Shown piece by piece: positions 1 to 64,000 of a stretch of DNA of 64,000 bases. Below the pieces are notes generated by a model. That model did not search any database. It was given only the letters and a program-made list of their open reading frames with translations, and was not told the DNA's origin. The first letter of the stretch is position 1, and the number at the start of each line of letters is the position of its first letter. Made by a program: the position numbers and the translations under genes. Source of the stretch: Bdellovibrio bacteriovorus (GTDB lineage Bacteria > Bdellovibrionota > Bdellovibrionia > Bdellovibrionales > Bdellovibrionaceae); NCBI RefSeq assembly GCF_001592745.1, contig NZ_LUKD01000001.1:1508848-1572847 (forward strand), written 5' to 3'.

Positions 1-1977
1 AAAAATTCTCCGCCACATATTGCATTTGAAGAAGTCGTCGAATCAGAGCGCATCTCTGAAGAGTGGGCGCGACTTGCGAAAATCAAACCTGCAACATTGG
101 CCGTTGAAAAAACCTCTTCCACGCCTCTTTTTGCTAAAAAAATTGAAGTGCCGGAAATGGTCTTAACAAAGAGGCCAGAGACCCTGATTACGTCGTCACA
201 ACTTGAAGAGGTTAACGAGGGTGCTTGGGTTGAGCATTTACCAGTGGCTCAAGCCAAACGCCTGCAAGAAGCGCAAAGACGCAGCGAAGTTTTAAACCAA
301 GATTGGACTGTCCCTACCTGGAGTGACATGGCCCGCGAAGTTTTAGAAAAATCGGGAGCTTTGGCCACGAGTCCTTCTTCCTCGAATGTTTATGTGGCGG
401 GAACTTCTTCTTCTGGTCAAATAAGCACCCGTCCTTCACAGGCATCAGTTTCTATTCCAGATAGAGCCCCTCAAGGTGACCTCGATGAGCATGCGGACGG
501 ATCCCAGTCCTTTGTTGAAGAAAAGAATCTTCGTCACTACATCCAAGGCCCACTTGAAATCACCGGCGGTCTTGCCGTTACAAATGAACACCATATCGAA
601 ATTCGCCGCAATGACGAGGGGGTCTTAAAAGAACTCGGTCGCGTGGATTTACGCCAAGGTCTTTATAATATAGAAGTCGAAGATAAAAACGGGACGGTCG
701 TTGCCCGCTTGGTAGATAAAGAAGGAAAAACTTTAGGTGAAGGTTCTTTCCGTTTAAATAGAGTTGCTGCAGCAAATGCTGGAACTCTTCAAGGACCAAA
801 ACTTAAGATCGAACCGCATCCGGATTTTGCGGGTATCGTGACGAGTGCCTACAACCCAAAGCCTAACGATGTAGCTCCCGCGCAAACTCGCGCCACATTC
901 GTAAAAGGGGCTAGTGAAGTTGCCGTAAAAAAAGATGACGGCTTGGTTGCGATGGATAATGTCACGAAAGGTTCGATGACGGTTATGCGAGCGGCAGCTC
1001 CGAAACATCTGCAAACCGCCGCAATCGTGATCTCTGGAAAAGAATTTAAATCTCAGCTTTATCCCGAATCTATGATCAGGGCGCTTCAAGATATCGTGGC
1101 TCAACAGCGCGCACAGTCTATTGATGGTTCTCCAACTGTTATTTGGGGTAAAGTGTCTCTGGATGGCAAAGCGCTGGCTGGAGCCGAAGTTGTGGTCGAA
1201 TCCGATGAAGCTTTAATTCCGGTTTACTTCAATTCATTCATGATTCCCGATCCGCAGCTGAAATCCACAAGCGAAAATGGCCTATTTGCGTTCGTGAACG
1301 TGGACCCCGGTTTTCATTCCATCTTAGCGACGCGATCTTCAGCCATCTTAGGTTACCAAAACGTGGTTGTCGAAGAAGGTTCAGTTGCCCAGGGGGACGT
1401 TGAGTCTACCATTAAAACTGAAGCGGTGCCTTTAAGAATTTATGATGCGTTTACCGGCGAAGCGCGCCCTGGTTTAGTCACGATGCAAAGCTTACAGGAA
1501 GATTTAGAGGTTTCGACAGGTTTAACAACCGTGACCTTACCGCATGTCAGTCGATTAGGACTGATGCGTGTTCAACCTGAGGGTGCCGACTACGTGTCTG
1601 CTCGTTACATTTACAATGACACCGATGAATTCATTCATGCTCCGCTAGTTCATTGGTCATGGCTGACTTCGATTAAGTCCTTCTTAAGACTTGATGATAT
1701 GCCAAGCACAGGCTTTGTTGTCGGATTCGTTCCAGATGAAGACTTTGAAGTTTACCTGGCAGCGTATGATAACTTTGACCCAAGACAGATCGTCTACTTT
1801 GATATGCAGGGACGTATCCTGCAAAATCGCAAAGGCATCGCTGGCGGCGGATTCATTCTGTTTAATGTTCCTGAAGACACCCATGAAGTGGTAGTATTAG
1901 GAGCAAGAACACGCAAAATGTATTCGCGCGTTCTTCCTGTAGATGCAAACTCGCTTTCAGTTTTAACTTTCCGCTAA
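1..1977 (+). CDS. Large exported-type protein with carboxypeptidase-regulatory-like domain (5' end outside window)
   Basis: The frame is open from base 1, so this is the C-terminal part of a longer gene; at least 658 residues are visible. I do not recognise a named family. Around the middle there is a beta-sandwich segment (VIWGKVSLDGKALAGAEVVV, then SENGLFAFVNVDPG) that resembles CarboxypepD_reg / CNA-B-type domains, which usually act as structural modules in surface proteins. The rest is rich in short beta strands without cysteines or membrane segments. It ends at a TAA that overlaps the 3' end of the convergent murD by 15 bases. A surface or periplasmic role is inferred from the domain type; the signal peptide, if any, is outside the window. 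Confidence 0.8.
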   Translation, partial: KNSPPHIAFEEVVESERISEEWARLAKIKPATLAVEKTSSTPLFAKKIEVPEMVLTKRPETLITSSQLEEVNEGAWVEHLPVAQAKRLQEAQRRSEVLNQDWTVPTWSDMAREVLEKSGALATSPSSSNVYVAGTSSSGQISTRPSQASVSIPDRAPQGDLDEHADGSQSFVEEKNLRHYIQGPLEITGGLAVTNEHHIEIRRNDEGVLKELGRVDLRQGLYNIEVEDKNGTVVARLVDKEGKTLGEGSFRLNRVAAANAGTLQGPKLKIEPHPDFAGIVTSAYNPKPNDVAPAQTRATFVKGASEVAVKKDDGLVAMDNVTKGSMTVMRAAAPKHLQTAAIVISGKEFKSQLYPESMIRALQDIVAQQRAQSIDGSPTVIWGKVSLDGKALAGAEVVVESDEALIPVYFNSFMIPDPQLKSTSENGLFAFVNVDPGFHSILATRSSAILGYQNVVVEEGSVAQGDVESTIKTEAVPLRIYDAFTGEARPGLVTMQSLQEDLEVSTGLTTVTLPHVSRLGLMRVQPEGADYVSARYIYNDTDEFIHAPLVHWSWLTSIKSFLRLDDMPSTGFVVGFVPDEDFEVYLAAYDNFDPRQIVYFDMQGRILQNRKGIAGGGFILFNVPEDTHEVVVLGARTRKMYSRVLPVDANSLSVLTFR

Positions 1978-3297
1978 TTGCCCGGCTTTAGCAAAATCTG
2001 CAACTCTTGATTTAAAGAAATTTCCACGATCTTCAAAAGACTTAAATTCGTCTAAACTTGTTCCACCCGGGCTCAATAAAACCGTGTCAGAACTTTTTGC
2101 TTTCTTAAAACAATATTCTAAAGCCTCCGCCAAGTGCGGATAAGAAGCTCCAGGTAAAAGAGATTTCTTTTGAGCGATCTCGCGGCATTCGCCGAAGAAT
2201 ACGAATTCGACGGACTGGAAATGTTTTAACGGCATCAAATCTTGCCAAGGAAGATTTTTATCTCGGCCACCTAAAAGCAAAAACAACTTTCCACCATTGC
2301 TTAAAGTATCGTGGGCTGCCGTGCTAGCAATTAAAACGCTGTCCATCGCGGTGGCTTTGCTGTCGTTAATAAAGCGGACACCCTTGAACGTTCCCACATT
2401 CTCAAGACGGTGAACAAGACCTTTAAAATTTTTCATTCCTTCAATTGCTTCGCGTGGCCAGCCGGCCTCAAGAGCCAATGCGGAAGCTAAAGCCAAATTG
2501 TCTTGGTTGTGTTGTCCAATAAGCTGAGCTTTTTCTAAATGAAGATCTTTGAAGGTGACATCATTTTTTGAAATGACTTTCACACTTTCATCGCGACCTT
2601 TTTTCTTTGAATATTCAACTAGGTCTCCACCTTCGCTATTTAAAAGCATTGCTTTCTTGGTGATGGAATGAATATTCCACTTTGTTTGATAGTAATGCTC
2701 AAGATTGTCGTACCGCTCAAGATGATTCGAGGTGAAATAGGTAATCGCCGATAGATCTAAAGAAAGATTTTCGCAGTTTTCTAATTGATAGCTGGATAGC
2801 TCTAATACAATCCAATCTGCGCGAGTTCTGTGTCCTTCGAGAACTTCGGCAGCATACTGGGAAAATGGAGTGCCCAGATTTCCGCCGACAAATCCCGTTT
2901 TAGAAAAAGCCTCAAGACCGGCCCCTAATAAAGATACGGTCGTACTTTTTCCTACAGATCCTGTGACGCCCATCAATTTTTCGTTTTCTAGACAGGCGCA
3001 GGCCAAAGAAATTTCACTGGTAATTTTAATGCCCTCACTTTTGGCTTTCTGAATCCAGGCAGAGGTGAGTGGAACCCCCGGAGACACCACCAAAGTTTTC
3101 GGTGATGCTTGAGACATCAAAGCTTCGGGATCATTAAAATCCGCTGTCGGTAATTTTCCATCAAATGTGAGTACGGACTGAGCAGAAAATCCGAGATCTA
3201 AAAGCAGTCGGCGAGCCGCCTCACCACTTTTACCCATCCCGACAATAGCAATTGGAGTCTTGAGGTTCTTGATAAATTCGTTCATCTGCACGATCAT
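1963..3297 (-). CDS. murD: UDP-N-acetylmuramoylalanine--D-glutamate ligase
   Basis: Cytoplasmic Mur ligase that adds D-glutamate to UDP-MurNAc-L-Ala in peptidoglycan precursor synthesis. The N-terminal dinucleotide-like motif (IAIVGMGKSG), the ATP loop GVTGSVGKSTT (about residues 110-120), HNQDNLALA, DSKATA and the C-terminal SPGGTSLDEFKSFEDRG all match the MurD pattern; 444 residues is the usual length. The loop has Val where most Mur ligases have Asn (GxNGKST). Start: ATG at 3297, or an internal ATG four codons later (MNEF); neither has a strong Shine-Dalgarno. The gene is divergent from the phosphoesterase with only 17 bases between the starts, so its promoter must lie inside that gene. 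Confidence 0.93.
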   Translation of the reverse strand: MIVQMNEFIKNLKTPIAIVGMGKSGEAARRLLLDLGFSAQSVLTFDGKLPTADFNDPEALMSQASPKTLVVSPGVPLTSAWIQKAKSEGIKITSEISLACACLENEKLMGVTGSVGKSTTVSLLGAGLEAFSKTGFVGGNLGTPFSQYAAEVLEGHRTRADWIVLELSSYQLENCENLSLDLSAITYFTSNHLERYDNLEHYYQTKWNIHSITKKAMLLNSEGGDLVEYSKKKGRDESVKVISKNDVTFKDLHLEKAQLIGQHNQDNLALASALALEAGWPREAIEGMKNFKGLVHRLENVGTFKGVRFINDSKATAMDSVLIASTAAHDTLSNGGKLFLLLGGRDKNLPWQDLMPLKHFQSVEFVFFGECREIAQKKSLLPGASYPHLAEALEYCFKKAKSSDTVLLSPGGTSLDEFKSFEDRGNFFKSRVADFAKAGQLAES

Positions 3298-3314
3298 ATT
3301 CTTGGGAGGAAGAT

Positions 3315-4790
3315 TTGCCCACTTCTTTTTCGCAACCAGTTCCTGATTTCAGATCCGCTTCATTCACTGCTATCATCAGTGACCTGCATCTTTGCGAGGC
3401 AGAGCCGGTTAACATTAAGTTTCCGTTATGGAAGAAGTTTAAAACTCGGCAATTCTTTTTCGATGATGTTTTTGAAAACTTTCTGAAGCACATTGAAGAA
3501 AAGGCCAATGGCCAGCCCATCGAGTTGATACTTAATGGCGACATCTTTGATTTTGACAGTGTTTTGCGATTGCCTGATGAGCCAACCTACAAAGTAGATT
3601 GGTTAGAACGTCATCGCGGCCTCTATCCTCGCGAAGAGCGTTCTCGTTATAAAATCGAAGTTATTTTAAAGGATCATGCTGAATTTGTCCGAGCACTGCG
3701 TGAGTTTATTCTGCGTGGACATCGTGCTATTTTCGTTATTGGCAATCATGATCTTGAACTTCATTTTCCGGAAGTGCAGGAAGAAATTTACCGGCATTTA
3801 GCTTTGCCAGATCACAAACGCGATCAAGTGCGCTTTGTGGAATGGTTTTACATCAGCAATCAAGACACTTTGATTGAACATGGTAATCAGTACGATCCGT
3901 ATTGCATGTGCGAGGACCCGATCAATCCCTTTGTTCGCGGTTATAATTATATTTCGTTGAAGCTGCCGTTCGGGAATTTGGCTTGTCGGTACATTTCTAA
4001 CGGGATGGGTTTTTTTAATCCGCACGTCGACACGAATTACATCATGACTTTGCCAGAGTACATTCGCTTCTTTTTTAAATACATGCTGCGTGCTCAGCCG
4101 GGTTTGATCATCACTTGGTTCTGGGGTTCGGTTGTGACCTTGCTTTACGCATTTTTCGACCGCCTGTCTGCACCGATCCGTAATCCATTAAAGATTGAAG
4201 ATCGTGTGTCTCGAATTGCTGAAAAAGCGAACGCAGAGCCCCGCATGGTTCGGGAGCTGAAAGAACTTTTCGTTGCTCCCGCGGCGAGCCACCCGACTTT
4301 ACTTGCGCGTGAACTGTGGTTGGACCGGGCTTTTATCGTTTTCGTCGCGTTCTTTTTAATATTCCAGCTAATGGTATTCGTTCGTTCGGTGTATGAAATT
4401 TCATTCTTCTGGGCTTTTATTCCGCTTTTCTTGTTGCTGCCATTCTTCCTTTTTTACAGCAAGTCGATCACGTCCCTCGTCTCGGGATACAAAGAGCCCG
4501 ATGACCGAGTTCTTTCCATGGCCAGTGCAATTACTAAAGCGCAGCGCATCGTCTTTGGACATACTCATCATACACGCCATGAAATCATTGGGTCTGTTGA
4601 GCATTTGAACTCAGGCTGTTGGTCGCCCGCATTTTTGGACGTGGAGTGTACGAAACCTTTGGACCAAAAAACTTTCGTTTGGATTTCTCCGACCGAAGGG
4701 GGAAGTCGCCAAGCCGAGCTTCTGAAATTTGTGGATGGCAAATCAGAACTCATCGCGAACCCAGGTCGGACGGTTTCGGCAAATAATTAG
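3315..4790 (+). CDS. Membrane-associated calcineurin-like metallophosphoesterase
   Basis: The metallophosphoesterase signature is complete: SDLHL (residues 22-26), GDIFDF (75-80), GNHDLE (143-148) and FGHTHH near residue 430. These residues bind the two catalytic metal ions. Between the catalytic halves there are hydrophobic segments (about 270-290 and 345-390) that look like membrane helices, so the enzyme is probably inner-membrane attached. LpxH (UDP-diacylglucosamine hydrolase) is a distant relative, but this protein is about twice as long, so the substrate is unknown. The start is TTG 3315, preceded by GGGAGGA at 3304-3310; no better start precedes the first catalytic motif. Confidence 0.8.
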   Translation: MPTSFSQPVPDFRSASFTAIISDLHLCEAEPVNIKFPLWKKFKTRQFFFDDVFENFLKHIEEKANGQPIELILNGDIFDFDSVLRLPDEPTYKVDWLERHRGLYPREERSRYKIEVILKDHAEFVRALREFILRGHRAIFVIGNHDLELHFPEVQEEIYRHLALPDHKRDQVRFVEWFYISNQDTLIEHGNQYDPYCMCEDPINPFVRGYNYISLKLPFGNLACRYISNGMGFFNPHVDTNYIMTLPEYIRFFFKYMLRAQPGLIITWFWGSVVTLLYAFFDRLSAPIRNPLKIEDRVSRIAEKANAEPRMVRELKELFVAPAASHPTLLARELWLDRAFIVFVAFFLIFQLMVFVRSVYEISFFWAFIPLFLLLPFFLFYSKSITSLVSGYKEPDDRVLSMASAITKAQRIVFGHTHHTRHEIIGSVEHLNSGCWSPAFLDVECTKPLDQKTFVWISPTEGGSRQAELLKFVDGKSELIANPGRTVSANN

Positions 4791-4812
4791 TGCGCCGCAA
4801 GAAGATTTCATA

Positions 4813-4842
4813 TTGTCAATTTCTGGACCCTATGCAAACCTT
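4813..4842 (+). promoter_or_regulatory. Putative histone promoter: TTGTCA-N4-CTGGACCCT motif
   Basis: A TTGTCA hexamer (4813-4818) is followed after four bases by CTGGACCCT (4823-4831). The same arrangement, TTGACA-N4-CTGGACCCT, lies upstream of rho at 15558-15576. No good -10 hexamer sits 17 bases after the TTGTCA. Whether this is a promoter or a regulator site is inference. Confidence 0.35.
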
Positions 4843-4878
4843 TTACAGGTAAACACACGGATGGAGAGAGGTTTAATC

Positions 4879-5073
4879 ATGGCAGAAGTACTTGTTGTAA
4901 CAAGCAAAGTAAAAAAACTTATCAAAGAAAAAGGTCAAATGAACACCTCTGCTGAGACTATTGATGTTCTTAGCAAAGCTATTGAGCAACTTTGCTTAAA
5001 AGGTATCGAAAGTGCTAAAGCTGATGGTCGTAAGACTGTTATGGCACGCGATATCGTGATCGATCACCTTTAA
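4879..5073 (+). CDS. Bacterial histone, Bd0055 (HBb) type
   Basis: A 64-residue protein made of one histone fold: helix 1 (about residues 6-16, VTSKVKKLIKEKG), loop, long helix 2 (about 22-49, starting NTSAETIDVLSKAIEQ), loop with the paired-loop DGRKTV, and helix 3 ending in MARDIVIDHL. The TSAE...AIEQL pattern and the C-terminal RKTVMARDI are typical of archaeal-type histones. The sequence closely matches my memory of Bd0055 of B. bacteriovorus, reported as an abundant, DNA-coating nucleoid protein. The start is ATG 4879, after GAGAGAGG at 4863-4870; the longer open frame upstream overlaps the preceding gene and is not needed. Monocistronic: a strong terminator follows at 5101. Confidence 0.93.
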   Translation: MAEVLVVTSKVKKLIKEKGQMNTSAETIDVLSKAIEQLCLKGIESAKADGRKTVMARDIVIDHL

Positions 5074-5100
5074 TTTGGTGCTGATTTAGTTATTGCAAAG

Positions 5101-5127
5101 AACCCGTGGTGAAAGCCACGGGTTTTT
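5101..5127 (+). terminator. Rho-independent terminator after histone gene
   Basis: Perfect 9-bp stem AACCCGTGG / CCACGGGTT with a six-base loop and a following T run, 27 bases after the histone stop. Confidence 0.9.
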
Positions 5128-5159
5128 CCGTTTAAAGAGTTGTCTTATTCTGAGACATC

Positions 5160-5187
5160 TCAAGACAAGTCGTTAATTCGCCGATAA
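5160..5187 (+). promoter_or_regulatory. FliA (sigma-28)-like promoter for the secreted protein gene
   Basis: TCAAG (5160-5164) and GCCGATAA (5180-5187) match the two boxes of the flagellar sigma factor FliA (TAAA / GCCGATAA). The space between TCAA and GCCGATAA is 16 bases, one more than in E. coli, and the same 16 is seen at the flp promoter at 62801-62828. The start codon lies 38 bases downstream. Confidence 0.6.
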
Positions 5188-5224
5188 ACAAATATTGAAA
5201 CTTTGATGGACAAAGGATGCGGCG

Positions 5225-6586
5225 ATGAAAATGACAGCGATGCTTTTTTCATTACTTATTGCGCTGACTTCAAGCGCGTTTGCGCAAGGCAAATTCTATA
5301 AGTCTACGGACAAGATCACCCTGTCGTATGAAGAGTTCCGCGCACTTACTGATGAAAATCAAAAAGCTTGGCTTAAAGAGATTCAAGCCTTCTATGCTAA
5401 AGTGGACGCTGTCGAAGCCGGCGAAAGAATTAATCCAAAACGTAAGTACAGCCTCTTGCCCGAGTTCTTGTTTCAGGCACTTTCTAACTCCACTTCATTT
5501 TGTGCCACATCTTCTATTCTAATTGGGAATCCCGCCGAGGCAGCCAATGAACGCTGTCAGGTGCAAAGAAGTGTGAAAGCAGGGGCTTCGTTAGTTTGTA
5601 TGCGTTGCCCGGGCGATCGCCTTAGCGGTGTCTACGTATGTACAAGCGCAAATGACGATGCTTCCACGATCTCAAAAAATCTGCTTAAGGAACTTGATAA
5701 AAAAGATTACGAGGGATCAAAGGTTCAAATTAGCGCCGACTCTTTATCAAAACATGTTGAAGTGACTCTCGATGAAGGCTCATCCCCCTTTGAGGCTCCT
5801 ATTCTTCGCAAGAATACAGTCGTAAAAAGAATTGTCACACCGTCTTCGTCTGAAGAAGTGGTGATTGATTTAGGCCCGGAAGCACAAATCAAAAAGGCCT
5901 CTAAAGCCGGCCCAATGACAGTGGTAGAAAGACGCGACGAAAGCGGCGCCGTCTTGGATCGCGTGGGCAATAATCCTCACGTGGCGGACTATCATCTTAG
6001 AGCGCTAGAAGATGTCGGAAACTCGAAAGGGAACGACAATCTTGATGTCGAAGAGGTCAGCAAAACCGAACGTCTGGCTTGCGTTTATGCGGGTTGGGCC
6101 GTAGAAGGCCCGCAATGCTCTCCTATCAGTGAAAAAGAAATCCGTGACGCTTCTGGAAAGTCAGTCACTTACTCTTGTAAAGCAGATCAAGACGGTTCAG
6201 CGGTTTATGGAGACAATGAAGACGGAAAGTCCGTTGTCCTATGTAATCCCGTGCTTTTTGGATTGAAAGATGAAAAGCCTATTTGTATTCGTCGCTCTAA
6301 AAATGCGACGGAAGAGTGTGTAAAGGCGTCTAATAAAGCAAGCGAAACGCTGGCATTTGCCAAATCCAATCCTACAGAATATCGCGCGCTGGTTCGTCGC
6401 GTAGACGTTCTTTGCCAGCAAGATGAAAATGTTTTGCGCAAACACTTTGAAAAGCGCGGTCGCAGTAAATCACAAGTCGACCATGCGATTAAAGACTTAA
6501 GTTCTACCTGCGTGCATCTGCGTGGTCGTATGGCAGAACTCGTTGACGCTAATAAAGCAACGGCACCGCGCGCAGGCCAGCGCTAA
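5225..6586 (+). CDS. Secreted protein of unknown function
   Basis: 453 residues with a clear signal peptide (MKMTAMLFSLLIALTSSAFA, cleavage before QGKF). The mature part has about a dozen cysteines, several in pairs (VCMRCPGD, CVYAGW...QCS), which suggests disulfides and a periplasmic or extracellular location. I do not recognise a family. The ribosome binding site is AAAGGA just upstream of ATG 5225. A FliA-like promoter upstream suggests expression together with flagellar genes. It is convergent with ligA and the stop codons abut, with no visible terminator between them. Confidence 0.78.
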   Translation: MKMTAMLFSLLIALTSSAFAQGKFYKSTDKITLSYEEFRALTDENQKAWLKEIQAFYAKVDAVEAGERINPKRKYSLLPEFLFQALSNSTSFCATSSILIGNPAEAANERCQVQRSVKAGASLVCMRCPGDRLSGVYVCTSANDDASTISKNLLKELDKKDYEGSKVQISADSLSKHVEVTLDEGSSPFEAPILRKNTVVKRIVTPSSSEEVVIDLGPEAQIKKASKAGPMTVVERRDESGAVLDRVGNNPHVADYHLRALEDVGNSKGNDNLDVEEVSKTERLACVYAGWAVEGPQCSPISEKEIRDASGKSVTYSCKADQDGSAVYGDNEDGKSVVLCNPVLFGLKDEKPICIRRSKNATEECVKASNKASETLAFAKSNPTEYRALVRRVDVLCQQDENVLRKHFEKRGRSKSQVDHAIKDLSSTCVHLRGRMAELVDANKATAPRAGQR

Positions 6587-8677
<2,091 letters not shown>

Positions 8678-8710
8678 TTAAATCTTACATCCCCGCGAAG
8701 GAGACTCTCG

Positions 8711-8992
8711 GTGATCGACAAAAAAACTATTGAACACATCGCAAAGCTTGCTCGCTTACAAGTCAGTGAAGAAGAAGCCCAAGAGTACAGCACCCAACTA
8801 GCGAAAGCTCTGGGTCATTTCGAGCAGATTTCAAAAATAAACACGGCTGGAATCGAGCCTTTGGTAACGCCAACGGAAATTGAATCTTTTTGGCGTGAGG
8901 ATGTGGTTAAGCAGGAATTTACCGCTGAAGAAATGACGGCCAATGCTCCCGCAAAAGCAGGGAACCTCTTTAAAGTTCCGCCGGTGGTGTAA
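8711..8992 (+). CDS. gatC: Asp-tRNA(Asn)/Glu-tRNA(Gln) amidotransferase subunit C
   Basis: Small subunit (93 residues) that stabilises GatA in the GatCAB complex, which converts misacylated Glu-tRNA(Gln) and Asp-tRNA(Asn) to the correct forms. The family pattern is present: IEHIAKLARLQVSEEE at the N terminus, FEQISKINTAGIEPL in the middle and the FKVPPVV end. The start is GTG 8711. One base separates its stop from gatA, so the two are translated as one unit. The set of gat genes implies that this organism makes Gln-tRNA and/or Asn-tRNA by the indirect route. Confidence 0.95.
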   Translation: MIDKKTIEHIAKLARLQVSEEEAQEYSTQLAKALGHFEQISKINTAGIEPLVTPTEIESFWREDVVKQEFTAEEMTANAPAKAGNLFKVPPVV

Positions 8993-8993
8993 G

Positions 8994-10466
8994 ATGGATT
9001 TAACTTTTGCTTCAATCACAGACATCGCCGAAGCCGTTCAATCTAAGAAAGTCAGCGCTAAAGAGGTGACTGAACATTTCGCGAAACGAATTGATTCCTT
9101 AGATGAAAAATTAAATTCTTTCACCACTAGGAATGATCAAGCTCTGAAAGACGCTGAAGCTTTGGATGCCCGAATTGCCAAGGGGGAACATGTCGGCCCC
9201 CTAGCCGGTGTTCCCTTTGGAATCAAAGAAATGTTCTGCACAAAAGGCCTTAAGACGACGGCGGGATCTAAAATTTTAGAAAATTTTATTCCACCCTATG
9301 ATGCCACTGTCGTGGCTCGCCTTAAAGCCGCTGGCATTGTCGTGATGGGAAAATTAAATCAAGATGAATTCGCCATGGGCTCATCGAATGAAACCTCTTT
9401 TCACGGTCCGACAAAAAATCCTTGGAAGCTTGACTGTGTGCCGGGAGGTTCATCCGGGGGATCTGCGGCGGCGCAGGCGGCGCGTTTGGTTGCAGGCACA
9501 TTAGGAACTGATACCGGTGGATCTATTCGTCAACCCGCAAGCTTCTGTGGCATCGTGGGAGTCAAACCCACCTACGGACGCGTCAGTCGTTACGGTATTA
9601 TTGCTTACGCTTCTTCGCTCGATCAAGCGGGCCCGATGGTGAGCTCAGTAAAAGATGCGGCATTAACGATGGAAGTTATTTCCGGTTTTGATAGTTTTGA
9701 TTCTACCACGACACAAAGATCTGTTCCCGCTTGGAGTAAAAATTTAAAGGCCGATATGAAAGGCATGAAGATTGGCCTGATGAAAGAATATATGACCGGC
9801 GGCCTGCACGCGGATGTGCAAAAAACCGTGGAAAACGCGGTGGACTCATTAAAGAAAATGGGAGCAGAAATAGTTGAAGTCTCTGTGCCTATGTCTGAAT
9901 TCGCAGTTCCCGTTTATTACTTGATTGCGGCCAGTGAAGCTTCGTCAAATCTTGCTCGCTATGATGGCGTGAAATATGGTCACCGTGCCGAATTTAAAAA
10001 CCTTTCCGCTGTTGAATTAGAAACTTTTTATGGAAAAACTCGCGGCGAAGGTTTTGGTAAAGAAGTCAAACGTCGTATTATGCTTGGTACCTACTGTCTT
10101 TCAAGTGGTTACTATGATGCTTATTACAACAAAGCAGGTCAGGTTCGTCGTTTAATAATGAACGAATACTTAGAAGCTTTCAAAAAGTGCGATGTCATTC
10201 TAAGTCCGGTTACCACCGCGCCCGCTTTCAAAATTGGTGAACGCATTTCTGATCCTTTAACCATGTATTTGAATGATATCTTTACCACATCGACAAACCT
10301 TGCGGGACTGCCAGGGATGAGTGTTCCCTTCGGACTATCGCAAGAAAATCTTCCGATCGGTATTCAGCTAACCGCTAGTCATTTTGAAGAACAGAAAATG
10401 TTGGACGTTGCTTTTGCACTGGAAGGCGCTTCTCCGGTGAAAGGAAAAAATCCCCATGTCATATAG
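8994..10466 (+). CDS. gatA: Asp-tRNA(Asn)/Glu-tRNA(Gln) amidotransferase subunit A
   Basis: Glutaminase subunit of GatCAB; frees ammonia from glutamine and passes it to GatB. The amidase signature is complete: GIKEMF with the catalytic Lys, PGGSSGGSAAA and GTDTGGSIRQPASFCG carry the Lys-Ser-Ser triad. 490 residues, normal length. ATG 8994 follows gatC directly and gives MDLTFASITD; a longer frame from 8943 runs through the gatC end and is not the likely start. gatB begins 11 bases before this gene ends. Confidence 0.96.
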   Translation: MDLTFASITDIAEAVQSKKVSAKEVTEHFAKRIDSLDEKLNSFTTRNDQALKDAEALDARIAKGEHVGPLAGVPFGIKEMFCTKGLKTTAGSKILENFIPPYDATVVARLKAAGIVVMGKLNQDEFAMGSSNETSFHGPTKNPWKLDCVPGGSSGGSAAAQAARLVAGTLGTDTGGSIRQPASFCGIVGVKPTYGRVSRYGIIAYASSLDQAGPMVSSVKDAALTMEVISGFDSFDSTTTQRSVPAWSKNLKADMKGMKIGLMKEYMTGGLHADVQKTVENAVDSLKKMGAEIVEVSVPMSEFAVPVYYLIAASEASSNLARYDGVKYGHRAEFKNLSAVELETFYGKTRGEGFGKEVKRRIMLGTYCLSSGYYDAYYNKAGQVRRLIMNEYLEAFKKCDVILSPVTTAPAFKIGERISDPLTMYLNDIFTTSTNLAGLPGMSVPFGLSQENLPIGIQLTASHFEEQKMLDVAFALEGASPVKGKNPHVI

Positions 10467-11886
10467 AGGATATGAAGCCGTCATCGGTATCGAAATTCAC
10501 GTTCAGTTAAGCACGCAGTCTAAAATTTTTAGTGCAGATTCAACAAGCTTCGAGGCGGGAGACAATGAAAACACTTCGCCGATCAGCGTGGGTATGCCGG
10601 GGTCTTTACCCGTCGTAAATAAAAAAGCCGTGGAATATTCAATCAAAACGGGTTTGGCTTTGGGTTGTGATATCCGTCGTAAATCCGTTTTTGCGCGTAA
10701 GAATTATTTTTACCCTGATCTGCCGAAGGGCTATCAGATTTCCCAATATGATCAACCACTGTGTGAAAATGGGTCTGTGACGTTCAAAGTGGATGGCGTG
10801 GAAAAAACAGTGTCTATCACCAGAGCTCATATGGAAGAGGATGCTGGAAAGTCCAACCATCACGGTGACTACACGCTCATCAACTACAATCGCGCTGGTA
10901 TCCCTTTGCTTGAAGTTGTTTCTGGTCCCGACATCCGCAGTCCTGCGGAAGCCGCGGAATACGCGCGCACAATCCGTCAGATTGTTCGATATCTCGATGT
11001 CTGTGATGGAAATTTAGAAGAGGGATCTTTGCGTTGTGACTGTAACGTTTCCGTCCGCAAGAAGGGTGATCCCAATTTTGGAACGAAAGTGGAAATTAAA
11101 AATATCAATTCCTTCCGTTTCGTAGAAAAGGCGATCGAGTTCGAAATCGAAAGACAGATTGATGCTGTAGAGCGTGGAGACAAGATCATTCAGGAAACAC
11201 GCCTGTGGGATCCAGATAAAAATCGGACGTTTTCTATGCGCACGAAGGAAGATGCGCAAGACTATCGTTACTTCCCGGACCCAGATCTGCTTCCGTTGAC
11301 GGTCAGCGATGCAATGATTGAGCAGTATCGCAGAGAACTCCCCGAGCTTCCTATTGCGCGCGCCAAACGCTTCCAAGAAGAGCATGCGTTGCCAGAGTAC
11401 GACGCGACCGTTCTGACTACCGAAAAAGATTTGGCTGATTTTTACGAAGAGACTGCGAAGGAGGCCAATAACTTTAAAGCCTCTTCGAACTGGGTGATGA
11501 CTGAAATTTTGCGCGAGCTGAAAGAAGCCAATAAAAGCATCAAGGATTCCCCGATTCGGCCCAAACAATTAGGTCAGATGATTGCCATGATTGATAAAGG
11601 GGCCATTTCAGGAAAAATCGCTAAGACTGTTTTTCAAGAAATGTGGCAAACCGGAAAAGAGCCGGCAGTGATAGTTAAAGAAAAGGGTCTGGTGCAGATT
11701 TCGGATCCAAGCGCTATCGAAAAAATCGTCGAAGAAGTATTAGCCGCCAACGGTAAGAACGTGGAAGAATATAGGTCAGGTAAAAAAGCTGTCTTTGGAT
11801 TCTTTGTTGGCGCCGTTATGAAAGCTTCTAAGGGTCAGGCTAATCCAGAGCTTGTGAATAAGATTCTGCAGGAGAAATTAAAGTAA
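10456..11886 (+). CDS. gatB: Asp-tRNA(Asn)/Glu-tRNA(Gln) amidotransferase subunit B
   Basis: The tRNA-binding and kinase-like subunit of GatCAB, which activates the acyl group of the mischarged tRNA. The N terminus YEAVIGIEIHVQL, the core EEDAGKSNH, NYNRAGIPLLEVVSGPD and EVEIKNINSF-type segment (KVEIKNINSFRFVEKAI) and the C-terminal YqeY-like tail (GFFVGAVMKASKGQANPELV) are all family hallmarks. 476 residues, complete. It overlaps gatA by 11 bases and is followed with no gap by the ppx/gppA-family gene, so the five genes from gatC to the DUF192 gene probably form one operon. Confidence 0.97.
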   Translation: MSYRGYEAVIGIEIHVQLSTQSKIFSADSTSFEAGDNENTSPISVGMPGSLPVVNKKAVEYSIKTGLALGCDIRRKSVFARKNYFYPDLPKGYQISQYDQPLCENGSVTFKVDGVEKTVSITRAHMEEDAGKSNHHGDYTLINYNRAGIPLLEVVSGPDIRSPAEAAEYARTIRQIVRYLDVCDGNLEEGSLRCDCNVSVRKKGDPNFGTKVEIKNINSFRFVEKAIEFEIERQIDAVERGDKIIQETRLWDPDKNRTFSMRTKEDAQDYRYFPDPDLLPLTVSDAMIEQYRRELPELPIARAKRFQEEHALPEYDATVLTTEKDLADFYEETAKEANNFKASSNWVMTEILRELKEANKSIKDSPIRPKQLGQMIAMIDKGAISGKIAKTVFQEMWQTGKEPAVIVKEKGLVQISDPSAIEKIVEEVLAANGKNVEEYRSGKKAVFGFFVGAVMKASKGQANPELVNKILQEKLK

Positions 11887-12795
11887 ATGAAAGTCGCAGC
11901 CCTTGATCTTGGAACGAATACCTTTCTTTGTTTAATTGCTGAAGGCACAAAAGATGGAATCGTCAAAGTGCATAAAGACCTGGCAACAACAGTTCGCCTA
12001 GGTCAAGGTGTCGATAAGACTGGCGAGTTTCATCCCGATGCTCTTCAGCGGGCGAAAGCATGTCTTACAGAATTTAAAAAAGAAATTGATTTGCATAACG
12101 TGGACCGCATTCTGGCCATGGCGACTTCGGCAGCACGGGATGCAAAAAATGGAAAAGAGCTTTTTAAAATCGGCGAAGACCTGGGAATCCCTATTGAGAT
12201 TATTCCCGGTGAAGATGAAGCCCGTATCACTTACCAAGGTGCTACGGCAGGAATGAATGACACTCAAAAGACATCTTTGATTGTCGATGTGGGCGGCGGC
12301 TCTACAGAGCTTATCTCGGGACGAGGGAGCAAAATTCTTTTTGGAGAAAGCCTTAACATTGGCGGCGTACGTTTGACTGAAAAATTCATCACGAGCCAAC
12401 CTGTTTCGGCTACAGAGCAAAAAGCTCTTGAAGAATACATTCAGACGCAAATTAAAACAGTATTACCGGAACTGCAAAAAGAAAAAATTGATCAGATTAT
12501 AGCGGTAGCAGGAACACCCACTTCTCTTGTCGCAATCGAGGTCGGTGGATATGACGAAAAGAAAGTCGACGGCTTTTTTTTGGGGAAAGACCGCTTAGCC
12601 TATTGGGTGCGTGAGTTTGGCGCAACGACTGTGGAAGAAAAGAAAGAAAAATATCAATTAGGTGGCCGCGCCGACATTATTTTTGCAGGTGCCTCGATTT
12701 TACTTGCCGTGATAGAGGCATTGAAGCTTCCCGGAATGATTGTTTCCACTAAAGGAGTTCGATATGGCGTCGCTCTTGAAATGCTTAAAAATTAG
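11887..12795 (+). CDS. Ppx/GppA family exopolyphosphatase / guanosine pentaphosphatase
   Basis: 302 residues of the ASKHA-fold Ppx/GppA core. MKVAALDLGTNTFLCLIAEG is the first phosphate loop and DVGGGSTELI (about 138-147) the second; the catalytic Glu lies in the EIIPGEDEARITY segment. It is about the length of the catalytic half only, lacking the C-terminal HD-like domain of E. coli Ppx, as in other short homologues. Substrates could be inorganic polyphosphate or pppGpp; sequence alone does not decide. The ATG directly follows the gatB stop, and the next gene starts inside this one. Confidence 0.88.
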   Translation: MKVAALDLGTNTFLCLIAEGTKDGIVKVHKDLATTVRLGQGVDKTGEFHPDALQRAKACLTEFKKEIDLHNVDRILAMATSAARDAKNGKELFKIGEDLGIPIEIIPGEDEARITYQGATAGMNDTQKTSLIVDVGGGSTELISGRGSKILFGESLNIGGVRLTEKFITSQPVSATEQKALEEYIQTQIKTVLPELQKEKIDQIIAVAGTPTSLVAIEVGGYDEKKVDGFFLGKDRLAYWVREFGATTVEEKKEKYQLGGRADIIFAGASILLAVIEALKLPGMIVSTKGVRYGVALEMLKN

Positions 12796-13231
12796 AACGC
12801 TCTTTATTCTTTTAACTATATATATGCCGGTATCGCTATTTGCAGCGACACCGTTCAAGACAAGATCTATTAAAGTCGGAACTAAAACCTTGGTCGTGGA
12901 GGTAGCAGAGACTGCTGACCAACATGAACGTGGATTGATGTTTCGAGAAAAATTGGGTGAAAACGAGGGCATGCTTTTTATTTTTAAAAACGTAGAGACT
13001 CGTTTTTTCTGGATGAAAAATACGTTGATTGATCTTTCCATTGGATACTTTGATGGAAGCGGGACCTTGGTCGATGTTCAGGAAATGAAGTCTGGTAAAG
13101 GAATTCCGGATGCACAACTTCCTTCTTACCCAAGCGCAAAACCGGCGAAGTATGCTTTGGAGATGCAAAAAGGTTGGTTTGAAAAGAACAAAGTCAAAAT
13201 TGGCGCTAAATTACAGCTGCTTAAACCATAG
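12764..13231 (+). CDS. Secreted DUF192 family protein
   Basis: 155 residues. A hydrophobic N terminus (IRTLFILLTIYMPVSLFAA) is a likely signal peptide. The mature part fits DUF192: ERGLMFREKLGENEGMLFIF, FWMKNTLIDLSIGYFD, and the VDVQEM...ALEMQKGWF end. DUF192 proteins are small beta-rich domains of unknown function, often exported. The chosen start, ATG 12764, has AAAGGAG at 12751-12757; an upstream TTG at 12740 has none. The gene begins 32 bases inside the preceding ppx-family gene, which points to translational coupling. Confidence 0.85.
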   Translation: MASLLKCLKIRTLFILLTIYMPVSLFAATPFKTRSIKVGTKTLVVEVAETADQHERGLMFREKLGENEGMLFIFKNVETRFFWMKNTLIDLSIGYFDGSGTLVDVQEMKSGKGIPDAQLPSYPSAKPAKYALEMQKGWFEKNKVKIGAKLQLLKP

Positions 13232-13336
13232 TCTAGTGACCGTATTAGTGTTTGCCTCACTCCGGTCTTGGGCATAAATTGTTAATAAGGCTTTATTGAA
13301 ACAGTATGTTTCATAGCATCACTCAAGGATGAACAC

Positions 13337-14731
13337 ATGATGAAGAAACTCGTTATCTTATTAGCGTGCTTAGGTCTGGCTTCTCAGGTCACAAGCTGTA
13401 CGTCTAAAGACAACCAAGCTGATACAGAAGTCACTGCCGATTATGATTCTGCGGATCTAGAGAAACTAGAAGGCGACGAAGCCCTTGAAATCGCAGGTGA
13501 CGATTCTTTAGCTAGCGATCAACTTCCTGAAGACGCGTTGGGTGAAACAGCAGCTGCTGAAACAACAACCACTACTGAAACTACAACGACGACGACTGAA
13601 ACTACGCTGGGCGAAGATCAAGCAACGACAGAACAAACAGATGTCGCGACTTCTTCAGAAACTTTGCCTGCAGATCCATTTGCTGAAACAACAACAATGG
13701 ATGCTCCTCCTGCAGCTTCAACGACGATTGTCGATACAGCGCCTCCAGCAACAACAGAAGACAACACAACGATGGTTGAAAGCTCTACTAAAACAGAGAC
13801 TTCGACGACAGTCGTTGAATCTTCCTCTGAAGAAGCTCCGAAAAAAGCGAATGTTCCTTTGCAAAAAGTGGCGACGGCTCCTTGGCAAGTGGGAAAAACT
13901 TGGTACAACACAGTTTACTTCGCAAGACCTGGTGATTCACTGGCAAGTATTAGCCAAATGATTTATGGCGCTGATAAAACAAAAGAATTGAAAAAGGGAA
14001 ATCCTACTTTCAACTCTCGCGACGTTCGTGCGGGCGACAAAGTTTATTACAACTCTCCAAACCGTCCTGACGATTCATCTAAAATCGTAACTTATTATGA
14101 AGACAACGGCATGGCTCCAGAAGTTTATGTGGCTAAAGCTGGGGATAACATCCGTTCGGTTTCAAAAGACCTTCTTGGTTATGACAATGCTTGGAAAGAA
14201 GTATGGTCAAGTAACTCGGTAGATTCTAAAGGTGCGATTGCTGAAGGCACGGAACTTCGTTACTGGAGAGGCGGCCAAATGGCGCAAGCTCCATCTGTTC
14301 CTCAGCAACAACAAGCTCCAGCGCAACATCAAGAAGTTGCGGGATCTATGCAGCAACCTCCGCAAGATTTCCCACCACCTCCACCACAAGGTGATATGGC
14401 TCCGCCTCCACAAGATTTTGCTCAAGGAGAAATTCCTCCTCCACCAATGCCAGAGCAACAGGAAATGGCTCCGCCACCTCCACCGCCACAGGATTTTGCA
14501 GAGCAAGCTCCACCACCGCCGCCTCCTCCAATGGAAGCTGTCAATCCTCCGGCTCCACAACAAGCAGCAGCTGACGAAGCTCCAACTGGAATGGATAATG
14601 ACACGACAGTGGCTTTAGGTGTTGTCGGTCTAGCAGCAGCGGGTCTTGCAATCTTGATCGTGCTTAGAAAGAAACGAAAACAAAAAGAGCTTGAACAACA
14701 AGCAATGGACAACACTCACGTTGGTACGTAG
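13337..14731 (+). CDS. LysM lipoprotein with proline-rich linker and C-terminal membrane helix
   Basis: 464 residues. The N terminus ends in VTSC (Cys21), a lipobox. Residues 22-175 are acidic and Thr-rich (runs of ETTTTT). Two LysM-like domains follow (about 192-240, TVYFARPGDSLASISQMIYG; and 262-310, EVYVAKAGDNIRSVSKDLLG), expected to bind peptidoglycan. Then comes a Pro/Gln-rich stretch (318-410, with PPPPP runs) and one membrane helix (425-443) followed by a basic tail. Lipid at one end and a helix at the other is unusual: the chain could link the outer and inner membranes through the wall, or the Cys may not be lipidated. RBS AAGGATG precedes ATG 13337. Confidence 0.82.
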   Translation: MMKKLVILLACLGLASQVTSCTSKDNQADTEVTADYDSADLEKLEGDEALEIAGDDSLASDQLPEDALGETAAAETTTTTETTTTTTETTLGEDQATTEQTDVATSSETLPADPFAETTTMDAPPAASTTIVDTAPPATTEDNTTMVESSTKTETSTTVVESSSEEAPKKANVPLQKVATAPWQVGKTWYNTVYFARPGDSLASISQMIYGADKTKELKKGNPTFNSRDVRAGDKVYYNSPNRPDDSSKIVTYYEDNGMAPEVYVAKAGDNIRSVSKDLLGYDNAWKEVWSSNSVDSKGAIAEGTELRYWRGGQMAQAPSVPQQQQAPAQHQEVAGSMQQPPQDFPPPPPQGDMAPPPQDFAQGEIPPPPMPEQQEMAPPPPPPQDFAEQAPPPPPPPMEAVNPPAPQQAAADEAPTGMDNDTTVALGVVGLAAAGLAILIVLRKKRKQKELEQQAMDNTHVGT

Positions 14732-14794
14732 GCCGGTAGGCCGCAGAGCGGAGGGCCTGAGGGCCCGAAGCTGAAGCAGCACCAACCTAAAATA

Positions 14795-14831
14795 AAAAAG
14801 AGCGAGTTCAAACTCGCTCTTCTTATTTTTT
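14795..14831 (+). terminator. Terminator, probably bidirectional
   Basis: AGAGCGAGTT / AACTCGCTCT stem with A tract on the left and T tract on the right, between the LysM lipoprotein gene and the convergent PilZ gene. The preceding 14735-14770 is GC-rich with short hairpins. Confidence 0.85.
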
Positions 14832-14882
14832 AAAGCCAGATTTTAAATACCTAGCTGCCCCAACACAGCCGGTATTCTACGA

Positions 14883-15251
14883 TTAGCCCACCTTTTTAAA
14901 AATCGTGTCCATCACTGAACGGCGATCTTCGCGACTGTTCTCGACGAAATAAATCAAATCGTCGACAATCTGCACGTCGCGGTTATTTACAGGCATGAAT
15001 TTCACTCCACAACCTGCAGAGTTTGTCCAGATCACGTGAGCCGCAACTTTGCGCTCGCGACCTGCGACGACAAACACTAGATGTAACTTCTCGTTGGCGC
15101 GGACCTCGCCACCCATAAACTCCAAAAAGGCTCCTGTGATGCTGATATTCTTAAGCGTGCCTTTGGTTTCTTCGCGCGCATAATTGCGTTTGAAAGAGAC
15201 CTCAAGATTTAGAGGGGTTCTTGGTGCCGGAACATTAACTGTGTCCTCCAC
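14883..15251 (-). CDS. PilZ domain protein (probable c-di-GMP receptor)
   Basis: 122 residues that are almost entirely one PilZ domain. The first c-di-GMP contact RxxxR appears as RNYAR near residue 23, and the second (D/N)xSxxG as NISITGAFLE. The barrel continues through KLHLVFVVAGRERKVAAHVIW and GCGVKFM. A C-terminal helix (DVQIVDDLIYFVEN) follows. c-di-GMP binding is therefore likely; the output is unknown. PilZ proteins in Bdellovibrio are known to affect motility and predation, but which one this is cannot be told here. Divergent from rho with a 426-base gap. Confidence 0.85.
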   Translation of the reverse strand: MEDTVNVPAPRTPLNLEVSFKRNYAREETKGTLKNISITGAFLEFMGGEVRANEKLHLVFVVAGRERKVAAHVIWTNSAGCGVKFMPVNNRDVQIVDDLIYFVENSREDRRSVMDTIFKKVG

Positions 15252-15677
15252 GTTAGACTCCTTGTGCTTAACTAATTGGATACTATCCTTTCGGTATTAC
15301 TTACGAAAAATTAATAGGGGGTCTGGCTGATTTTTATTAAAAGCGCGCAAATGTTCGTGAAACTGGACCCTGGTGAATCAAACTTAAACACTTGAAAATA
15401 CTTCCTTTTTTTACAACATATTCTGTGCTTAAATGAGCTAACTATTATTCGCGCAAGGCCCCCCTAAACCGCTCAGTCTGGTTGAAACCCTGACACAATC
15501 TCACTTTAAAACGCATTAAATTTGATTTGAAAGGCCTTCCTTCAGCTTGGTTTTGAGTTGACAAGAACTGGACCCTTGGCGAAAGTTAGCTCAAGCACAA
15601 CAGTTTAGTTCCAATCGGATCAAACTTCTTATCTTAAGATCCTCGTTTTCTTTTTTAATCCTACAAGGAGAATTTGT
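15252..15677. other. 426-base intergenic region, PilZ gene / rho leader
   Basis: No gene-like frame is visible. It contains two copies of the word CTGGACCCT(T)GG (15363-15373 and 15568-15579). The second copy follows TTGACA (15558-15563) by four bases, as at the histone gene, and may mark the rho promoter. If the promoter is there, the rho leader is about 90-100 bases. Confidence 0.5.
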
Positions 15678-17405
15678 TTGTCTGACCCTAAAGATTCACA
15701 AGGCGTTGAAGTCGTTAAGAAGCGCACTCGCACCAAACCTGTGGAAGAAACTCCGGCTGAGTCTGCTCCGGAAGCTGTAGCGGCCCCTGCGCCGGCACCT
15801 TCTGAACCACCCGCAGCAACTCCAGCCCCTGAAGCCGCCGCTTCATCAGCGCCTGCTGAAACTCCTTCTCAAGCTCCAAGACAAGATCGTCACCAAAACC
15901 AACAACGTCGCGAATTCAGACCTAACAGAGATAACCGTGACAACCGCGATCGTGACAACCGTGGAGACCGTAATGACCGCGGGGGCCACCGCCATGACAG
16001 AAACAATGGGCCTCGCCGTGATTTCCGTGGCGATAGAAACCGTGATGAAGGCCAACCGGTAGGCGATGATTCTCACGCATCAACTCCGCCAGCACAAACT
16101 CAAGAAGTTGATTTGGCGGATATCCAGCTTACTGACGAAGAAAAATCGTGGCTTTCTTCCAAAGACTTAAAATCAAAAAACATCACTCAGCTCACTGAGC
16201 TTGCGACAAAATTGAAAATTGAAAATGCTGCCGGTCTTCGCCGTCAGGATATGATCTTCGAAATTTTGAAGCGCGCAGCGAAGTTGGGTCAGGACATTTA
16301 TGGTTCTGGCGTTCTTGAAATCTTGCCTGACGGTTACGGTTTCTTGCGTTCTCCGGATTACAACTATCTTCCAGGTCCGGATGATATCTACGTCAGCCCA
16401 TCACAAATTCGCCGCTTCGGTTTAAGAACGGGTGATACGGTGACGGGTACTGTTCGTCCTCCTAAAGAGGGTGAGCGTTACTTCGCTCTTCTTAAAGTTG
16501 ATTCTTTGAACTTTGAGACGACGGAAAAGGGTAAAGATAAAATCCTTTTCGACAACTTAACTCCGCTTTATCCAAATGAAAGACTGAAACTTGAGCACAG
16601 CCCTGGCGAGTACACAACACGTGTTGTGGATTTGATGGCTCCGCTTGGTAAAGGTCAGCGCGCCTTGATCGTGGCGCCTCCAAGAACTGGTAAAACAGTT
16701 TTGATGCAACAAATTGCTAACGCTATCACGCACAATCACCCTGAAGTGAAGTTGATCGTTCTATTGATCGATGAACGTCCGGAAGAGGTGACTGACATGC
16801 AACGTACCGTTAAAGGCGAAGTTGTATCGTCGACATTTGATGAGCCACCAACTCGTCACGTTCAAGTTGCAGAGATGGTTATTGAAAAAGCAAAACGTTT
16901 GGTTGAGCACAAGCACGACGTTGTTATCTTGCTTGATTCCATCACTCGTCTAGCGCGCGCTTACAACACGGTTGTTCCTCCTTCTGGAAAAATCTTGTCG
17001 GGCGGTGTGGATTCCAATGCCCTTCACAAACCAAAACGTTTCTTCGGTGCGGCTCGTAACATCGAAGAGGGTGGCTCTTTGACAATCATCGCAACAGCGT
17101 TGATCGATACGGGTTCTCGTATGGATGAAGTTATCTTCGAGGAATTTAAAGGTACTGGTAATGCTGAGATCCACTTGGATCGTAAGCTTATGGAAAAACG
17201 TATCTTCCCATGCATGGACATCAATAAATCAGGAACTCGTAAAGAGGACTTGTTAGTTGATAGAGGTGACTTGAACCGTCTGTGGGTTCTTCGCAAAGTT
17301 CTTGCTCCGATGAACGTAGTCGACGCGATGGAATTCTTGATCGACAAAGTTCAAGGTACAAAAACGAACACCGATTTCCTTAAAGCAATGTCGGGCCCAG
17401 GCTAG
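15678..17405 (+). CDS. rho: Transcription termination factor Rho
   Basis: RNA-dependent ATPase that ends transcription. The C-terminal 430 residues are standard: Rho N helix bundle (about 150-205), cold-shock RNA-binding domain ([19 protein letters not shown], 213-231), Walker A APPRTGKT (334-341), Walker [11 protein letters not shown] and the Q/R-loop region. The first 145 residues are extra: a Pro/Ala-rich stretch (20-65) and an Arg/Asn/Asp/Gly-rich stretch (69-123, with repeats such as NRDNRD), predicted to be disordered and RNA-binding. Start is TTG 15678, seven bases after CAAGGAG. A terminator follows. Confidence 0.96.
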
Positions 17406-17428
17406 TTGACATTGGAAATTTGAATATT

Positions 17429-17459
17429 AAAAAGGGAGTCGAAAGACTCCCTTTTTTAT
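17429..17459 (+). terminator. Terminator after rho, shared with convergent gene
   Basis: AAAGGGAGTC-GAAA-GACTCCCTTT, a 10-bp stem with a tetraloop, then T-rich; A-rich on the left so it may work both ways. It overlaps the stop of the minus-strand gene. Confidence 0.9.
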
Positions 17460-19960
17460 TTGTTAAAGCTACCGTCGGCTTTGAATGACATGATCAATCC
17501 GTCTTCTCCCAGGGCTGTGGTGTAAAGAAAAGTTCCATCGCTCTTCATTAATAAAGTTCCGTAATTACTTAATTCAAAATAGGGGTGAGATACGACGTTG
17601 TTTGAGTTTCCGAAACTAGTGTCTCTTGTTCCATCCGCATTCAATCGCAAGAATACCAACTCAGAAAGCCAGGTTTCTTTTTTCAGTCTTCCTACGATAA
17701 GAATTTTTCCATCGGAGGTCAGGTTGATTTTGTTAGCCAGAAAAGCATCGTAACCTGCGGGCAAATTGTCGATTAAAGTAACGCCCGCTGTCCCAAAAGA
17801 CGAATCAAGGTTTCCCGCCTCATCGAAACGGAACGCAGCATACTGTGTTGGTCCAAAAGCATCTGTTTCAGCTAAGACCACCAGGCGGTTGTTTTCATCG
17901 ACGAGGTTCGCCTTGGCATTATAGCTTTTACCGACAACGGGATTGAACTTCAAAATACCACTATTCCCGAAACTTGAGTTGGGTACTCCCGCAAGGTCCA
18001 ATTTGATGGCGGCGATTGCCAAGTCGCCAGAGACGTCGGCATTCAACGAAACATAGATAGAATCTTCTGTTACATGCAGTCCCTTAACATAACTTAGATT
18101 GTCGGCCATATTGCTGAGCCAATATCCATCTCCTCCACCGAAAGAAAGATCTAAATTTCCTGAGGGAAGAAACTTTGCGATAACAACATGCACATCCGAA
18201 GCTATTGTCAGTTCGCCGGCAATATAAAAGCTGCCATCGGTGAGTAGCTTCAGCTGATCAAAATAGAGTTCAGAAAGAGCATCGAGTTTCAATTCGCCAT
18301 TAACACCAAAACTCGTATCAACGCTTCCCGATGTTAGATATCTTTGAAGAACAGGATAACTTGTGAAACCGTCATTGCTGTGAAAGTGCACCAGCAACTT
18401 TCCATCGGGGCCCTGATATAGATTGAGGATGTCCGTGATTTCATTGTCTGTTGTAAGTTCTGCCACACCACTAACACCAAAGGATGAATCTAGAGAGCCA
18501 TCGGGATTGTGTCGGACTATTTTGTAAGTGGTATCGTCGTCGTTTCGAACCGAAAGAAGAGAAATGATTTTTCCGTCAGAAGAAAGCTGAGTAGAAAAAA
18601 TGTATTCTTGAATATTGGAAAAATATGTTCTTAATGTACCTGAACTGCCGTAACTCCCATCAAATCCCGCTGTCACAGTCGACTTCACATTGAAAGAAAC
18701 CCAGATGCTATGGATGTCCGTTCCCCCACCAATAATAATGACACTGTCATCTGGTAGAAGATATGAGCTGACAATGCCGTCAGAAACGGTGAGGTCGACC
18801 GATTGAAGCTTGTAACCAGAAGCATGAAATCCAGAGTCAATCGAGCCGTCAGAATTAAGGCGTGCGCGAAAAACATCACCAGACATCGTACCTATGAGGT
18901 CAATCTTCCCATTAGAGAGAATGTGTATGCGGTGACCTTTGACCACCGCCCCTGTAGTTAAAGGCGCATAACCATCCCCTGAAAATGAAGTGTCCGGCGT
19001 TCCGTCGCTATTGAAGCGATAGAGAAAAGGAACATCACTGACGTATTCATCAAAAATTCCAGCCATGATAATTTTGCCGTTGTTATCTATTTCAACGTCA
19101 TAAGCGGTGGATAAAATTCCTGGTGTTTGGAAAGTGATGGCTCCGTCACCTCCCCCAAAGCTTGTGTCTAAAACGCCGTCGGAAGAAATTTTTGCAACGC
19201 AGGCTGAGAACTCTCCGCCGGTCCATTGATAGCCGGCTAAGTAGAGTGAGCCGTTGCGCTGTTTTAATCGTAGGGGCGAATTGCCGGCAGTGGCGTAGCT
19301 CAGGATCAACTTTCCAGTGCCATTATTAAAACTCGAATCATAAGTGCCGTCGAGATTGATACGTTGGAAAACGTACTCAGAATTAATTGTTCCCGCGATA
19401 ACAATACGGCCATCGGATTGAATCACGGTGCTTTTAATTTGTTTATCATCAGAGTTATCAATAAAGACTGTTCCGTTATTGCCAAATTCAAGATCGGGCA
19501 AACCCGATTCCGTGAACTGGTGCAAGGTATTCTGGGAATTGCTTTCTTTCGCCGTGATCACGACGATTTTTCCGTCAGGTTTTATATTCACAAAAATCTG
19601 GGTGCTTTCAGGAATGTCGAAGGTGGTAACTCCGTTATTCTCACCAAAACTAGAGTCGATTGTGCCGTCAGCCTGATAACGGACTATAAAAGCCACAGAG
19701 GGAGAAAAGCCTACTGCCACGATTTTTCCATCTGTGGTTCTTGCGCTGTCGGTGATTTGTCCGTCGGCGTGATCGGTGTTTATAAAGTCTTCGCGATATT
19801 TAACCCAACCGAATTTATGAAAGCTTGCAGGATCTAAAATTTCTGTCGATGGAGATGTCGTCGTCTTCAATGAGAGCTGGCGAAGATTCGCCTCGATGGT
19901 GCACCCCAAATTAAGGAGCAACCCTAATGTAATTCCGAAATGTACAAAAAAGCTTCGCAT
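17456..19960 (-). CDS. Secreted delta-60 repeat (beta-propeller-like) protein
   Basis: 834 residues. About 13 repeats of the delta-60 type, each with a core like NxDGTxDxSFGxxG (examples: YQADGTIDSSFG, NPDGSLDSSFG, DEAGNLDSSFG), spaced by 50-70 residues, each preceded by a DGKIxxxG strand. Such proteins are large exported beta-propeller-like molecules, common in Deltaproteobacteria and relatives, with no known activity. The N terminus (SFFVHFGITLGLLLNLGC) is a signal sequence; NLGC at residues 17-20 region may be a weak lipobox. The last repeat runs up to the stop. Probably surface located; adhesion is a guess. Confidence 0.85.
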   Translation of the reverse strand: MRSFFVHFGITLGLLLNLGCTIEANLRQLSLKTTTSPSTEILDPASFHKFGWVKYREDFINTDHADGQITDSARTTDGKIVAVGFSPSVAFIVRYQADGTIDSSFGENNGVTTFDIPESTQIFVNIKPDGKIVVITAKESNSQNTLHQFTESGLPDLEFGNNGTVFIDNSDDKQIKSTVIQSDGRIVIAGTINSEYVFQRINLDGTYDSSFNNGTGKLILSYATAGNSPLRLKQRNGSLYLAGYQWTGGEFSACVAKISSDGVLDTSFGGGDGAITFQTPGILSTAYDVEIDNNGKIIMAGIFDEYVSDVPFLYRFNSDGTPDTSFSGDGYAPLTTGAVVKGHRIHILSNGKIDLIGTMSGDVFRARLNSDGSIDSGFHASGYKLQSVDLTVSDGIVSSYLLPDDSVIIIGGGTDIHSIWVSFNVKSTVTAGFDGSYGSSGTLRTYFSNIQEYIFSTQLSSDGKIISLLSVRNDDDTTYKIVRHNPDGSLDSSFGVSGVAELTTDNEITDILNLYQGPDGKLLVHFHSNDGFTSYPVLQRYLTSGSVDTSFGVNGELKLDALSELYFDQLKLLTDGSFYIAGELTIASDVHVVIAKFLPSGNLDLSFGGGDGYWLSNMADNLSYVKGLHVTEDSIYVSLNADVSGDLAIAAIKLDLAGVPNSSFGNSGILKFNPVVGKSYNAKANLVDENNRLVVLAETDAFGPTQYAAFRFDEAGNLDSSFGTAGVTLIDNLPAGYDAFLANKINLTSDGKILIVGRLKKETWLSELVFLRLNADGTRDTSFGNSNNVVSHPYFELSNYGTLLMKSDGTFLYTTALGEDGLIMSFKADGSFNK

Positions 19961-20081
19961 GACAAACTTATCGGTACGTCAGAACTCGCTCCCGACATAC
20001 CTTACAGAGCTGTCATGAAAAAATCCCAATTTGAGTTAATAACAGCAATACTTCTGTTCCCTTTTAAATTGGAGGGAGCGT

Positions 20082-20438
20082 TTAAGGCATCCTCTTTTTC
20101 AAAGAGTCTGTTTCACAACCACCGTACAGTTGTTCACTGATCACGCCCTCGAAAGGATAAATGAAATCACTCATTCCATCCGAGCCTTCTTTATTCAGAT
20201 ACAAATCGAGATATTGAGTCAGTCCTTCGACTTCGAAACGGATGACTCCGCCCTGTTTGTATTTCACGATCGCATTAAGCTCCGCACCGCCATTATCAGG
20301 AGAAGTGATCTTAACTTTATTCGTGTCGCTGTTATAGCTGACCGATAGAAAAGGTTCCGTGAATGTGCAGTAAATGCTTTCGGCTTGAGCTGATGTGACT
20401 GAAAGCATAAGGGCTGCGCTTAAAATAACCGACTTCAT
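20082..20438 (-). CDS. Small secreted protein, unknown
   Basis: 118 residues with a signal peptide (MKSVILSAALMLSVTSAQA). The mature part, beginning ESIYCTFTEPFL, has two cysteines that could pair (YCTF and GGCET) and predicted beta structure (KVKITS, VIRFEVEG). No family recognised. A good RBS (GGAGGAC in minus-strand sense) precedes ATG 20438. It lies upstream of, and on the same strand as, the delta-60 gene, with a 121-base gap, so a joint transcript is possible. Confidence 0.72.
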   Translation of the reverse strand: MKSVILSAALMLSVTSAQAESIYCTFTEPFLSVSYNSDTNKVKITSPDNGGAELNAIVKYKQGGVIRFEVEGLTQYLDLYLNKEGSDGMSDFIYPFEGVISEQLYGGCETDSLKKRMP

Positions 20439-20808
20439 AAGTCCTCCGTTATGCGCCTATGTTTAAAAGCGTCGCGCTGACTAAGCAACTTTCACCTTGT
20501 TAATGTAGAGAATATTGAGTCTGTGTAGAGGGAGTAGAGCCGGCCTCGGAATGGACCCTTGGCCTCCTTTTGTTTATTGAAAGGTCCGGAAATTTGCGGA
20601 AGATTCAGGCTAAAACGGAAGAATCTAAGAAAAACGGCATATCATAAAGCATTGATATGATTGGTTAATTTTGGTTAATTCTGCGGGTGTTGATCCATGA
20701 ATCCCTGCCGAAAAAAGCAGCGATTAGTACTCGACACTAGGGACCCACTGTGTTAAACCAATCAATCTTACAGACCCATAGGTTAAATTATTTAGAAGGA
20801 ATCAGGTC
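20439..20808. other. 370-base intergenic region upstream of rpmE
   Basis: No gene seen. Contains TGGACCCTTGG at 20552-20562 (the word also present before rho and the histone gene), and a tandem repeat of TTGGTTAATT at 20661-20680. The rpmE RBS AGAAGGAA is at about 20793-20800. Confidence 0.5.
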
Positions 20809-21054
20809 ATGAAACAAAACCTACATCCAAAAGTAAATACAGTTGTATTTAAAGATATCTCTTGCGACTTCTCGTTCTTGGGAACATCTACTCTTCACTC
20901 TAACGAAACAGTTAAATGGGAAGACGGCAAAGAATATCCATTGATCAAAGTTGAGATCTCTTCTGCATCTCACCCATTCTTCACTGGAAAACAACGTGTG
21001 ATGGATACTGAAGGTCGTATCGATCGTTTCAAAAAACGTTACGGCAAGAAATAA
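20809..21054 (+). CDS. rpmE: Ribosomal protein L31, type B
   Basis: 81 residues, [20 protein letters not shown] at the start and [20 protein letters not shown] at the end, matching L31. It lacks the CxxC zinc motif of the type A form and has the length and spacing of the zinc-independent type B (YkgM/RpmE2-like) form. As no second copy is in the window, it may be the only L31. It sits upstream of prfA, a common L31-RF1-PrmC order, but a strong terminator lies between them. Confidence 0.93.
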
Positions 21055-21089
21055 ATTACGGCCCTCCGTTCGGAGGACGTTCTTGTATG

Positions 21090-21125
21090 AAATGCGGTTC
21101 ACTCTTCGAACCGCATTTTATTTTT
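21090..21125 (+). terminator. Terminator after rpmE
   Basis: AAATGCGGTTC / GAACCGCATTT, an 11-bp perfect stem with a 7-base loop, followed by TATTTTT. A smaller hairpin CCTCCG-TT-CGGAGG lies just before at 21063-21076. Confidence 0.92.
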
Positions 21126-21183
21126 CGGTTCTGGCAATTTAAAAAATCATCCTGATGTACCAATAGATCTAGAGGCGGTTCGC

Positions 21184-22260
21184 ATGTTCTCGAAGTTGAA
21201 TGAGGTGGAATCTCGTTATGAAGAAGTCAATATGGCTCTTCAAAGACCCGATATTGCTTCCAATCAAACTCAATATCGCGCACTGATGAAAGAACTTGGC
21301 AATCTAGAGAAGATTGTACTGGTTTACCGAGACTTCAAAAAGAAAACAGAAAACTTAAAGGCCAGCAAAGAGCTTTTGACTGCGGAGCAAGACGCTGAAA
21401 TGCGCGAGATGATCCGTGAAGAAGTCAAAGAGCTTGAAGCCGCTTTGCCGGAGCTAGAACACCAGCTTAAAATCCTTCTGATCCCGAAAGATCCTAACGA
21501 TGATAAGAATATCATTCTAGAGATCCGCGCGGGTGCCGGTGGTGACGAGGCCGCTCTTTTTGCTGACGAACTTTTCCGTGGTTATGCTCACTATGCTTCT
21601 ACTCAAGGCTGGAAAGTCGAAATGCTTTCTTATTCTGAAGGAAACGCCGGGGGAGCTAAAGAGATCATCGCTTCCATCACAGGCGAGTCTGTTTTCAGTA
21701 AGTTGAAATACGAATCAGGCGTTCACCGCGTTCAGCGTGTTCCTAAGACAGAAGCAGCCGGTCGTATTCATACGTCGACAGTCACGGTGGCGGTCATTCC
21801 TGAAGTGGAAGTGAACGAAATCAAGATCCCTATGACAGACGTGCGTATTGAGACCATGCGTTCTCAAGGTGCCGGCGGTCAGTCAGTCAATAGAACTGAA
21901 TCTGCGGTTCGTATCGTGCATCTTCCAACGGGCATCGATGTAAAGTGCCAAGAGGGTAAATCACAGTCTTCTAACCGTGAGCGCGCCTTCCAGATCCTTT
22001 ACGCGAAACTTCAACAAATTGAAGACGAAAAAGCTCGTAAAGAGGCTTCTGACACCCGCTTGGAGCAAATTGGGACAGGCGACCGTTCCGAGCGTATTCG
22101 CACTTACAATTTCCCACAAACGCGTATCACCGACCACCGTATCGGCCTTACCATCCATCAATTGGACCAGGTTATGAATGGTTCTTTCGAGTATCTGATT
22201 GATCCATTGGTAGCGAACTTCCAAGCAGAGGCCCTCAAGAAACAAACCTCCGCTCAATAG
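21184..22260 (+). CDS. prfA: Peptide chain release factor 1
   Basis: Recognises UAA and UAG stop codons and triggers peptide release. The GGQ motif is at 231-233 ([10 protein letters not shown]), methylated in other bacteria by PrmC, whose gene is next. The stop-codon tripeptide is PKT (187-189), fitting the PxT of RF1 rather than the SPF of RF2. 358 residues, normal. ATG 21184 follows AGAGGCGG. Downstream is a copy of a dispersed hairpin repeat. Confidence 0.97.
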
Positions 22261-22261
22261 G

Positions 22262-22352
22262 CGATTGAAAAAGGGCCCATCGACTTTGTTGCCGGGCCTT
22301 TTGTTCCGCTCACTCGGTCTTGCGCTGCAACCTCTTTTGAATCGCCCTCTTC
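22262..22352. repeat. Dispersed inverted-repeat element, short copy
   Basis: GATTGAAAAAGGGCCC ... CGGGCCTTTTGTTCCGCTC ... CTTGCGCT ... CCTCTTTTGAATC. The left part matches, with a few changes, the element at 29565-29695, and the ends form an imperfect inverted repeat. The inner hairpin (AAAGGGCCC / GGGCCTTTT) may act as the prfA terminator. Confidence 0.65.
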
Positions 22353-22442
22353 CTTAGTTATTGAAATCCTTATAGATATTTTCGATGGCCTTCATTTTCC
22401 CCAACACTTCTTCTAAAAAGAGAGTAAGATGTGGGGGCATAT

Positions 22443-23324
22443 ATGAAGCTCAAAGAGATTCTTGATAAAACCACCGCCTTTTTTAAGGACAAGAAAATCG
22501 AGACTGCCCGTCTTGATGCCGAGCTTTTACTTGCGCACGGTTTGAAACTTGAGCGCATTCAGCTTTACCTTAAATTCGACCAACCCATGAAAGATGATGA
22601 GCTTGTGATCTTGCGAGAGCTTGTTCGTCGTCGCGCTTCGGGCGAACCGGTGGCGTACATTCTTGGTTATCGCGATTTCTTTAAATATCGTTTTGAAGTT
22701 TCACCAGCCGTTTTAATTCCTCGTCCTGAAACTGAACACATCATTGAAGAAGTTCTTTCTTGGAATTCTGATAAAGAGGCTTCCTTGGGTTTCATGGATT
22801 TAGGCTGTGGTTCCGGTTGCATCGGTTTGACTCTGCTAAAAGAATATCCTCAGGCTAAGCTTCTTGCAGTGGATCTTTCTGAAAAAGCGCTGGAAGTCGC
22901 TTCAAAAAATGCAGAGGCATTGGGTGTCGCAGATCGTGTGAAGTTCCTGCATGCAGATGCCGCGCAAGAAGATGTGCTTATGTCGACCTACATGGGCTTT
23001 GTTGGAAAAAACAAAGTCGACGCGTTGGTCTCAAATCCTCCATACATTGCGCATCAAGATAATCAGGTGGAAGAAAACGTCAAAAAGTTTGAACCTAATT
23101 CCGCTCTTTATGCGGATGACAATGGTTTAGCTCTTTTGAAAAGTTGGTCGCGAATCTATGGAAATCACTTAAGTCCTTCCGGACTGATGTTGATGGAAAT
23201 GGGAATGTCACAAGGTGCGGCGATGAAAGAGCACTTTAATAGCTTAAAAATATTTAACGAAATCAATGTCGTCAAAGACCTCGCAAGTCATGATAGAGTC
23301 ATTCGTGGAGTAACACATGGATAA
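22443..23324 (+). CDS. prmC: Release factor glutamine methyltransferase
   Basis: Methylates the Gln of the GGQ motif of release factors, using SAM. N-terminal helical domain (ARLDAELLLAH, 22-32; SGEPVAYILGYRDF, 66-79; VLIPRPETE, 90-98), SAM loop DLGCGSGCIG (119-128) and catalytic NPPY (198-201). 293 residues. ATG 22443 follows GGGGG closely; a GTG four codons earlier is possible. It overlaps murA by 8 bases. Confidence 0.95.
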   Translation: MKLKEILDKTTAFFKDKKIETARLDAELLLAHGLKLERIQLYLKFDQPMKDDELVILRELVRRRASGEPVAYILGYRDFFKYRFEVSPAVLIPRPETEHIIEEVLSWNSDKEASLGFMDLGCGSGCIGLTLLKEYPQAKLLAVDLSEKALEVASKNAEALGVADRVKFLHADAAQEDVLMSTYMGFVGKNKVDALVSNPPYIAHQDNQVEENVKKFEPNSALYADDNGLALLKSWSRIYGNHLSPSGLMLMEMGMSQGAAMKEHFNSLKIFNEINVVKDLASHDRVIRGVTHG

Positions 23325-24570
23325 AATGGTCGTCGTGGGCAATGGCCCTCTTCAAGGTACAGTATCTGCGAGTGGCGCAAAAAATGCGGCACTTCCAATT
23401 CTTTTCTCAACTCTTCTAGCTGAAGGTGAACACGTATTTTCGAACATGCCAAAGCTTAAAGATATCGAGTCGACAGCGGCTTTGCTTGAAAGCTTGGGCT
23501 GCGAAACTCGTTGGGATGGCGATAAGTTCATTGTTAAAGTGAGCCGCATCCAGTCTTATGAAGCGAGTTATGATCTGGTTCGTAAAATGCGCGCAAGCTT
23601 CCTATGTATGGGTCCACTTCTTGCGAAGTACGGTGAAGCTGTAGTGTCTCAGCCTGGTGGTTGCGCTATTGGAAGTCGTCCTATTGATCTTCACTTAGAA
23701 GGTTTCAAAGCCTTGGGTGCAGAGATCACGCAAAAAGAAGGTTACGTTCATGCGGCTTCAAAGCGCTTGCAAGGGGCAAACTTCTTATTTGAAACTGTGA
23801 CGGTCGGTGGAACTGAAAACGTCATGATGGCAGCTGCTTTAGCTCAAGGTCGTACAGTTCTTGAGAATGCGGCGAAAGAGCCAGAGATCGTGGATCTTGC
23901 TGAATATCTTATTAAGATGGGCGCAAAGATCACGGGCCACGGAACAAGTGTGATCGTTATTGATGGTGTAGATAAATTGCATCCTGCCGAGCACTCAATC
24001 ATGCCAGACCGTATTGAGGCTGGAACACTTTTGATCGCGGGCGCGATCACTCACGGTCAAGTGACTGTTGAAAAATGCGTTCCTGCGCATTTGGATACTT
24101 TGATTATGAAAATGCGTGAGGCGGGTTTTAAAATCGACACAACAAAAGATTCAATGACTGTCTTTAAAACAGATTCTTGGAATGCTGTCGATATCACAAC
24201 AGCTCCGCATCCACTTTTTGCCACAGATCTTCAAGCGCAATTCATGGCTTTGATGACTGTGGCTCGCGGAACAAGTGTTATCACTGAAACAGTTTTCGAA
24301 AATCGTTTCATGCACGTTCAAGAGTTGATTCGTTTGGGTGCAGATATCACACCAAAGACGCGTGTTGCTGTCGTTCGCGGTAAGCCAGGTCAATTGACAG
24401 GCGCGCCGGTGATGGCGACAGATCTTCGTGCAAGTGCTTCTTTGGTTCTTGCGGGCCTTGTGGCCAGCGGAGAAACAGTTGTAAACCGTATCTATCATTT
24501 GGATCGCGGTTACGAAAAACTGGAAGACAAACTGTCTTCACTCGGCGCAAAGATCCGCCGTATCGATTAA
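23317..24570 (+). CDS. murA: UDP-N-acetylglucosamine 1-carboxyvinyltransferase
   Basis: First committed step of peptidoglycan precursor synthesis: transfers enolpyruvate from PEP to UDP-GlcNAc in the cytoplasm. Lys22-Asn23 (SGAKNAALP) and Cys116 in PGGCAIGSRP are the key residues; this Cys is the fosfomycin target, so the Asp replacement that gives resistance is absent. RASFLCMGPLL and the C-terminal DLRASASLVLAGL also fit. 417 residues, complete. Start overlaps the prmC end. A terminator follows at once. Confidence 0.97.
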   Translation: MDKMVVVGNGPLQGTVSASGAKNAALPILFSTLLAEGEHVFSNMPKLKDIESTAALLESLGCETRWDGDKFIVKVSRIQSYEASYDLVRKMRASFLCMGPLLAKYGEAVVSQPGGCAIGSRPIDLHLEGFKALGAEITQKEGYVHAASKRLQGANFLFETVTVGGTENVMMAAALAQGRTVLENAAKEPEIVDLAEYLIKMGAKITGHGTSVIVIDGVDKLHPAEHSIMPDRIEAGTLLIAGAITHGQVTVEKCVPAHLDTLIMKMREAGFKIDTTKDSMTVFKTDSWNAVDITTAPHPLFATDLQAQFMALMTVARGTSVITETVFENRFMHVQELIRLGADITPKTRVAVVRGKPGQLTGAPVMATDLRASASLVLAGLVASGETVVNRIYHLDRGYEKLEDKLSSLGAKIRRID

Positions 24571-24577
24571 AAAAACA

Positions 24578-24606
24578 AAAGCCCTGAGTAAAATCAGGGC
24601 TTTTTA
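24578..24606 (+). terminator. Bidirectional terminator, murA / deacetylase
   Basis: AAAGCCCTGA / TCAGGGCTTT stem with a 6-base loop, T run on the right and A run on the left, between two convergent genes. Confidence 0.93.
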
Positions 24607-24616
24607 GTTTCGGGAG

Positions 24617-25516
24617 CTATAATCCTAAAGCATCCATCTTGTCTTTTTCGTATGTATCGTTTTCACCAGGATAGCGAAGGATGTTTTCAAACTTGCCGCT
24701 TTCCTTAGCTAATCCCCACAAGACACTTTGGCCTGAAGGCATGCTGTTGGGAAGCATCCCAAAAACAGGATCTTGAAAGGCCTTCTTAGCATCGACAATT
24801 TTCCATCCATGACGCTTAAACATCGTTATCAAGTCATCCAAAAAAAGCGCGTTCAAAAGATTGTAGTGAACAAGAAGAGTATGCGTAACTTCTCGACCCA
24901 TAACCTTTTTTGAAAGGTCATTATAGTACTGTGCGCGCTCCCACATGTGTTGAAGGTAAAAGTCTTTAAATTTACTAAGATCAAATTTCGGGTCCGCTTG
25001 AAGCTTTTGGCGCAAGCGTTGGTCGATATACCAGTCGGAAGCATCAATAGTGACGTGGCCGAAGCGATAATCATTTTTCTTTAACCAATCACGAACGGCA
25101 TCGCGCTTCTCGACGGTGTCGCCTTCGGCTAGCATAGGAAAGCGAAATATTTTAATATAACCAGGTTCGCTTTTTAGTCGCTCATGACAATCCTGAATGT
25201 CTTTGATTTCGTTTTCGACCGACACGTTAACGCCAAATTTTTTATGATTTACAGTGTGGCTACCAACCATGTGGCCTGCCGAAGCCCACGCTCTCAGAAG
25301 ATTTTGATCACGATTTGTTTTTAAGTGTTTGCAAGCTACGAACAACGCGGCCTTCGCACGGTGCCTTTTTAAGATCGACAGCAATTTCTTGTTTCTTTCA
25401 GGAGCCGTGAGCAAAGTTTCTTCATGAACATTGAAGTCGTCCATGGTGATACTGATTTTTGCGGCAAAAGAGGAAGACGTGAAAATTAGAATGAGGACAA
25501 ATAACAAATGTTGCAT
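24617..25516 (-). CDS. Secreted polysaccharide deacetylase (NodB-like)
   Basis: 299 residues; signal peptide MQHLLFVLILIFTSSSFA. The first catalytic motif is TMDD (24-27), the second HTVNH (His87, His91), giving the metal-binding Asp-His-His of carbohydrate esterase family 4; FRFPML gives motif 3 and an Asp-rich YDGHVTIDASDW-like segment motif 4 (HVTIDASDWYID). Exported CE4 enzymes commonly remove acetyl groups from peptidoglycan or chitin. B. bacteriovorus uses two such enzymes on prey wall, so prey or self peptidoglycan is a reasonable but unproven substrate. Confidence 0.85.
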   Translation of the reverse strand: MQHLLFVLILIFTSSSFAAKISITMDDFNVHEETLLTAPERNKKLLSILKRHRAKAALFVACKHLKTNRDQNLLRAWASAGHMVGSHTVNHKKFGVNVSVENEIKDIQDCHERLKSEPGYIKIFRFPMLAEGDTVEKRDAVRDWLKKNDYRFGHVTIDASDWYIDQRLRQKLQADPKFDLSKFKDFYLQHMWERAQYYNDLSKKVMGREVTHTLLVHYNLLNALFLDDLITMFKRHGWKIVDAKKAFQDPVFGMLPNSMPSGQSVLWGLAKESGKFENILRYPGENDTYEKDKMDALGL

Positions 25517-25556
25517 GTCTTAAAGACTAAAGCAGGAATGATGTCAGGGCAAAAAA

Positions 25557-25597
25557 GAAAAAGGCCTACAAGGAGGGGGATCCGTAGGCCTTTTTTA
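25557..25597 (-). terminator. Terminator for the minus-strand secreted protein gene
   Basis: AAAAAGGCCTAC / GTAGGCCTTTTT, a 12-bp stem with a G-rich loop (GGAGGGGG). The T run lies on both sides, and on the minus strand it follows the 131-residue gene. Confidence 0.88.
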
Positions 25598-25659
25598 GAG
25601 AAAAAAACTAGTCTCAGCCCGCGGAGGGGATGGGGCTGAGACCCTATGATCAGAGGTTA

Positions 25660-26055
25660 TTATCTAACCTCGCTGATACCGAACACAAAGAAGACGACTG
25701 CTTTGTTCCCAGAACCGAAACTAGGGAGGGGGTCCACAGTTTCAAGCTCGAAGTTGGGAGCAAGTTGATGTTCAAGTTCAATACCGCTAACCATAACTTT
25801 AGAACCAACAAAAGGTGTAAGTTCGATTTGTGACTTCAATACGAAGAATGTTTGCTGATCTTCCATCGCCAACACAAGCGATCCATCAGCCAAAGCCACG
25901 ATCTCACCAACGTGTGTTTTGAAGTTGTAGTTTTGAAGTTCCGTAGAAGTGATGTCTTCACCAAGAGCATTATTTGGAAGAACCCCTGCGCGAGCTACTG
26001 CTGAAATCGCAAGAACAACCAAGATGTAGACAGCAATCAATGCGTTACGAATCAC
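25660..26055 (-). CDS. Small exported protein, unknown
   Basis: 131 residues with an N-terminal signal or anchor (IAVYILVVLAISAVARA). The mature part is a compact beta-rich domain (HVGEIVALADGSLVLAME, FFVLKSQIELTPFVGSKVMV), reminiscent of an OB-like barrel, with no cysteines. No family recognised. A terminator lies 63 bases downstream on the same strand, so it is probably transcribed alone. Confidence 0.7.
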   Translation of the reverse strand: MIRNALIAVYILVVLAISAVARAGVLPNNALGEDITSTELQNYNFKTHVGEIVALADGSLVLAMEDQQTFFVLKSQIELTPFVGSKVMVSGIELEHQLAPNFELETVDPLPSFGSGNKAVVFFVFGISEVR

Positions 26056-26327
26056 TTACGTACTCCCCAAAAGTAACAACTAACGAAAGTCTATGAAGCA
26101 AGTCGTGTGCCAAACTGAGACAGTCCTAAAAGTGCCTTAATTTCGATTTGAAATCCGGTGGCTGCATGTACCCAACTCAAATCGGAACCAAAGGTAATTC
26201 CATTCTGGAACGGGGGTTCTATTCTGGAACCATTTTAAGGGTATTTCCGCGACTAAAGCACAGACCTGAGGACCTAGTCCGCAGGGCCATAGTCCTTTGT
26301 CAAAAACCTCAGTATAATCAGGTGTCT

Positions 26328-29228
26328 ATGTCGCGCATACAAGTCACTTGGGTCGTAAAAACACGGAATGGTCAGGTTAAGGGACCGTATTCTACTGAAG
26401 CCATTCTTCGCATGATTGGTGAGGGTGTTTTTTCGGGTCAAGAGATGATCTCCAAACTTCCCGACGGGCAATGGACTTTGATTTCAAAAGAGCCTGCCTT
26501 TTACGACAAGCTTCTGGAAGCTCTTGAAGGCATTGTTGATGTCGATCCGAAAAAAGCGCAGAAGATGGAAGCTGAAACTGTTATTGTGCAGCCTCCCCGT
26601 CCATCGGCAAAAACGAATACACAAATTCCAACTCCGACGCCGGATAGTTTTGCGAACATCAAAATTGATAAACCAAAACAGCAAGTTGATATCTATGAAA
26701 CTCCGGCCTATGTGCCGCCGGCTGCGAAAATTTCATCAGTTTCTAACTCTGCCGGCGGTAAGCCTGATTCTGTTATTGAATTATCAAACGTTGAGAACAT
26801 GGAAGGTGGCGAACTTCGTAAAAATTTGAAGCTGCCTTTTATCATTCTTATCGCCGTGATCGTGATTGGTGGGGCCTTATTATTCTGGGATTCCGGCACG
26901 AACGATGGATCTAAAATTCATTTGTTAGCTCCGGGAAAATCAGCGAACACCTTGTCGGATCAAGCGGTTAAAGAAAAATTGAACGAAGCGCTTTTCGCGA
27001 TGGAGCAAGACACCTTTGACTCTTACGTGTCGGCGCAAAATAAATTGGTCAGCCTTGTTGAAGGGGCGCCAATGAATATCGAAGTTCGAGCCCTTCTTTG
27101 TGTGGTGTATAAAGAGCTTTGGCCGTTTGCTGTTCAAGATGCCCAAGATATTAAAACCGTTGCAACTGCAACTCAGTCGACGCGGGCGCTGAATGTGGTA
27201 AGTCCCTTCGGTCAAGTTTGTGAAGCGGTAAAGCTTATGACTTCGGGTAGATATAAAGAAGCCAAAGGGGTTGTTGAGGCAACTTTAGAAAGCAGTGAGC
27301 CTTTCTCGCTACTTCCCGTGCTTTATGCATTTAAAGCAGAACTGCTAGATGGCGAAAGAGATTTCAACAATGCTATGCCTTATTACGAAAAGGCGGCTCA
27401 GCTTTGGGATAAGTGGTTGGGTCCGCAGGTGGCATTGGGTAAAGTCTTCTTTGAGCAAGGCGATTTCACTTCATCATCAGCGATTCTAAATAATGTCATA
27501 AAGAAAAATCCCAAACATCGTGAAGCTAAAATTCTATTGGGTATTGTAGAGTATCGCGGCTTTAAAAAATCAGATACGGCCTACAGCTATTTAAGTACGG
27601 CTTTGGATGCTAAAGGGAAAGTTTCTCAGCTCATGGAAGCTGACGGATACTCTGTTCTTTCAGAAATCTTCGTTCTTCGCGGAGAGAAAAAGAAAGCATT
27701 GGAAGCGGCTCAAAAAGGTTTTGCTCTAAATCCTAATAACTCTGAACTTCGCCAACTTGTGATTCGTTTAGGCGGATCTGACAAAGTAAAGGGTGATAAA
27801 GGTCGTAACAACGAACTTCTTTATCTGGGTGACCAATACGTGCGCCAAGGAGACTTCTTAGCGGCGCAAGCGGAGTTCAAAGCGGCGTTCGAAGTGGATC
27901 CAAAGAATGGAACTGCGGCCATGAAAGCGGCGAAGTGCTTGTGGCAGCTAAATCAAAGTTTTGAAGCTATTGAATGGTTGAATAAAGCCATTAAGGCAGA
28001 GCCGAAGCTAGTATCCGCGTATGTTCTACAAGCTGATTACATGTCGCAAAGATTTGACTTCGTTGGGGCGACACAGATTCTAACAAATGCCATTCGCATT
28101 GCTCCTAATAACTATGAAGTTTTGCGTGGTTTAGCTCTTCTTGAATTTAGAAAAAACAATATGGTTGGCACTGTGAACTATGCTCTTCGTGCGGTGAAAG
28201 CATACGACGGTGATATCGAAACGCACATCTTGCTATCTAAGGCGAATGCTTTGCTAGCGCGTTCGATTATTCCTCTCAATAAAAAAGAAATTGAACGAAA
28301 AGAAAATGCCGCTAAAGATGCCATTCGCTATGCCACAAAGGCTGTTGAAATCGATGCGACGAACCCTGAGGCGCAGATCACTTATGCTAAAATGCTGGCG
28401 CAAACAAATGGTGTTGATTCAGGGATCAACTATCTGAACGAATTGATCAAACGCTTCTCTTACACTTTGGATTACCGGGTGGCGCTTGCAGAAGTTTACA
28501 AATCTGAAGACCGCTATAGTCAGTCCAAAGAAATTTATGAGCGTGTTGTTGAAGCCGATCCTAAGAATAAAAAAGCCTGGTTGGGTCTTGGCGAAAGTGA
28601 AAAGGCCTTGGGCCTTAATGACAAAGCTTTGAAAGCGTTCTTAAGCGCGGCCGTTCTTGATCCCACCGATGGCGAAGCCTTGTTCCAAGCCGGGAAACTT
28701 TATTTGGAAACAAGTCGTTTCGAAGAAGCCATTCAGCAGTTTAAGCGGGTTCAACGTTTAAATCCGAATTACCCAAGAACGCATTATTATATTGGTAAAG
28801 CGGCCTTTTCTTCAGGTGACTTTACGACAGCCCTTGAAGCTTCTAAGTCTGAAAAGAAGCTGAATCCTAATGTCGCTGACTCTTATATCCTGGCGGCAGA
28901 GGTTTATACCGCTCGCAAACAGTTTGCGGAATGTGCAGCAGAATACTCTCAAGCCATGAAACTGCGCCCGCAAGGTGCGGATATTTATGTGAAGTCCGCA
29001 ACCTGCTATCGTCAGTCCGGTTCTTTGGAAGTGGCTGAAGACATGCTGGCTTTGGCTTCTAGCCGCGAAAGCGGTTTTGCGGAAATTTATCGTGAGCAAG
29101 GGGCGATCTACGAACTTAAAGGGGATGCTCGCTCTGCGGCGCAGGCTTATAATAAATATTTAGGCCTCTCGCCAAACGCCCCAGATCGTGTTGAAATAGA
29201 AAACAAACTTTCACGGCTCGGCAACTAA
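26328..29228 (+). CDS. Membrane-anchored TPR protein with N-terminal GYF-like domain
   Basis: 966 residues. The first 60 (WVVKTRNGQVKGPYSTEAI) resemble the GYF_2 / DUF4339 domain, a cytoplasmic peptide-binding module. One membrane helix is at about 169-188 (PFIILIAVIVIGGALLFW). The rest is some 18-20 helical TPR-type repeats, several canonical (for example AWLGLGESEKALGLNDKALKAFLSA), so a large scaffold outside the inner membrane is likely. A frame extends 60 codons upstream, but those residues look random; ATG 26328 has AGGTG before it and a TATAAT at 26311-26316, implying a very short leader. Role unknown; scaffolding of an envelope machine is a guess. Confidence 0.82.
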   Translation: MSRIQVTWVVKTRNGQVKGPYSTEAILRMIGEGVFSGQEMISKLPDGQWTLISKEPAFYDKLLEALEGIVDVDPKKAQKMEAETVIVQPPRPSAKTNTQIPTPTPDSFANIKIDKPKQQVDIYETPAYVPPAAKISSVSNSAGGKPDSVIELSNVENMEGGELRKNLKLPFIILIAVIVIGGALLFWDSGTNDGSKIHLLAPGKSANTLSDQAVKEKLNEALFAMEQDTFDSYVSAQNKLVSLVEGAPMNIEVRALLCVVYKELWPFAVQDAQDIKTVATATQSTRALNVVSPFGQVCEAVKLMTSGRYKEAKGVVEATLESSEPFSLLPVLYAFKAELLDGERDFNNAMPYYEKAAQLWDKWLGPQVALGKVFFEQGDFTSSSAILNNVIKKNPKHREAKILLGIVEYRGFKKSDTAYSYLSTALDAKGKVSQLMEADGYSVLSEIFVLRGEKKKALEAAQKGFALNPNNSELRQLVIRLGGSDKVKGDKGRNNELLYLGDQYVRQGDFLAAQAEFKAAFEVDPKNGTAAMKAAKCLWQLNQSFEAIEWLNKAIKAEPKLVSAYVLQADYMSQRFDFVGATQILTNAIRIAPNNYEVLRGLALLEFRKNNMVGTVNYALRAVKAYDGDIETHILLSKANALLARSIIPLNKKEIERKENAAKDAIRYATKAVEIDATNPEAQITYAKMLAQTNGVDSGINYLNELIKRFSYTLDYRVALAEVYKSEDRYSQSKEIYERVVEADPKNKKAWLGLGESEKALGLNDKALKAFLSAAVLDPTDGEALFQAGKLYLETSRFEEAIQQFKRVQRLNPNYPRTHYYIGKAAFSSGDFTTALEASKSEKKLNPNVADSYILAAEVYTARKQFAECAAEYSQAMKLRPQGADIYVKSATCYRQSGSLEVAEDMLALASSRESGFAEIYREQGAIYELKGDARSAAQAYNKYLGLSPNAPDRVEIENKLSRLGN

Positions 29229-29254
29229 GGACGGACGTCAGGAGAAATTCAGCC

Positions 29255-29563
29255 ATGGGAATCGGCGACAAAATGAGAGGGCTGGCAAGCAGCGCTCAAG
29301 AGGGAGTCAAATCTAGCACTCTTTCTTTCTTCCACTTCACTTTGCGTTTTATCACAGGGATTCTTTTAGGCCTTGTTTTAGGTTTAATCGGCCAAGAATT
29401 AATGGGCTACGGAACATTTGCCCTTATTTTCGTAATGGTGGTGGTGACGGCGATTATTCTTAAACTCCAATCGAGTTGGAGCTTTGGGCAGATTTTGATC
29501 TTTGACTTGATATGCGTTCTTGTAGGGATGCTACTAAGAATGTATATATTAGTGGCCCCGTAG
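29255..29563 (+). CDS. Small inner-membrane protein
   Basis: 102 residues with three predicted membrane helices (about 28-48, 52-72 and 80-99: FITGILLGLVLGLIG, GTFALIFVMVVVTAIIL, ILIFDLICVLVGMLL). The short amphipathic N terminus (KMRGLASSAQEG) is cytoplasmic or surface-bound. No family recognised. RBS AGGAG precedes ATG 29255. It follows the TPR gene by 26 bases, so the two are probably cotranscribed and may act together. Confidence 0.78.
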   Translation: MGIGDKMRGLASSAQEGVKSSTLSFFHFTLRFITGILLGLVLGLIGQELMGYGTFALIFVMVVVTAIILKLQSSWSFGQILIFDLICVLVGMLLRMYILVAP

Positions 29564-29564
29564 C

Positions 29565-29695
29565 GGCTGTTGAAAAAGGCCCAATCGACTGCGTTGTCGG
29601 GCCTTTTGTTCCGCTCCGACGTACTTGGAGTACGCCTCCGCTGCTCAAAAGACCCTCCGCCTTGCGCTTGGACCTTTTTGAACAGCCTTGGATCT
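29565..29695. repeat. Dispersed palindromic element, full copy
   Basis: An imperfect inverted repeat of about 130 bases. The ends GGCTGTTGAAAAAGGCCC and GGACCTTTTTGAACAGCC are reverse complements with two mismatches, and the centre (GACGTACTTGGAGTACGCCTC) is itself a hairpin. It resembles the intergenic repeats with TTTTTCAACAGCC ends known in other Proteobacteria-like genomes. A partial copy lies at 22262-22352. Confidence 0.8.
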
Positions 29696-29882
29696 GGGTA
29701 TAGGGAAACTGGGGAAGTTATTTTCGGTTTTCCGTGAGAGCACAAGACGTCAGAGAAAATGTTTTATTTGAAACTTTAATCTGACGAGCTCTGATCGTGA
29801 TTCGTTCAATCTAAAATTCGAATCACCGTATTTTTAATAGATTAATTTTGATTTTGCGTTTGTTAAGTGAAGGACGTTGACG
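29696..29882. other. Gap before serS
   Basis: About 190 bases with no gene; AT-rich. With the preceding repeat, the stretch from 29564 to 29882 holds no coding sequence. Confidence 0.5.
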
Positions 29883-31175
29883 ATGATTGATATTAAACTT
29901 CTTGAAAAAAAAGCTGAAAATGGAACTTCTTACTTTGATGAGTATAAGCAGGGGTTGATCAATCGTGGGGCTTCGACGGATGTGCTTGAGCAGATCATGG
30001 AGCTTAATAAAAAACGCAAAGAGATGATCACTCAGGCTGAAACTGCAAAAGCGAATCAGAATAAACTGAGTGGTGAGATTGGCAAGCTAAAGCGTGAAGG
30101 TAAAGATGCTTCTGCGGTACTTGCGGAAGTTGATACTTTGAAAACTCAAGTGAAAGAGCTTGAGGCAAAAGCGGCTGAAGCGGACCAACAAGTTTATAAT
30201 TTGGCTTTGATTATTCCTAATAAACCGAATGCTGCTGTGCCGGTGGGTTCTTCTGAAAAAGAAAACAAAGTTTTAAAAACTTGGGGCGAGCCTCCGAAGT
30301 TTTCTTTTAAGGCGAAAGAACACTGGGAGTTGGGCGAATCTTTAAACATCATCGATTTTGAGCGTGCAGGTAAAACTACCGGAACTCGCTTTGCTTTCCT
30401 TAAAGGGGCGGCAGCACAAATGGAGCGTGCATTAATTCAGTTCATGATGGACATGCACTCGACTCGTCATGGTTATACAGAGATGATTCCTCCGTTCATG
30501 GTGAACAGTAACAGTTTGTTGGGAACAGGGAACTTCCCGAAATTTAAAGAAGATGTTTTCCACTTGGAAGGTTCTGATCTTTATCTGATTCCGACTGCAG
30601 AAGTTCCGGTGACGAATTACTTCAATAACGAAATTTTGGATGAAAAAGATCTTCCTGCTAGCTTCTGTGCTTACTCTCCTTGCTTCCGTTCTGAGGCAGG
30701 CAGTGCTGGCCGTGATACGAAGGGTTTAATTCGTCAGCATCAGTTCGACAAAGTGGAATTAATGACGTTCTGTCATCCGGATAAATCTTATGAAGTGCAC
30801 GAGGCTTTGACGTCTCATGCGGAACAAGTATTGATGGATCTTGAGCTCCCCTTCCGTCGTATGCTTCTTTGTACGGGCGATATGGGTTTTGGATCAGCAA
30901 AGACTCATGACCTTGAAGTTTGGTTGCCAGGTCAGAACACGTACCGCGAGATCAGCTCATGTTCTAACTTCGAAGACTTCCAAGCTCGTCGCGCCAACAT
31001 CCGTTTCCGTTCTGCAGGTGGAAAACCTCAATTCGTTCATACTTTGAACGGATCTGCCTTAGCTGTAGGCAGAACACTGGTTGCGATCCTTGAAAACAAC
31101 CAACGTGAAGATGGCTCCGTCGCGATTCCGAAAGCACTTCAGCCCTACATGGGCGGTCGCAAAGAAATCCGCTAA
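29883..31175 (+). CDS. serS: Seryl-tRNA synthetase
   Basis: Charges tRNA(Ser). The N-terminal long coiled-coil arm (about 30-105, [23 protein letters not shown]) that grips the long variable arm of tRNA(Ser) is followed by a class II core: motif 2 [21 protein letters not shown] and motif 3 [17 protein letters not shown]. 430 residues, normal. ATG 29883 has AAGGAC before it; a TTG two codons upstream is the alternative. A tRNA-Ser(UGA) gene starts 86 bases downstream on the same strand. Confidence 0.97.
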
Positions 31176-31261
31176 AAGGTGCCTGCTTCTTTTTTGTACT
31201 GTGATGCGTTAAGACCAACAACTGCTTGAAGTCTCACGTCAAAACCCATAAAACGGTCGAC

Positions 31262-31351
31262 GGAGAGTTGGTAGAGTGGTTGAATACACCAGTCTTGAAA
31301 ACTGGCAGCCCTTCGCGGGGCTCGAGGGTTCGAATCCCTCACTCTCCGCCA
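31262..31351 (+). tRNA. tRNA-Ser (anticodon UGA)
   Basis: Acceptor stem GGAGAGT / ACTCTCC, anticodon TGA in the loop CTTGAAA, a long class II variable arm (GCCCTTCGCGGGGC), T loop GTTCGAATC, and an encoded CCA. Directly downstream of serS, its own synthetase gene. Confidence 0.97.
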
Positions 31352-31387
31352 TTTAGGGCTTCCAGTCCGATTTAAAATCCCAAAAAA

Positions 31388-32290
31388 TTAATGACCTCTA
31401 CTGATCGCAGAACCGGTTTTATCAATCGTTTCGTCAGTTCGTATGCGTTTTGAAATTACGGATCCTTTGTTCTGATCAAGAAACTTCGAAATTTCTGAAT
31501 TCAGTTGTTGTTTGTGAGTGATGAATAGTCCGTGGGGAGCTCCATCATACTTTTTGAAAATCGCTTGGGGTACTAGCTTAGCGGCCGCCTCACCTGAGGT
31601 TTTCAAAGGAACGATCTTATCGTCAGTACCGTGAATAATAAGTGTTGGAATATCAAACGCCTTCATGTCTTTGCGAAAGTCAGTGTGGCCGAATGCCGTG
31701 ACGCAATCTAAAGTCGCTTTCAGCGAAGCCATCATCGCCATGTTAAAACACCATTGTTGAGTTTCATCCGAGACAGGATGTTTTACCACGTTCACGCCGA
31801 AGAACATTTTCGTAAACTGGGCAAAGAATGCGGGGCGATCCTCTTCAATTTGCGAAATCATTTGTGCGAAGACTTTCGGCTCCACTCCGTCGGGATTGCT
31901 ATCGTCTTGCAAAAGATAAGGAGTCACCGCTCCTAAAAGAACGGCACTAGAGATTTTGGAAGAGCCGTAACGACCTAAATATCTCGCGATTTCTCCTCCG
32001 CCCATTGAAAAACCGACAAGGGATACTTTTTCGAGTTTTAAGTGGTTGATTAAAGAATCCAGATCATCCGCATAAGTGTTGTAGTCATTTCCGCTTGCGG
32101 TTTGTTCGGATCGACCGAACCCGCGGCGGTCATAGGTAATAACTCTAAATCCTTTCTTTAAGAGATCTAAAGTTTGATATTCGAACATGTCGGCGTTCAG
32201 CGGCCATCCGTGAATCAAAATCACGGGCGCACCTTCGCCCATGTCGCGGAAAAAAATGCGGGCTTGATCTTTTGCCTTAAAGAATTCCAT
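31388..32290 (-). CDS. Alpha/beta hydrolase, chloroperoxidase/arylesterase-like
   Basis: 300 residues. Oxyanion HGWPLN (27-32), nucleophile elbow GFSMGG with Ser95, acid in IIHGTDDKIVP and His in APHGLF. This combination fits the non-haem chloroperoxidase / esterase branch of the fold, whose real substrates are usually esters or lactones. No signal peptide, so cytoplasmic. The C-terminal 25 residues (SVISKRIRTDETIDK) extend past the usual end. Transcribed alone on the minus strand. The specific substrate cannot be inferred. Confidence 0.85.
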   Translation of the reverse strand: MEFFKAKDQARIFFRDMGEGAPVILIHGWPLNADMFEYQTLDLLKKGFRVITYDRRGFGRSEQTASGNDYNTYADDLDSLINHLKLEKVSLVGFSMGGGEIARYLGRYGSSKISSAVLLGAVTPYLLQDDSNPDGVEPKVFAQMISQIEEDRPAFFAQFTKMFFGVNVVKHPVSDETQQWCFNMAMMASLKATLDCVTAFGHTDFRKDMKAFDIPTLIIHGTDDKIVPLKTSGEAAAKLVPQAIFKKYDGAPHGLFITHKQQLNSEISKFLDQNKGSVISKRIRTDETIDKTGSAISRGH

Positions 32291-32449
32291 GTGAGCTCCT
32301 CTGTTTTTCGATGAAAATAATTGTTATGCGAGTTACGCCGACATGCCATTAAGGCGCCTAATTTGTGAGTAATTACATTCTTGCTGTGCGAAAACATTGA
32401 GTTTCGCCACTAAGTTCGACAAACTGGCGGCTCAACGGAAGGGCGATAA

Positions 32450-33097
32450 ATGGGAACACTCATCGATATTATTTTGCACTTAGATCAGCATCTTGTGGAA
32501 TGGATGGCTTTGTTTGGTCCTTGGATCTATGTGATCATGTTCCTGATTATATTCTGTGAAACAGGATTGGTCGTAACACCGTTCTTGCCGGGGGACTCTT
32601 TGTTGTTCGCATTGGGTGCACTGACTACGGTTGAAGGTGGATTGAATCTTTGGATTTTGCTGGTGAGTTTAACTATTGCGGGAATTCTTGGCGATACCGT
32701 GAATTATCATATCGGCAAATATTTAGGACCGAAGGTTTTTGAATCAGACAGCCGCTTCTTTAAAAAACAATATCTACTGCAAACTCAAGAGTTTTACGCG
32801 AAGTGGGGAGCATTCACTATCGTTGCCGCTCGTTTTGCACCGATTGTAAGAACATTTGCGCCCTTTGTAGCTGGAATTGGTTCAATGAATTACCGTAAGT
32901 TTGTTTCTTACAACATTATTGGTGCTATTGCGTGGGTCTTTATCTTTATTCTTGCGGGGCACTTCTTCGGTAACTTGCCAGTTGTTAAGCGCAACTTCCA
33001 CATCGTGATCTTTGGAGTCATCGGCGTTTCATTAATTCCGGTAGTATGGCCCATGGTTAATGGCTACTTGAAAAAACTAAAAGGCGCCAATCACTAG
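32450..33097 (+). CDS. DedA family membrane protein
   Basis: 215 residues with five or so membrane helices and the DedA (SNARE-associated, VTT) signature: FCETGLVVTPFLPGDSLLF, GDTVNYHIGKYLG, FYAKWGAFTIVAARFAPIVRTFAPFVAG and NIIGAIAWV. DedA-family proteins are thought to move lipids such as undecaprenyl phosphate or phosphatidylethanolamine across the inner membrane. ATG 32450 lies after GGGCGATAA. The stop overlaps the convergent cyclase-like gene by 4 bases. Confidence 0.92.
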   Translation: MGTLIDIILHLDQHLVEWMALFGPWIYVIMFLIIFCETGLVVTPFLPGDSLLFALGALTTVEGGLNLWILLVSLTIAGILGDTVNYHIGKYLGPKVFESDSRFFKKQYLLQTQEFYAKWGAFTIVAARFAPIVRTFAPFVAGIGSMNYRKFVSYNIIGAIAWVFIFILAGHFFGNLPVVKRNFHIVIFGVIGVSLIPVVWPMVNGYLKKLKGANH

Positions 33098-35058
33098 GCG
33101 GCCTTTGGTTTTCTTAATCCCTGCATTTTAATAAGGAATGGATTCGTTTTTAAATATACCGGATCCAGTTCCCCGTAATATTTCAGAATACTTTCTAAAG
33201 CGAAATCCCCTGAACTTCGATGACTGGCCTGAGTACTTGATAACAATCTGTGTAGCGCATCCCAAACATCGGCGTTGAGCTGTTGTTTTGCGACTTCAAC
33301 GATAGTATCAGCCGCGACACGGTTGTTCTTAGAGAACATATTTTCCCAGATCTTTCTTGCTGGGTATCCGTACTTACCAAGAACCACGATGGTGTTAGCT
33401 TGAACGCGGTAATCATCGTGATCAAGAAGCTTGGCTAATTGATCTTCTAAAGTTTTAGTCCAATGTTCTTTAGGAATGATTCTTCCGATAAGACTGACAT
33501 AAGCAGACAGCACCTTTGTGCTAAGAAGCTTTTCTTGTTCGCCCGTAAAGAAAGAATGAAATGTTGTTTCTGCTTCCTTCGAAATTTCTTCCATGGTGGT
33601 TTCAAATTTATGAAAGCGAAGTGCGTGAAGAATCTTCACCAGATCATCGTCTCTGCGAGTGATCGCCATCAGTCTTAACTTCTTTAAGGTAAATAGCATG
33701 TGGGCATCTGCGCGGAAGTACGAAAGACGATCCCACATTGACGACTCAAAAATCCACTCAATCGAGTTGAAATCGCGAGCGCGACAGATCATGGATTCTT
33801 CTTTGAATCCTTTAAGTTGATTCACCTTGCGGTCAAAAACAAACAGTAGTCCTTCAGTGTCTTGAGAAGCGTCCTGGAAGAAAGTTAAAACCTGATGGCT
33901 TTTGTCGTCGACCAATGAAAGCAGCCTTACTGATTCAATAAGGGGAAGTCCGCTAAGAGCATGTCCTTCATCCAATTTAATGAAACGCATAAGTCCGTGA
34001 GCGAAAGAACCTTTCAATTTGAAGTAGTGATTCGCTTCTTCAGGAAGGCCGTTCTCAATCACAGTGGCTTCATAAAACAAATCGCGAATACAAGCCGCAG
34101 CTAATGACTCAGTAGAAAGCCCTGGCGCCATATCGTCTTTAAAGTGAAATACAATTTCGTCCCCGACAAATTGATAAATCAACCCATCATAACGTTGAAT
34201 GACTTCCCTGGCGCGAGCGAAGTACTGGTTCAAGATAGTAATTAGATAAGTGTTATCCTTTTCAAGGAACATCTGAGTGTATCCGTTCAGGTCCACTCGA
34301 CACATGGTCGCTTCGAAGTTGTAAGGCGCTTCTTTACCACTTTTCAGTTCGTGAAGAATCGCCGGTCCTACAGTTTCGCTATAGACTTCACTTAGTTTTT
34401 CTAAACGTACGCGCTCGCCTTCAAGCCCCATAGAGGCTTGAACAATGGTTTCGGCTTCTTTGGATGTGGTTTTGATTTCGGCAATTTCACCGCGAGAACG
34501 ACCAGCTAAAGTTTTGCTTAATTGAATGATGTCTTTGAGTAAAAGAAATCCAATTAAACCCAACATGATCGTGACTATAGCGATATCTTTCCCAAAAAGA
34601 GGGAGCATGATCATAAGGGTTTCCCAGATGATCTCTGCTTTCCCCGAGAATGTGCCCGCTGTAAGTTTGAAATCCATGACTTTGATGGTTTTAAATGTCA
34701 GGTCATCTGAAGTTATAAATTCATTAAATCGTTTGTAATTATGATTTAGATCATCAACGTTGCCAGTATTGTTTTCAAAGAAAACAACTTCGTCGGCATT
34801 CTGTAAAATATAGAAATCTATGAGGTGGAGTTTTCGGGCTCGAGATAACCTGTCCTGTAGGCTCTCTGGTCGCTCTTGAACTAAAGCCCCTATGGATGAT
34901 TGGAGTATATAATCAAGATTTTCCCTGCGGTTTTCGATTTCGCGATCAGCAAGTTTGGATGCTTGGGTAAAAAACTGGTAGCCAGTGAGTCCTACGTAAA
35001 AGACCCAAAAGCTGAAGACCAGCAAAAATAAAATAGATTTCTTATTTTTGCCGAACAA
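33094..35058 (-). CDS. Class III nucleotidyl cyclase-like membrane receptor with HEAT-like C terminus
   Basis: 654 residues. Membrane helices at about 9-29 and 158-176 enclose a periplasmic sensor region. After a linker comes a class III cyclase-type domain: the first metal Asp lies in CRVDLNGYTQMF (Asp256) and the second in QFVGDEIVFHF (Asp300). The expected substrate-choosing Lys and Asp are not obvious to me, so activity and cAMP versus cGMP are open. The last 130 residues look like HEAT/Armadillo helices (IVVLGKYGYPARKIWENMF). Start TTG 35058 after AAGGAG; it overlaps the upstream gene by 17 bases. Confidence 0.8.
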   Translation of the reverse strand: MFGKNKKSILFLLVFSFWVFYVGLTGYQFFTQASKLADREIENRRENLDYILQSSIGALVQERPESLQDRLSRARKLHLIDFYILQNADEVVFFENNTGNVDDLNHNYKRFNEFITSDDLTFKTIKVMDFKLTAGTFSGKAEIIWETLMIMLPLFGKDIAIVTIMLGLIGFLLLKDIIQLSKTLAGRSRGEIAEIKTTSKEAETIVQASMGLEGERVRLEKLSEVYSETVGPAILHELKSGKEAPYNFEATMCRVDLNGYTQMFLEKDNTYLITILNQYFARAREVIQRYDGLIYQFVGDEIVFHFKDDMAPGLSTESLAAACIRDLFYEATVIENGLPEEANHYFKLKGSFAHGLMRFIKLDEGHALSGLPLIESVRLLSLVDDKSHQVLTFFQDASQDTEGLLFVFDRKVNQLKGFKEESMICRARDFNSIEWIFESSMWDRLSYFRADAHMLFTLKKLRLMAITRRDDDLVKILHALRFHKFETTMEEISKEAETTFHSFFTGEQEKLLSTKVLSAYVSLIGRIIPKEHWTKTLEDQLAKLLDHDDYRVQANTIVVLGKYGYPARKIWENMFSKNNRVAADTIVEVAKQQLNADVWDALHRLLSSTQASHRSSGDFALESILKYYGELDPVYLKTNPFLIKMQGLRKPKAA

Positions 35059-37036
35059 ATCTGTCTCCTTGGTCTACAAAAATGATTTGTCCTTTTGAAG
35101 CTCCGTAACCATTTCCCGCCAGGTCTATGACGGTGATACTATTTTGCTTCAGAGTATTGATGAAGTTTTGATCTTTTAGCTTTGAGCGCGCTTGATTATA
35201 GGAGCCGCTCGTAAAGAATGAAACAACCTCATCTTGGCTTGGTATATACACGGAAGCTGTTCCCCTTTGAGTATTAGACTTGTTTGCTTGTCGTGCTGGA
35301 ATGGTGGAGCTGCCTAGAGATCCACCCGTATTGCCCGAACTGCCTGAGCCTGATGACGGAAGTGATGCAGAAGCCCCGCTGGACGAGCCAGAGTTACCGA
35401 CTTCAGATGCAGAAACTACTGGTGAAATTTTCGAACCGGAAGTAGATGCTATACTTCTTTGATTCATTGAAGCTGATGGACGCGTTTCTTGATTCGGGGC
35501 TGATGCCACGTAAGATGTTCCGCGGGTCAGGTCAATCTCTTCTTTAATGTACTCTCCGGCACCTAAGCCATCAGAACCCATCTTTTTAAGATTTCTTGCA
35601 GCAGCTACTTCTGATCCAGTGACAACTTTGGTGTTCAATTTGTATTCGCTGGCCGGAGAACGCGAAGATGTACTGCGACTACTCTTTTCGGAAGAGGAAT
35701 CGGACCCTTCGTACGAAGAAGCATAGGAAGAGACGGAGCTATTTGAAGCTCTATAGCTTTCATTAGAGATGTTATCCGAAGTTGAACTCGAACTGCCGCC
35801 GCCACCACCTGATGAGGCTAATCCATTCACAGGCACCTCAGCAGCCACGGCTGGGGAGCCGGCCAGTACTTTTTCAGCCATTCTAATAACCGGGCTTGTC
35901 TGTTGTTGACTGGCCTCTTTAACGGGTTTTGCTCCGACCGCATCCGCCATTCGATTCATGTCAGTCGGCGAACCCGCTTTAGGGAGTTCCGCAGGTGCTT
36001 CTGCAATATTTTTATCAATTTTTTGTGGTGCTTTTTCAGTGGCATTCTTGCTACCGATGTTAACAAAGTTTTTATTTGCAAGGATGCTTCGAAATTGAGA
36101 ATTAGATTTTGAGAGGGCGACGCGATGAGAATCTGGACTACAAATTTTTGTCAGTTCAATTGGTAATTTCTCGTTCTCTATTGCCGATTTATGTAATACC
36201 TCGTGGAATATCTTATCGCGGAAATCCGTCTGAGATAACTTTTTACCTTCGGGCAAATTAATTTGTATTTGACCTTTTTCAGAGGTTTGCATGACAGGCG
36301 CCTTAGACTCCTTGTCGACTGCTTTACAAACAAACGATGGTTCTTTACTTTTGCCCTCAGCTATAGAAATGATAGCGTTTTTGAAGCCGACGATTGCCTT
36401 TTGGTGATTAGTTAAACCCTCTTTTTTCCCAAGAACTGCCACGAATATCGCTTTGGCCTCTTCGCCTTCGAGGCAGCTCAAGTATTCGTTACCCTTATTG
36501 CTAATCGAAGGCGGTTTTAGGACGCTTTCGATGGACTCAATTAGTGCGGTAGGTTCACCAACATTAAAACATTCTTCGCTTAATGAGCTTTCAATTTTTG
36601 ATTGAATTTTCGCTCTAGTAATACCCGAAATATCCGAGAGAAATTTTTTCCAAGGTGAGTTGTCTGTTGTGCAGACGGGTCCTTCAGTTGTGAAGTTGAA
36701 ATAGCGCATGGGTCTTTGAGAGGACTCGATTTCAAATAGATCTTCACCCTTTTGACTAATTATTTTTTCGGTAACACCGGCTTTAGAAAAGAGTCTTATT
36801 CGATATTGCTTTTCAGATCCCGAATTCGTTACTTCGACCAGGAGATTGCCCTTCTTGATTCGCCAAAAATCAAGGTTCTTGTCCTGGTCGATATCAATTC
36901 TCGTATCTTCATAGTCTCCATCCACATATGTGAACGCAGTTCTTTTATTTTCTTGTGAAAAATATGGCGAAACCCATGCGAATGCGCTGGCTGTATAAGA
37001 AAAGACTAACAGTAATACTAAAAACGTGGGTTTCAT
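35042..37036 (-). CDS. Secreted protein with zincin-like HExxH motif and Ser-rich region
   Basis: 664 residues. Signal peptide MKPTFLVLLLVFSYTASAFA. HEVLH at 278-282 (KIFHEVLHKSA) matches the HExxH zinc motif of metalloproteases, in a helix context. Residues about 400-590 are low-complexity, rich in Ser, Gly and Ala. The ends are ordered; the C terminus (SQDEVVSFFTSG ... VIDLAGNGYGASKG) is a short conserved-looking domain. Whether it is an active protease is uncertain, because the third zinc ligand cannot be assigned by eye. Cotranscribed with the overlapping cyclase-like gene; divergent from a papain-like protease. Confidence 0.72.
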   Translation of the reverse strand: MKPTFLVLLLVFSYTASAFAWVSPYFSQENKRTAFTYVDGDYEDTRIDIDQDKNLDFWRIKKGNLLVEVTNSGSEKQYRIRLFSKAGVTEKIISQKGEDLFEIESSQRPMRYFNFTTEGPVCTTDNSPWKKFLSDISGITRAKIQSKIESSLSEECFNVGEPTALIESIESVLKPPSISNKGNEYLSCLEGEEAKAIFVAVLGKKEGLTNHQKAIVGFKNAIISIAEGKSKEPSFVCKAVDKESKAPVMQTSEKGQIQINLPEGKKLSQTDFRDKIFHEVLHKSAIENEKLPIELTKICSPDSHRVALSKSNSQFRSILANKNFVNIGSKNATEKAPQKIDKNIAEAPAELPKAGSPTDMNRMADAVGAKPVKEASQQQTSPVIRMAEKVLAGSPAVAAEVPVNGLASSGGGGGSSSSTSDNISNESYRASNSSVSSYASSYEGSDSSSEKSSRSTSSRSPASEYKLNTKVVTGSEVAAARNLKKMGSDGLGAGEYIKEEIDLTRGTSYVASAPNQETRPSASMNQRSIASTSGSKISPVVSASEVGNSGSSSGASASLPSSGSGSSGNTGGSLGSSTIPARQANKSNTQRGTASVYIPSQDEVVSFFTSGSYNQARSKLKDQNFINTLKQNSITVIDLAGNGYGASKGQIIFVDQGDRFVRQK

Positions 37037-37164
37037 TCGAAGCTAATATCGGATTTTCTGCGGAGTTTGTTTAGTAGGGCTTAGGCCTAGGGTAAGGTCA
37101 GGTATTTGGTCGAGGTAAACAGACTCTTCTTTCATTGTGCGGAGTGAAAACGCATCATTAAAAT

Positions 37165-38271
37165 ATGAAATCATTCTTTCTATTAATTTTGTTGCTGCCG
37201 GTAGTTTCCTCTGCTCAAGATGCAGCATTTCGCGGAATCGACCAATCTTATACAAGTATTAAAAGCGAAACCGAAATTAAAAACATGCCTCGAATTACCT
37301 CCCAGGACGGATTAGGAATTTGTTATGCGCATGTGGCAGCAACTTTGATGCAAGCTGAAAATTGTCGGGTGTTAAAACAGGAGTGCTCTTCTCTTCCAGA
37401 GGAGGAATTATTTTCTCCCTTGGACGTTTCGAGATTTGGAACCGCGAGAGATGAAAGCGAGCCTCAAGATTACAGATCTACCTATGAAGGACTGCGAGGC
37501 GTTTTGAGTGGAGGAAACCCCCATAATGCAGCGATAATTGGCGCTTTGGCTGTAGGCAGTTCCGCGAACGAGGCATGTGTATCCCTAGATAAAATACTTA
37601 GCAAAATGAACTCTAGAGGTGAAACTGTAGAGGCCCAAGTGGCACTCTGGAATCGGCTCAAGGAAAGCTTTGATAAATACAAAAAGAACAAAGACTGCCC
37701 CACTTGTTTGAATGATATTTATGCTACTGCGAAATCAGATATTGACGAAAATCTCAATCTTACAAAAACGAACGAAGAAGTTTTGAAAGCTTTCGCACAA
37801 GATACCTATGATAAATTCCTAGACGATCTTCTTGGTGCAAAAAAATGCGTGAGAGCCAAGCAGCAGGCCTTTTTTGAGAACCGAAATGCGACCTACGAGA
37901 CGTATCCGGAATCAAATCCAAAGAATCCAAAGAAATTAAAATCTCCGGTGTCCGCGGCTCAAATCAAAGAAAAGATTAAAGAGGTTCTAAGAGGAGGTCG
38001 ACCTCTGGCATTAGCAGGAGTCTGTCTTGCTGACGGAAAGGTAAACTCCTGCCCAGACGAAGCAAATCATGCAGTTGTCGTTGCTGGATATAGACAGATA
38101 TGCAAAGCGGACGGTAAATGCCGAGAATCTCTGAAAGTCGTAAATAGCTGGGGAAAAGCTTGGCAGGACGAATTCAATGGTGGATGGGTAGATGCAGATA
38201 CTTTAATGGCCCAGACACAAATCAAACCCGATGCTCTTGGCTGGTTCGCTGATGGGAAGAAACAACAATGA
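37165..38271 (+). CDS. Secreted papain-like cysteine protease (C1 family-like)
   Basis: 368 residues; signal peptide MKSFFLLILLLPVVSSA. The papain triad is readable: Gln47 in ITSQDGLG, Cys53 in GICYAH, His302 in NHAVVVAGY and Asn327 in VVNSWG. A long insert (about 110-290) separates the two halves and has extra cysteines. There is no separate propeptide before the catalytic Cys. The stop overlaps the next start (ATGA), so the DUF333-like protein downstream is translationally coupled and may be its partner or inhibitor; that is a guess. Confidence 0.82.
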   Translation: MKSFFLLILLLPVVSSAQDAAFRGIDQSYTSIKSETEIKNMPRITSQDGLGICYAHVAATLMQAENCRVLKQECSSLPEEELFSPLDVSRFGTARDESEPQDYRSTYEGLRGVLSGGNPHNAAIIGALAVGSSANEACVSLDKILSKMNSRGETVEAQVALWNRLKESFDKYKKNKDCPTCLNDIYATAKSDIDENLNLTKTNEEVLKAFAQDTYDKFLDDLLGAKKCVRAKQQAFFENRNATYETYPESNPKNPKKLKSPVSAAQIKEKIKEVLRGGRPLALAGVCLADGKVNSCPDEANHAVVVAGYRQICKADGKCRESLKVVNSWGKAWQDEFNGGWVDADTLMAQTQIKPDALGWFADGKKQQ

Positions 38272-38651
38272 TGAATCTATTTTTTGCTGCGGTTGTAGGC
38301 TTCGCATTTGCCGCTAATTCGCCTTTAAAGCTCCGATACTTTCAAAACGAATCCTATAAACAAGTAGTTACTGAAAAGGTCGGCCAATTTAGAGTCGATG
38401 AAAAATGTGCGAAAAGTATTTCATGTAAAAGTTTGCAGATAGCTAAAGGCGGACCTTACAAAATCCACAAAACGAAAGCATCATTTATCGGAAATCCCGC
38501 CGCAAACTATTGTTGGGACGTGGGTGCAAAAAATAGAGTGCTTAAAGACGAAAAGAATAATCAATATGATTTTTGTGCTTTCGAGGACGGCTCCATCATC
38601 GACGCTTGGAGCCTCTATCGTGCTCATTATCCGCAACCAAAGATTAAATAG
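38268..38651 (+). CDS. Small secreted DUF333-like protein
   Basis: 127 residues with a signal peptide (MNLFFAAVVGFAFA). The C-terminal 45 residues fit DUF333: NPAANYCWDVGAKNRV, then DFCAFEDGSIIDAWSLYR, where the two cysteines probably pair. DUF333 proteins are sometimes annotated as putative hemolysins without evidence. Overlaps the papain-like gene by four bases, implying a shared role in the periplasm or outside the cell. Confidence 0.8.
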   Translation: MMNLFFAAVVGFAFAANSPLKLRYFQNESYKQVVTEKVGQFRVDEKCAKSISCKSLQIAKGGPYKIHKTKASFIGNPAANYCWDVGAKNRVLKDEKNNQYDFCAFEDGSIIDAWSLYRAHYPQPKIK

Positions 38652-38759
38652 TGAGCCTAAAGCACAGTGACGCGACTGGCTCATTATCAAACCTGAGGAC
38701 AACTCAACCCAGGTTGCGGGGTTGACTAATTCCCCGAGTCCCGCCAGTATGGGTCCCTT

Positions 38760-39227
38760 ATGAAAAAGGAATTCATGCTTAGAGCTATTGAGCTCTCTAG
38801 AAAAAACATGCAGGCTGGCGCTGGGGGCCCATTCGGAGCTGTCATCGTCAAAGATGGTAAAGTTATCGGAGAAGGTTGGAACAAAGTAACCTCTTCGAAC
38901 GATCCCACGGCCCACGCGGAAGTTGTGGCGATCCGTAACGCTTGCGAAAGCGCAAAGAACTTCAGCCTGGATGGCGCAGAAATCTATACAAGTTGTGAAC
39001 CTTGCCCTATGTGCCTTTCGGCAATTTACTGGGCGCGCATCGGTAAAATCTATTACGCCAACACCAGAAAAGATGCGGCAGAAATCAATTTCGATGACGA
39101 CTTCATCTATGAAGAGATCCCCAAAGCCATTTCAGACCGCAAAGTCCCTATGGAACAATGTGCTCATCAGGAAGCCTTAGCGGTATTCAAAGAGTGGCAA
39201 ACAAAAGCAGATAAAGTGCCCTACTAA
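38760..39227 (+). CDS. guaD: Guanine deaminase, cytidine-deaminase fold
   Basis: 155 residues. Zinc ligands His52, Cys82 and Cys85 (TAHAEVVAI; SCEPCPMCLSAIYWARI) with Glu54 as the proton carrier. The block GGPFGAVIVKDG and the C-terminal INFDDDFIYEEI closely match Bacillus GuaD as I remember it, more than the tRNA adenosine deaminase TadA. It converts guanine to xanthine in purine salvage or catabolism. For a predator that consumes prey nucleic acids this is plausible. Stands alone; no close partner genes. Confidence 0.85.
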   Translation: MKKEFMLRAIELSRKNMQAGAGGPFGAVIVKDGKVIGEGWNKVTSSNDPTAHAEVVAIRNACESAKNFSLDGAEIYTSCEPCPMCLSAIYWARIGKIYYANTRKDAAEINFDDDFIYEEIPKAISDRKVPMEQCAHQEALAVFKEWQTKADKVPY

Positions 39228-39287
39228 AGACGAGGAATAGGACTTTCAGGACTCCTGCCCGCACATTAGTTTAGAGACAATAGAGGA

Positions 39288-41324
39288 ATGAAATCATTGA
39301 GTTCATTCCTCTTTCTATTTTTGAGCGTTGTTGTTTTAGGATCTTGCACTCACAAAGAAAAGCAGATTCCTCGTGATATCGCTTCTTTGCAGGCCTCGGG
39401 CGGCATGGAAGGTATCTGGTTTTTACAAGGAACTTCCTCTACGCGTGGACCTTATAATGGTGAATTAGAGCTTCGTAAATCGAACGACGGCACATTCAAT
39501 GTTGTGCGTGTCGTGACTTACATCAATTACTTTTTTGATGGATTAAGAGTGCAGGAAGTGTGGACCGGGAAAGCAGTCGCTTCGACAAACACGCTGACGA
39601 TTTCCTATGACATCAAACAAGCCGACTTCATCACAAAATTGGGAACATTAAAAAGAGATCCATCTGAATTTCGCGCTCCCGTCAGCATTCTTTCTAGATT
39701 TGTTACTTCAGCTGCCGGTCTATCAACAAAGTTCAGTGATAAAAAAGAATCTGAATACTCGGAGTGGATTACCACTCGAAGAAATTTGGAACCTCGTCCT
39801 TTGTGGGTGAATGAGCGTAAGAACTTGGATGCCAAAGGCAAATCTATCCCGATCGCAGTTCGTGGCGTGATTAAGCTGTTCAAGATGGATATCGGATACG
39901 ACAAAGATCCGTTAGTAAAATCCTATAAGAATCGTTCTGAGTTTAAGGATGAACATCCTTATATTGTTTTTGATCCAACCGATTTTGAATTTTACCGTAA
40001 CAACAAAGATATCATCCGCGTAACTAATAAAATTACGGATGACATTAGCATCACAGAGGCTGTCGTTAAGCGTAATGCATACTCTCCAACCCTTCCCGAC
40101 AAAGCACATGGCTACGACAAAAATGCCAAAGACTTTCATATCAACGAAGCAGGAATGGTTTCTCATGCGGTCTTGGATGAACAAGGAAGATTTATCTCTT
40201 ACAGTCCCGATGGTGATTCAGCTTTGTGGACAGGCATGTATGTGGCATCTCAAGCGATGCGCTACTTAAACACCAAAGAGTCCGAAGCTCTTCAGAACGT
40301 GCGTAAATCCGTTAAAGGTCTTATGACATTGATGGAGATCACGGGTGACAATAAAGAATTCGCCCGCACTCTTGCTATCTACAACCCGCAAAACCCAATT
40401 CCTCAGAAATGGCATCGCGGTAAGGGAAAGCATGAGAACCTTATTTGGCTCGAGGGCGGAAATAACGACATGGTCAAAGGAATTACACATGGGTTTCTTT
40501 GGGCAAGCCTTGTTATTCCAACTTCCGATACAGAAATTTGGAACGAACTTCGCGAAAAATCTCGCCGTCTTCCCGATTTAAGAATCATGTCGGAAAAGCC
40601 CCAGAATATGCCAGCGGCGCTAGGACTTGCGACACTGTTTACTGGTGAATCTTCTTTCAAAGAACGCTATCTAAAGTCGTTTGATAAATTGAAAGTAAAA
40701 GTAGGATTGAACTTCGATACAACATTTTACTGGCATGGCTCCGCCGACTGGAGCGGAATCAACTTGAGTATGGTTGGCGATGTCACTGACATCATGATCG
40801 CGGACATGCTTAAGGAAACAGAGCTTCGCGACAAAATGCGCGAGCGCTTGATGGATGCGTGGGTCACTTATCAGCCCGCACGACGACATCTGCTTACAAT
40901 CGCAGCTTACGGATTCGCATATAGACACGGAACTCGCGGTGGGGACTTCCGCAAAGAAAGCAGCGAAGTTCGTTTCAGTGAGGCACTAAGAGAATCCGTT
41001 TGGGGATTAAGAGAGATTCCTTATCCTCGTCCAAACTTAGATGTGAATATTGATCATTCACTTCGTCCAGATTGGTGTATGTCGCCAATCCCAAGACTTT
41101 TCTGGAAGTCGCTAAAGAAACCCGAACCACCAGTTTCTTATTTCTATCAAGGTCTTTACAGCTATCCGGCGTTTGAACTCAGTGCTTTTTCGAGCGGATT
41201 TCTTTGGAAGGATTCAGCGTTTGCTTATACCGAAGCTCACAACCGTGGAGTTGAGCAGGCGGGCGTCGATTATCTTTATGCTTATTGGTTAGCACGATAT
41301 TCTGGAGTGAGGGATGTTCAGTAG
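39288..41324 (+). CDS. Large lipoprotein, possible alpha/alpha-toroid domain
   Basis: 678 residues. Signal with lipobox LGSC (Cys20 region), so probably anchored to the outer membrane. The first 200 residues look beta-rich (GIWFLQGTSSTRGPYNGELELR). From about 290 on the pattern is helical: DSALWTGMYVASQAMRYLNT and LEITGDNKEFARTLA resemble the (alpha/alpha) toroids of glycan-processing and related proteins. The family is not recognised. The next gene starts 11 bases before its end, so it forms an operon with the caspase-like protease. Confidence 0.75.
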   Translation: MKSLSSFLFLFLSVVVLGSCTHKEKQIPRDIASLQASGGMEGIWFLQGTSSTRGPYNGELELRKSNDGTFNVVRVVTYINYFFDGLRVQEVWTGKAVASTNTLTISYDIKQADFITKLGTLKRDPSEFRAPVSILSRFVTSAAGLSTKFSDKKESEYSEWITTRRNLEPRPLWVNERKNLDAKGKSIPIAVRGVIKLFKMDIGYDKDPLVKSYKNRSEFKDEHPYIVFDPTDFEFYRNNKDIIRVTNKITDDISITEAVVKRNAYSPTLPDKAHGYDKNAKDFHINEAGMVSHAVLDEQGRFISYSPDGDSALWTGMYVASQAMRYLNTKESEALQNVRKSVKGLMTLMEITGDNKEFARTLAIYNPQNPIPQKWHRGKGKHENLIWLEGGNNDMVKGITHGFLWASLVIPTSDTEIWNELREKSRRLPDLRIMSEKPQNMPAALGLATLFTGESSFKERYLKSFDKLKVKVGLNFDTTFYWHGSADWSGINLSMVGDVTDIMIADMLKETELRDKMRERLMDAWVTYQPARRHLLTIAAYGFAYRHGTRGGDFRKESSEVRFSEALRESVWGLREIPYPRPNLDVNIDHSLRPDWCMSPIPRLFWKSLKKPEPPVSYFYQGLYSYPAFELSAFSSGFLWKDSAFAYTEAHNRGVEQAGVDYLYAYWLARYSGVRDVQ

Positions 41325-42651
41325 AAAAATCGCCCTGGGAATTTTTGTAACGGCGATTTCAGTTTCAGCTTTTGCAAAAAAAGAAATTGTTTTTTTCGGC
41401 GGCGGGGGCGAACCCGAAGGTCAAACTACCATCTTTGATGCGACCTATGGAAACTTTGCGCCTTTTAAAGAAGGCAGCGGATGGAAGGCACGCTCTTATT
41501 TCGATGGAGGACACCATATTTCTGAAGCTCTTGCTGAAGACATGTTTAAAGGCGCCAACAAACCCATGACCGCTCAAAATATGAAGGCCGAGATTGCTTC
41601 ACTTAAGCAACGAATTCAAAGCGGAGACTTAAAATCGGGAGATCAGCTTCTCATTACGGTGGCCACTCATGGAGCCAAACAAAAAGACGGCCAACGCACT
41701 CATAGCGTCACCACAACCGATACTGACTTCGACATGGATGAACTAAAGACACTTCGAGACCTTGCTGAAGCCAAGGGTGTTCAGTTGGGAATCGTAGATA
41801 TGTCCTGTCATTCAGGTCCCGTAACTTCTCTTGGTTCGGACAAGACTTGCGTGGTTTCAATGGGCGGCGAAGGAGTCGCTTGGAATATCTCTGGAGATAA
41901 GTTTGGCCAGCTTTTAACGAAAGGAAATTCATTAGAGAATGCCTTTTTAACCAGTCGCAAAGATCAGCGAGCTTTAGTTTTAGGTGCTCCCCAAATTTCA
42001 ACTGATGCTGGAAAAAGAGCCTTCAATGCGACGAAATTTTTAACAGAATCATTAATGGGTTCCGACCAACTTGCAGATATACCTTTGAGTGAAATGTCTT
42101 GCTATGGCTCCAGCTCTCTTCCTTTCCTGCGGCTCGTGAGTGACCTCAAAAAAGTTGATAAAGCTGCCGGATTTCAAAGCTACTATAAGTACGCACGAGT
42201 GCAAGTGGGCCTTGATAAAAGCAAAAATCAACCAGTCATTGATAAAATGAAGGCCGCATTAGATGACTACAATGCTGCTCGAGACAAGCTTATTCAATCT
42301 CAAGAGGAAGCAGAAAAACTCAACAAGCGCGAGTGTATTAATGTTGCCGATACGAAAATGTGTGGAACGAAAGAGCAGTTTATTTCTGGCGTGACGGCAC
42401 TTACAGCAAAGAAGAAATCTAATGGTCTTAGTCCAAAAGAAGCTATCGAATTGGCGACGTACCAAAAGTACATCAACATGGCCTCGTTTAAAAAATGGCA
42501 AACACTTCGTTCAAGCTTTCGGAATGATAAGACTTTACATGATAAAGCGATGAATGTCGCGAAAGCCGAGCGTGAAGTTTACGATGAACTTTACAAAATA
42601 TATTCAGCGGAAAATAAAAAACCTAATCCGTGTAGGGACTTTAAGTTATGA
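41314..42651 (+). CDS. Secreted caspase-like (clan CD) cysteine protease candidate
   Basis: 445 residues; signal peptide MFSRKIALGIFVTAISVSAFA. A hydrophobic strand ending in TVATHGA supplies the His (His119), and another ending in GIVDMSCHSGPV supplies the Cys (Cys165), the arrangement of caspases, gingipains and related clan CD proteases. The block EIVFFGGGG gives the first strand. The C-terminal 200 residues are helical and charged (for example AARDKLIQSQEEAEKLNK). Specificity is unknown. It overlaps both its neighbours, so all three proteins are probably made together. Confidence 0.76.
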   Translation: MFSRKIALGIFVTAISVSAFAKKEIVFFGGGGEPEGQTTIFDATYGNFAPFKEGSGWKARSYFDGGHHISEALAEDMFKGANKPMTAQNMKAEIASLKQRIQSGDLKSGDQLLITVATHGAKQKDGQRTHSVTTTDTDFDMDELKTLRDLAEAKGVQLGIVDMSCHSGPVTSLGSDKTCVVSMGGEGVAWNISGDKFGQLLTKGNSLENAFLTSRKDQRALVLGAPQISTDAGKRAFNATKFLTESLMGSDQLADIPLSEMSCYGSSSLPFLRLVSDLKKVDKAAGFQSYYKYARVQVGLDKSKNQPVIDKMKAALDDYNAARDKLIQSQEEAEKLNKRECINVADTKMCGTKEQFISGVTALTAKKKSNGLSPKEAIELATYQKYINMASFKKWQTLRSSFRNDKTLHDKAMNVAKAEREVYDELYKIYSAENKKPNPCRDFKL

Positions 42652-43133
42652 AAAAACACCTGTGGAAAAGTCTGTTGATGATGTGGATTCTTTGTTTATC
42701 CGGCATTACTAATGCAGATGAAAAATTCAAATGCGGCGAATATGAGTTCAAAGGGATTATTAAACAACACGAAGGGAAATTCGTCCTCAAGCTCTATGAA
42801 GGCTCTATGAGCGAGACAATATTCTCTTTGGCTCCGGACCTAGCCGAAGTAGCAAGTGTCTACAAAGACACTGCAGTCACTTTGAAGGGGAAACTTTTTG
42901 AACCCGTAAAAACCTATCGGGGAAAAATAGAGTCGACGAAGACCGCTGAAGAAATTAAAGAGCTTACTTCTGAAGATAAACCTTATACGGCTCGCTTTAT
43001 GAGAGATGATATCAAGGAGCGAGTTCCAGATCCACTTCATCCAGACATGGATTCAGGAATGAAGCTCGTAAAAGAGGAAAGCTGTAATAGGAAGGCTGAA
43101 AAATCCTCTTCCAAGAAGCCTAAAAAGAAGTAA
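42648..43133 (+). CDS. Small secreted protein, partner of caspase-like protease
   Basis: 161 residues; signal peptide ([16 protein letters not shown]). Two Cys in the mature part ([15 protein letters not shown]), a beta-rich OB-like middle ([21 protein letters not shown]) and a Lys-rich tail (KKPKKK). No family recognised. It overlaps the caspase-like gene (ATGA) and so is coupled to it; an inhibitor, chaperone or substrate is possible but untested. Confidence 0.72.
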
Positions 43134-43173
43134 GGCATTGCTATTCATCACCCATTGCAATAAAAGAGCGCCT

Positions 43174-43686
43174 ATGAAAAAGAAAACTGGCCGAGACGCA
43201 AAAGAACTAGCTAACTTCGCCTTAGGCGAAAACCAAACTCAATATCCAGAGACATATGCTCCTGAGATATTGGAAGCTTTCGATAATAAGAATCCAGGCA
43301 AAATTGCTTGGACGACATTTGTTTGTACCGAGTTTACTTCTTTGTGCCCAAAGACGCGCCAACCTGATTTCGCTAAAATTTTTGTTAACTACATCGCTGA
43401 CAAAAAGATGGTCGAATCAAAATCGTTAAAACTTTATCTTTTCAGCTTCCGCAATCACGGTGATTTCCACGAAGACTGTGTGCAAACAATTTGTGACGAT
43501 CTTGTGGCGCTCATGAAACCGAAATATATCGAAGTCGTTGGGGAGTTCACTCCGCGCGGGGGAATCGCGATTTATCCTTACGCGAGCTACGCGGTTAAAG
43601 ATAAGTTCTTCCAAGATTTGTATAAGAAACGTTTGAGCGAATATGCTCCAGGCAAGTACTCCATGGAGCTTTCAAAGCTTTATTAG
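43174..43686 (+). CDS. queF: NADPH-dependent 7-cyano-7-deazaguanine reductase
   Basis: Reduces preQ0 to preQ1 in queuosine synthesis for t[18 protein letters not shown] holds the catalytic Cys58 and Asp65, and [12 protein letters not shown] is the other signature. 170 residues, the short, unimodular type. ATG 43174 is chosen because it begins [12 protein letters not shown]; a frame from 43138 has no better support. I looked for a preQ1 riboswitch upstream and saw none. It is convergent with slyX, three bases apart. Confidence 0.94.
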
Positions 43687-43689
43687 AAT

Positions 43690-43899
43690 CTAGTAGTGAG
43701 GCGGCTTTTCGTGACCACGAATCTCAAGGCCGCTTTCATCCGTCATCAGCTCTTTTAGTTTCGCAGTTAACCCTTGAACCATCTTTTCCAGTTGGTCGAT
43801 CGTCTTTTGTTGTTGGTAAAGAACTTGGTTTAGTTCTTCCACGATCATTTCTTGGTGAGCCAATTTAGTTTCGATATCGATAAAACGTTGTTCGTCCAT
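43690..43899 (-). CDS. slyX: SlyX family protein
   Basis: 69 residues, one coiled coil (heptads through KLAHQEMIVEELNQVLYQQQ) and the typical C-terminal KPPHY. SlyX proteins are small, trimeric-looking coiled coils of unknown function, widespread in bacteria. ATG 43899. Tail-to-tail with queF. Confidence 0.88.
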   Translation of the reverse strand: MDEQRFIDIETKLAHQEMIVEELNQVLYQQQKTIDQLEKMVQGLTAKLKELMTDESGLEIRGHEKPPHY

Positions 43900-44000
43900 G
43901 CGAGGTTTATAAGGCCAATGGCTACGACATCAAAGTAGTTTGTGTGCCTTTTTTATCAGCAGTGTTGTTTCTTCAGGGATGTAAATAGAGATAAAGAAAA

Positions 44001-44093
44001 TGGCGGAAAGGGCGGGATTTGAACCCGCGGTACACCTTTTGAGTGTACGAGCGTTTAGCAAACGCTTGGTTTCAGCCACTCACCCACCTTTCC
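44001..44093 (-). tRNA. tRNA-Ser (anticodon GCU)
   Basis: Minus strand. Acceptor GGAAAGG / CCTTTCC, anticodon GCT in the loop TTGCTAA, class II long variable arm, GTTCAAATC T loop, encoded CCA at 44003-44001. Confidence 0.96.
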
Positions 44094-44237
44094 GCGGTCG
44101 GTTTTAATTCGACTGAGAAACCAAACTGCCATAGCGAGCCCCTTTAATCAAGGATTTGGCCTTATTCTTTTTGTAAATTTAGCAAGAATGCTTGATTTTT
44201 CCCTGGCCGCAGTCTATCTATACTTCTCTTTCACAGT

Positions 44238-44314
44238 GCACTCGTAGCTCAGCTGGATAGAGTACATGACTACGAATCATGTGGTCAGAGGTTCGAATCC
44301 TCTCGAGTGCACCA
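44238..44314 (+). tRNA. tRNA-Arg (anticodon ACG)
   Basis: GCACTCG / CGAGTGC acceptor, D arm AGCTCAGCTGGATAGAG, anticodon ACG in CTACGAA, GTTCGAATC T loop, encoded CCA. Confidence 0.97.
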
Positions 44315-44381
44315 TTTTTTTCCTTATTAAACTTCACGTTATAACTAGACCGTTTTCAACTCGCCGAGTTAACTTAGCGTC

Positions 44382-44834
44382 ATGAAGATTTCTTTCTATT
44401 TTAAAATCGCCATGATGATCGTTTCTTTGGGTGTAGTCCTTTACGCGATCCGTGCTTTGCAAACCCGCGAGTTCAAACAAAAACTTTCTGATCCACAAAG
44501 TGCGCTGGGCATTTTGATCGGCAGCGACTACCGCCCGATGAACTGGTGCCCGCCCGAAACCGCTAAAGTTGAGATTTATTCGCTGACCGGAGAGCTCAAA
44601 AAGACTCTTACAAGTTCTTCAGAAATCAGCAGCGTTTGTGAAATTATGCTGGGTGGTTTCACTAGTGAGGGTGTTGATGAGGCAGCTTATAAAAAGCGTC
44701 TAGTGGCTTTAACTTCGTCTGGAGAGTCAAAAACCCTGGAACAGAACGAAAAAATACCGGTTTTTAGAGCCCAAGGGATGCCTTTTAGTTCGCCGATGCT
44801 GACCAAGGCTTTGGAGCGGCTGGAGGCTCCGTAA
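44382..44834 (+). CDS. Membrane-anchored protein, unknown
   Basis: 150 residues, one N-terminal membrane helix or uncleaved signal (FKIAMMIVSLGVVLYAI, about 6-23) and a soluble domain of about 110 residues with two cysteines (NWCPPE; SVCEIM) that may pair. No family recognised. It lies between two tRNA genes and ends 13 bases before a tRNA promoter. Confidence 0.7.
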   Translation: MKISFYFKIAMMIVSLGVVLYAIRALQTREFKQKLSDPQSALGILIGSDYRPMNWCPPETAKVEIYSLTGELKKTLTSSSEISSVCEIMLGGFTSEGVDEAAYKKRLVALTSSGESKTLEQNEKIPVFRAQGMPFSSPMLTKALERLEAP

Positions 44835-44847
44835 CCGCGATTTCTGT

Positions 44848-44876
44848 TTGACAAGAAACGCTCAAAGCCCTAATTA
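44848..44876 (+). promoter_or_regulatory. Sigma-70-like promoter of tRNA-Asn
   Basis: TTGACA (44848-44853), 17-base spacer, TAATTA (44871-44876). The tRNA starts 18 bases further on, a fitting distance. Confidence 0.75.
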
Positions 44877-44893
44877 TAGTTCTTCACCGAGTT

Positions 44894-44969
44894 CAGAAGT
44901 AGCTCAGTCGGTAGAGCAAGCGGCTGTTAACCGCTGGGTCGGGGGTTCGAGTCCCTCCTTCTGAGCCAT
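44894..44969 (+). tRNA. tRNA-Asn (anticodon GUU)
   Basis: TCAGAAG / CTTCTGA acceptor, D arm TAGCTCAGTCGGTAGAGCA, anticodon GTT in CTGTTAA, GTTCGAGTC T loop, encoded CCA. In an organism with GatCAB, it may be charged through Asp-tRNA(Asn). Confidence 0.97.
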
Positions 44970-44998
44970 TTATTTTCTAAATAAATGTGATTAAGAAA

Positions 44999-45028
44999 AC
45001 CAAGTCCACAAGGCTTGGTTTTTTTATT
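44999..45028 (+). terminator. Terminator after tRNA-Asn
   Basis: AACCAAGTC / GGCTTGGTT stem-loop followed by seven T. Confidence 0.88.
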
Positions 45029-45281
45029 TTCAGCGCCTTAGATAATCTGTCCCTCTTCACCATTGATTTGTTAACTGCTCTGGATCGTGGCTTTAGACTT
45101 GTCTCGATAAAACTATTGTTCGAAGTGAATCCAACAATTGTTACTAAAACTTAAACATTGAACGATGAAATCATCCAAATCTTGATTACGATCAGAGTGT
45201 ATTCACTTTCCTTAAACAAAGCTCAACTTCCGCTAAGTAATTCCCGAAAAGAAAGTAACTTCTTACCAAGGGATTTTCCCC
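45029..45281. other. Intergenic region before carbonic anhydrase gene
   Basis: About 250 bases with no convincing gene. A 61-codon open frame starting at 45158 has no ribosome binding site and unlikely composition, so it is not called. Confidence 0.4.
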
Positions 45282-46160
45282 ATGAAAGCTATCTTTTCGT
45301 TCTTAGTTATCACCACAATTTCCCTCTCAATATTTGCGAATGATCACGCTCCTGCCGGGGTGGATGCAGATACATCTTTGCGTTGGCTGCAAAATGGAAA
45401 CAACCGTTTTACGGGTGCAAAACTTCGCAGTGATGGTCAATCACAAGGTGATGTGCATCGTTTAAGTACGGGGCAAAAACCTCATGCTATCGTTCTAAGT
45501 TGCAGTGATTCGCGTGTTCCGCCTGAGGTCGTTTTCGACCAGAAATTAGGAGAGATTTTCGTCGTCAGAACGGCCGGTGAAGCTCTTGGTGATAATGCGA
45601 TCGGAAGTATTGAATACGCTGTGGAGCATTTGGGATCAAAGCTTTTGGTAGTTATGGGACACACTTCTTGCGGAGCTGTGAAGGCCGCGCACAGTACTTT
45701 GAATGGTTCCAGCTTAGGAACGCCAGCGCTTGATAATTTGGTGAAAGACATTCAGCCGCGTATCTCTCAGTTCAAAGATAAAAAACCAAGTAAGAATTTT
45801 GAAAGAGAATCATGGGCAAATACAGAGGGCGTAGCGAAAGACCTTGTTACTCGTTCTGAATTGATTCGCAAAAAAGTTGAAAGCGGTGATCTTCGCATTG
45901 TTTCTTCTCTTTATGATTTAGAGTCTGGTCACGTAGCATTTAAGAACGAACCGACTTTGCAAATGCGTATTCCGGCAAGCGTTGATGAACCTAAAAAGGA
46001 AGAATCTCATTCTCACGAAAAGGCCGGTCACACTTGCGATAAATGCAAAGAAAAAAAGAAAGCCGAAGTGGCGAAACACAGCCATGGCGAAGAAAAGAAA
46101 ACGGATAAAAAAGCTCACGACGAGCACGCTCCTGACGCGCACTCAGAGCACAGCCACTAA
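45282..46160 (+). CDS. Periplasmic beta-class carbonic anhydrase with His-rich tail
   Basis: 292 residues. Signal peptide (MKAIFSFLVITTISLSIFA). The beta-class motifs are CSDSR (Cys74, Asp76, Arg78) and HTSCGA (His127, Cys130), giving the zinc site; the enzyme interconverts CO2 and bicarbonate. The last 60 residues are unusual: HSHEKAGHTCDKCKEKKK followed by many His, Asp, Glu and Lys to the stop, a likely metal-binding tail that could store or deliver zinc. RBS is weak. Only this gene follows the intergenic region; a hairpin with weak T run follows at about 46213-46232. Confidence 0.9.
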   Translation: MKAIFSFLVITTISLSIFANDHAPAGVDADTSLRWLQNGNNRFTGAKLRSDGQSQGDVHRLSTGQKPHAIVLSCSDSRVPPEVVFDQKLGEIFVVRTAGEALGDNAIGSIEYAVEHLGSKLLVVMGHTSCGAVKAAHSTLNGSSLGTPALDNLVKDIQPRISQFKDKKPSKNFERESWANTEGVAKDLVTRSELIRKKVESGDLRIVSSLYDLESGHVAFKNEPTLQMRIPASVDEPKKEESHSHEKAGHTCDKCKEKKKAEVAKHSHGEEKKTDKKAHDEHAPDAHSEHSH

Positions 46161-46324
46161 CCTTCAATGTAGGTTTTTCCTGTAAAGCCAATTTCGTCTC
46201 AAAGTAACACATTTGGGCCCCCAAAGGGGCTCAGGTCTTTTATATTGCAAATGAGACATGTTTCCCTGGGCACAACCCTTGTAATAAGCCTCCTTGGAAT
46301 TGTGGACGTCTGTTGGAGGAGCCA

Positions 46325-46828
46325 ATGAGCTTTCTTAAAATTTTACCTCTTATCGCCTTTTGGTCTATGACCGCTTTCGCTATGAAAGCGGGTGCAGAGG
46401 TAAAAAGCTATCGTGAATGGAAAACAGAGCGTGTTCAGCTCGCACAAGCTGACGTCATGAGTTTAAAAGCGCAAATCGATCTTAAAAAAGCGTCTCGCGC
46501 GATGGCACAAGGAACGGATCCAAATCTTTCCAATAAAGCGACTATTGAAGCCGTATCGTCAACGGATATGGGAGTTGAAAAACTCGAGCGTCGCCTTCGT
46601 GAAGAACAATATGATTTAGAAGTAGCTAAAGACCTTTCTGTGACTGATTACTTTGTAGGCTACCTCACAAAAGTTCAGGACAAAAAGGCTGCCTTTAATG
46701 AGGTTGCTGGCAAACTAAGCCCCGAGGAAGTAGCTGAACTTATGACGGCTTACGCGAACTCTGTCTTTGGGGCCCACGCCTCTGATTTGCCTGTCAGCGC
46801 TAATAATGTGGGTAAAGAACCGAAATAA
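46325..46828 (+). CDS. Small exported protein, unknown
   Basis: 167 residues. N-terminal hydrophobic segment (LKILPLIAFWSMTAFAMKAGA), a likely signal peptide, then a mostly helical, charged protein (AQADVMSLKAQIDLKKASRAMA; KLERRLREEQYDLEVA). No cysteines. GGAGGA at 46314-46319 precedes ATG 46325. The helical charged composition suggests a coiled-coil or chaperone-like periplasmic protein; that is only a guess. Next comes groES, with 133 bases between. Confidence 0.72.
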   Translation: MSFLKILPLIAFWSMTAFAMKAGAEVKSYREWKTERVQLAQADVMSLKAQIDLKKASRAMAQGTDPNLSNKATIEAVSSTDMGVEKLERRLREEQYDLEVAKDLSVTDYFVGYLTKVQDKKAAFNEVAGKLSPEEVAELMTAYANSVFGAHASDLPVSANNVGKEPK

Positions 46829-46901
46829 TTTTCTGATAATATAAGTTCCTGAAATTTCTGAAATTAATCGGCGTGTCATGAGAAAAATTGGGCACCCGAC
46901 C

Positions 46902-46930
46902 TTGACTCCTATCCCAGCCGATTCATATTA
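46902..46930 (+). promoter_or_regulatory. Probable promoter of groES-groEL
   Basis: TTGACT (46902-46907), 17-base spacer, ATATTA (46925-46930). No CIRCE inverted repeat is visible, so HrcA control is not supported here. Confidence 0.6.
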
Positions 46931-46961
46931 CCTTCGTGATTTAAACACGGAGGCAATTACT

Positions 46962-47264
46962 ATGGCTAAGAACGAAATTGGCGTTCGTCCACTTCATGAC
47001 AGAATTCTAGTTCGCAGAATGGCGGAAGAAGAAAAAACCGCTGGCGGACTTTTCATCCCAGATACAGCAAAAGAAAAACCACAACGTGGCGAAATCATCG
47101 CTACAGGCAAAGGCCGTATCACTGAAGACGGAAAAGTACTTCCTCTTGAAGTGAAAGTTGGCGACAAAGTGCTTTTCGGAAAATACGCAGGCACAGAGTT
47201 GAAACTTGAGGGCGACGAATACCTAATGATGCGCGAAGAAGACATCTTGGGCGTATTCAACTAA
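46962..47264 (+). CDS. groES: Co-chaperonin GroES
   Basis: 100 residues, the usual length. Heptameric lid of the GroEL chaperonin. [21 protein letters not shown] includes the mobile loop, and [13 protein letters not shown] and [13 protein letters not shown] are family patterns. ACGGAGG precedes ATG 46962. groEL begins 29 bases downstream in the same operon. Cytoplasmic. Confidence 0.97.
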
Positions 47265-47290
47265 TTCAATTAAATAATAAAACGGAGTAA

Positions 47291-48937
<1,647 letters not shown>

Positions 48938-48970
48938 TCGGCTTGCCGAACATCTTCGTTCTTTTTCGAA

Positions 48971-49000
48971 AAGCCTGGGATTATTCCCGGGCTTTTTTTA
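48971..49000 (+). terminator. Terminator of groES-groEL
   Basis: AAGCCTGGGA-TTAT-TCCCGGGCTT stem-loop followed by a T run. Confidence 0.93.
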
Positions 49001-49031
49001 TTTGTGGCTCTGGTATTGGCTTCGGGCGACG

Positions 49032-49184
49032 GGTTTTCTTTAAGCCCGCTTCCTGGGATATCTCGCTTCGGCGGGCACGCCTTCCAGGCTCAGTTGCCGC
49101 CGCACTTCGTGCGGTTCGCGCCGTCGTGGCGCCGGCAAAGGCCCTTCTTCGGAGATATCCCAGGAAGCAGGCTTAAAGAAAACC
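49032..49184. repeat. Long GC-rich palindromic element
   Basis: Two 33-base arms, 49032-49064 and 49152-49184, are reverse complements with a single mismatch. The 87-base middle is much richer in G and C than the neighbourhood and holds a further hairpin (CCGCACTTCGTGCGG at about 49107-49121). It sits between the groEL terminator and the next convergent gene. Frames across it (for example 49004-49201) show no coding character. It may be a small mobile repeat or a structured RNA. Confidence 0.85.
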
Positions 49185-49218
49185 TTTGCTCGATACACTA
49201 ACATTCTCAAAAAATAAA

Positions 49219-49241
49219 AAGGCAGGAGTGATTCCTGCCTT
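49219..49241 (-). terminator. Terminator of the minus-strand barrel gene
   Basis: AAGGCAGGA / TCCTGCCTT stem with 5-base loop; on the minus strand it is followed by a T-rich tract, downstream of the gene ending at 49308. Confidence 0.8.
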
Positions 49242-49307
49242 TGATGAGTTTGATGTTCGGGCCTTACATCGGTGTGTTTTTTGGGAAGGTGCTTTGCACC
49301 TTCTTTT

Positions 49308-50906
49308 TTAGAACAAGTATTGTACGCCGCCCATCAAGGTTGTCATTTTGTGGCTGGTGCTTGTGGCTGGGTCGGTTCTTTGGCCGGTGCCTGAGAAGTC
49401 GGATGTGTAGTTTTCTAGGAGGAGTTCTCCTCTGATTTTGAAGCGGGTTTTTAGTTTATAGTCTACGAAGAAGCTGAAGCTGTTGATTTTGTTGTCGGAC
49501 GAGGCTCCGCTGGTTTTGTTTTCGCTTAGGGATGGGTTTAGGTAGAAATCTAGTTTGCCACCGATGTCTACTGGGAGTTCTTCGGATAATGGGAATTGGC
49601 CGGCTACGCTTAAGGCGAAGCCGCCGTATTTCATTGTTGTGTAGGCTGTTGGTGTGCTGTCGTCCACGCTGAAGTTTGTGTTCGTGTAGCCGCCGGCGAT
49701 TTGTAGTTTTGGGCCGAAGAAGTCGTTTGTTAATAGGAAGTTGTAACCGAAGTTAACGCCGTATTGGCCCATCGACATGTTTAAGCTTCCTGGGGAGGAT
49801 CCGGCTAGGTCGTTATCCATTGAGAATACGGATTGGCGTAATAGGACGCCTACGTACCATTGCGGGTTCAACCAGATTTCACCGCGCACTAAAATATTTG
49901 GAGCGAGGCTGCTGCTGCCGCTGATCGAGCCTGCGGTTTGTAGGTTTACGTTTTGCGTATAGCTTGCAAAGCCCGCCATCAATTCGATTTTTCCGAATTG
50001 AGGTGGCATTGTTGGTAACCATTCATGTGGATCCTCGCCAAAAGCGACTTCTTTGTCGGGTCTAGTGGAGATATCTTGAAGAACCTTTCCTGAAGGCGTT
50101 GTCACTGGGACGGAGTATTTCACAAATTCATCCGGCATGACTTTCGAACCTACGGCGATGACGCCTGGTTCTTTTTCCATTTCGACGTAACCGAAGCTTA
50201 AGTACGGCTCCACTTTAAAAAGCTTCACGCGGCCCAGAACTTCTTTTTCTGTGCTGACCATGAACTTCAATTTTGGATGACGATTTACTTTGATGATTTG
50301 AACAACGGACACACGGCTTTCAGGTTTAAGACCGTAAGCGCTTCCTAAGTTCAATGTCACTTGCTGACCACGACGACTTAAGATCGTCGAGCGAAACGGC
50401 ATTCTGTATTTTAAATTCTCAAAAAGTTTTCTGGCTTCGTTTCTGATTTCCGCCGTTTCAAAACCTTTGTAGTCGTTTAATGATTCCTGCAACAAAGGCA
50501 AACCTTCGCGGCCTACAAAAAGTGTTAGCGTGATCGAAATTCCTCGAGGACCACGAATGATTTTTGAAGTCAAAGCCGCTTCGCTCTTTGAGGCTTCTAA
50601 AATTTTTTGAACGTCTTGAGGCTTTTCATCAAGCAACGCTGAATTCACTTTTACGTCGGAAGGATAATTCGCCAATGACCACTGTTTATCCTCATTCAGC
50701 GCTTTTCTTAGTTCTTCTTCAACGGGGCGAGAATAAATTCCACCAACGTTGTCGGTTGTGGGGACAAGTACGATGGACTTAATTGCTAGATCTTGGTCAA
50801 CGGTGCTGACGTAAGTGTTCTGGGCAATAGTCTGGCCAAATGCTGTCGAAGATACGGAAATGAAACAGGACGCGACGAAGAGGAAACTAAGAAGAAATGA
50901 TTTCAT
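49308..50906 (-). CDS. Outer-membrane beta-barrel protein
   Basis: 532 residues. Signal peptide (MKSFLLSFLFVASCFISVSSTAFG). The first 250 or so residues form a soluble part (LAIKSIVLVPTTDNVGGIYS; SRRGQQVTLNLGSAYGLKP). From about 310 on alternating strands typical of a barrel (for example GKIELMAGFASY, YGVNFGYNFLLT, FALSVAGQF) end in GGVQYLF, a terminal Phe as in BAM substrates. No family recognised. ATG 50906 (MKSFLL) is chosen; a GTG five codons upstream is less likely. It is divergent from another barrel-type gene, 77 bases apart. Confidence 0.78.
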   Translation of the reverse strand: MKSFLLSFLFVASCFISVSSTAFGQTIAQNTYVSTVDQDLAIKSIVLVPTTDNVGGIYSRPVEEELRKALNEDKQWSLANYPSDVKVNSALLDEKPQDVQKILEASKSEAALTSKIIRGPRGISITLTLFVGREGLPLLQESLNDYKGFETAEIRNEARKLFENLKYRMPFRSTILSRRGQQVTLNLGSAYGLKPESRVSVVQIIKVNRHPKLKFMVSTEKEVLGRVKLFKVEPYLSFGYVEMEKEPGVIAVGSKVMPDEFVKYSVPVTTPSGKVLQDISTRPDKEVAFGEDPHEWLPTMPPQFGKIELMAGFASYTQNVNLQTAGSISGSSSLAPNILVRGEIWLNPQWYVGVLLRQSVFSMDNDLAGSSPGSLNMSMGQYGVNFGYNFLLTNDFFGPKLQIAGGYTNTNFSVDDSTPTAYTTMKYGGFALSVAGQFPLSEELPVDIGGKLDFYLNPSLSENKTSGASSDNKINSFSFFVDYKLKTRFKIRGELLLENYTSDFSGTGQRTDPATSTSHKMTTLMGGVQYLF

Positions 50907-50983
50907 AAATTTATTCTGCACTGCCTCTGAAAACTCGTCAATTTGGCGTCAAGTAATTCGGACCGAGAGCCGAAGAATTTCCT

Positions 50984-52201
50984 ATGAAAATCTTTGTTTC
51001 AATCTTCACTGCCGTGTCCCTTTTAGCATCAGCTGAGACCTCTTTTGCACAGATGGGTCTTGAAGGCTTTTCTTCTGGACGTTATGAAGTTCGTAAAAAA
51101 GCTTCGCGCAAGCCTGCGTCTGAAGGTGAAGCGACTCCCGTTGTGACTGATGCGGATGGAGTTAAAGTAAGAACGCTTAAAGAAAGCGAACTGGAAGCTG
51201 AAAAGAAAGCCGAAGAAGCTGCAGAGCTTGCAAAAGCAGAAGCTGCACGTAAAGAGGCTGAAAAGAAGGCGGCTGAAGAAAAGCTAGCAAAAGAAAAAGC
51301 GACACAACTCACGGCTCCGCCTGCGGTGACGTCTAGTCCTGCCCCTGCGCATCCGCCGATTCCAGTGAAAGAACTTACCGTAGACGCTGAGGTCCAGGAA
51401 CCGACTTTGTCAGAGCACGCAGAGAGCTTGTTCTCAAGCCAAGCGGATCGCATTTATGATTTTTACCGTGAACAAATTCACCCGGATGACATTCGTAACA
51501 ATAAAGTGGAGTTGGATGTAACTCCCGTTGTTGCTTATAACGAATCTCAATCCAACTATTCTTTCCGCGACTATCAAAGCTTCTTTAATGCTTTAAAGTT
51601 AAAAACTAACGTTTGGTTCACTCCGCGCATCGGTGTGAGTGGACAAATGATGTTTTCTTTGGCGGCAGATGTGGATTCTTTAGTGGATAGCTCGCGCATC
51701 CCTGCAAAGTATGAGTATCTGGATTTGGGTTTGAACTTTAGAAAGTTCTTCGGGGTTTCACGCAAATCAAGCTCTGTCGAATTCTCAGTTCTATTTAGCG
51801 AAAATAAAATGAACGTGCCTAGCGACAATACGTCTCGCGCACGTCTTAAAACTTCGGGTGTCGGTGTCGGTCTTAAAGCGCGTATTCCAACATCGGTGAA
51901 TCATTCTTGGGTTGTCGGGGGAACTTTCTTCCCTCGGTTACAACACTCTGAATCGGTTACGGGTGCTGATATGAGTTCCGGTTCTTCTGAAGAATCCATC
52001 CGCATTGGTGTGGACGTTGGGGGCGAGTGGAAGTTTTCCCGCGAAGGGCAGATGATTTGGAATCTGGGTGTGAGTGCAGAAAGAAATGTCTTTGATGGTG
52101 CTGCGGCTCTTCCCGACCCTAGTACGGGGGCCACGCCTTCGAATGTCAGTGTGACGAACTCGCTTTATATGTTCTCCCTAGGCTATCGTTGGGGTCACTA
52201 A
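50984..52201 (+). CDS. Outer-membrane protein with coiled-coil linker and barrel-like domain
   Basis: 405 residues. Signal peptide (MKIFVSIFTAVSLLASAETSFA). A long charged helix follows (about 64-105, ELEAEKKAEEAAELAKAEAAR, then repeated AEKKA-like units), then a Pro-rich linker. The last 240 residues show alternating strands (VELDVTPVVAYNES; ISLGYRWGH-type end, MFSLGYRWGH) suggestive of an eight- to ten-strand barrel. The last residue is His after aromatic Trp-Gly. No family recognised. Divergent from the other barrel gene, so both may be surface proteins with shared regulation. Confidence 0.74.
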   Translation: MKIFVSIFTAVSLLASAETSFAQMGLEGFSSGRYEVRKKASRKPASEGEATPVVTDADGVKVRTLKESELEAEKKAEEAAELAKAEAARKEAEKKAAEEKLAKEKATQLTAPPAVTSSPAPAHPPIPVKELTVDAEVQEPTLSEHAESLFSSQADRIYDFYREQIHPDDIRNNKVELDVTPVVAYNESQSNYSFRDYQSFFNALKLKTNVWFTPRIGVSGQMMFSLAADVDSLVDSSRIPAKYEYLDLGLNFRKFFGVSRKSSSVEFSVLFSENKMNVPSDNTSRARLKTSGVGVGLKARIPTSVNHSWVVGGTFFPRLQHSESVTGADMSSGSSEESIRIGVDVGGEWKFSREGQMIWNLGVSAERNVFDGAAALPDPSTGATPSNVSVTNSLYMFSLGYRWGH

Positions 52202-52244
52202 AATCCTCTCATCAAACTAAGAACTAAAATCTATACTGAGCGGT

Positions 52245-52637
52245 ATGAAGATACGTTTTGCTGTTATCGACGATGCCGCTTTCTTGCGTGAACTGGTGAA
52301 GAATATTGTCACTTCGGCCGGTGGCGTTTGCGTCGGCGAAGCCGCCAATGGTGATGAAGCGATCACGCTTGTTGAATCCACCCTGCCTGAACTTGTATTT
52401 CTTGATATGGTCATGCCTCTTCGAAACGGCATTGAAACCGCCAAAGTTTTAAAAGAACTTCATCCAGAAATTAAAATCATCGGTTGCTCTACAATCGATC
52501 AAGAGGCCTATGTGCAGAAGGCTTATGAAGCCGGCTTTGATGCTTATGTGACAAAGCCTTTCAGCAAGGAACAAATCTTAGAAGCTATTTCCAAAGTATT
52601 ACCGCAGCAGGGAGAGTCCACTCATGGAAGAACTTAA
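52245..52637 (+). CDS. Single-domain response regulator (CheY-like)
   Basis: 130 residues, one receiver domain. Asp9-Asp10 (VIDDAAFLR), phospho-acceptor Asp54 in FLDMVMP, Thr83 in GCST and Lys104 in VTKPF. No output domain, so it acts by binding a partner, as CheY does. There is no kinase gene in the neighbourhood. The next small membrane protein overlaps by 14 bases, implying cotranslation. Confidence 0.9.
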   Translation: MKIRFAVIDDAAFLRELVKNIVTSAGGVCVGEAANGDEAITLVESTLPELVFLDMVMPLRNGIETAKVLKELHPEIKIIGCSTIDQEAYVQKAYEAGFDAYVTKPFSKEQILEAISKVLPQQGESTHGRT

Positions 52638-52884
52638 ATTCGTAGCCAAATGCTTGTGCTTCACAATGCTTTTGATCATGCTTATGCAGGTCAAAATTGG
52701 CGGTGCTTCGATCGAATATCATTCGTTCCGCTGGTTACAAAGATCGACGGTTTCTGAATATGTTCAAAGTGCTGCCGCTGGTGGCGCGATGGCAATTCGT
52801 AATCTGGGTCGCACATTGAAAGATGGCGTGGCTAGTACCGTAGATGGATTTCAAGAAGGCGCTCACGAAAAAGCGGTGCGCTAG
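52624..52884 (+). CDS. Small membrane protein coupled to CheY-like regulator
   Basis: 86 residues. A hydrophobic segment (VAKCLCFTMLLIMLMQV, about 7-23) followed by a soluble helical part (YVQSAAAGGAMAIRNLG) with a basic tail. No family recognised. GGGAGAG precedes ATG 52624. The 14-base overlap with the response regulator gene links the two; it could be the regulator's membrane partner, but this is inferred from position only. Confidence 0.68.
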   Translation: MEELKFVAKCLCFTMLLIMLMQVKIGGASIEYHSFRWLQRSTVSEYVQSAAAGGAMAIRNLGRTLKDGVASTVDGFQEGAHEKAVR

Positions 52885-52964
52885 TTCTTAAAAAAGGGAA
52901 AGGAAGAGCATCCAAGGGGGGGGATAGACACTCTTCCTTCGGGGGCATTTTGAATTCAGGTCGA

Positions 52965-53159
52965 TTACTTCTGACCTGAGGCTGCTGCTTCAGCTCCGGC
53001 CTTCGCCGTCGATTTAGCAACTCTTACTTTTTCCGGGTTCGTGGATGCGAAGCGACCGCTCTTCGTTTGGTGATTGCACACCGCAGATGTACCGGCAACA
53101 GACATAGAGGCTGATGCAATAATTGAAAGAGCAATAATAGATCCGAACATCTTCTTCAT
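52965..53159 (-). CDS. Small secreted protein, unknown
   Basis: 64 residues; signal peptide (MKKMFGSIIALSIIASASMSVA) and a basic mature part of about 40 residues (SAVCNHQTKSGRF ... AKAGAEAAASGQK) with one Cys. RBS AAGGAG precedes ATG 53159. No family recognised. It lies between the CheY-like pair and the hit-like genes. Confidence 0.62.
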   Translation of the reverse strand: MKKMFGSIIALSIIASASMSVAGTSAVCNHQTKSGRFASTNPEKVRVAKSTAKAGAEAAASGQK

Positions 53160-53296
53160 AGAAAACTCCTTATCACGAGTATCAAAAAATAAAATCTACT
53201 CAAAGAAGGTTCATTGCACTGGGTGTGCCAGCAAGGTCTTGTTCAGATGTCTCAATTTGAGAAGGCAGGATCAAATAAGGAAGGAATAAGGACAAA

Positions 53297-53326
53297 TAAA
53301 AAGGGCCTTGGATTCCAAAGCCCTTT
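53297..53326 (-). terminator. Terminator of the hit-like gene pair
   Basis: AAAAGGGCCTTGG / CCAAAGCCCTTTT with a short loop; on the minus strand it is followed by TTTTATTTG and sits just past the end of the small CPEC protein gene. Confidence 0.85.
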
Positions 53327-53358
53327 TACGTTCACCGAGTGATAACAGATTAGACAGT

Positions 53359-53652
53359 CTATCTATTACCATCAGCAGGTGAGCCAGAACCATTAGCTCC
53401 TGGAGCTGCAGTTCCTTGAGGTCTGTAAGTCGTATCATCATTAAGGCGTGTGTGCTTCATACGAGCGGTACACTCGGGGCAGATGCCCGTAGAAGCCACG
53501 TCAGCCTCTAAAGGCTTAGGGCTTTTGGCTTCATTGGGGTCTTCCCCAGGGTTTACCGTGCGTCCCGCATCTTCTTGTGCAAAAGAAGAGGTGGCTACGA
53601 AAGAGGTACCTAGAGCGGCTAACAAAATAGATAAGGCTAAAAGTCTTTTCAT
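53359..53652 (-). CDS. Small secreted CPEC protein, Bd0108 (hit locus) type
   Basis: 97 residues. Signal peptide (MKRLLALSILLAALGTSFVA) then a short acidic mature part with CPEC (GICPECTARMKHTRL) and a Gly/Ala/Asn-rich C terminus. Size, location beside a YD-repeat gene and next to a Flp pilus cluster match the B. bacteriovorus host-interaction gene Bd0108, mutations in which allow growth without prey. The identity is from context and memory, not from a search. Start ATG 53652, with AGGAG upstream; a frame 16 codons longer lacks support. The 3' end has two similar 9-base words 21 bases apart. Confidence 0.78.
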   Translation of the reverse strand: MKRLLALSILLAALGTSFVATSSFAQEDAGRTVNPGEDPNEAKSPKPLEADVASTGICPECTARMKHTRLNDDTTYRPQGTAAPGANGSGSPADGNR

Positions 53653-53668
53653 ATAATCACCTACTCCT

Positions 53669-55321
53669 TTATAGATACATTTCTGCGGTTGCAGGGGCAA
53701 TAATATCTAACAAGTTATTAAAGGTACTAGCGACTTGCATTGCAACTGAAGGACCTTCTTTGCTGTCTACTTTGTTGATTTCGCCATTTGGTTTATAGCT
53801 AACTACAATAGTCCCCAAGCCAGGGCGGGTTACGATGGAAGGCTTGCCGTAGCGCTCTTCGTACTCGATTTTAACCACTTTCTTAGCTTGGTCGGTGATT
53901 GTCGCAATACGACCACGGTTATCGTAAGTCATATTGATTTTCTGACCATCACTGTTTTGAGCATAAGCCAGGTTGCCTTTACCGTCCCATTTGAACTGAG
54001 TGGTTTTAGTAGCAACTTTTGCACCTTTTTCGTTAAAGAAAGTGCTTGTTACTGAGCTTACCTTTTTAACTTTTGGATCATATTCGTAAGCCATACGAAC
54101 ATTGGGTGCTGCCTTTACTTTTACTAGTCCATCTGGATAGTACTCGTAAGAAACGCGGTCTGCATTTCTACGGATAGAAACAGGTTTGCCGAAGACTTCG
54201 TGGTAAGTGATGTCTGTCACGTTACCGCTGACAGTCGTCATCACACGTTGCAAGAAGTACTGACCATCAGCGCGTTGCTGATGCCAGAATTCGTATTTAT
54301 TGTCGGCCATCACTTCTTTGCCGCAAGTTTTCTTAACTGTCGACCAGTAGTGATTTTTAGGATCGTTTGTAGAGGATTCGTACTTATAAGACTCGATACA
54401 TTTATCGCGGTCTGCAAAAGCGACAACCCAGTCATTCTTTTTATCATATTTGATAGAAACGAATGTTTTATCTGGCCACGTAGCTTTAGTTAAGTTGTGA
54501 AGCTCATCGTATTCGTAGGTATAAGTTTTTAACCAAGCATTCTTTACTGAAGAAAGATCATCAAGGTTTGCAAACTTGTATTCCGCCATCAAGCCATTCG
54601 GACCTGTGATGGATTTTACTTTTTTGTTCTGATAGTACTTAAAGCCCAAACGACGGCCGTTATTATCCTGGATAGAGGCGATAACGTCTTTGTCGTAGTC
54701 AAACTTCAGGTAATTTCCGTTTTTATCGTAGATGTGAGTCAGTTTCCCTTGAGGGCTGTAGCGTTGAGCGCTGCCATCGGGAAGATTACGGGTGTAGTAA
54801 GTCTTATTGAAGATGAAGTGCTCTACTTCGCGGCCATTTGCATAAAACTTCGTGCCTTCTTTAACTGGAACTTTGATTCCATACTGAGCCGCATATTCTG
54901 AGCGAACGTTGTCATCTTCAAGCATCTGCGTTTTCAAGTTATTGATCGCCGCTTCCGTCAATCCAACTTTCTTTTCAGCCTTCATGCGGTTGATGATTTG
55001 AGCAATGGTGCTTTCAACATCTTTACGAGTCACTTCGCGAGGAGAGAACGTCACCTCTAAACCACCGCCACACTCTTTTACTTTGATGTTGCCTTCGGCA
55101 TTTACTTCCATGGAAGTTTCAAAATCCGAACACCAGCCGAATCCGAACATACCATTGAACAAAGAACGGCTGTTGTAAGTGCGAATGATCTTAAGATCAT
55201 AACCACTTCCGGGAACGTCCATATCAATCCATGTATTGGAATAGTTGGCATTTTTCATATCCACAAGAGCATAAGCTTGTGCTGAAAAAAGAAAAGCGAA
55301 CGCCAATATTGCTTTCTTCAT
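53669..55321 (-). CDS. YD/RHS-repeat secreted protein, Bd0109 (hit locus) type
   Basis: 550 residues. Signal peptide (MKKAILAFAFLFSAQAYA). The N-terminal domain has the RHS-cap-like pattern MDVPGSGYDLKIIRTYNSRSL and FGFGWCSDFET (DUF6531-like). Many YD repeats follow, of the form (Y)xYDxxG, e.g. LTHIYDKNGNYLKFDYDKD, INMTYDNRGRIATI, KVVKIEYEERYG, which form a beta-rich surface protein. It lies 16 bases upstream of the CPEC gene, with the tadB end 31 bases before it, so all may be one transcript. In B. bacteriovorus this neighbour pair is Bd0109-Bd0108, linked to pili and prey independence. Confidence 0.82.
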   Translation of the reverse strand: MKKAILAFAFLFSAQAYALVDMKNANYSNTWIDMDVPGSGYDLKIIRTYNSRSLFNGMFGFGWCSDFETSMEVNAEGNIKVKECGGGLEVTFSPREVTRKDVESTIAQIINRMKAEKKVGLTEAAINNLKTQMLEDDNVRSEYAAQYGIKVPVKEGTKFYANGREVEHFIFNKTYYTRNLPDGSAQRYSPQGKLTHIYDKNGNYLKFDYDKDVIASIQDNNGRRLGFKYYQNKKVKSITGPNGLMAEYKFANLDDLSSVKNAWLKTYTYEYDELHNLTKATWPDKTFVSIKYDKKNDWVVAFADRDKCIESYKYESSTNDPKNHYWSTVKKTCGKEVMADNKYEFWHQQRADGQYFLQRVMTTVSGNVTDITYHEVFGKPVSIRRNADRVSYEYYPDGLVKVKAAPNVRMAYEYDPKVKKVSSVTSTFFNEKGAKVATKTTQFKWDGKGNLAYAQNSDGQKINMTYDNRGRIATITDQAKKVVKIEYEERYGKPSIVTRPGLGTIVVSYKPNGEINKVDSKEGPSVAMQVASTFNNLLDIIAPATAEMYL

Positions 55322-55352
55322 TATAATTTACCTCTTCCTTGAAACTGACAAA

Positions 55353-56228
55353 CTACACTTTGATGGTAACAAGTTTTTTAATTACTACGCCACCAATTAC
55401 TTGCAACGCTAGCATCACGAACAGCAACACTAGACCTAGGGTTGTGCTAAACATGGGTTTGATGAAACCCGGATCCACCATGAAAAAGACGCCCATCAAG
55501 ATGAACGGAATCAGAGTGACGATGATCCCTTGCATGAGACCTTGCGCAGTCAGTGCTTGAATTTTTTTCTCTACCTTTTGTCTTTCACGAATTGTTAAGA
55601 CGATGGTCTGGAAAGTCTCTGCCAAGTTACCGCCGGTCTCTTTTAAGATATTGATCGCGGTCACAAACATTTGTACATCAGGACGTGGAATGCGCGTGCC
55701 TAAGTCATTCAGAGCACTTTCAAAACTATCACCGACTTGCATCTGATATAGAACTTGTGCGAATTCTTGGCTGATCGGGTTTCCCATGATCTCTACAACG
55801 CGCTTCATTGATTCTTGGGGATTCGATCCAGCTTTAATACCGTTGGCCATAATCGTAAGACCATCCACCATTTGATCTGTGAATTTTGAGCAGCGCTGTT
55901 CATAAGTCAGACGAACTAGAAGAAGTGGAAGCTGCCAGCCAGCGACGGTTAAGGAAGCTCCGAAAACAAATCCCATTAAAACACTGGGCCACAAAGCTAA
56001 GAATGCCAATGCACCCACGCCGAAGCTCATAAGAAGGATCAAGATCGTGATCTTTTTTTCATCCACTTCATTGCCCATCAAACGAAGAAGACGAATGACT
56101 TCATCTCTTTGGCCCAGACTGCGCTTATGAAGCCAGTCGATAGCTTTGTCCGCCCATAGGATAACTATGACGAACACGCACACGCCAAAAAGAGGAATCA
56201 TAATCCATTCGTTAAACAGAAAACTCAT
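55353..56228 (-). CDS. tadB: Flp/Tad pilus inner-membrane protein TadB
   Basis: 291 residues, several membrane helices and the type II secretion F-domain (QMVDGLTIMANGIKAGSNPQESMKR ... VLYQMQVGDSFESALNDLG ... TAINILKETGGNLAETFQTI), which forms the platform of the pilus machine. Only one F-domain gene is seen; Tad systems usually have two (TadB and TadC). The start ATG 56228 is three bases after the stop of the upstream ATPase gene. Confidence 0.9.
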   Translation of the reverse strand: MSFLFNEWIMIPLFGVCVFVIVILWADKAIDWLHKRSLGQRDEVIRLLRLMGNEVDEKKITILILLMSFGVGALAFLALWPSVLMGFVFGASLTVAGWQLPLLLVRLTYEQRCSKFTDQMVDGLTIMANGIKAGSNPQESMKRVVEIMGNPISQEFAQVLYQMQVGDSFESALNDLGTRIPRPDVQMFVTAINILKETGGNLAETFQTIVLTIRERQKVEKKIQALTAQGLMQGIIVTLIPFILMGVFFMVDPGFIKPMFSTTLGLVLLFVMLALQVIGGVVIKKLVTIKV

Positions 56229-56231
56229 ACA

Positions 56232-58451
<2,220 letters not shown>

Positions 58452-58504
58452 TGCAGACCTCCAGTTCCTTTATCGGCTGGAATGGGAGGTCCGTTTACGA
58501 GATC

Positions 58505-60034
58505 TTAGTCGCGTAAACGGAACTTCTTCTTAATTTGCTCCGCACCCGAGCTCGCAGAAGTCTTCACAATTGGAGTCACAAAGACCACAAACTGGCTTTG
58601 TTGCTTGATGAAATCTTTAGATGCATAAAGGCTGATGATCGGGTTCTTTTGTCCAGCAGGACGATTGTAACCAGTCGAAGTGGAGTTACGGATCAAACCA
58701 CCCACTGCGGCACTTTGACGGTCACGAACAGTCACGGTACTCGACATTTGATTTTTACTGACGATCGGAGCGCCTAGTGGCGTATTACCCAATAAGCTGC
58801 TCACTTCAAAGCTCATATCCATTTTCACGCTTCCAGATTTTTCCCCTAGAAGTGATGGAGTGATGGCTGTCACGATACCGACAGAGGCGAACGCCGTTCC
58901 TTGGGTACCGTCTTTACCGATAACTGGATAAGGTTGGTCCGTTACCTGTTTGATTTCACCCTTTTTACCGTCCTCAACGATCAAGCTTGTACTTTCAAGT
59001 ACACGAGCGTGACCGTGTTGTTTTGCCCAGTTCAGTTTAGGCAACAAGTTAGAAACCGTACCTGTGATAGAACTGATAACTCCACCAGGACTGTCACCAC
59101 CAGTTTGGAAAGTCATTTGCGAGTTGTCACCTAGCTCTGGAGTGAACTGGAACTTAAAGGCTTTTGAGTAGTCCTTATTTAGTTCCACATAGTGAATAAC
59201 CATCTGGATCATTTTTGCCGGTGGACGTGGAGCCGCTTCTTTAATTTGAATAAGGTTGATAACACCATCATTCAAAGGACGACGTTTCTTGATCGGGCCG
59301 CCGTCTTCGGCAGCATCAATCACGATATCCGGAAGGTATGTTTTGGCAATGATTTCGGCACGTTTGGCTTCTTCATCACTATTAGCCCAGCCTTGAAGAA
59401 TGATTTTGTCATTCACGGCACGAACTTCGATCTCGGGGTTGTTGATATCACGAGCGATAAATTCAGCGATTTTCTTTTGCGCCAAAGGACTTAAAGTCAC
59501 TAGTGAAGACGCCTGGTCACCGAATTGTTTTACGACGTTAAAGATACGAGCTAAGTCTTTTGGAAGAAGGATCTGACCGTCAACGACAACTTTGTTATTA
59601 ACGATCTTGATATTGATACCTTCGATATCACCTAAGAGCGCACGCATTTCACGCACGACTTTGTCGAGTTTACTTTTCTTAACGTCAATACGGAATTCCG
59701 CAACGACCTTGCCGTTACGTTTGTCATGAATTGTTAAAGTCGCAAAGCCTTCCGCCTTAGGGGTGAAGCGAATGACATTGAGGTCTTTAGCGTAAGCGGC
59801 CGTGACGACACGACGGAAGTCACCTTTAAATTCAATGCTATCCGGAAGTGGCGGAAGTTTTTCATCCTGCTCAATCCCCAAAGTCAGATTGATGAATTTG
59901 CGGGAACGATAAACGCCAGTGCCTTCATCAGCTACGGCTGACGATGGTTCTGCAACGAGTTCTTCCTGGGCCATTGCACATGGTCCCACGGCGAGACTTA
60001 ACAGCAGTCCTGCAGTCAGTATATTTCGTCTCAT
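58505..60034 (-). CDS. cpaC: Flp/Tad pilus secretin (CpaC/RcpA)
   Basis: Outer-membrane ring through which the pilus passes. 509 residues. Signal peptide (MRRNILTAGLLLSLAVGPCAMA). N-terminal domain (SIEFKGDFRRVV), BON-like segments (EVRAVNDKIILQGWANSDEEAKRAE) and a C-terminal secretin with ITPSLLGEKSG and VRDRQSAAVGGLI. ATG 60034 with AAGGGGGAAC; a longer frame starts in an unsupported region. It sits between the cpaB and TadZ-TadA genes. Confidence 0.9.
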   Translation of the reverse strand: MRRNILTAGLLLSLAVGPCAMAQEELVAEPSSAVADEGTGVYRSRKFINLTLGIEQDEKLPPLPDSIEFKGDFRRVVTAAYAKDLNVIRFTPKAEGFATLTIHDKRNGKVVAEFRIDVKKSKLDKVVREMRALLGDIEGINIKIVNNKVVVDGQILLPKDLARIFNVVKQFGDQASSLVTLSPLAQKKIAEFIARDINNPEIEVRAVNDKIILQGWANSDEEAKRAEIIAKTYLPDIVIDAAEDGGPIKKRRPLNDGVINLIQIKEAAPRPPAKMIQMVIHYVELNKDYSKAFKFQFTPELGDNSQMTFQTGGDSPGGVISSITGTVSNLLPKLNWAKQHGHARVLESTSLIVEDGKKGEIKQVTDQPYPVIGKDGTQGTAFASVGIVTAITPSLLGEKSGSVKMDMSFEVSSLLGNTPLGAPIVSKNQMSSTVTVRDRQSAAVGGLIRNSTSTGYNRPAGQKNPIISLYASKDFIKQQSQFVVFVTPIVKTSASSGAEQIKKKFRLRD

Positions 60035-60067
60035 ATGTTCCCCCTTCGTTCCCCTTGGTCGACCCAT

Positions 60068-60982
60068 CTACAGTGTTTGAAATCCATTGGTGCGCGGTCT
60101 TTGTGCTGGCGGAGGCGCAGTTCTTTGTTGTTGTACGGGTGGTGTATAAACGGGTCTCTGTGGCATTGCGATTGGAGGTGCGGCTGGCGCATCCATCGAT
60201 ACCATTGGTTTTCCGGCAACAGATTCCGCCGTCGAGCTAGGCATGCGCGGTGGAACGGTTCTGTCGTTCGGATTTCTTAAAGCAAAGAAGATATTACCTG
60301 GAGCTGTCGACAAGATATAGAACAAGTCTTGAGCTTCCTTTGGCGTCGCTTCAACCGTGATCGTCGTATATTTCGTATCCCCAGTTAAAGCAATTTGCGT
60401 TAAGTTTTTACCTGTTGAATCCAACTCAAACATACGTGGAATGTTATTCATAACACTCACACCCGTTGCCAGAACGACAACGTCTGAAAGCATCGTGAAG
60501 ACTTCACGGCGTTGGTTTACACCCTTACCACTGTCAACAGCAGCAAAGATATCCACGCGGTCTCCAGGACGAATCAGTTTTGCGACACCACGAACTTCAT
60601 CCACAGGAATTGCCACCGCACGTTTGCTCGGTGCCACTTGCAACGCAATACCTGTATCAGGTCCTGGTGTAAGAAGGTTGTTCTTTACGACCATTTGGCC
60701 TTTACGAATAGGAACAGCAGCCACGTTGCCGATGATTTCGTCAGGGATGGTGATGGCATCCGGCTGAATGAAGTCAGCAGGTAACTCTTTAGTTTCCACC
60801 ATCGTATCGTAGATGGTTTGCATTTCTGCGATATCTTCTTTAGCAACGACCACACGTTTCGTTGTGCCGTAACGCTTGTCGTACTCGGCTTTCTTTTCTT
60901 GCGAATAGCTGTACAGCAGGAAGGTAGCAAAGACCCCTGCTGCAATCGAAAGCCAAAGATTTCGAGTCTCGTTAGATCCCAT
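60068..60982 (-). CDS. cpaB: Flp pilus assembly protein CpaB/RcpC
   Basis: 304 residues. One membrane helix near the N terminus (LWLSIAAGVFATFLLYSY), then a SAF domain (VVVAKEDIAEMQTIYDTMVE ... VAAVPIRKGQMVVKNNLL) and the family block RAVAIPVDEVRGVAKLIRPGDRVDI. Thought to help localise the secretin. The C terminus is Pro/Gln-rich. The chosen start is ATG 60982; a GTG one codon before it is possible. Same operon as the adjacent genes. Confidence 0.9.
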   Translation of the reverse strand: MGSNETRNLWLSIAAGVFATFLLYSYSQEKKAEYDKRYGTTKRVVVAKEDIAEMQTIYDTMVETKELPADFIQPDAITIPDEIIGNVAAVPIRKGQMVVKNNLLTPGPDTGIALQVAPSKRAVAIPVDEVRGVAKLIRPGDRVDIFAAVDSGKGVNQRREVFTMLSDVVVLATGVSVMNNIPRMFELDSTGKNLTQIALTGDTKYTTITVEATPKEAQDLFYILSTAPGNIFFALRNPNDRTVPPRMPSSTAESVAGKPMVSMDAPAAPPIAMPQRPVYTPPVQQQRTAPPPAQRPRTNGFQTL

Positions 60983-60995
60983 CACGTCCTACTTT

Positions 60996-61472
60996 CTATG
61001 ACCCGCCACACTTGGCATCCAAACAGATACCATAGGCAGTCTTAATCCAGATTGGGTTGGCACCGACAGTTTGATTTCGTCCATCGCCAAGTCCTCTGGT
61101 TTTTTCGTGATCACTCTTGCTGTCAAACACCGTTGCTCGAGTATCAAAATTCATAAAATCAATCAGGCGAGTGGAGGCAATCCACTTTTCCCCACGGACT
61201 TTTTCAGAAGTCGTTCCATGGAAACGCATTCCGATGTCTTTAAAGTTAAAGTCCGAATTTCTAAAGTACGTCAGGTTCGCACGATGGCGGAAAGTTTCAA
61301 AAGTATAGTTGCGGGCAGCGATCGAATTCAAAATACCCGTATGAATCGCGCCAAAGAAACCCAACGAAAAATTCAAAAACAAAACAATAACGACGATGAT
61401 GGGGATCATTTCAAAGACCGCCATACCTTTTTCGTTATTGATGATGGAAGGGCGACGTTGTTTTTTTAACAT
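60996..61472 (-). CDS. TadE-like pseudopilin
   Basis: 158 residues. The type IVb prepilin site is visible: NNEKG/MAVFEM, Gly followed by a residue run with Glu at +5. It is followed by a membrane helix (IIVVIVLFLNFSLGFFG). The rest is periplasmic. Such pseudopilins prime or regulate Flp pilus assembly. Overlaps the next upstream gene by 7 bases. Confidence 0.84.
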   Translation of the reverse strand: MLKKQRRPSIINNEKGMAVFEMIPIIVVIVLFLNFSLGFFGAIHTGILNSIAARNYTFETFRHRANLTYFRNSDFNFKDIGMRFHGTTSEKVRGEKWIASTRLIDFMNFDTRATVFDSKSDHEKTRGLGDGRNQTVGANPIWIKTAYGICLDAKCGGS

Positions 61473-62110
61473 CCGTTATCCTCCATCGGTGTGTATTGGT
61501 TCTCTCCGATTCCGCCCAACACCTTATAGCGGGAATCAAGATTCAGAATATTTGTGTAACGAGGCTTGATTTGTTGCTCCCAACACTCTTTCTGCGTGGG
61601 TTCACGAATCAATAAGCCGGTTACTTTAGCGGAAAATCCTCTTTCCGGATCTTCTGCCGTTGAACCTAGGAACGCGATTTTCATATTCAAAATGCGCGTT
61701 TGAAAATCAAAGCGAACACCGACCTGCGGAACGCGGTCTTCGGTGTATTTGTAATCACCGCTAAAATCACTTCCATCAAGACCACTTCGCACGTCCAAGG
61801 CGCCAAGTTTAAACCAGGCTCCGTCGTTGGAGCTGTTGAAAAGAGGTTTCAATGTAGGGTTGTTCACAAGTTCGTTATACTTGTCTTTAGCGAGCTGCTG
61901 TTGTTTTGTCGGATCGACATGGCTAGCAGCGTGAGCTCGTGCCGCCGAAAAGGCGATGTATTGAGCAATCTCTGCCATTGAAAGAGTGAAGTTCAAAGCG
62001 AAAAGAATAATGCACATGCCTGCGCATAACACGAGGGCAAAAATGAACTCAGCGGAGATCAATCCGCTTTCATTCTGCACTGGTTTAAGTATTCTTTTGA
62101 ATGCTTTCAT
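61466..62110 (-). CDS. TadE/TadG-like pseudopilin
   Basis: 214 residues from ATG 62110. The prepilin site is NESG/LISAEF with Glu at +5, followed by a membrane helix (FALVLCAGMCIILFALNF). The C-terminal domain of about 160 residues is periplasmic, with cysteines near its end (KECWEQQ, EDNGC). TTG 62116 is an alternative start. Part of the pilus operon. Confidence 0.82.
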   Translation of the reverse strand: MKAFKRILKPVQNESGLISAEFIFALVLCAGMCIILFALNFTLSMAEIAQYIAFSAARAHAASHVDPTKQQQLAKDKYNELVNNPTLKPLFNSSNDGAWFKLGALDVRSGLDGSDFSGDYKYTEDRVPQVGVRFDFQTRILNMKIAFLGSTAEDPERGFSAKVTGLLIREPTQKECWEQQIKPRYTNILNLDSRYKVLGGIGENQYTPMEDNGC

Positions 62111-62122
62111 TCCCAATCTTTC

Positions 62123-62380
62123 TTAACCTTTCGGATCGATAGTCAGTGAACGATCAATCTGATTCGGGTGATTGGCGCGCGCCTTATCCGGCGTTTCCCA
62201 GACTCCCGATTCAATCATTCCAGAGACCTTTTCCCAAGGGCCACCGATCAGTTTGGCGAGAATCTTTTGTTCACGCAGCTGATTGGTTCCCCAGATGAAA
62301 AAACTCACACCGACAACCATCAAAAGAACGGCTTCAATCACGAACTGACCTTTTCGGTTACGAAGAGGATCTTGTCTCAA
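62123..62380 (-). CDS. Small type IVb pseudopilin
   Basis: 85 residues, TTG start at 62380 overlapping the preceding stop (TTGA). The site NRKG/QFVIEAV has Glu at +5 as in Flp pilins, followed by one helix (LLMVVGVSFFIWGTN). About 60 residues remain outside the membrane. The exact role in the pilus is unknown. Confidence 0.75.
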   Translation of the reverse strand: MRQDPLRNRKGQFVIEAVLLMVVGVSFFIWGTNQLREQKILAKLIGGPWEKVSGMIESGVWETPDKARANHPNQIDRSLTIDPKG

Positions 62381-62568
62381 TTGTCACCCGCCCATTGAAC
62401 GTGGTTACCGCCTTGTGGTTTAAATCCGTCACCTGTTGCGATTTGCTGTTCGATACGAGCGCCTAACATCGGGCCCGAATTGCGAAATGCATTTCCTGGG
62501 GCTGATAAGAAAGCTTTCAGCCCAAAGAAGAACACGCAGAATAGTAACAGGACATACTCAACGGTCAT
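62377..62568 (-). CDS. Flp-pilin-like small protein without a leader
   Basis: 63 residues starting MTVEYVLLLF, which lines up with the mature start of Flp (QGATEYILLL). There is no prepilin leader: a stop codon lies directly upstream of ATG 62568, and GGGAG is the RBS. The N-terminal helix therefore cannot be processed by prepilin peptidase. The C-terminal part is short and charged. Real gene by operon position; role unknown. Confidence 0.7.
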   Translation of the reverse strand: MTVEYVLLLFCVFFFGLKAFLSAPGNAFRNSGPMLGARIEQQIATGDGFKPQGGNHVQWAGDN

Positions 62569-62596
62569 TTAATCTCCCGATTAAACGCGAATTAAA

Positions 62597-62779
62597 CTAC
62601 TCAACAGACATGATCGAGCTAGAAAGAGCTTCGATTTTGCCTTCCATAGTTTGTTTAATTCTATCTTTGAACATAACAACTAGAGCCACGACAACGACAA
62701 GCAATAGGATGTACTCAGTCGCACCTTGACCTTGTTTGTTCTTCAAAAGATTCTTAGAAAAATTCTTAAACTTCTTCAT
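62597..62779 (-). CDS. flp: Flp type IVb pilin
   Basis: 60 residues. Basic leader (MKKFKNFSKNLLKNKQG), cleavage expected after Gly17, then QGATEYILLL, the type IVb mature start with Glu at +5 and Tyr at +6, and a 20-residue hydrophobic helix. This is the major subunit of the Flp/Tad pilus. It has a very strong RBS (AAAGGGGGAAC) and a FliA-like promoter close upstream. Confidence 0.94.
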   Translation of the reverse strand: MKKFKNFSKNLLKNKQGQGATEYILLLVVVVALVVMFKDRIKQTMEGKIEALSSSIMSVE

Positions 62780-62800
62780 GGATGTTCCCCCTTTAGATCA

Positions 62801-62828
62801 ATATCGGCTAATTTTGGGATTCTCTTTA
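62801..62828 (-). promoter_or_regulatory. FliA (sigma-28)-like promoter of flp
   Basis: Minus strand: TAAA (62828-62825), 16 bases, GCCGATAT (62808-62801). Matches FliA boxes (TAAA / GCCGATAA) with one mismatch and the same spacing as at 5160-5187. The flp start codon is 21 bases further on. Confidence 0.55.
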
Positions 62829-63041
62829 GAGTGAGCATTACAAAACGCCGAGGGAACGCTGTCTCAATCTGGGAATATTGGGAAAATTCAGAAAATCAGA
62901 AAGTCAGGAAAATTGAAAAAGTTTTGGACAAAGCTGTTTCGACTGAGTTTCACTTGAGGCTTAAGTCGAATCGTCCAAAGATTGCACAGGACTTTATGCG
63001 GGGAAAAGGGGTCTTTCGCAGATCGAAAAACCCCAAAAAAA
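62829..63041. other. Intergenic region between flp and the secreted protein gene
   Basis: About 210 bases, no gene seen. A 126-codon plus-strand open frame (62726-63106) crosses it but overlaps flp and the next gene antisense and has no coding character. Confidence 0.4.
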
Positions 63042-63347
63042 TTATTTGCACTCTGCCTTATCAGCAAAAGTTTTACCTAGATCAGTACCATCGAATTTGC
63101 CCGTGACCTTCTTTTCAGTCAAAGTGCCCTTGCGCACGATTTTAGAGCTTTTTTCAGCCCATTTTGTACAAGCTTCTGCCGAATCCAATTTTTTAGATTC
63201 TTCAGTTGGATTTTTGCCGTTGTACGGTTTGAAAGCTTCGGTTTCTTTACCCGCACAAGCTTTACGTTCAATCGTGATCACACAGTCACCGGCATAGGAC
63301 ACAGAGCTCATTAAAAGCAAAGCCGCTACCAAAGTGGTTTTTTTCAT
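63042..63347 (-). CDS. Small secreted protein, unknown
   Basis: 101 residues. Signal peptide (MKKTTLVAALLLMSSVSYA); mature part with four cysteines (GDCVITIERKAC; EACTKW; AECK) that probably form two disulfides. No family recognised. AAGGAG precedes ATG 63347. It starts 18 bases after the end of the chemoreceptor gene on the same strand, so the two may be cotranscribed. Confidence 0.7.
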   Translation of the reverse strand: MKKTTLVAALLLMSSVSYAGDCVITIERKACAGKETEAFKPYNGKNPTEESKKLDSAEACTKWAEKSSKIVRKGTLTEKKVTGKFDGTDLGKTFADKAECK

Positions 63348-63364
63348 GTTTTCTCCTTTTTAAA

Positions 63365-64000
63365 TTACGCCGCAGAAGAATCTTTTTCTTCCGCGTCTTT
63401 ATTTGCTTCTTGTTCTTCTTTTTTATTTTTTCCGACTAAAACGTGCAGGTCCTTCATCATGCGATGCAGTTCTTCGGATTGTTTCTGCATTTCTTCCGAA
63501 GAGGTCGACACGGTACTCATGGATGTCGCCACGGCCTGAATGCTGCGATCAATCTGCGAAAGCGCTTTATTCATTTGTTCAATGCCCTGAGACTGCTCGT
63601 GAGATCCCTGTGCGACGGTTTGAATAAGGTCAGCAACTTTGTGTGAATTTTCAACTATGGCGTTTAATGACTCTTCACTTTGCGCGGCTAGATTGACGCC
63701 GGTTTTACTTTTCGTTGTGGCGTCTTCGATAAGGCCACCGATTTCTTTGGCCGCTCCGGCACTTTTTTGCGCTAAGGCGCGAACGGCATCAGCCACCACA
63801 GCAAAACCTTTTCCTTGTTCACCCGCGCGAGCGGCTTCTACAGCGGCATTCAACGCAAGAAGATTTGTTTGAAAAGCGATGTCATCAATCAGCGTTAGAA
63901 TTTCGCCAATTTTAGAAGAGCTTTTGGAGATTTCGCTCATGACTTTGATCAGCTCTTGAATTTTCAACTGTCCTTGATGGACTGTGCCTTCACCCTCTTT
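63365..64000 (-). CDS. Methyl-accepting chemotaxis protein, C-terminal part (5' end outside window)
   Basis: The frame stays open to the window edge, so the gene continues. About 211 residues of the cytoplasmic signalling domain are seen: [38 protein letters not shown] is the conserved hairpin tip that contacts CheA and CheW. The flanking helices are the adaptation region. The C-terminal 20 residues are charged ([17 protein letters not shown]). The sensor part and thus the ligand are outside the window. Cell motility gene near pilus genes. Confidence 0.95.

Follow-up and report, generated by a model that had tools for sequence, protein, structure and literature searches.

The best-studied bacterial histone is Bd0055 (HBb) of Bdellovibrio bacteriovorus, a member of the class named 'bacterial dimer' histones (PMC11390915), for which crystal structures were determined with and without DNA (PMC10627809, PMC11317129). 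Bd0055 is a dimer with shortened alpha2 and alpha3 helices, its expression is very high, no protein in the nucleoid fraction was more abundant, and it ranked 12th of 2,125 proteins by abundance in the attack phase (PMC10627809). It is a homodimer in solution and its single dimers bend DNA non-specifically (PMC11317129), nevertheless the binding mode is disputed, since a straight sheath (PMC10627809) and bending (PMC11317129) were both proposed. Attempts to delete bd0055 failed in two groups (PMC10627809; PMC11317129), and the second group (PMC11317129) cites RNA-seq that places its expression in the replicative phase. Structure, DNA binding and RNA level through the predatory cycle have already been published for this protein (PMC10627809, PMC11317129, PMC3627812).

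The gene analysed here lies in a window of 64,000 nucleotides (the whole stretch of DNA that was analysed), and its product is the ortholog of Bd0055, that is, an already known protein, one amino acid apart from the published one. The 64-residue translation, MAEVLVVTSKVKKLIKEKGQMNTSAETIDVLSKAIEQLCLKGIESAKADGRKTVMARDIVIDHL, aligned with Bd0055/HBb over its full length with 63/64 identical residues (98%, the sole difference being V43I), matched PDB 8FVX and 8CMP at about 120 bits / 2e-35, and scored 22.8 bits against the Pfam histone family PF00808, where the cutoff is 21.4. An AlphaFold2 monomer (pLDDT 86) was compared by Foldseek: the best five matches were all Bd0055/HBb structures, 8FVX, 9EZZ, 9F0E and 8CMP among them, with archaeal HTkC and Leptospira HLp next in rank. 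The earlier note had recognized a whole histone fold of the Bd0055 type in this product, and Pfam, the Bd0055 alignment and Foldseek agreed on it; absence of a histone fold, or a better fit to a different helical family, is excluded because Bd0055/HBb was best both in sequence and in Foldseek. Searches for phage and Rfam matches found none.

The residues known to be functional in Bd0055 are retained. All 12 DNA-contact residues that were checked (taken from PMC11317129) are identical, and so are the R51-D58 pair (RD clamp) and A48, S45 and I61, three residues associated with the loss of tetramers. The protein consists of one histone fold of ~60 residues without any further domain, it carries the RKTxxxD motif as RKTVMARD together with the RD clamp, and it has the S9-K10 motif and the helix 1 lysines; among 20 family histone sequences S9, K10, K12 and K13 are invariant and K16 is nearly so. 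It does not belong to the nucleosomal archaeal (HMf) class, which it matched at E values of 0.09-0.3 only, and A48 stands where archaeal tetramer histones have histidine. As PF00808 also names NF-Y/CBF factors, the product could be regarded as a sequence-specific CBF/NF-Y-type transcription factor instead of a general chromatin protein, which is extremely improbable: the near-identical Bd0055 binds without sequence preference and tops the nucleoid fraction (PMC10627809, PMC11317129), and there is no extra domain in the histone. A start at TTG 4729, which would lengthen the product to 114 aa, was also considered; it was rejected because the members of the genus differ in how far the frame stays open ahead of the ATG (about 1 to 51 residues), whereas the ATG and the Shine-Dalgarno element are constant.

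The histone was present in 24/24 genomes of the genus with 86-100% identity, and 65 of the 66 family genomes, from 20 genera, had a histone match, where any histone match at E <= 0.001 was counted. Two of these 65 (G042 and G046) had a match of the second type (Bd3044-type) only, possibly due to incomplete assembly. A single histone fold had been called rare in a bacterium; within the gene's own family this does not hold, as it is near-universal there. The gene is single-copy and it is the sole histone-fold gene found in its genome. Pairwise dN against other genus members was 0-0.08, dS ranged from about 0.5 to saturation with the exception of the two nearest relatives, and none of the 22 shared four-fold sites was invariant across the genus: the gene is under purifying selection. 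The second, longer histone occurred in 7 of the 24 genus genomes and was absent from the genome of the window; one of its representatives (L025, 1483-2019, minus strand) has 178 aa and a cysteine-rich, ZZ-like N-terminal part. Besides the histone, the window's genome encodes four HU/IHF-family proteins (G000, contigs C1, C5 and C6).

The extent given for the locus in the earlier note, 4813-5127, coincides exactly with the first base of the TTGTCA element and the close of the terminator hairpin. The features between these two ends are collected in Table 1.

Table 1. Features of the histone locus (positions in the window)
Feature	Positions	Strand	Basis
-35-like TTGTCA	4813-4818	+	no variation among the 24 genus loci
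Extended -10, TATGC followed by the hexamer AAACCT	4831-4841	+	footprint over 24 genus loci
Shine-Dalgarno-like GGAGAGAGG	4863-4871	+	sequence reading
Histone gene, Bd0055/HBb ortholog	4879-5073	+	ATG start, 64 aa plus stop
Intrinsic terminator hairpin, 13 pairs, 4-nt loop, U-rich end	5098-5127	+	folding, conservation

The hairpin had a folding energy of -20.5 kcal/mol (z = -6.06; 0/200 shuffles were equally stable), and it was kept in form and in the same place at all 24 genus loci, in accordance with the terminator that had been claimed. The promoter region claimed likewise proved to be a footprint conserved at each of the 24 loci. TATGC is invariant in all of them, the hexamer reads AAACCT at 22 loci and AACCCT at 2, and the -35 element is separated from the hexamer by 17 nt ending in TATGC (18 in five species); GGAGA ahead of the ATG is also kept in 24/24. 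Family-wide, most loci showed by eye TTGTC or close variants, a TATG-like element and a hexamer whose second base is A and whose sixth is T. The layout TTGTCA / 17-18 nt / TATGC / hexamer is that of an extended -10 sigma70 promoter, for which a transcription start near 4848 is predicted; AAACCT resembles TATAAT weakly, and from the layout we infer the use of sigma70. A generic sigma70 promoter scan upstream of the histone gave no match because the -10 is weak, and the footprinting supersedes it. A sigma54-like GG...GC reading was rejected by eye, its spacing being 7 and not 10.

This promoter, which is deeply conserved, seems to be undescribed in the literature surveyed. The 21-base element GGACCCTATGCAAACCTTTTA occurred once in the genome even with up to 3 mismatches permitted. 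The layout is not an enriched class in the genome, because TTGTCA-N12/13-TATG had fewer matches in the rest of the genome than in the reversed control (3 vs 7), and so did the TTGACA version (1 vs 5). It may be suggested that this is a dedicated growth-phase promoter, in which recognition by a phase-specific sigma factor or regulator keeps AAACCT and TATGC fixed, so that the histone supply is linked to DNA replication in the prey; we consider this suggestion rather unlikely. A TGCGCCGCA block at 4791-4800, about 12-16 nt upstream of TTGTCA, is conserved through most of the genus and is a possible upstream activator site.

A phosphoesterase gene precedes the histone gene on the same strand at all 24 genus loci, and the promoter elements lie in the 88 bp gap between the two. 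Since no terminator was detected in this gap, the monocistronic expression claimed in the earlier note is plausible rather than certain. The short gap, its lack of a detected terminator and the fixed gene order would also suit a histone mainly co-transcribed with the phosphoesterase gene, the conserved intergenic block being a leader or a regulator site; we regard this as quite improbable, since the extended -10 layout is conserved while the four-fold sites are not, and the very high expression of Bd0055 (PMC10627809) fits an own start. Transcription from its own promoter is the reading that we prefer for the histone gene.

The usual downstream neighbour in the genus is a convergent ligA, and some lineages, that of the window included, have other genes inserted between the two. 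Here the inserted ORF (5225-6586) encodes 453 aa with a signal-peptide-like start. The 'FliA-type gene' of the earlier note is not borne out for the protein, which shows no sign of being FliA because it matched no Pfam, NCBIfam or PHROGs family; the label is appropriate for the promoter. TCAAG-N16-CCGATA(A) at 5160-5187, upstream of this gene, is a FliA/sigma28-like motif, of which none was expected by chance, and it is one letter apart from the attack-phase promoter consensus TTAAG-N16-CCGATA (PMC3627812). It was present in 5/5 genus loci with the 453-aa gene and absent within about 500 bp in the other 19. With this motif in front of it, a gene under an attack-phase promoter comes directly after a histone gene known for growth-phase RNA, and the histone terminator presumably insulates the two.

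Taken as a whole, the locus of this Bdellovibrio species almost certainly encodes the single-fold histone Bd0055/HBb of the 'bacterial dimer' class, a nucleoid-packing protein that probably has its own growth-phase promoter. The function of Bd0055 can be transferred because of the near-identity, thus dimer formation, DNA binding and bending, abundance and timing, and a probably essential role, are taken from the Bd0055 papers. The protein is most likely a homodimer, which would bind DNA non-specifically by way of the L1-L2 loops (T23, S24, K52, T53, R57) and the start of helix 1 (T8, S9, K10, K12). Since the archaeal tetramer contact is lacking, single dimers would bend DNA locally; at high density they may coat it, and the histone would pack the nucleoid and form no nucleosomes. 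Its gene is probably transcribed from the extended -10 promoter during growth phase, after which the protein would accumulate and be carried over into attack-phase cells with their compact nucleoid.

These results confirm that the best-studied bacterial histone is near-fixed and near-universal in its family (Bdellovibrio and relatives). What is added here is modest and consists of the footprint of the histone promoter, the fixed synteny and the FliA promoter in front of the 453-aa gene; the precisely located promoter and terminator would allow tests of histone dosage through the predatory cycle.

Compared with the known systems, the protein shares with Bd0055/HBb (PDB 8FVX, 8FW7, 8CMP, 9EZZ, 9F0E) the DNA contacts checked, the RD clamp and the short alpha2 and alpha3. 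The Bd3044-type second histone also has a bacterial histone fold, with the motif RKTVMDRD and 40-51% identity over 57 residues in the genus, but with its ZZ-like N-terminal extension the frame reaches about 170-190 residues in the genus, in contrast to the 64 aa here. HLp of Leptospira perolatii (PDB 9QT0), a tetramer-forming histone that wraps about 60 bp (PMC12701072), and archaeal HTkC (PDB 9F2C) have the histone fold in common with it (TM about 0.7), although with 34-40% identity only. Archaeal HMfA/HMfB share the fold and the RKT...D loop, whereas their longer alpha2 and alpha3, tetramer interface, hypernucleosomes and weak sequence match set them apart from the histone described here.
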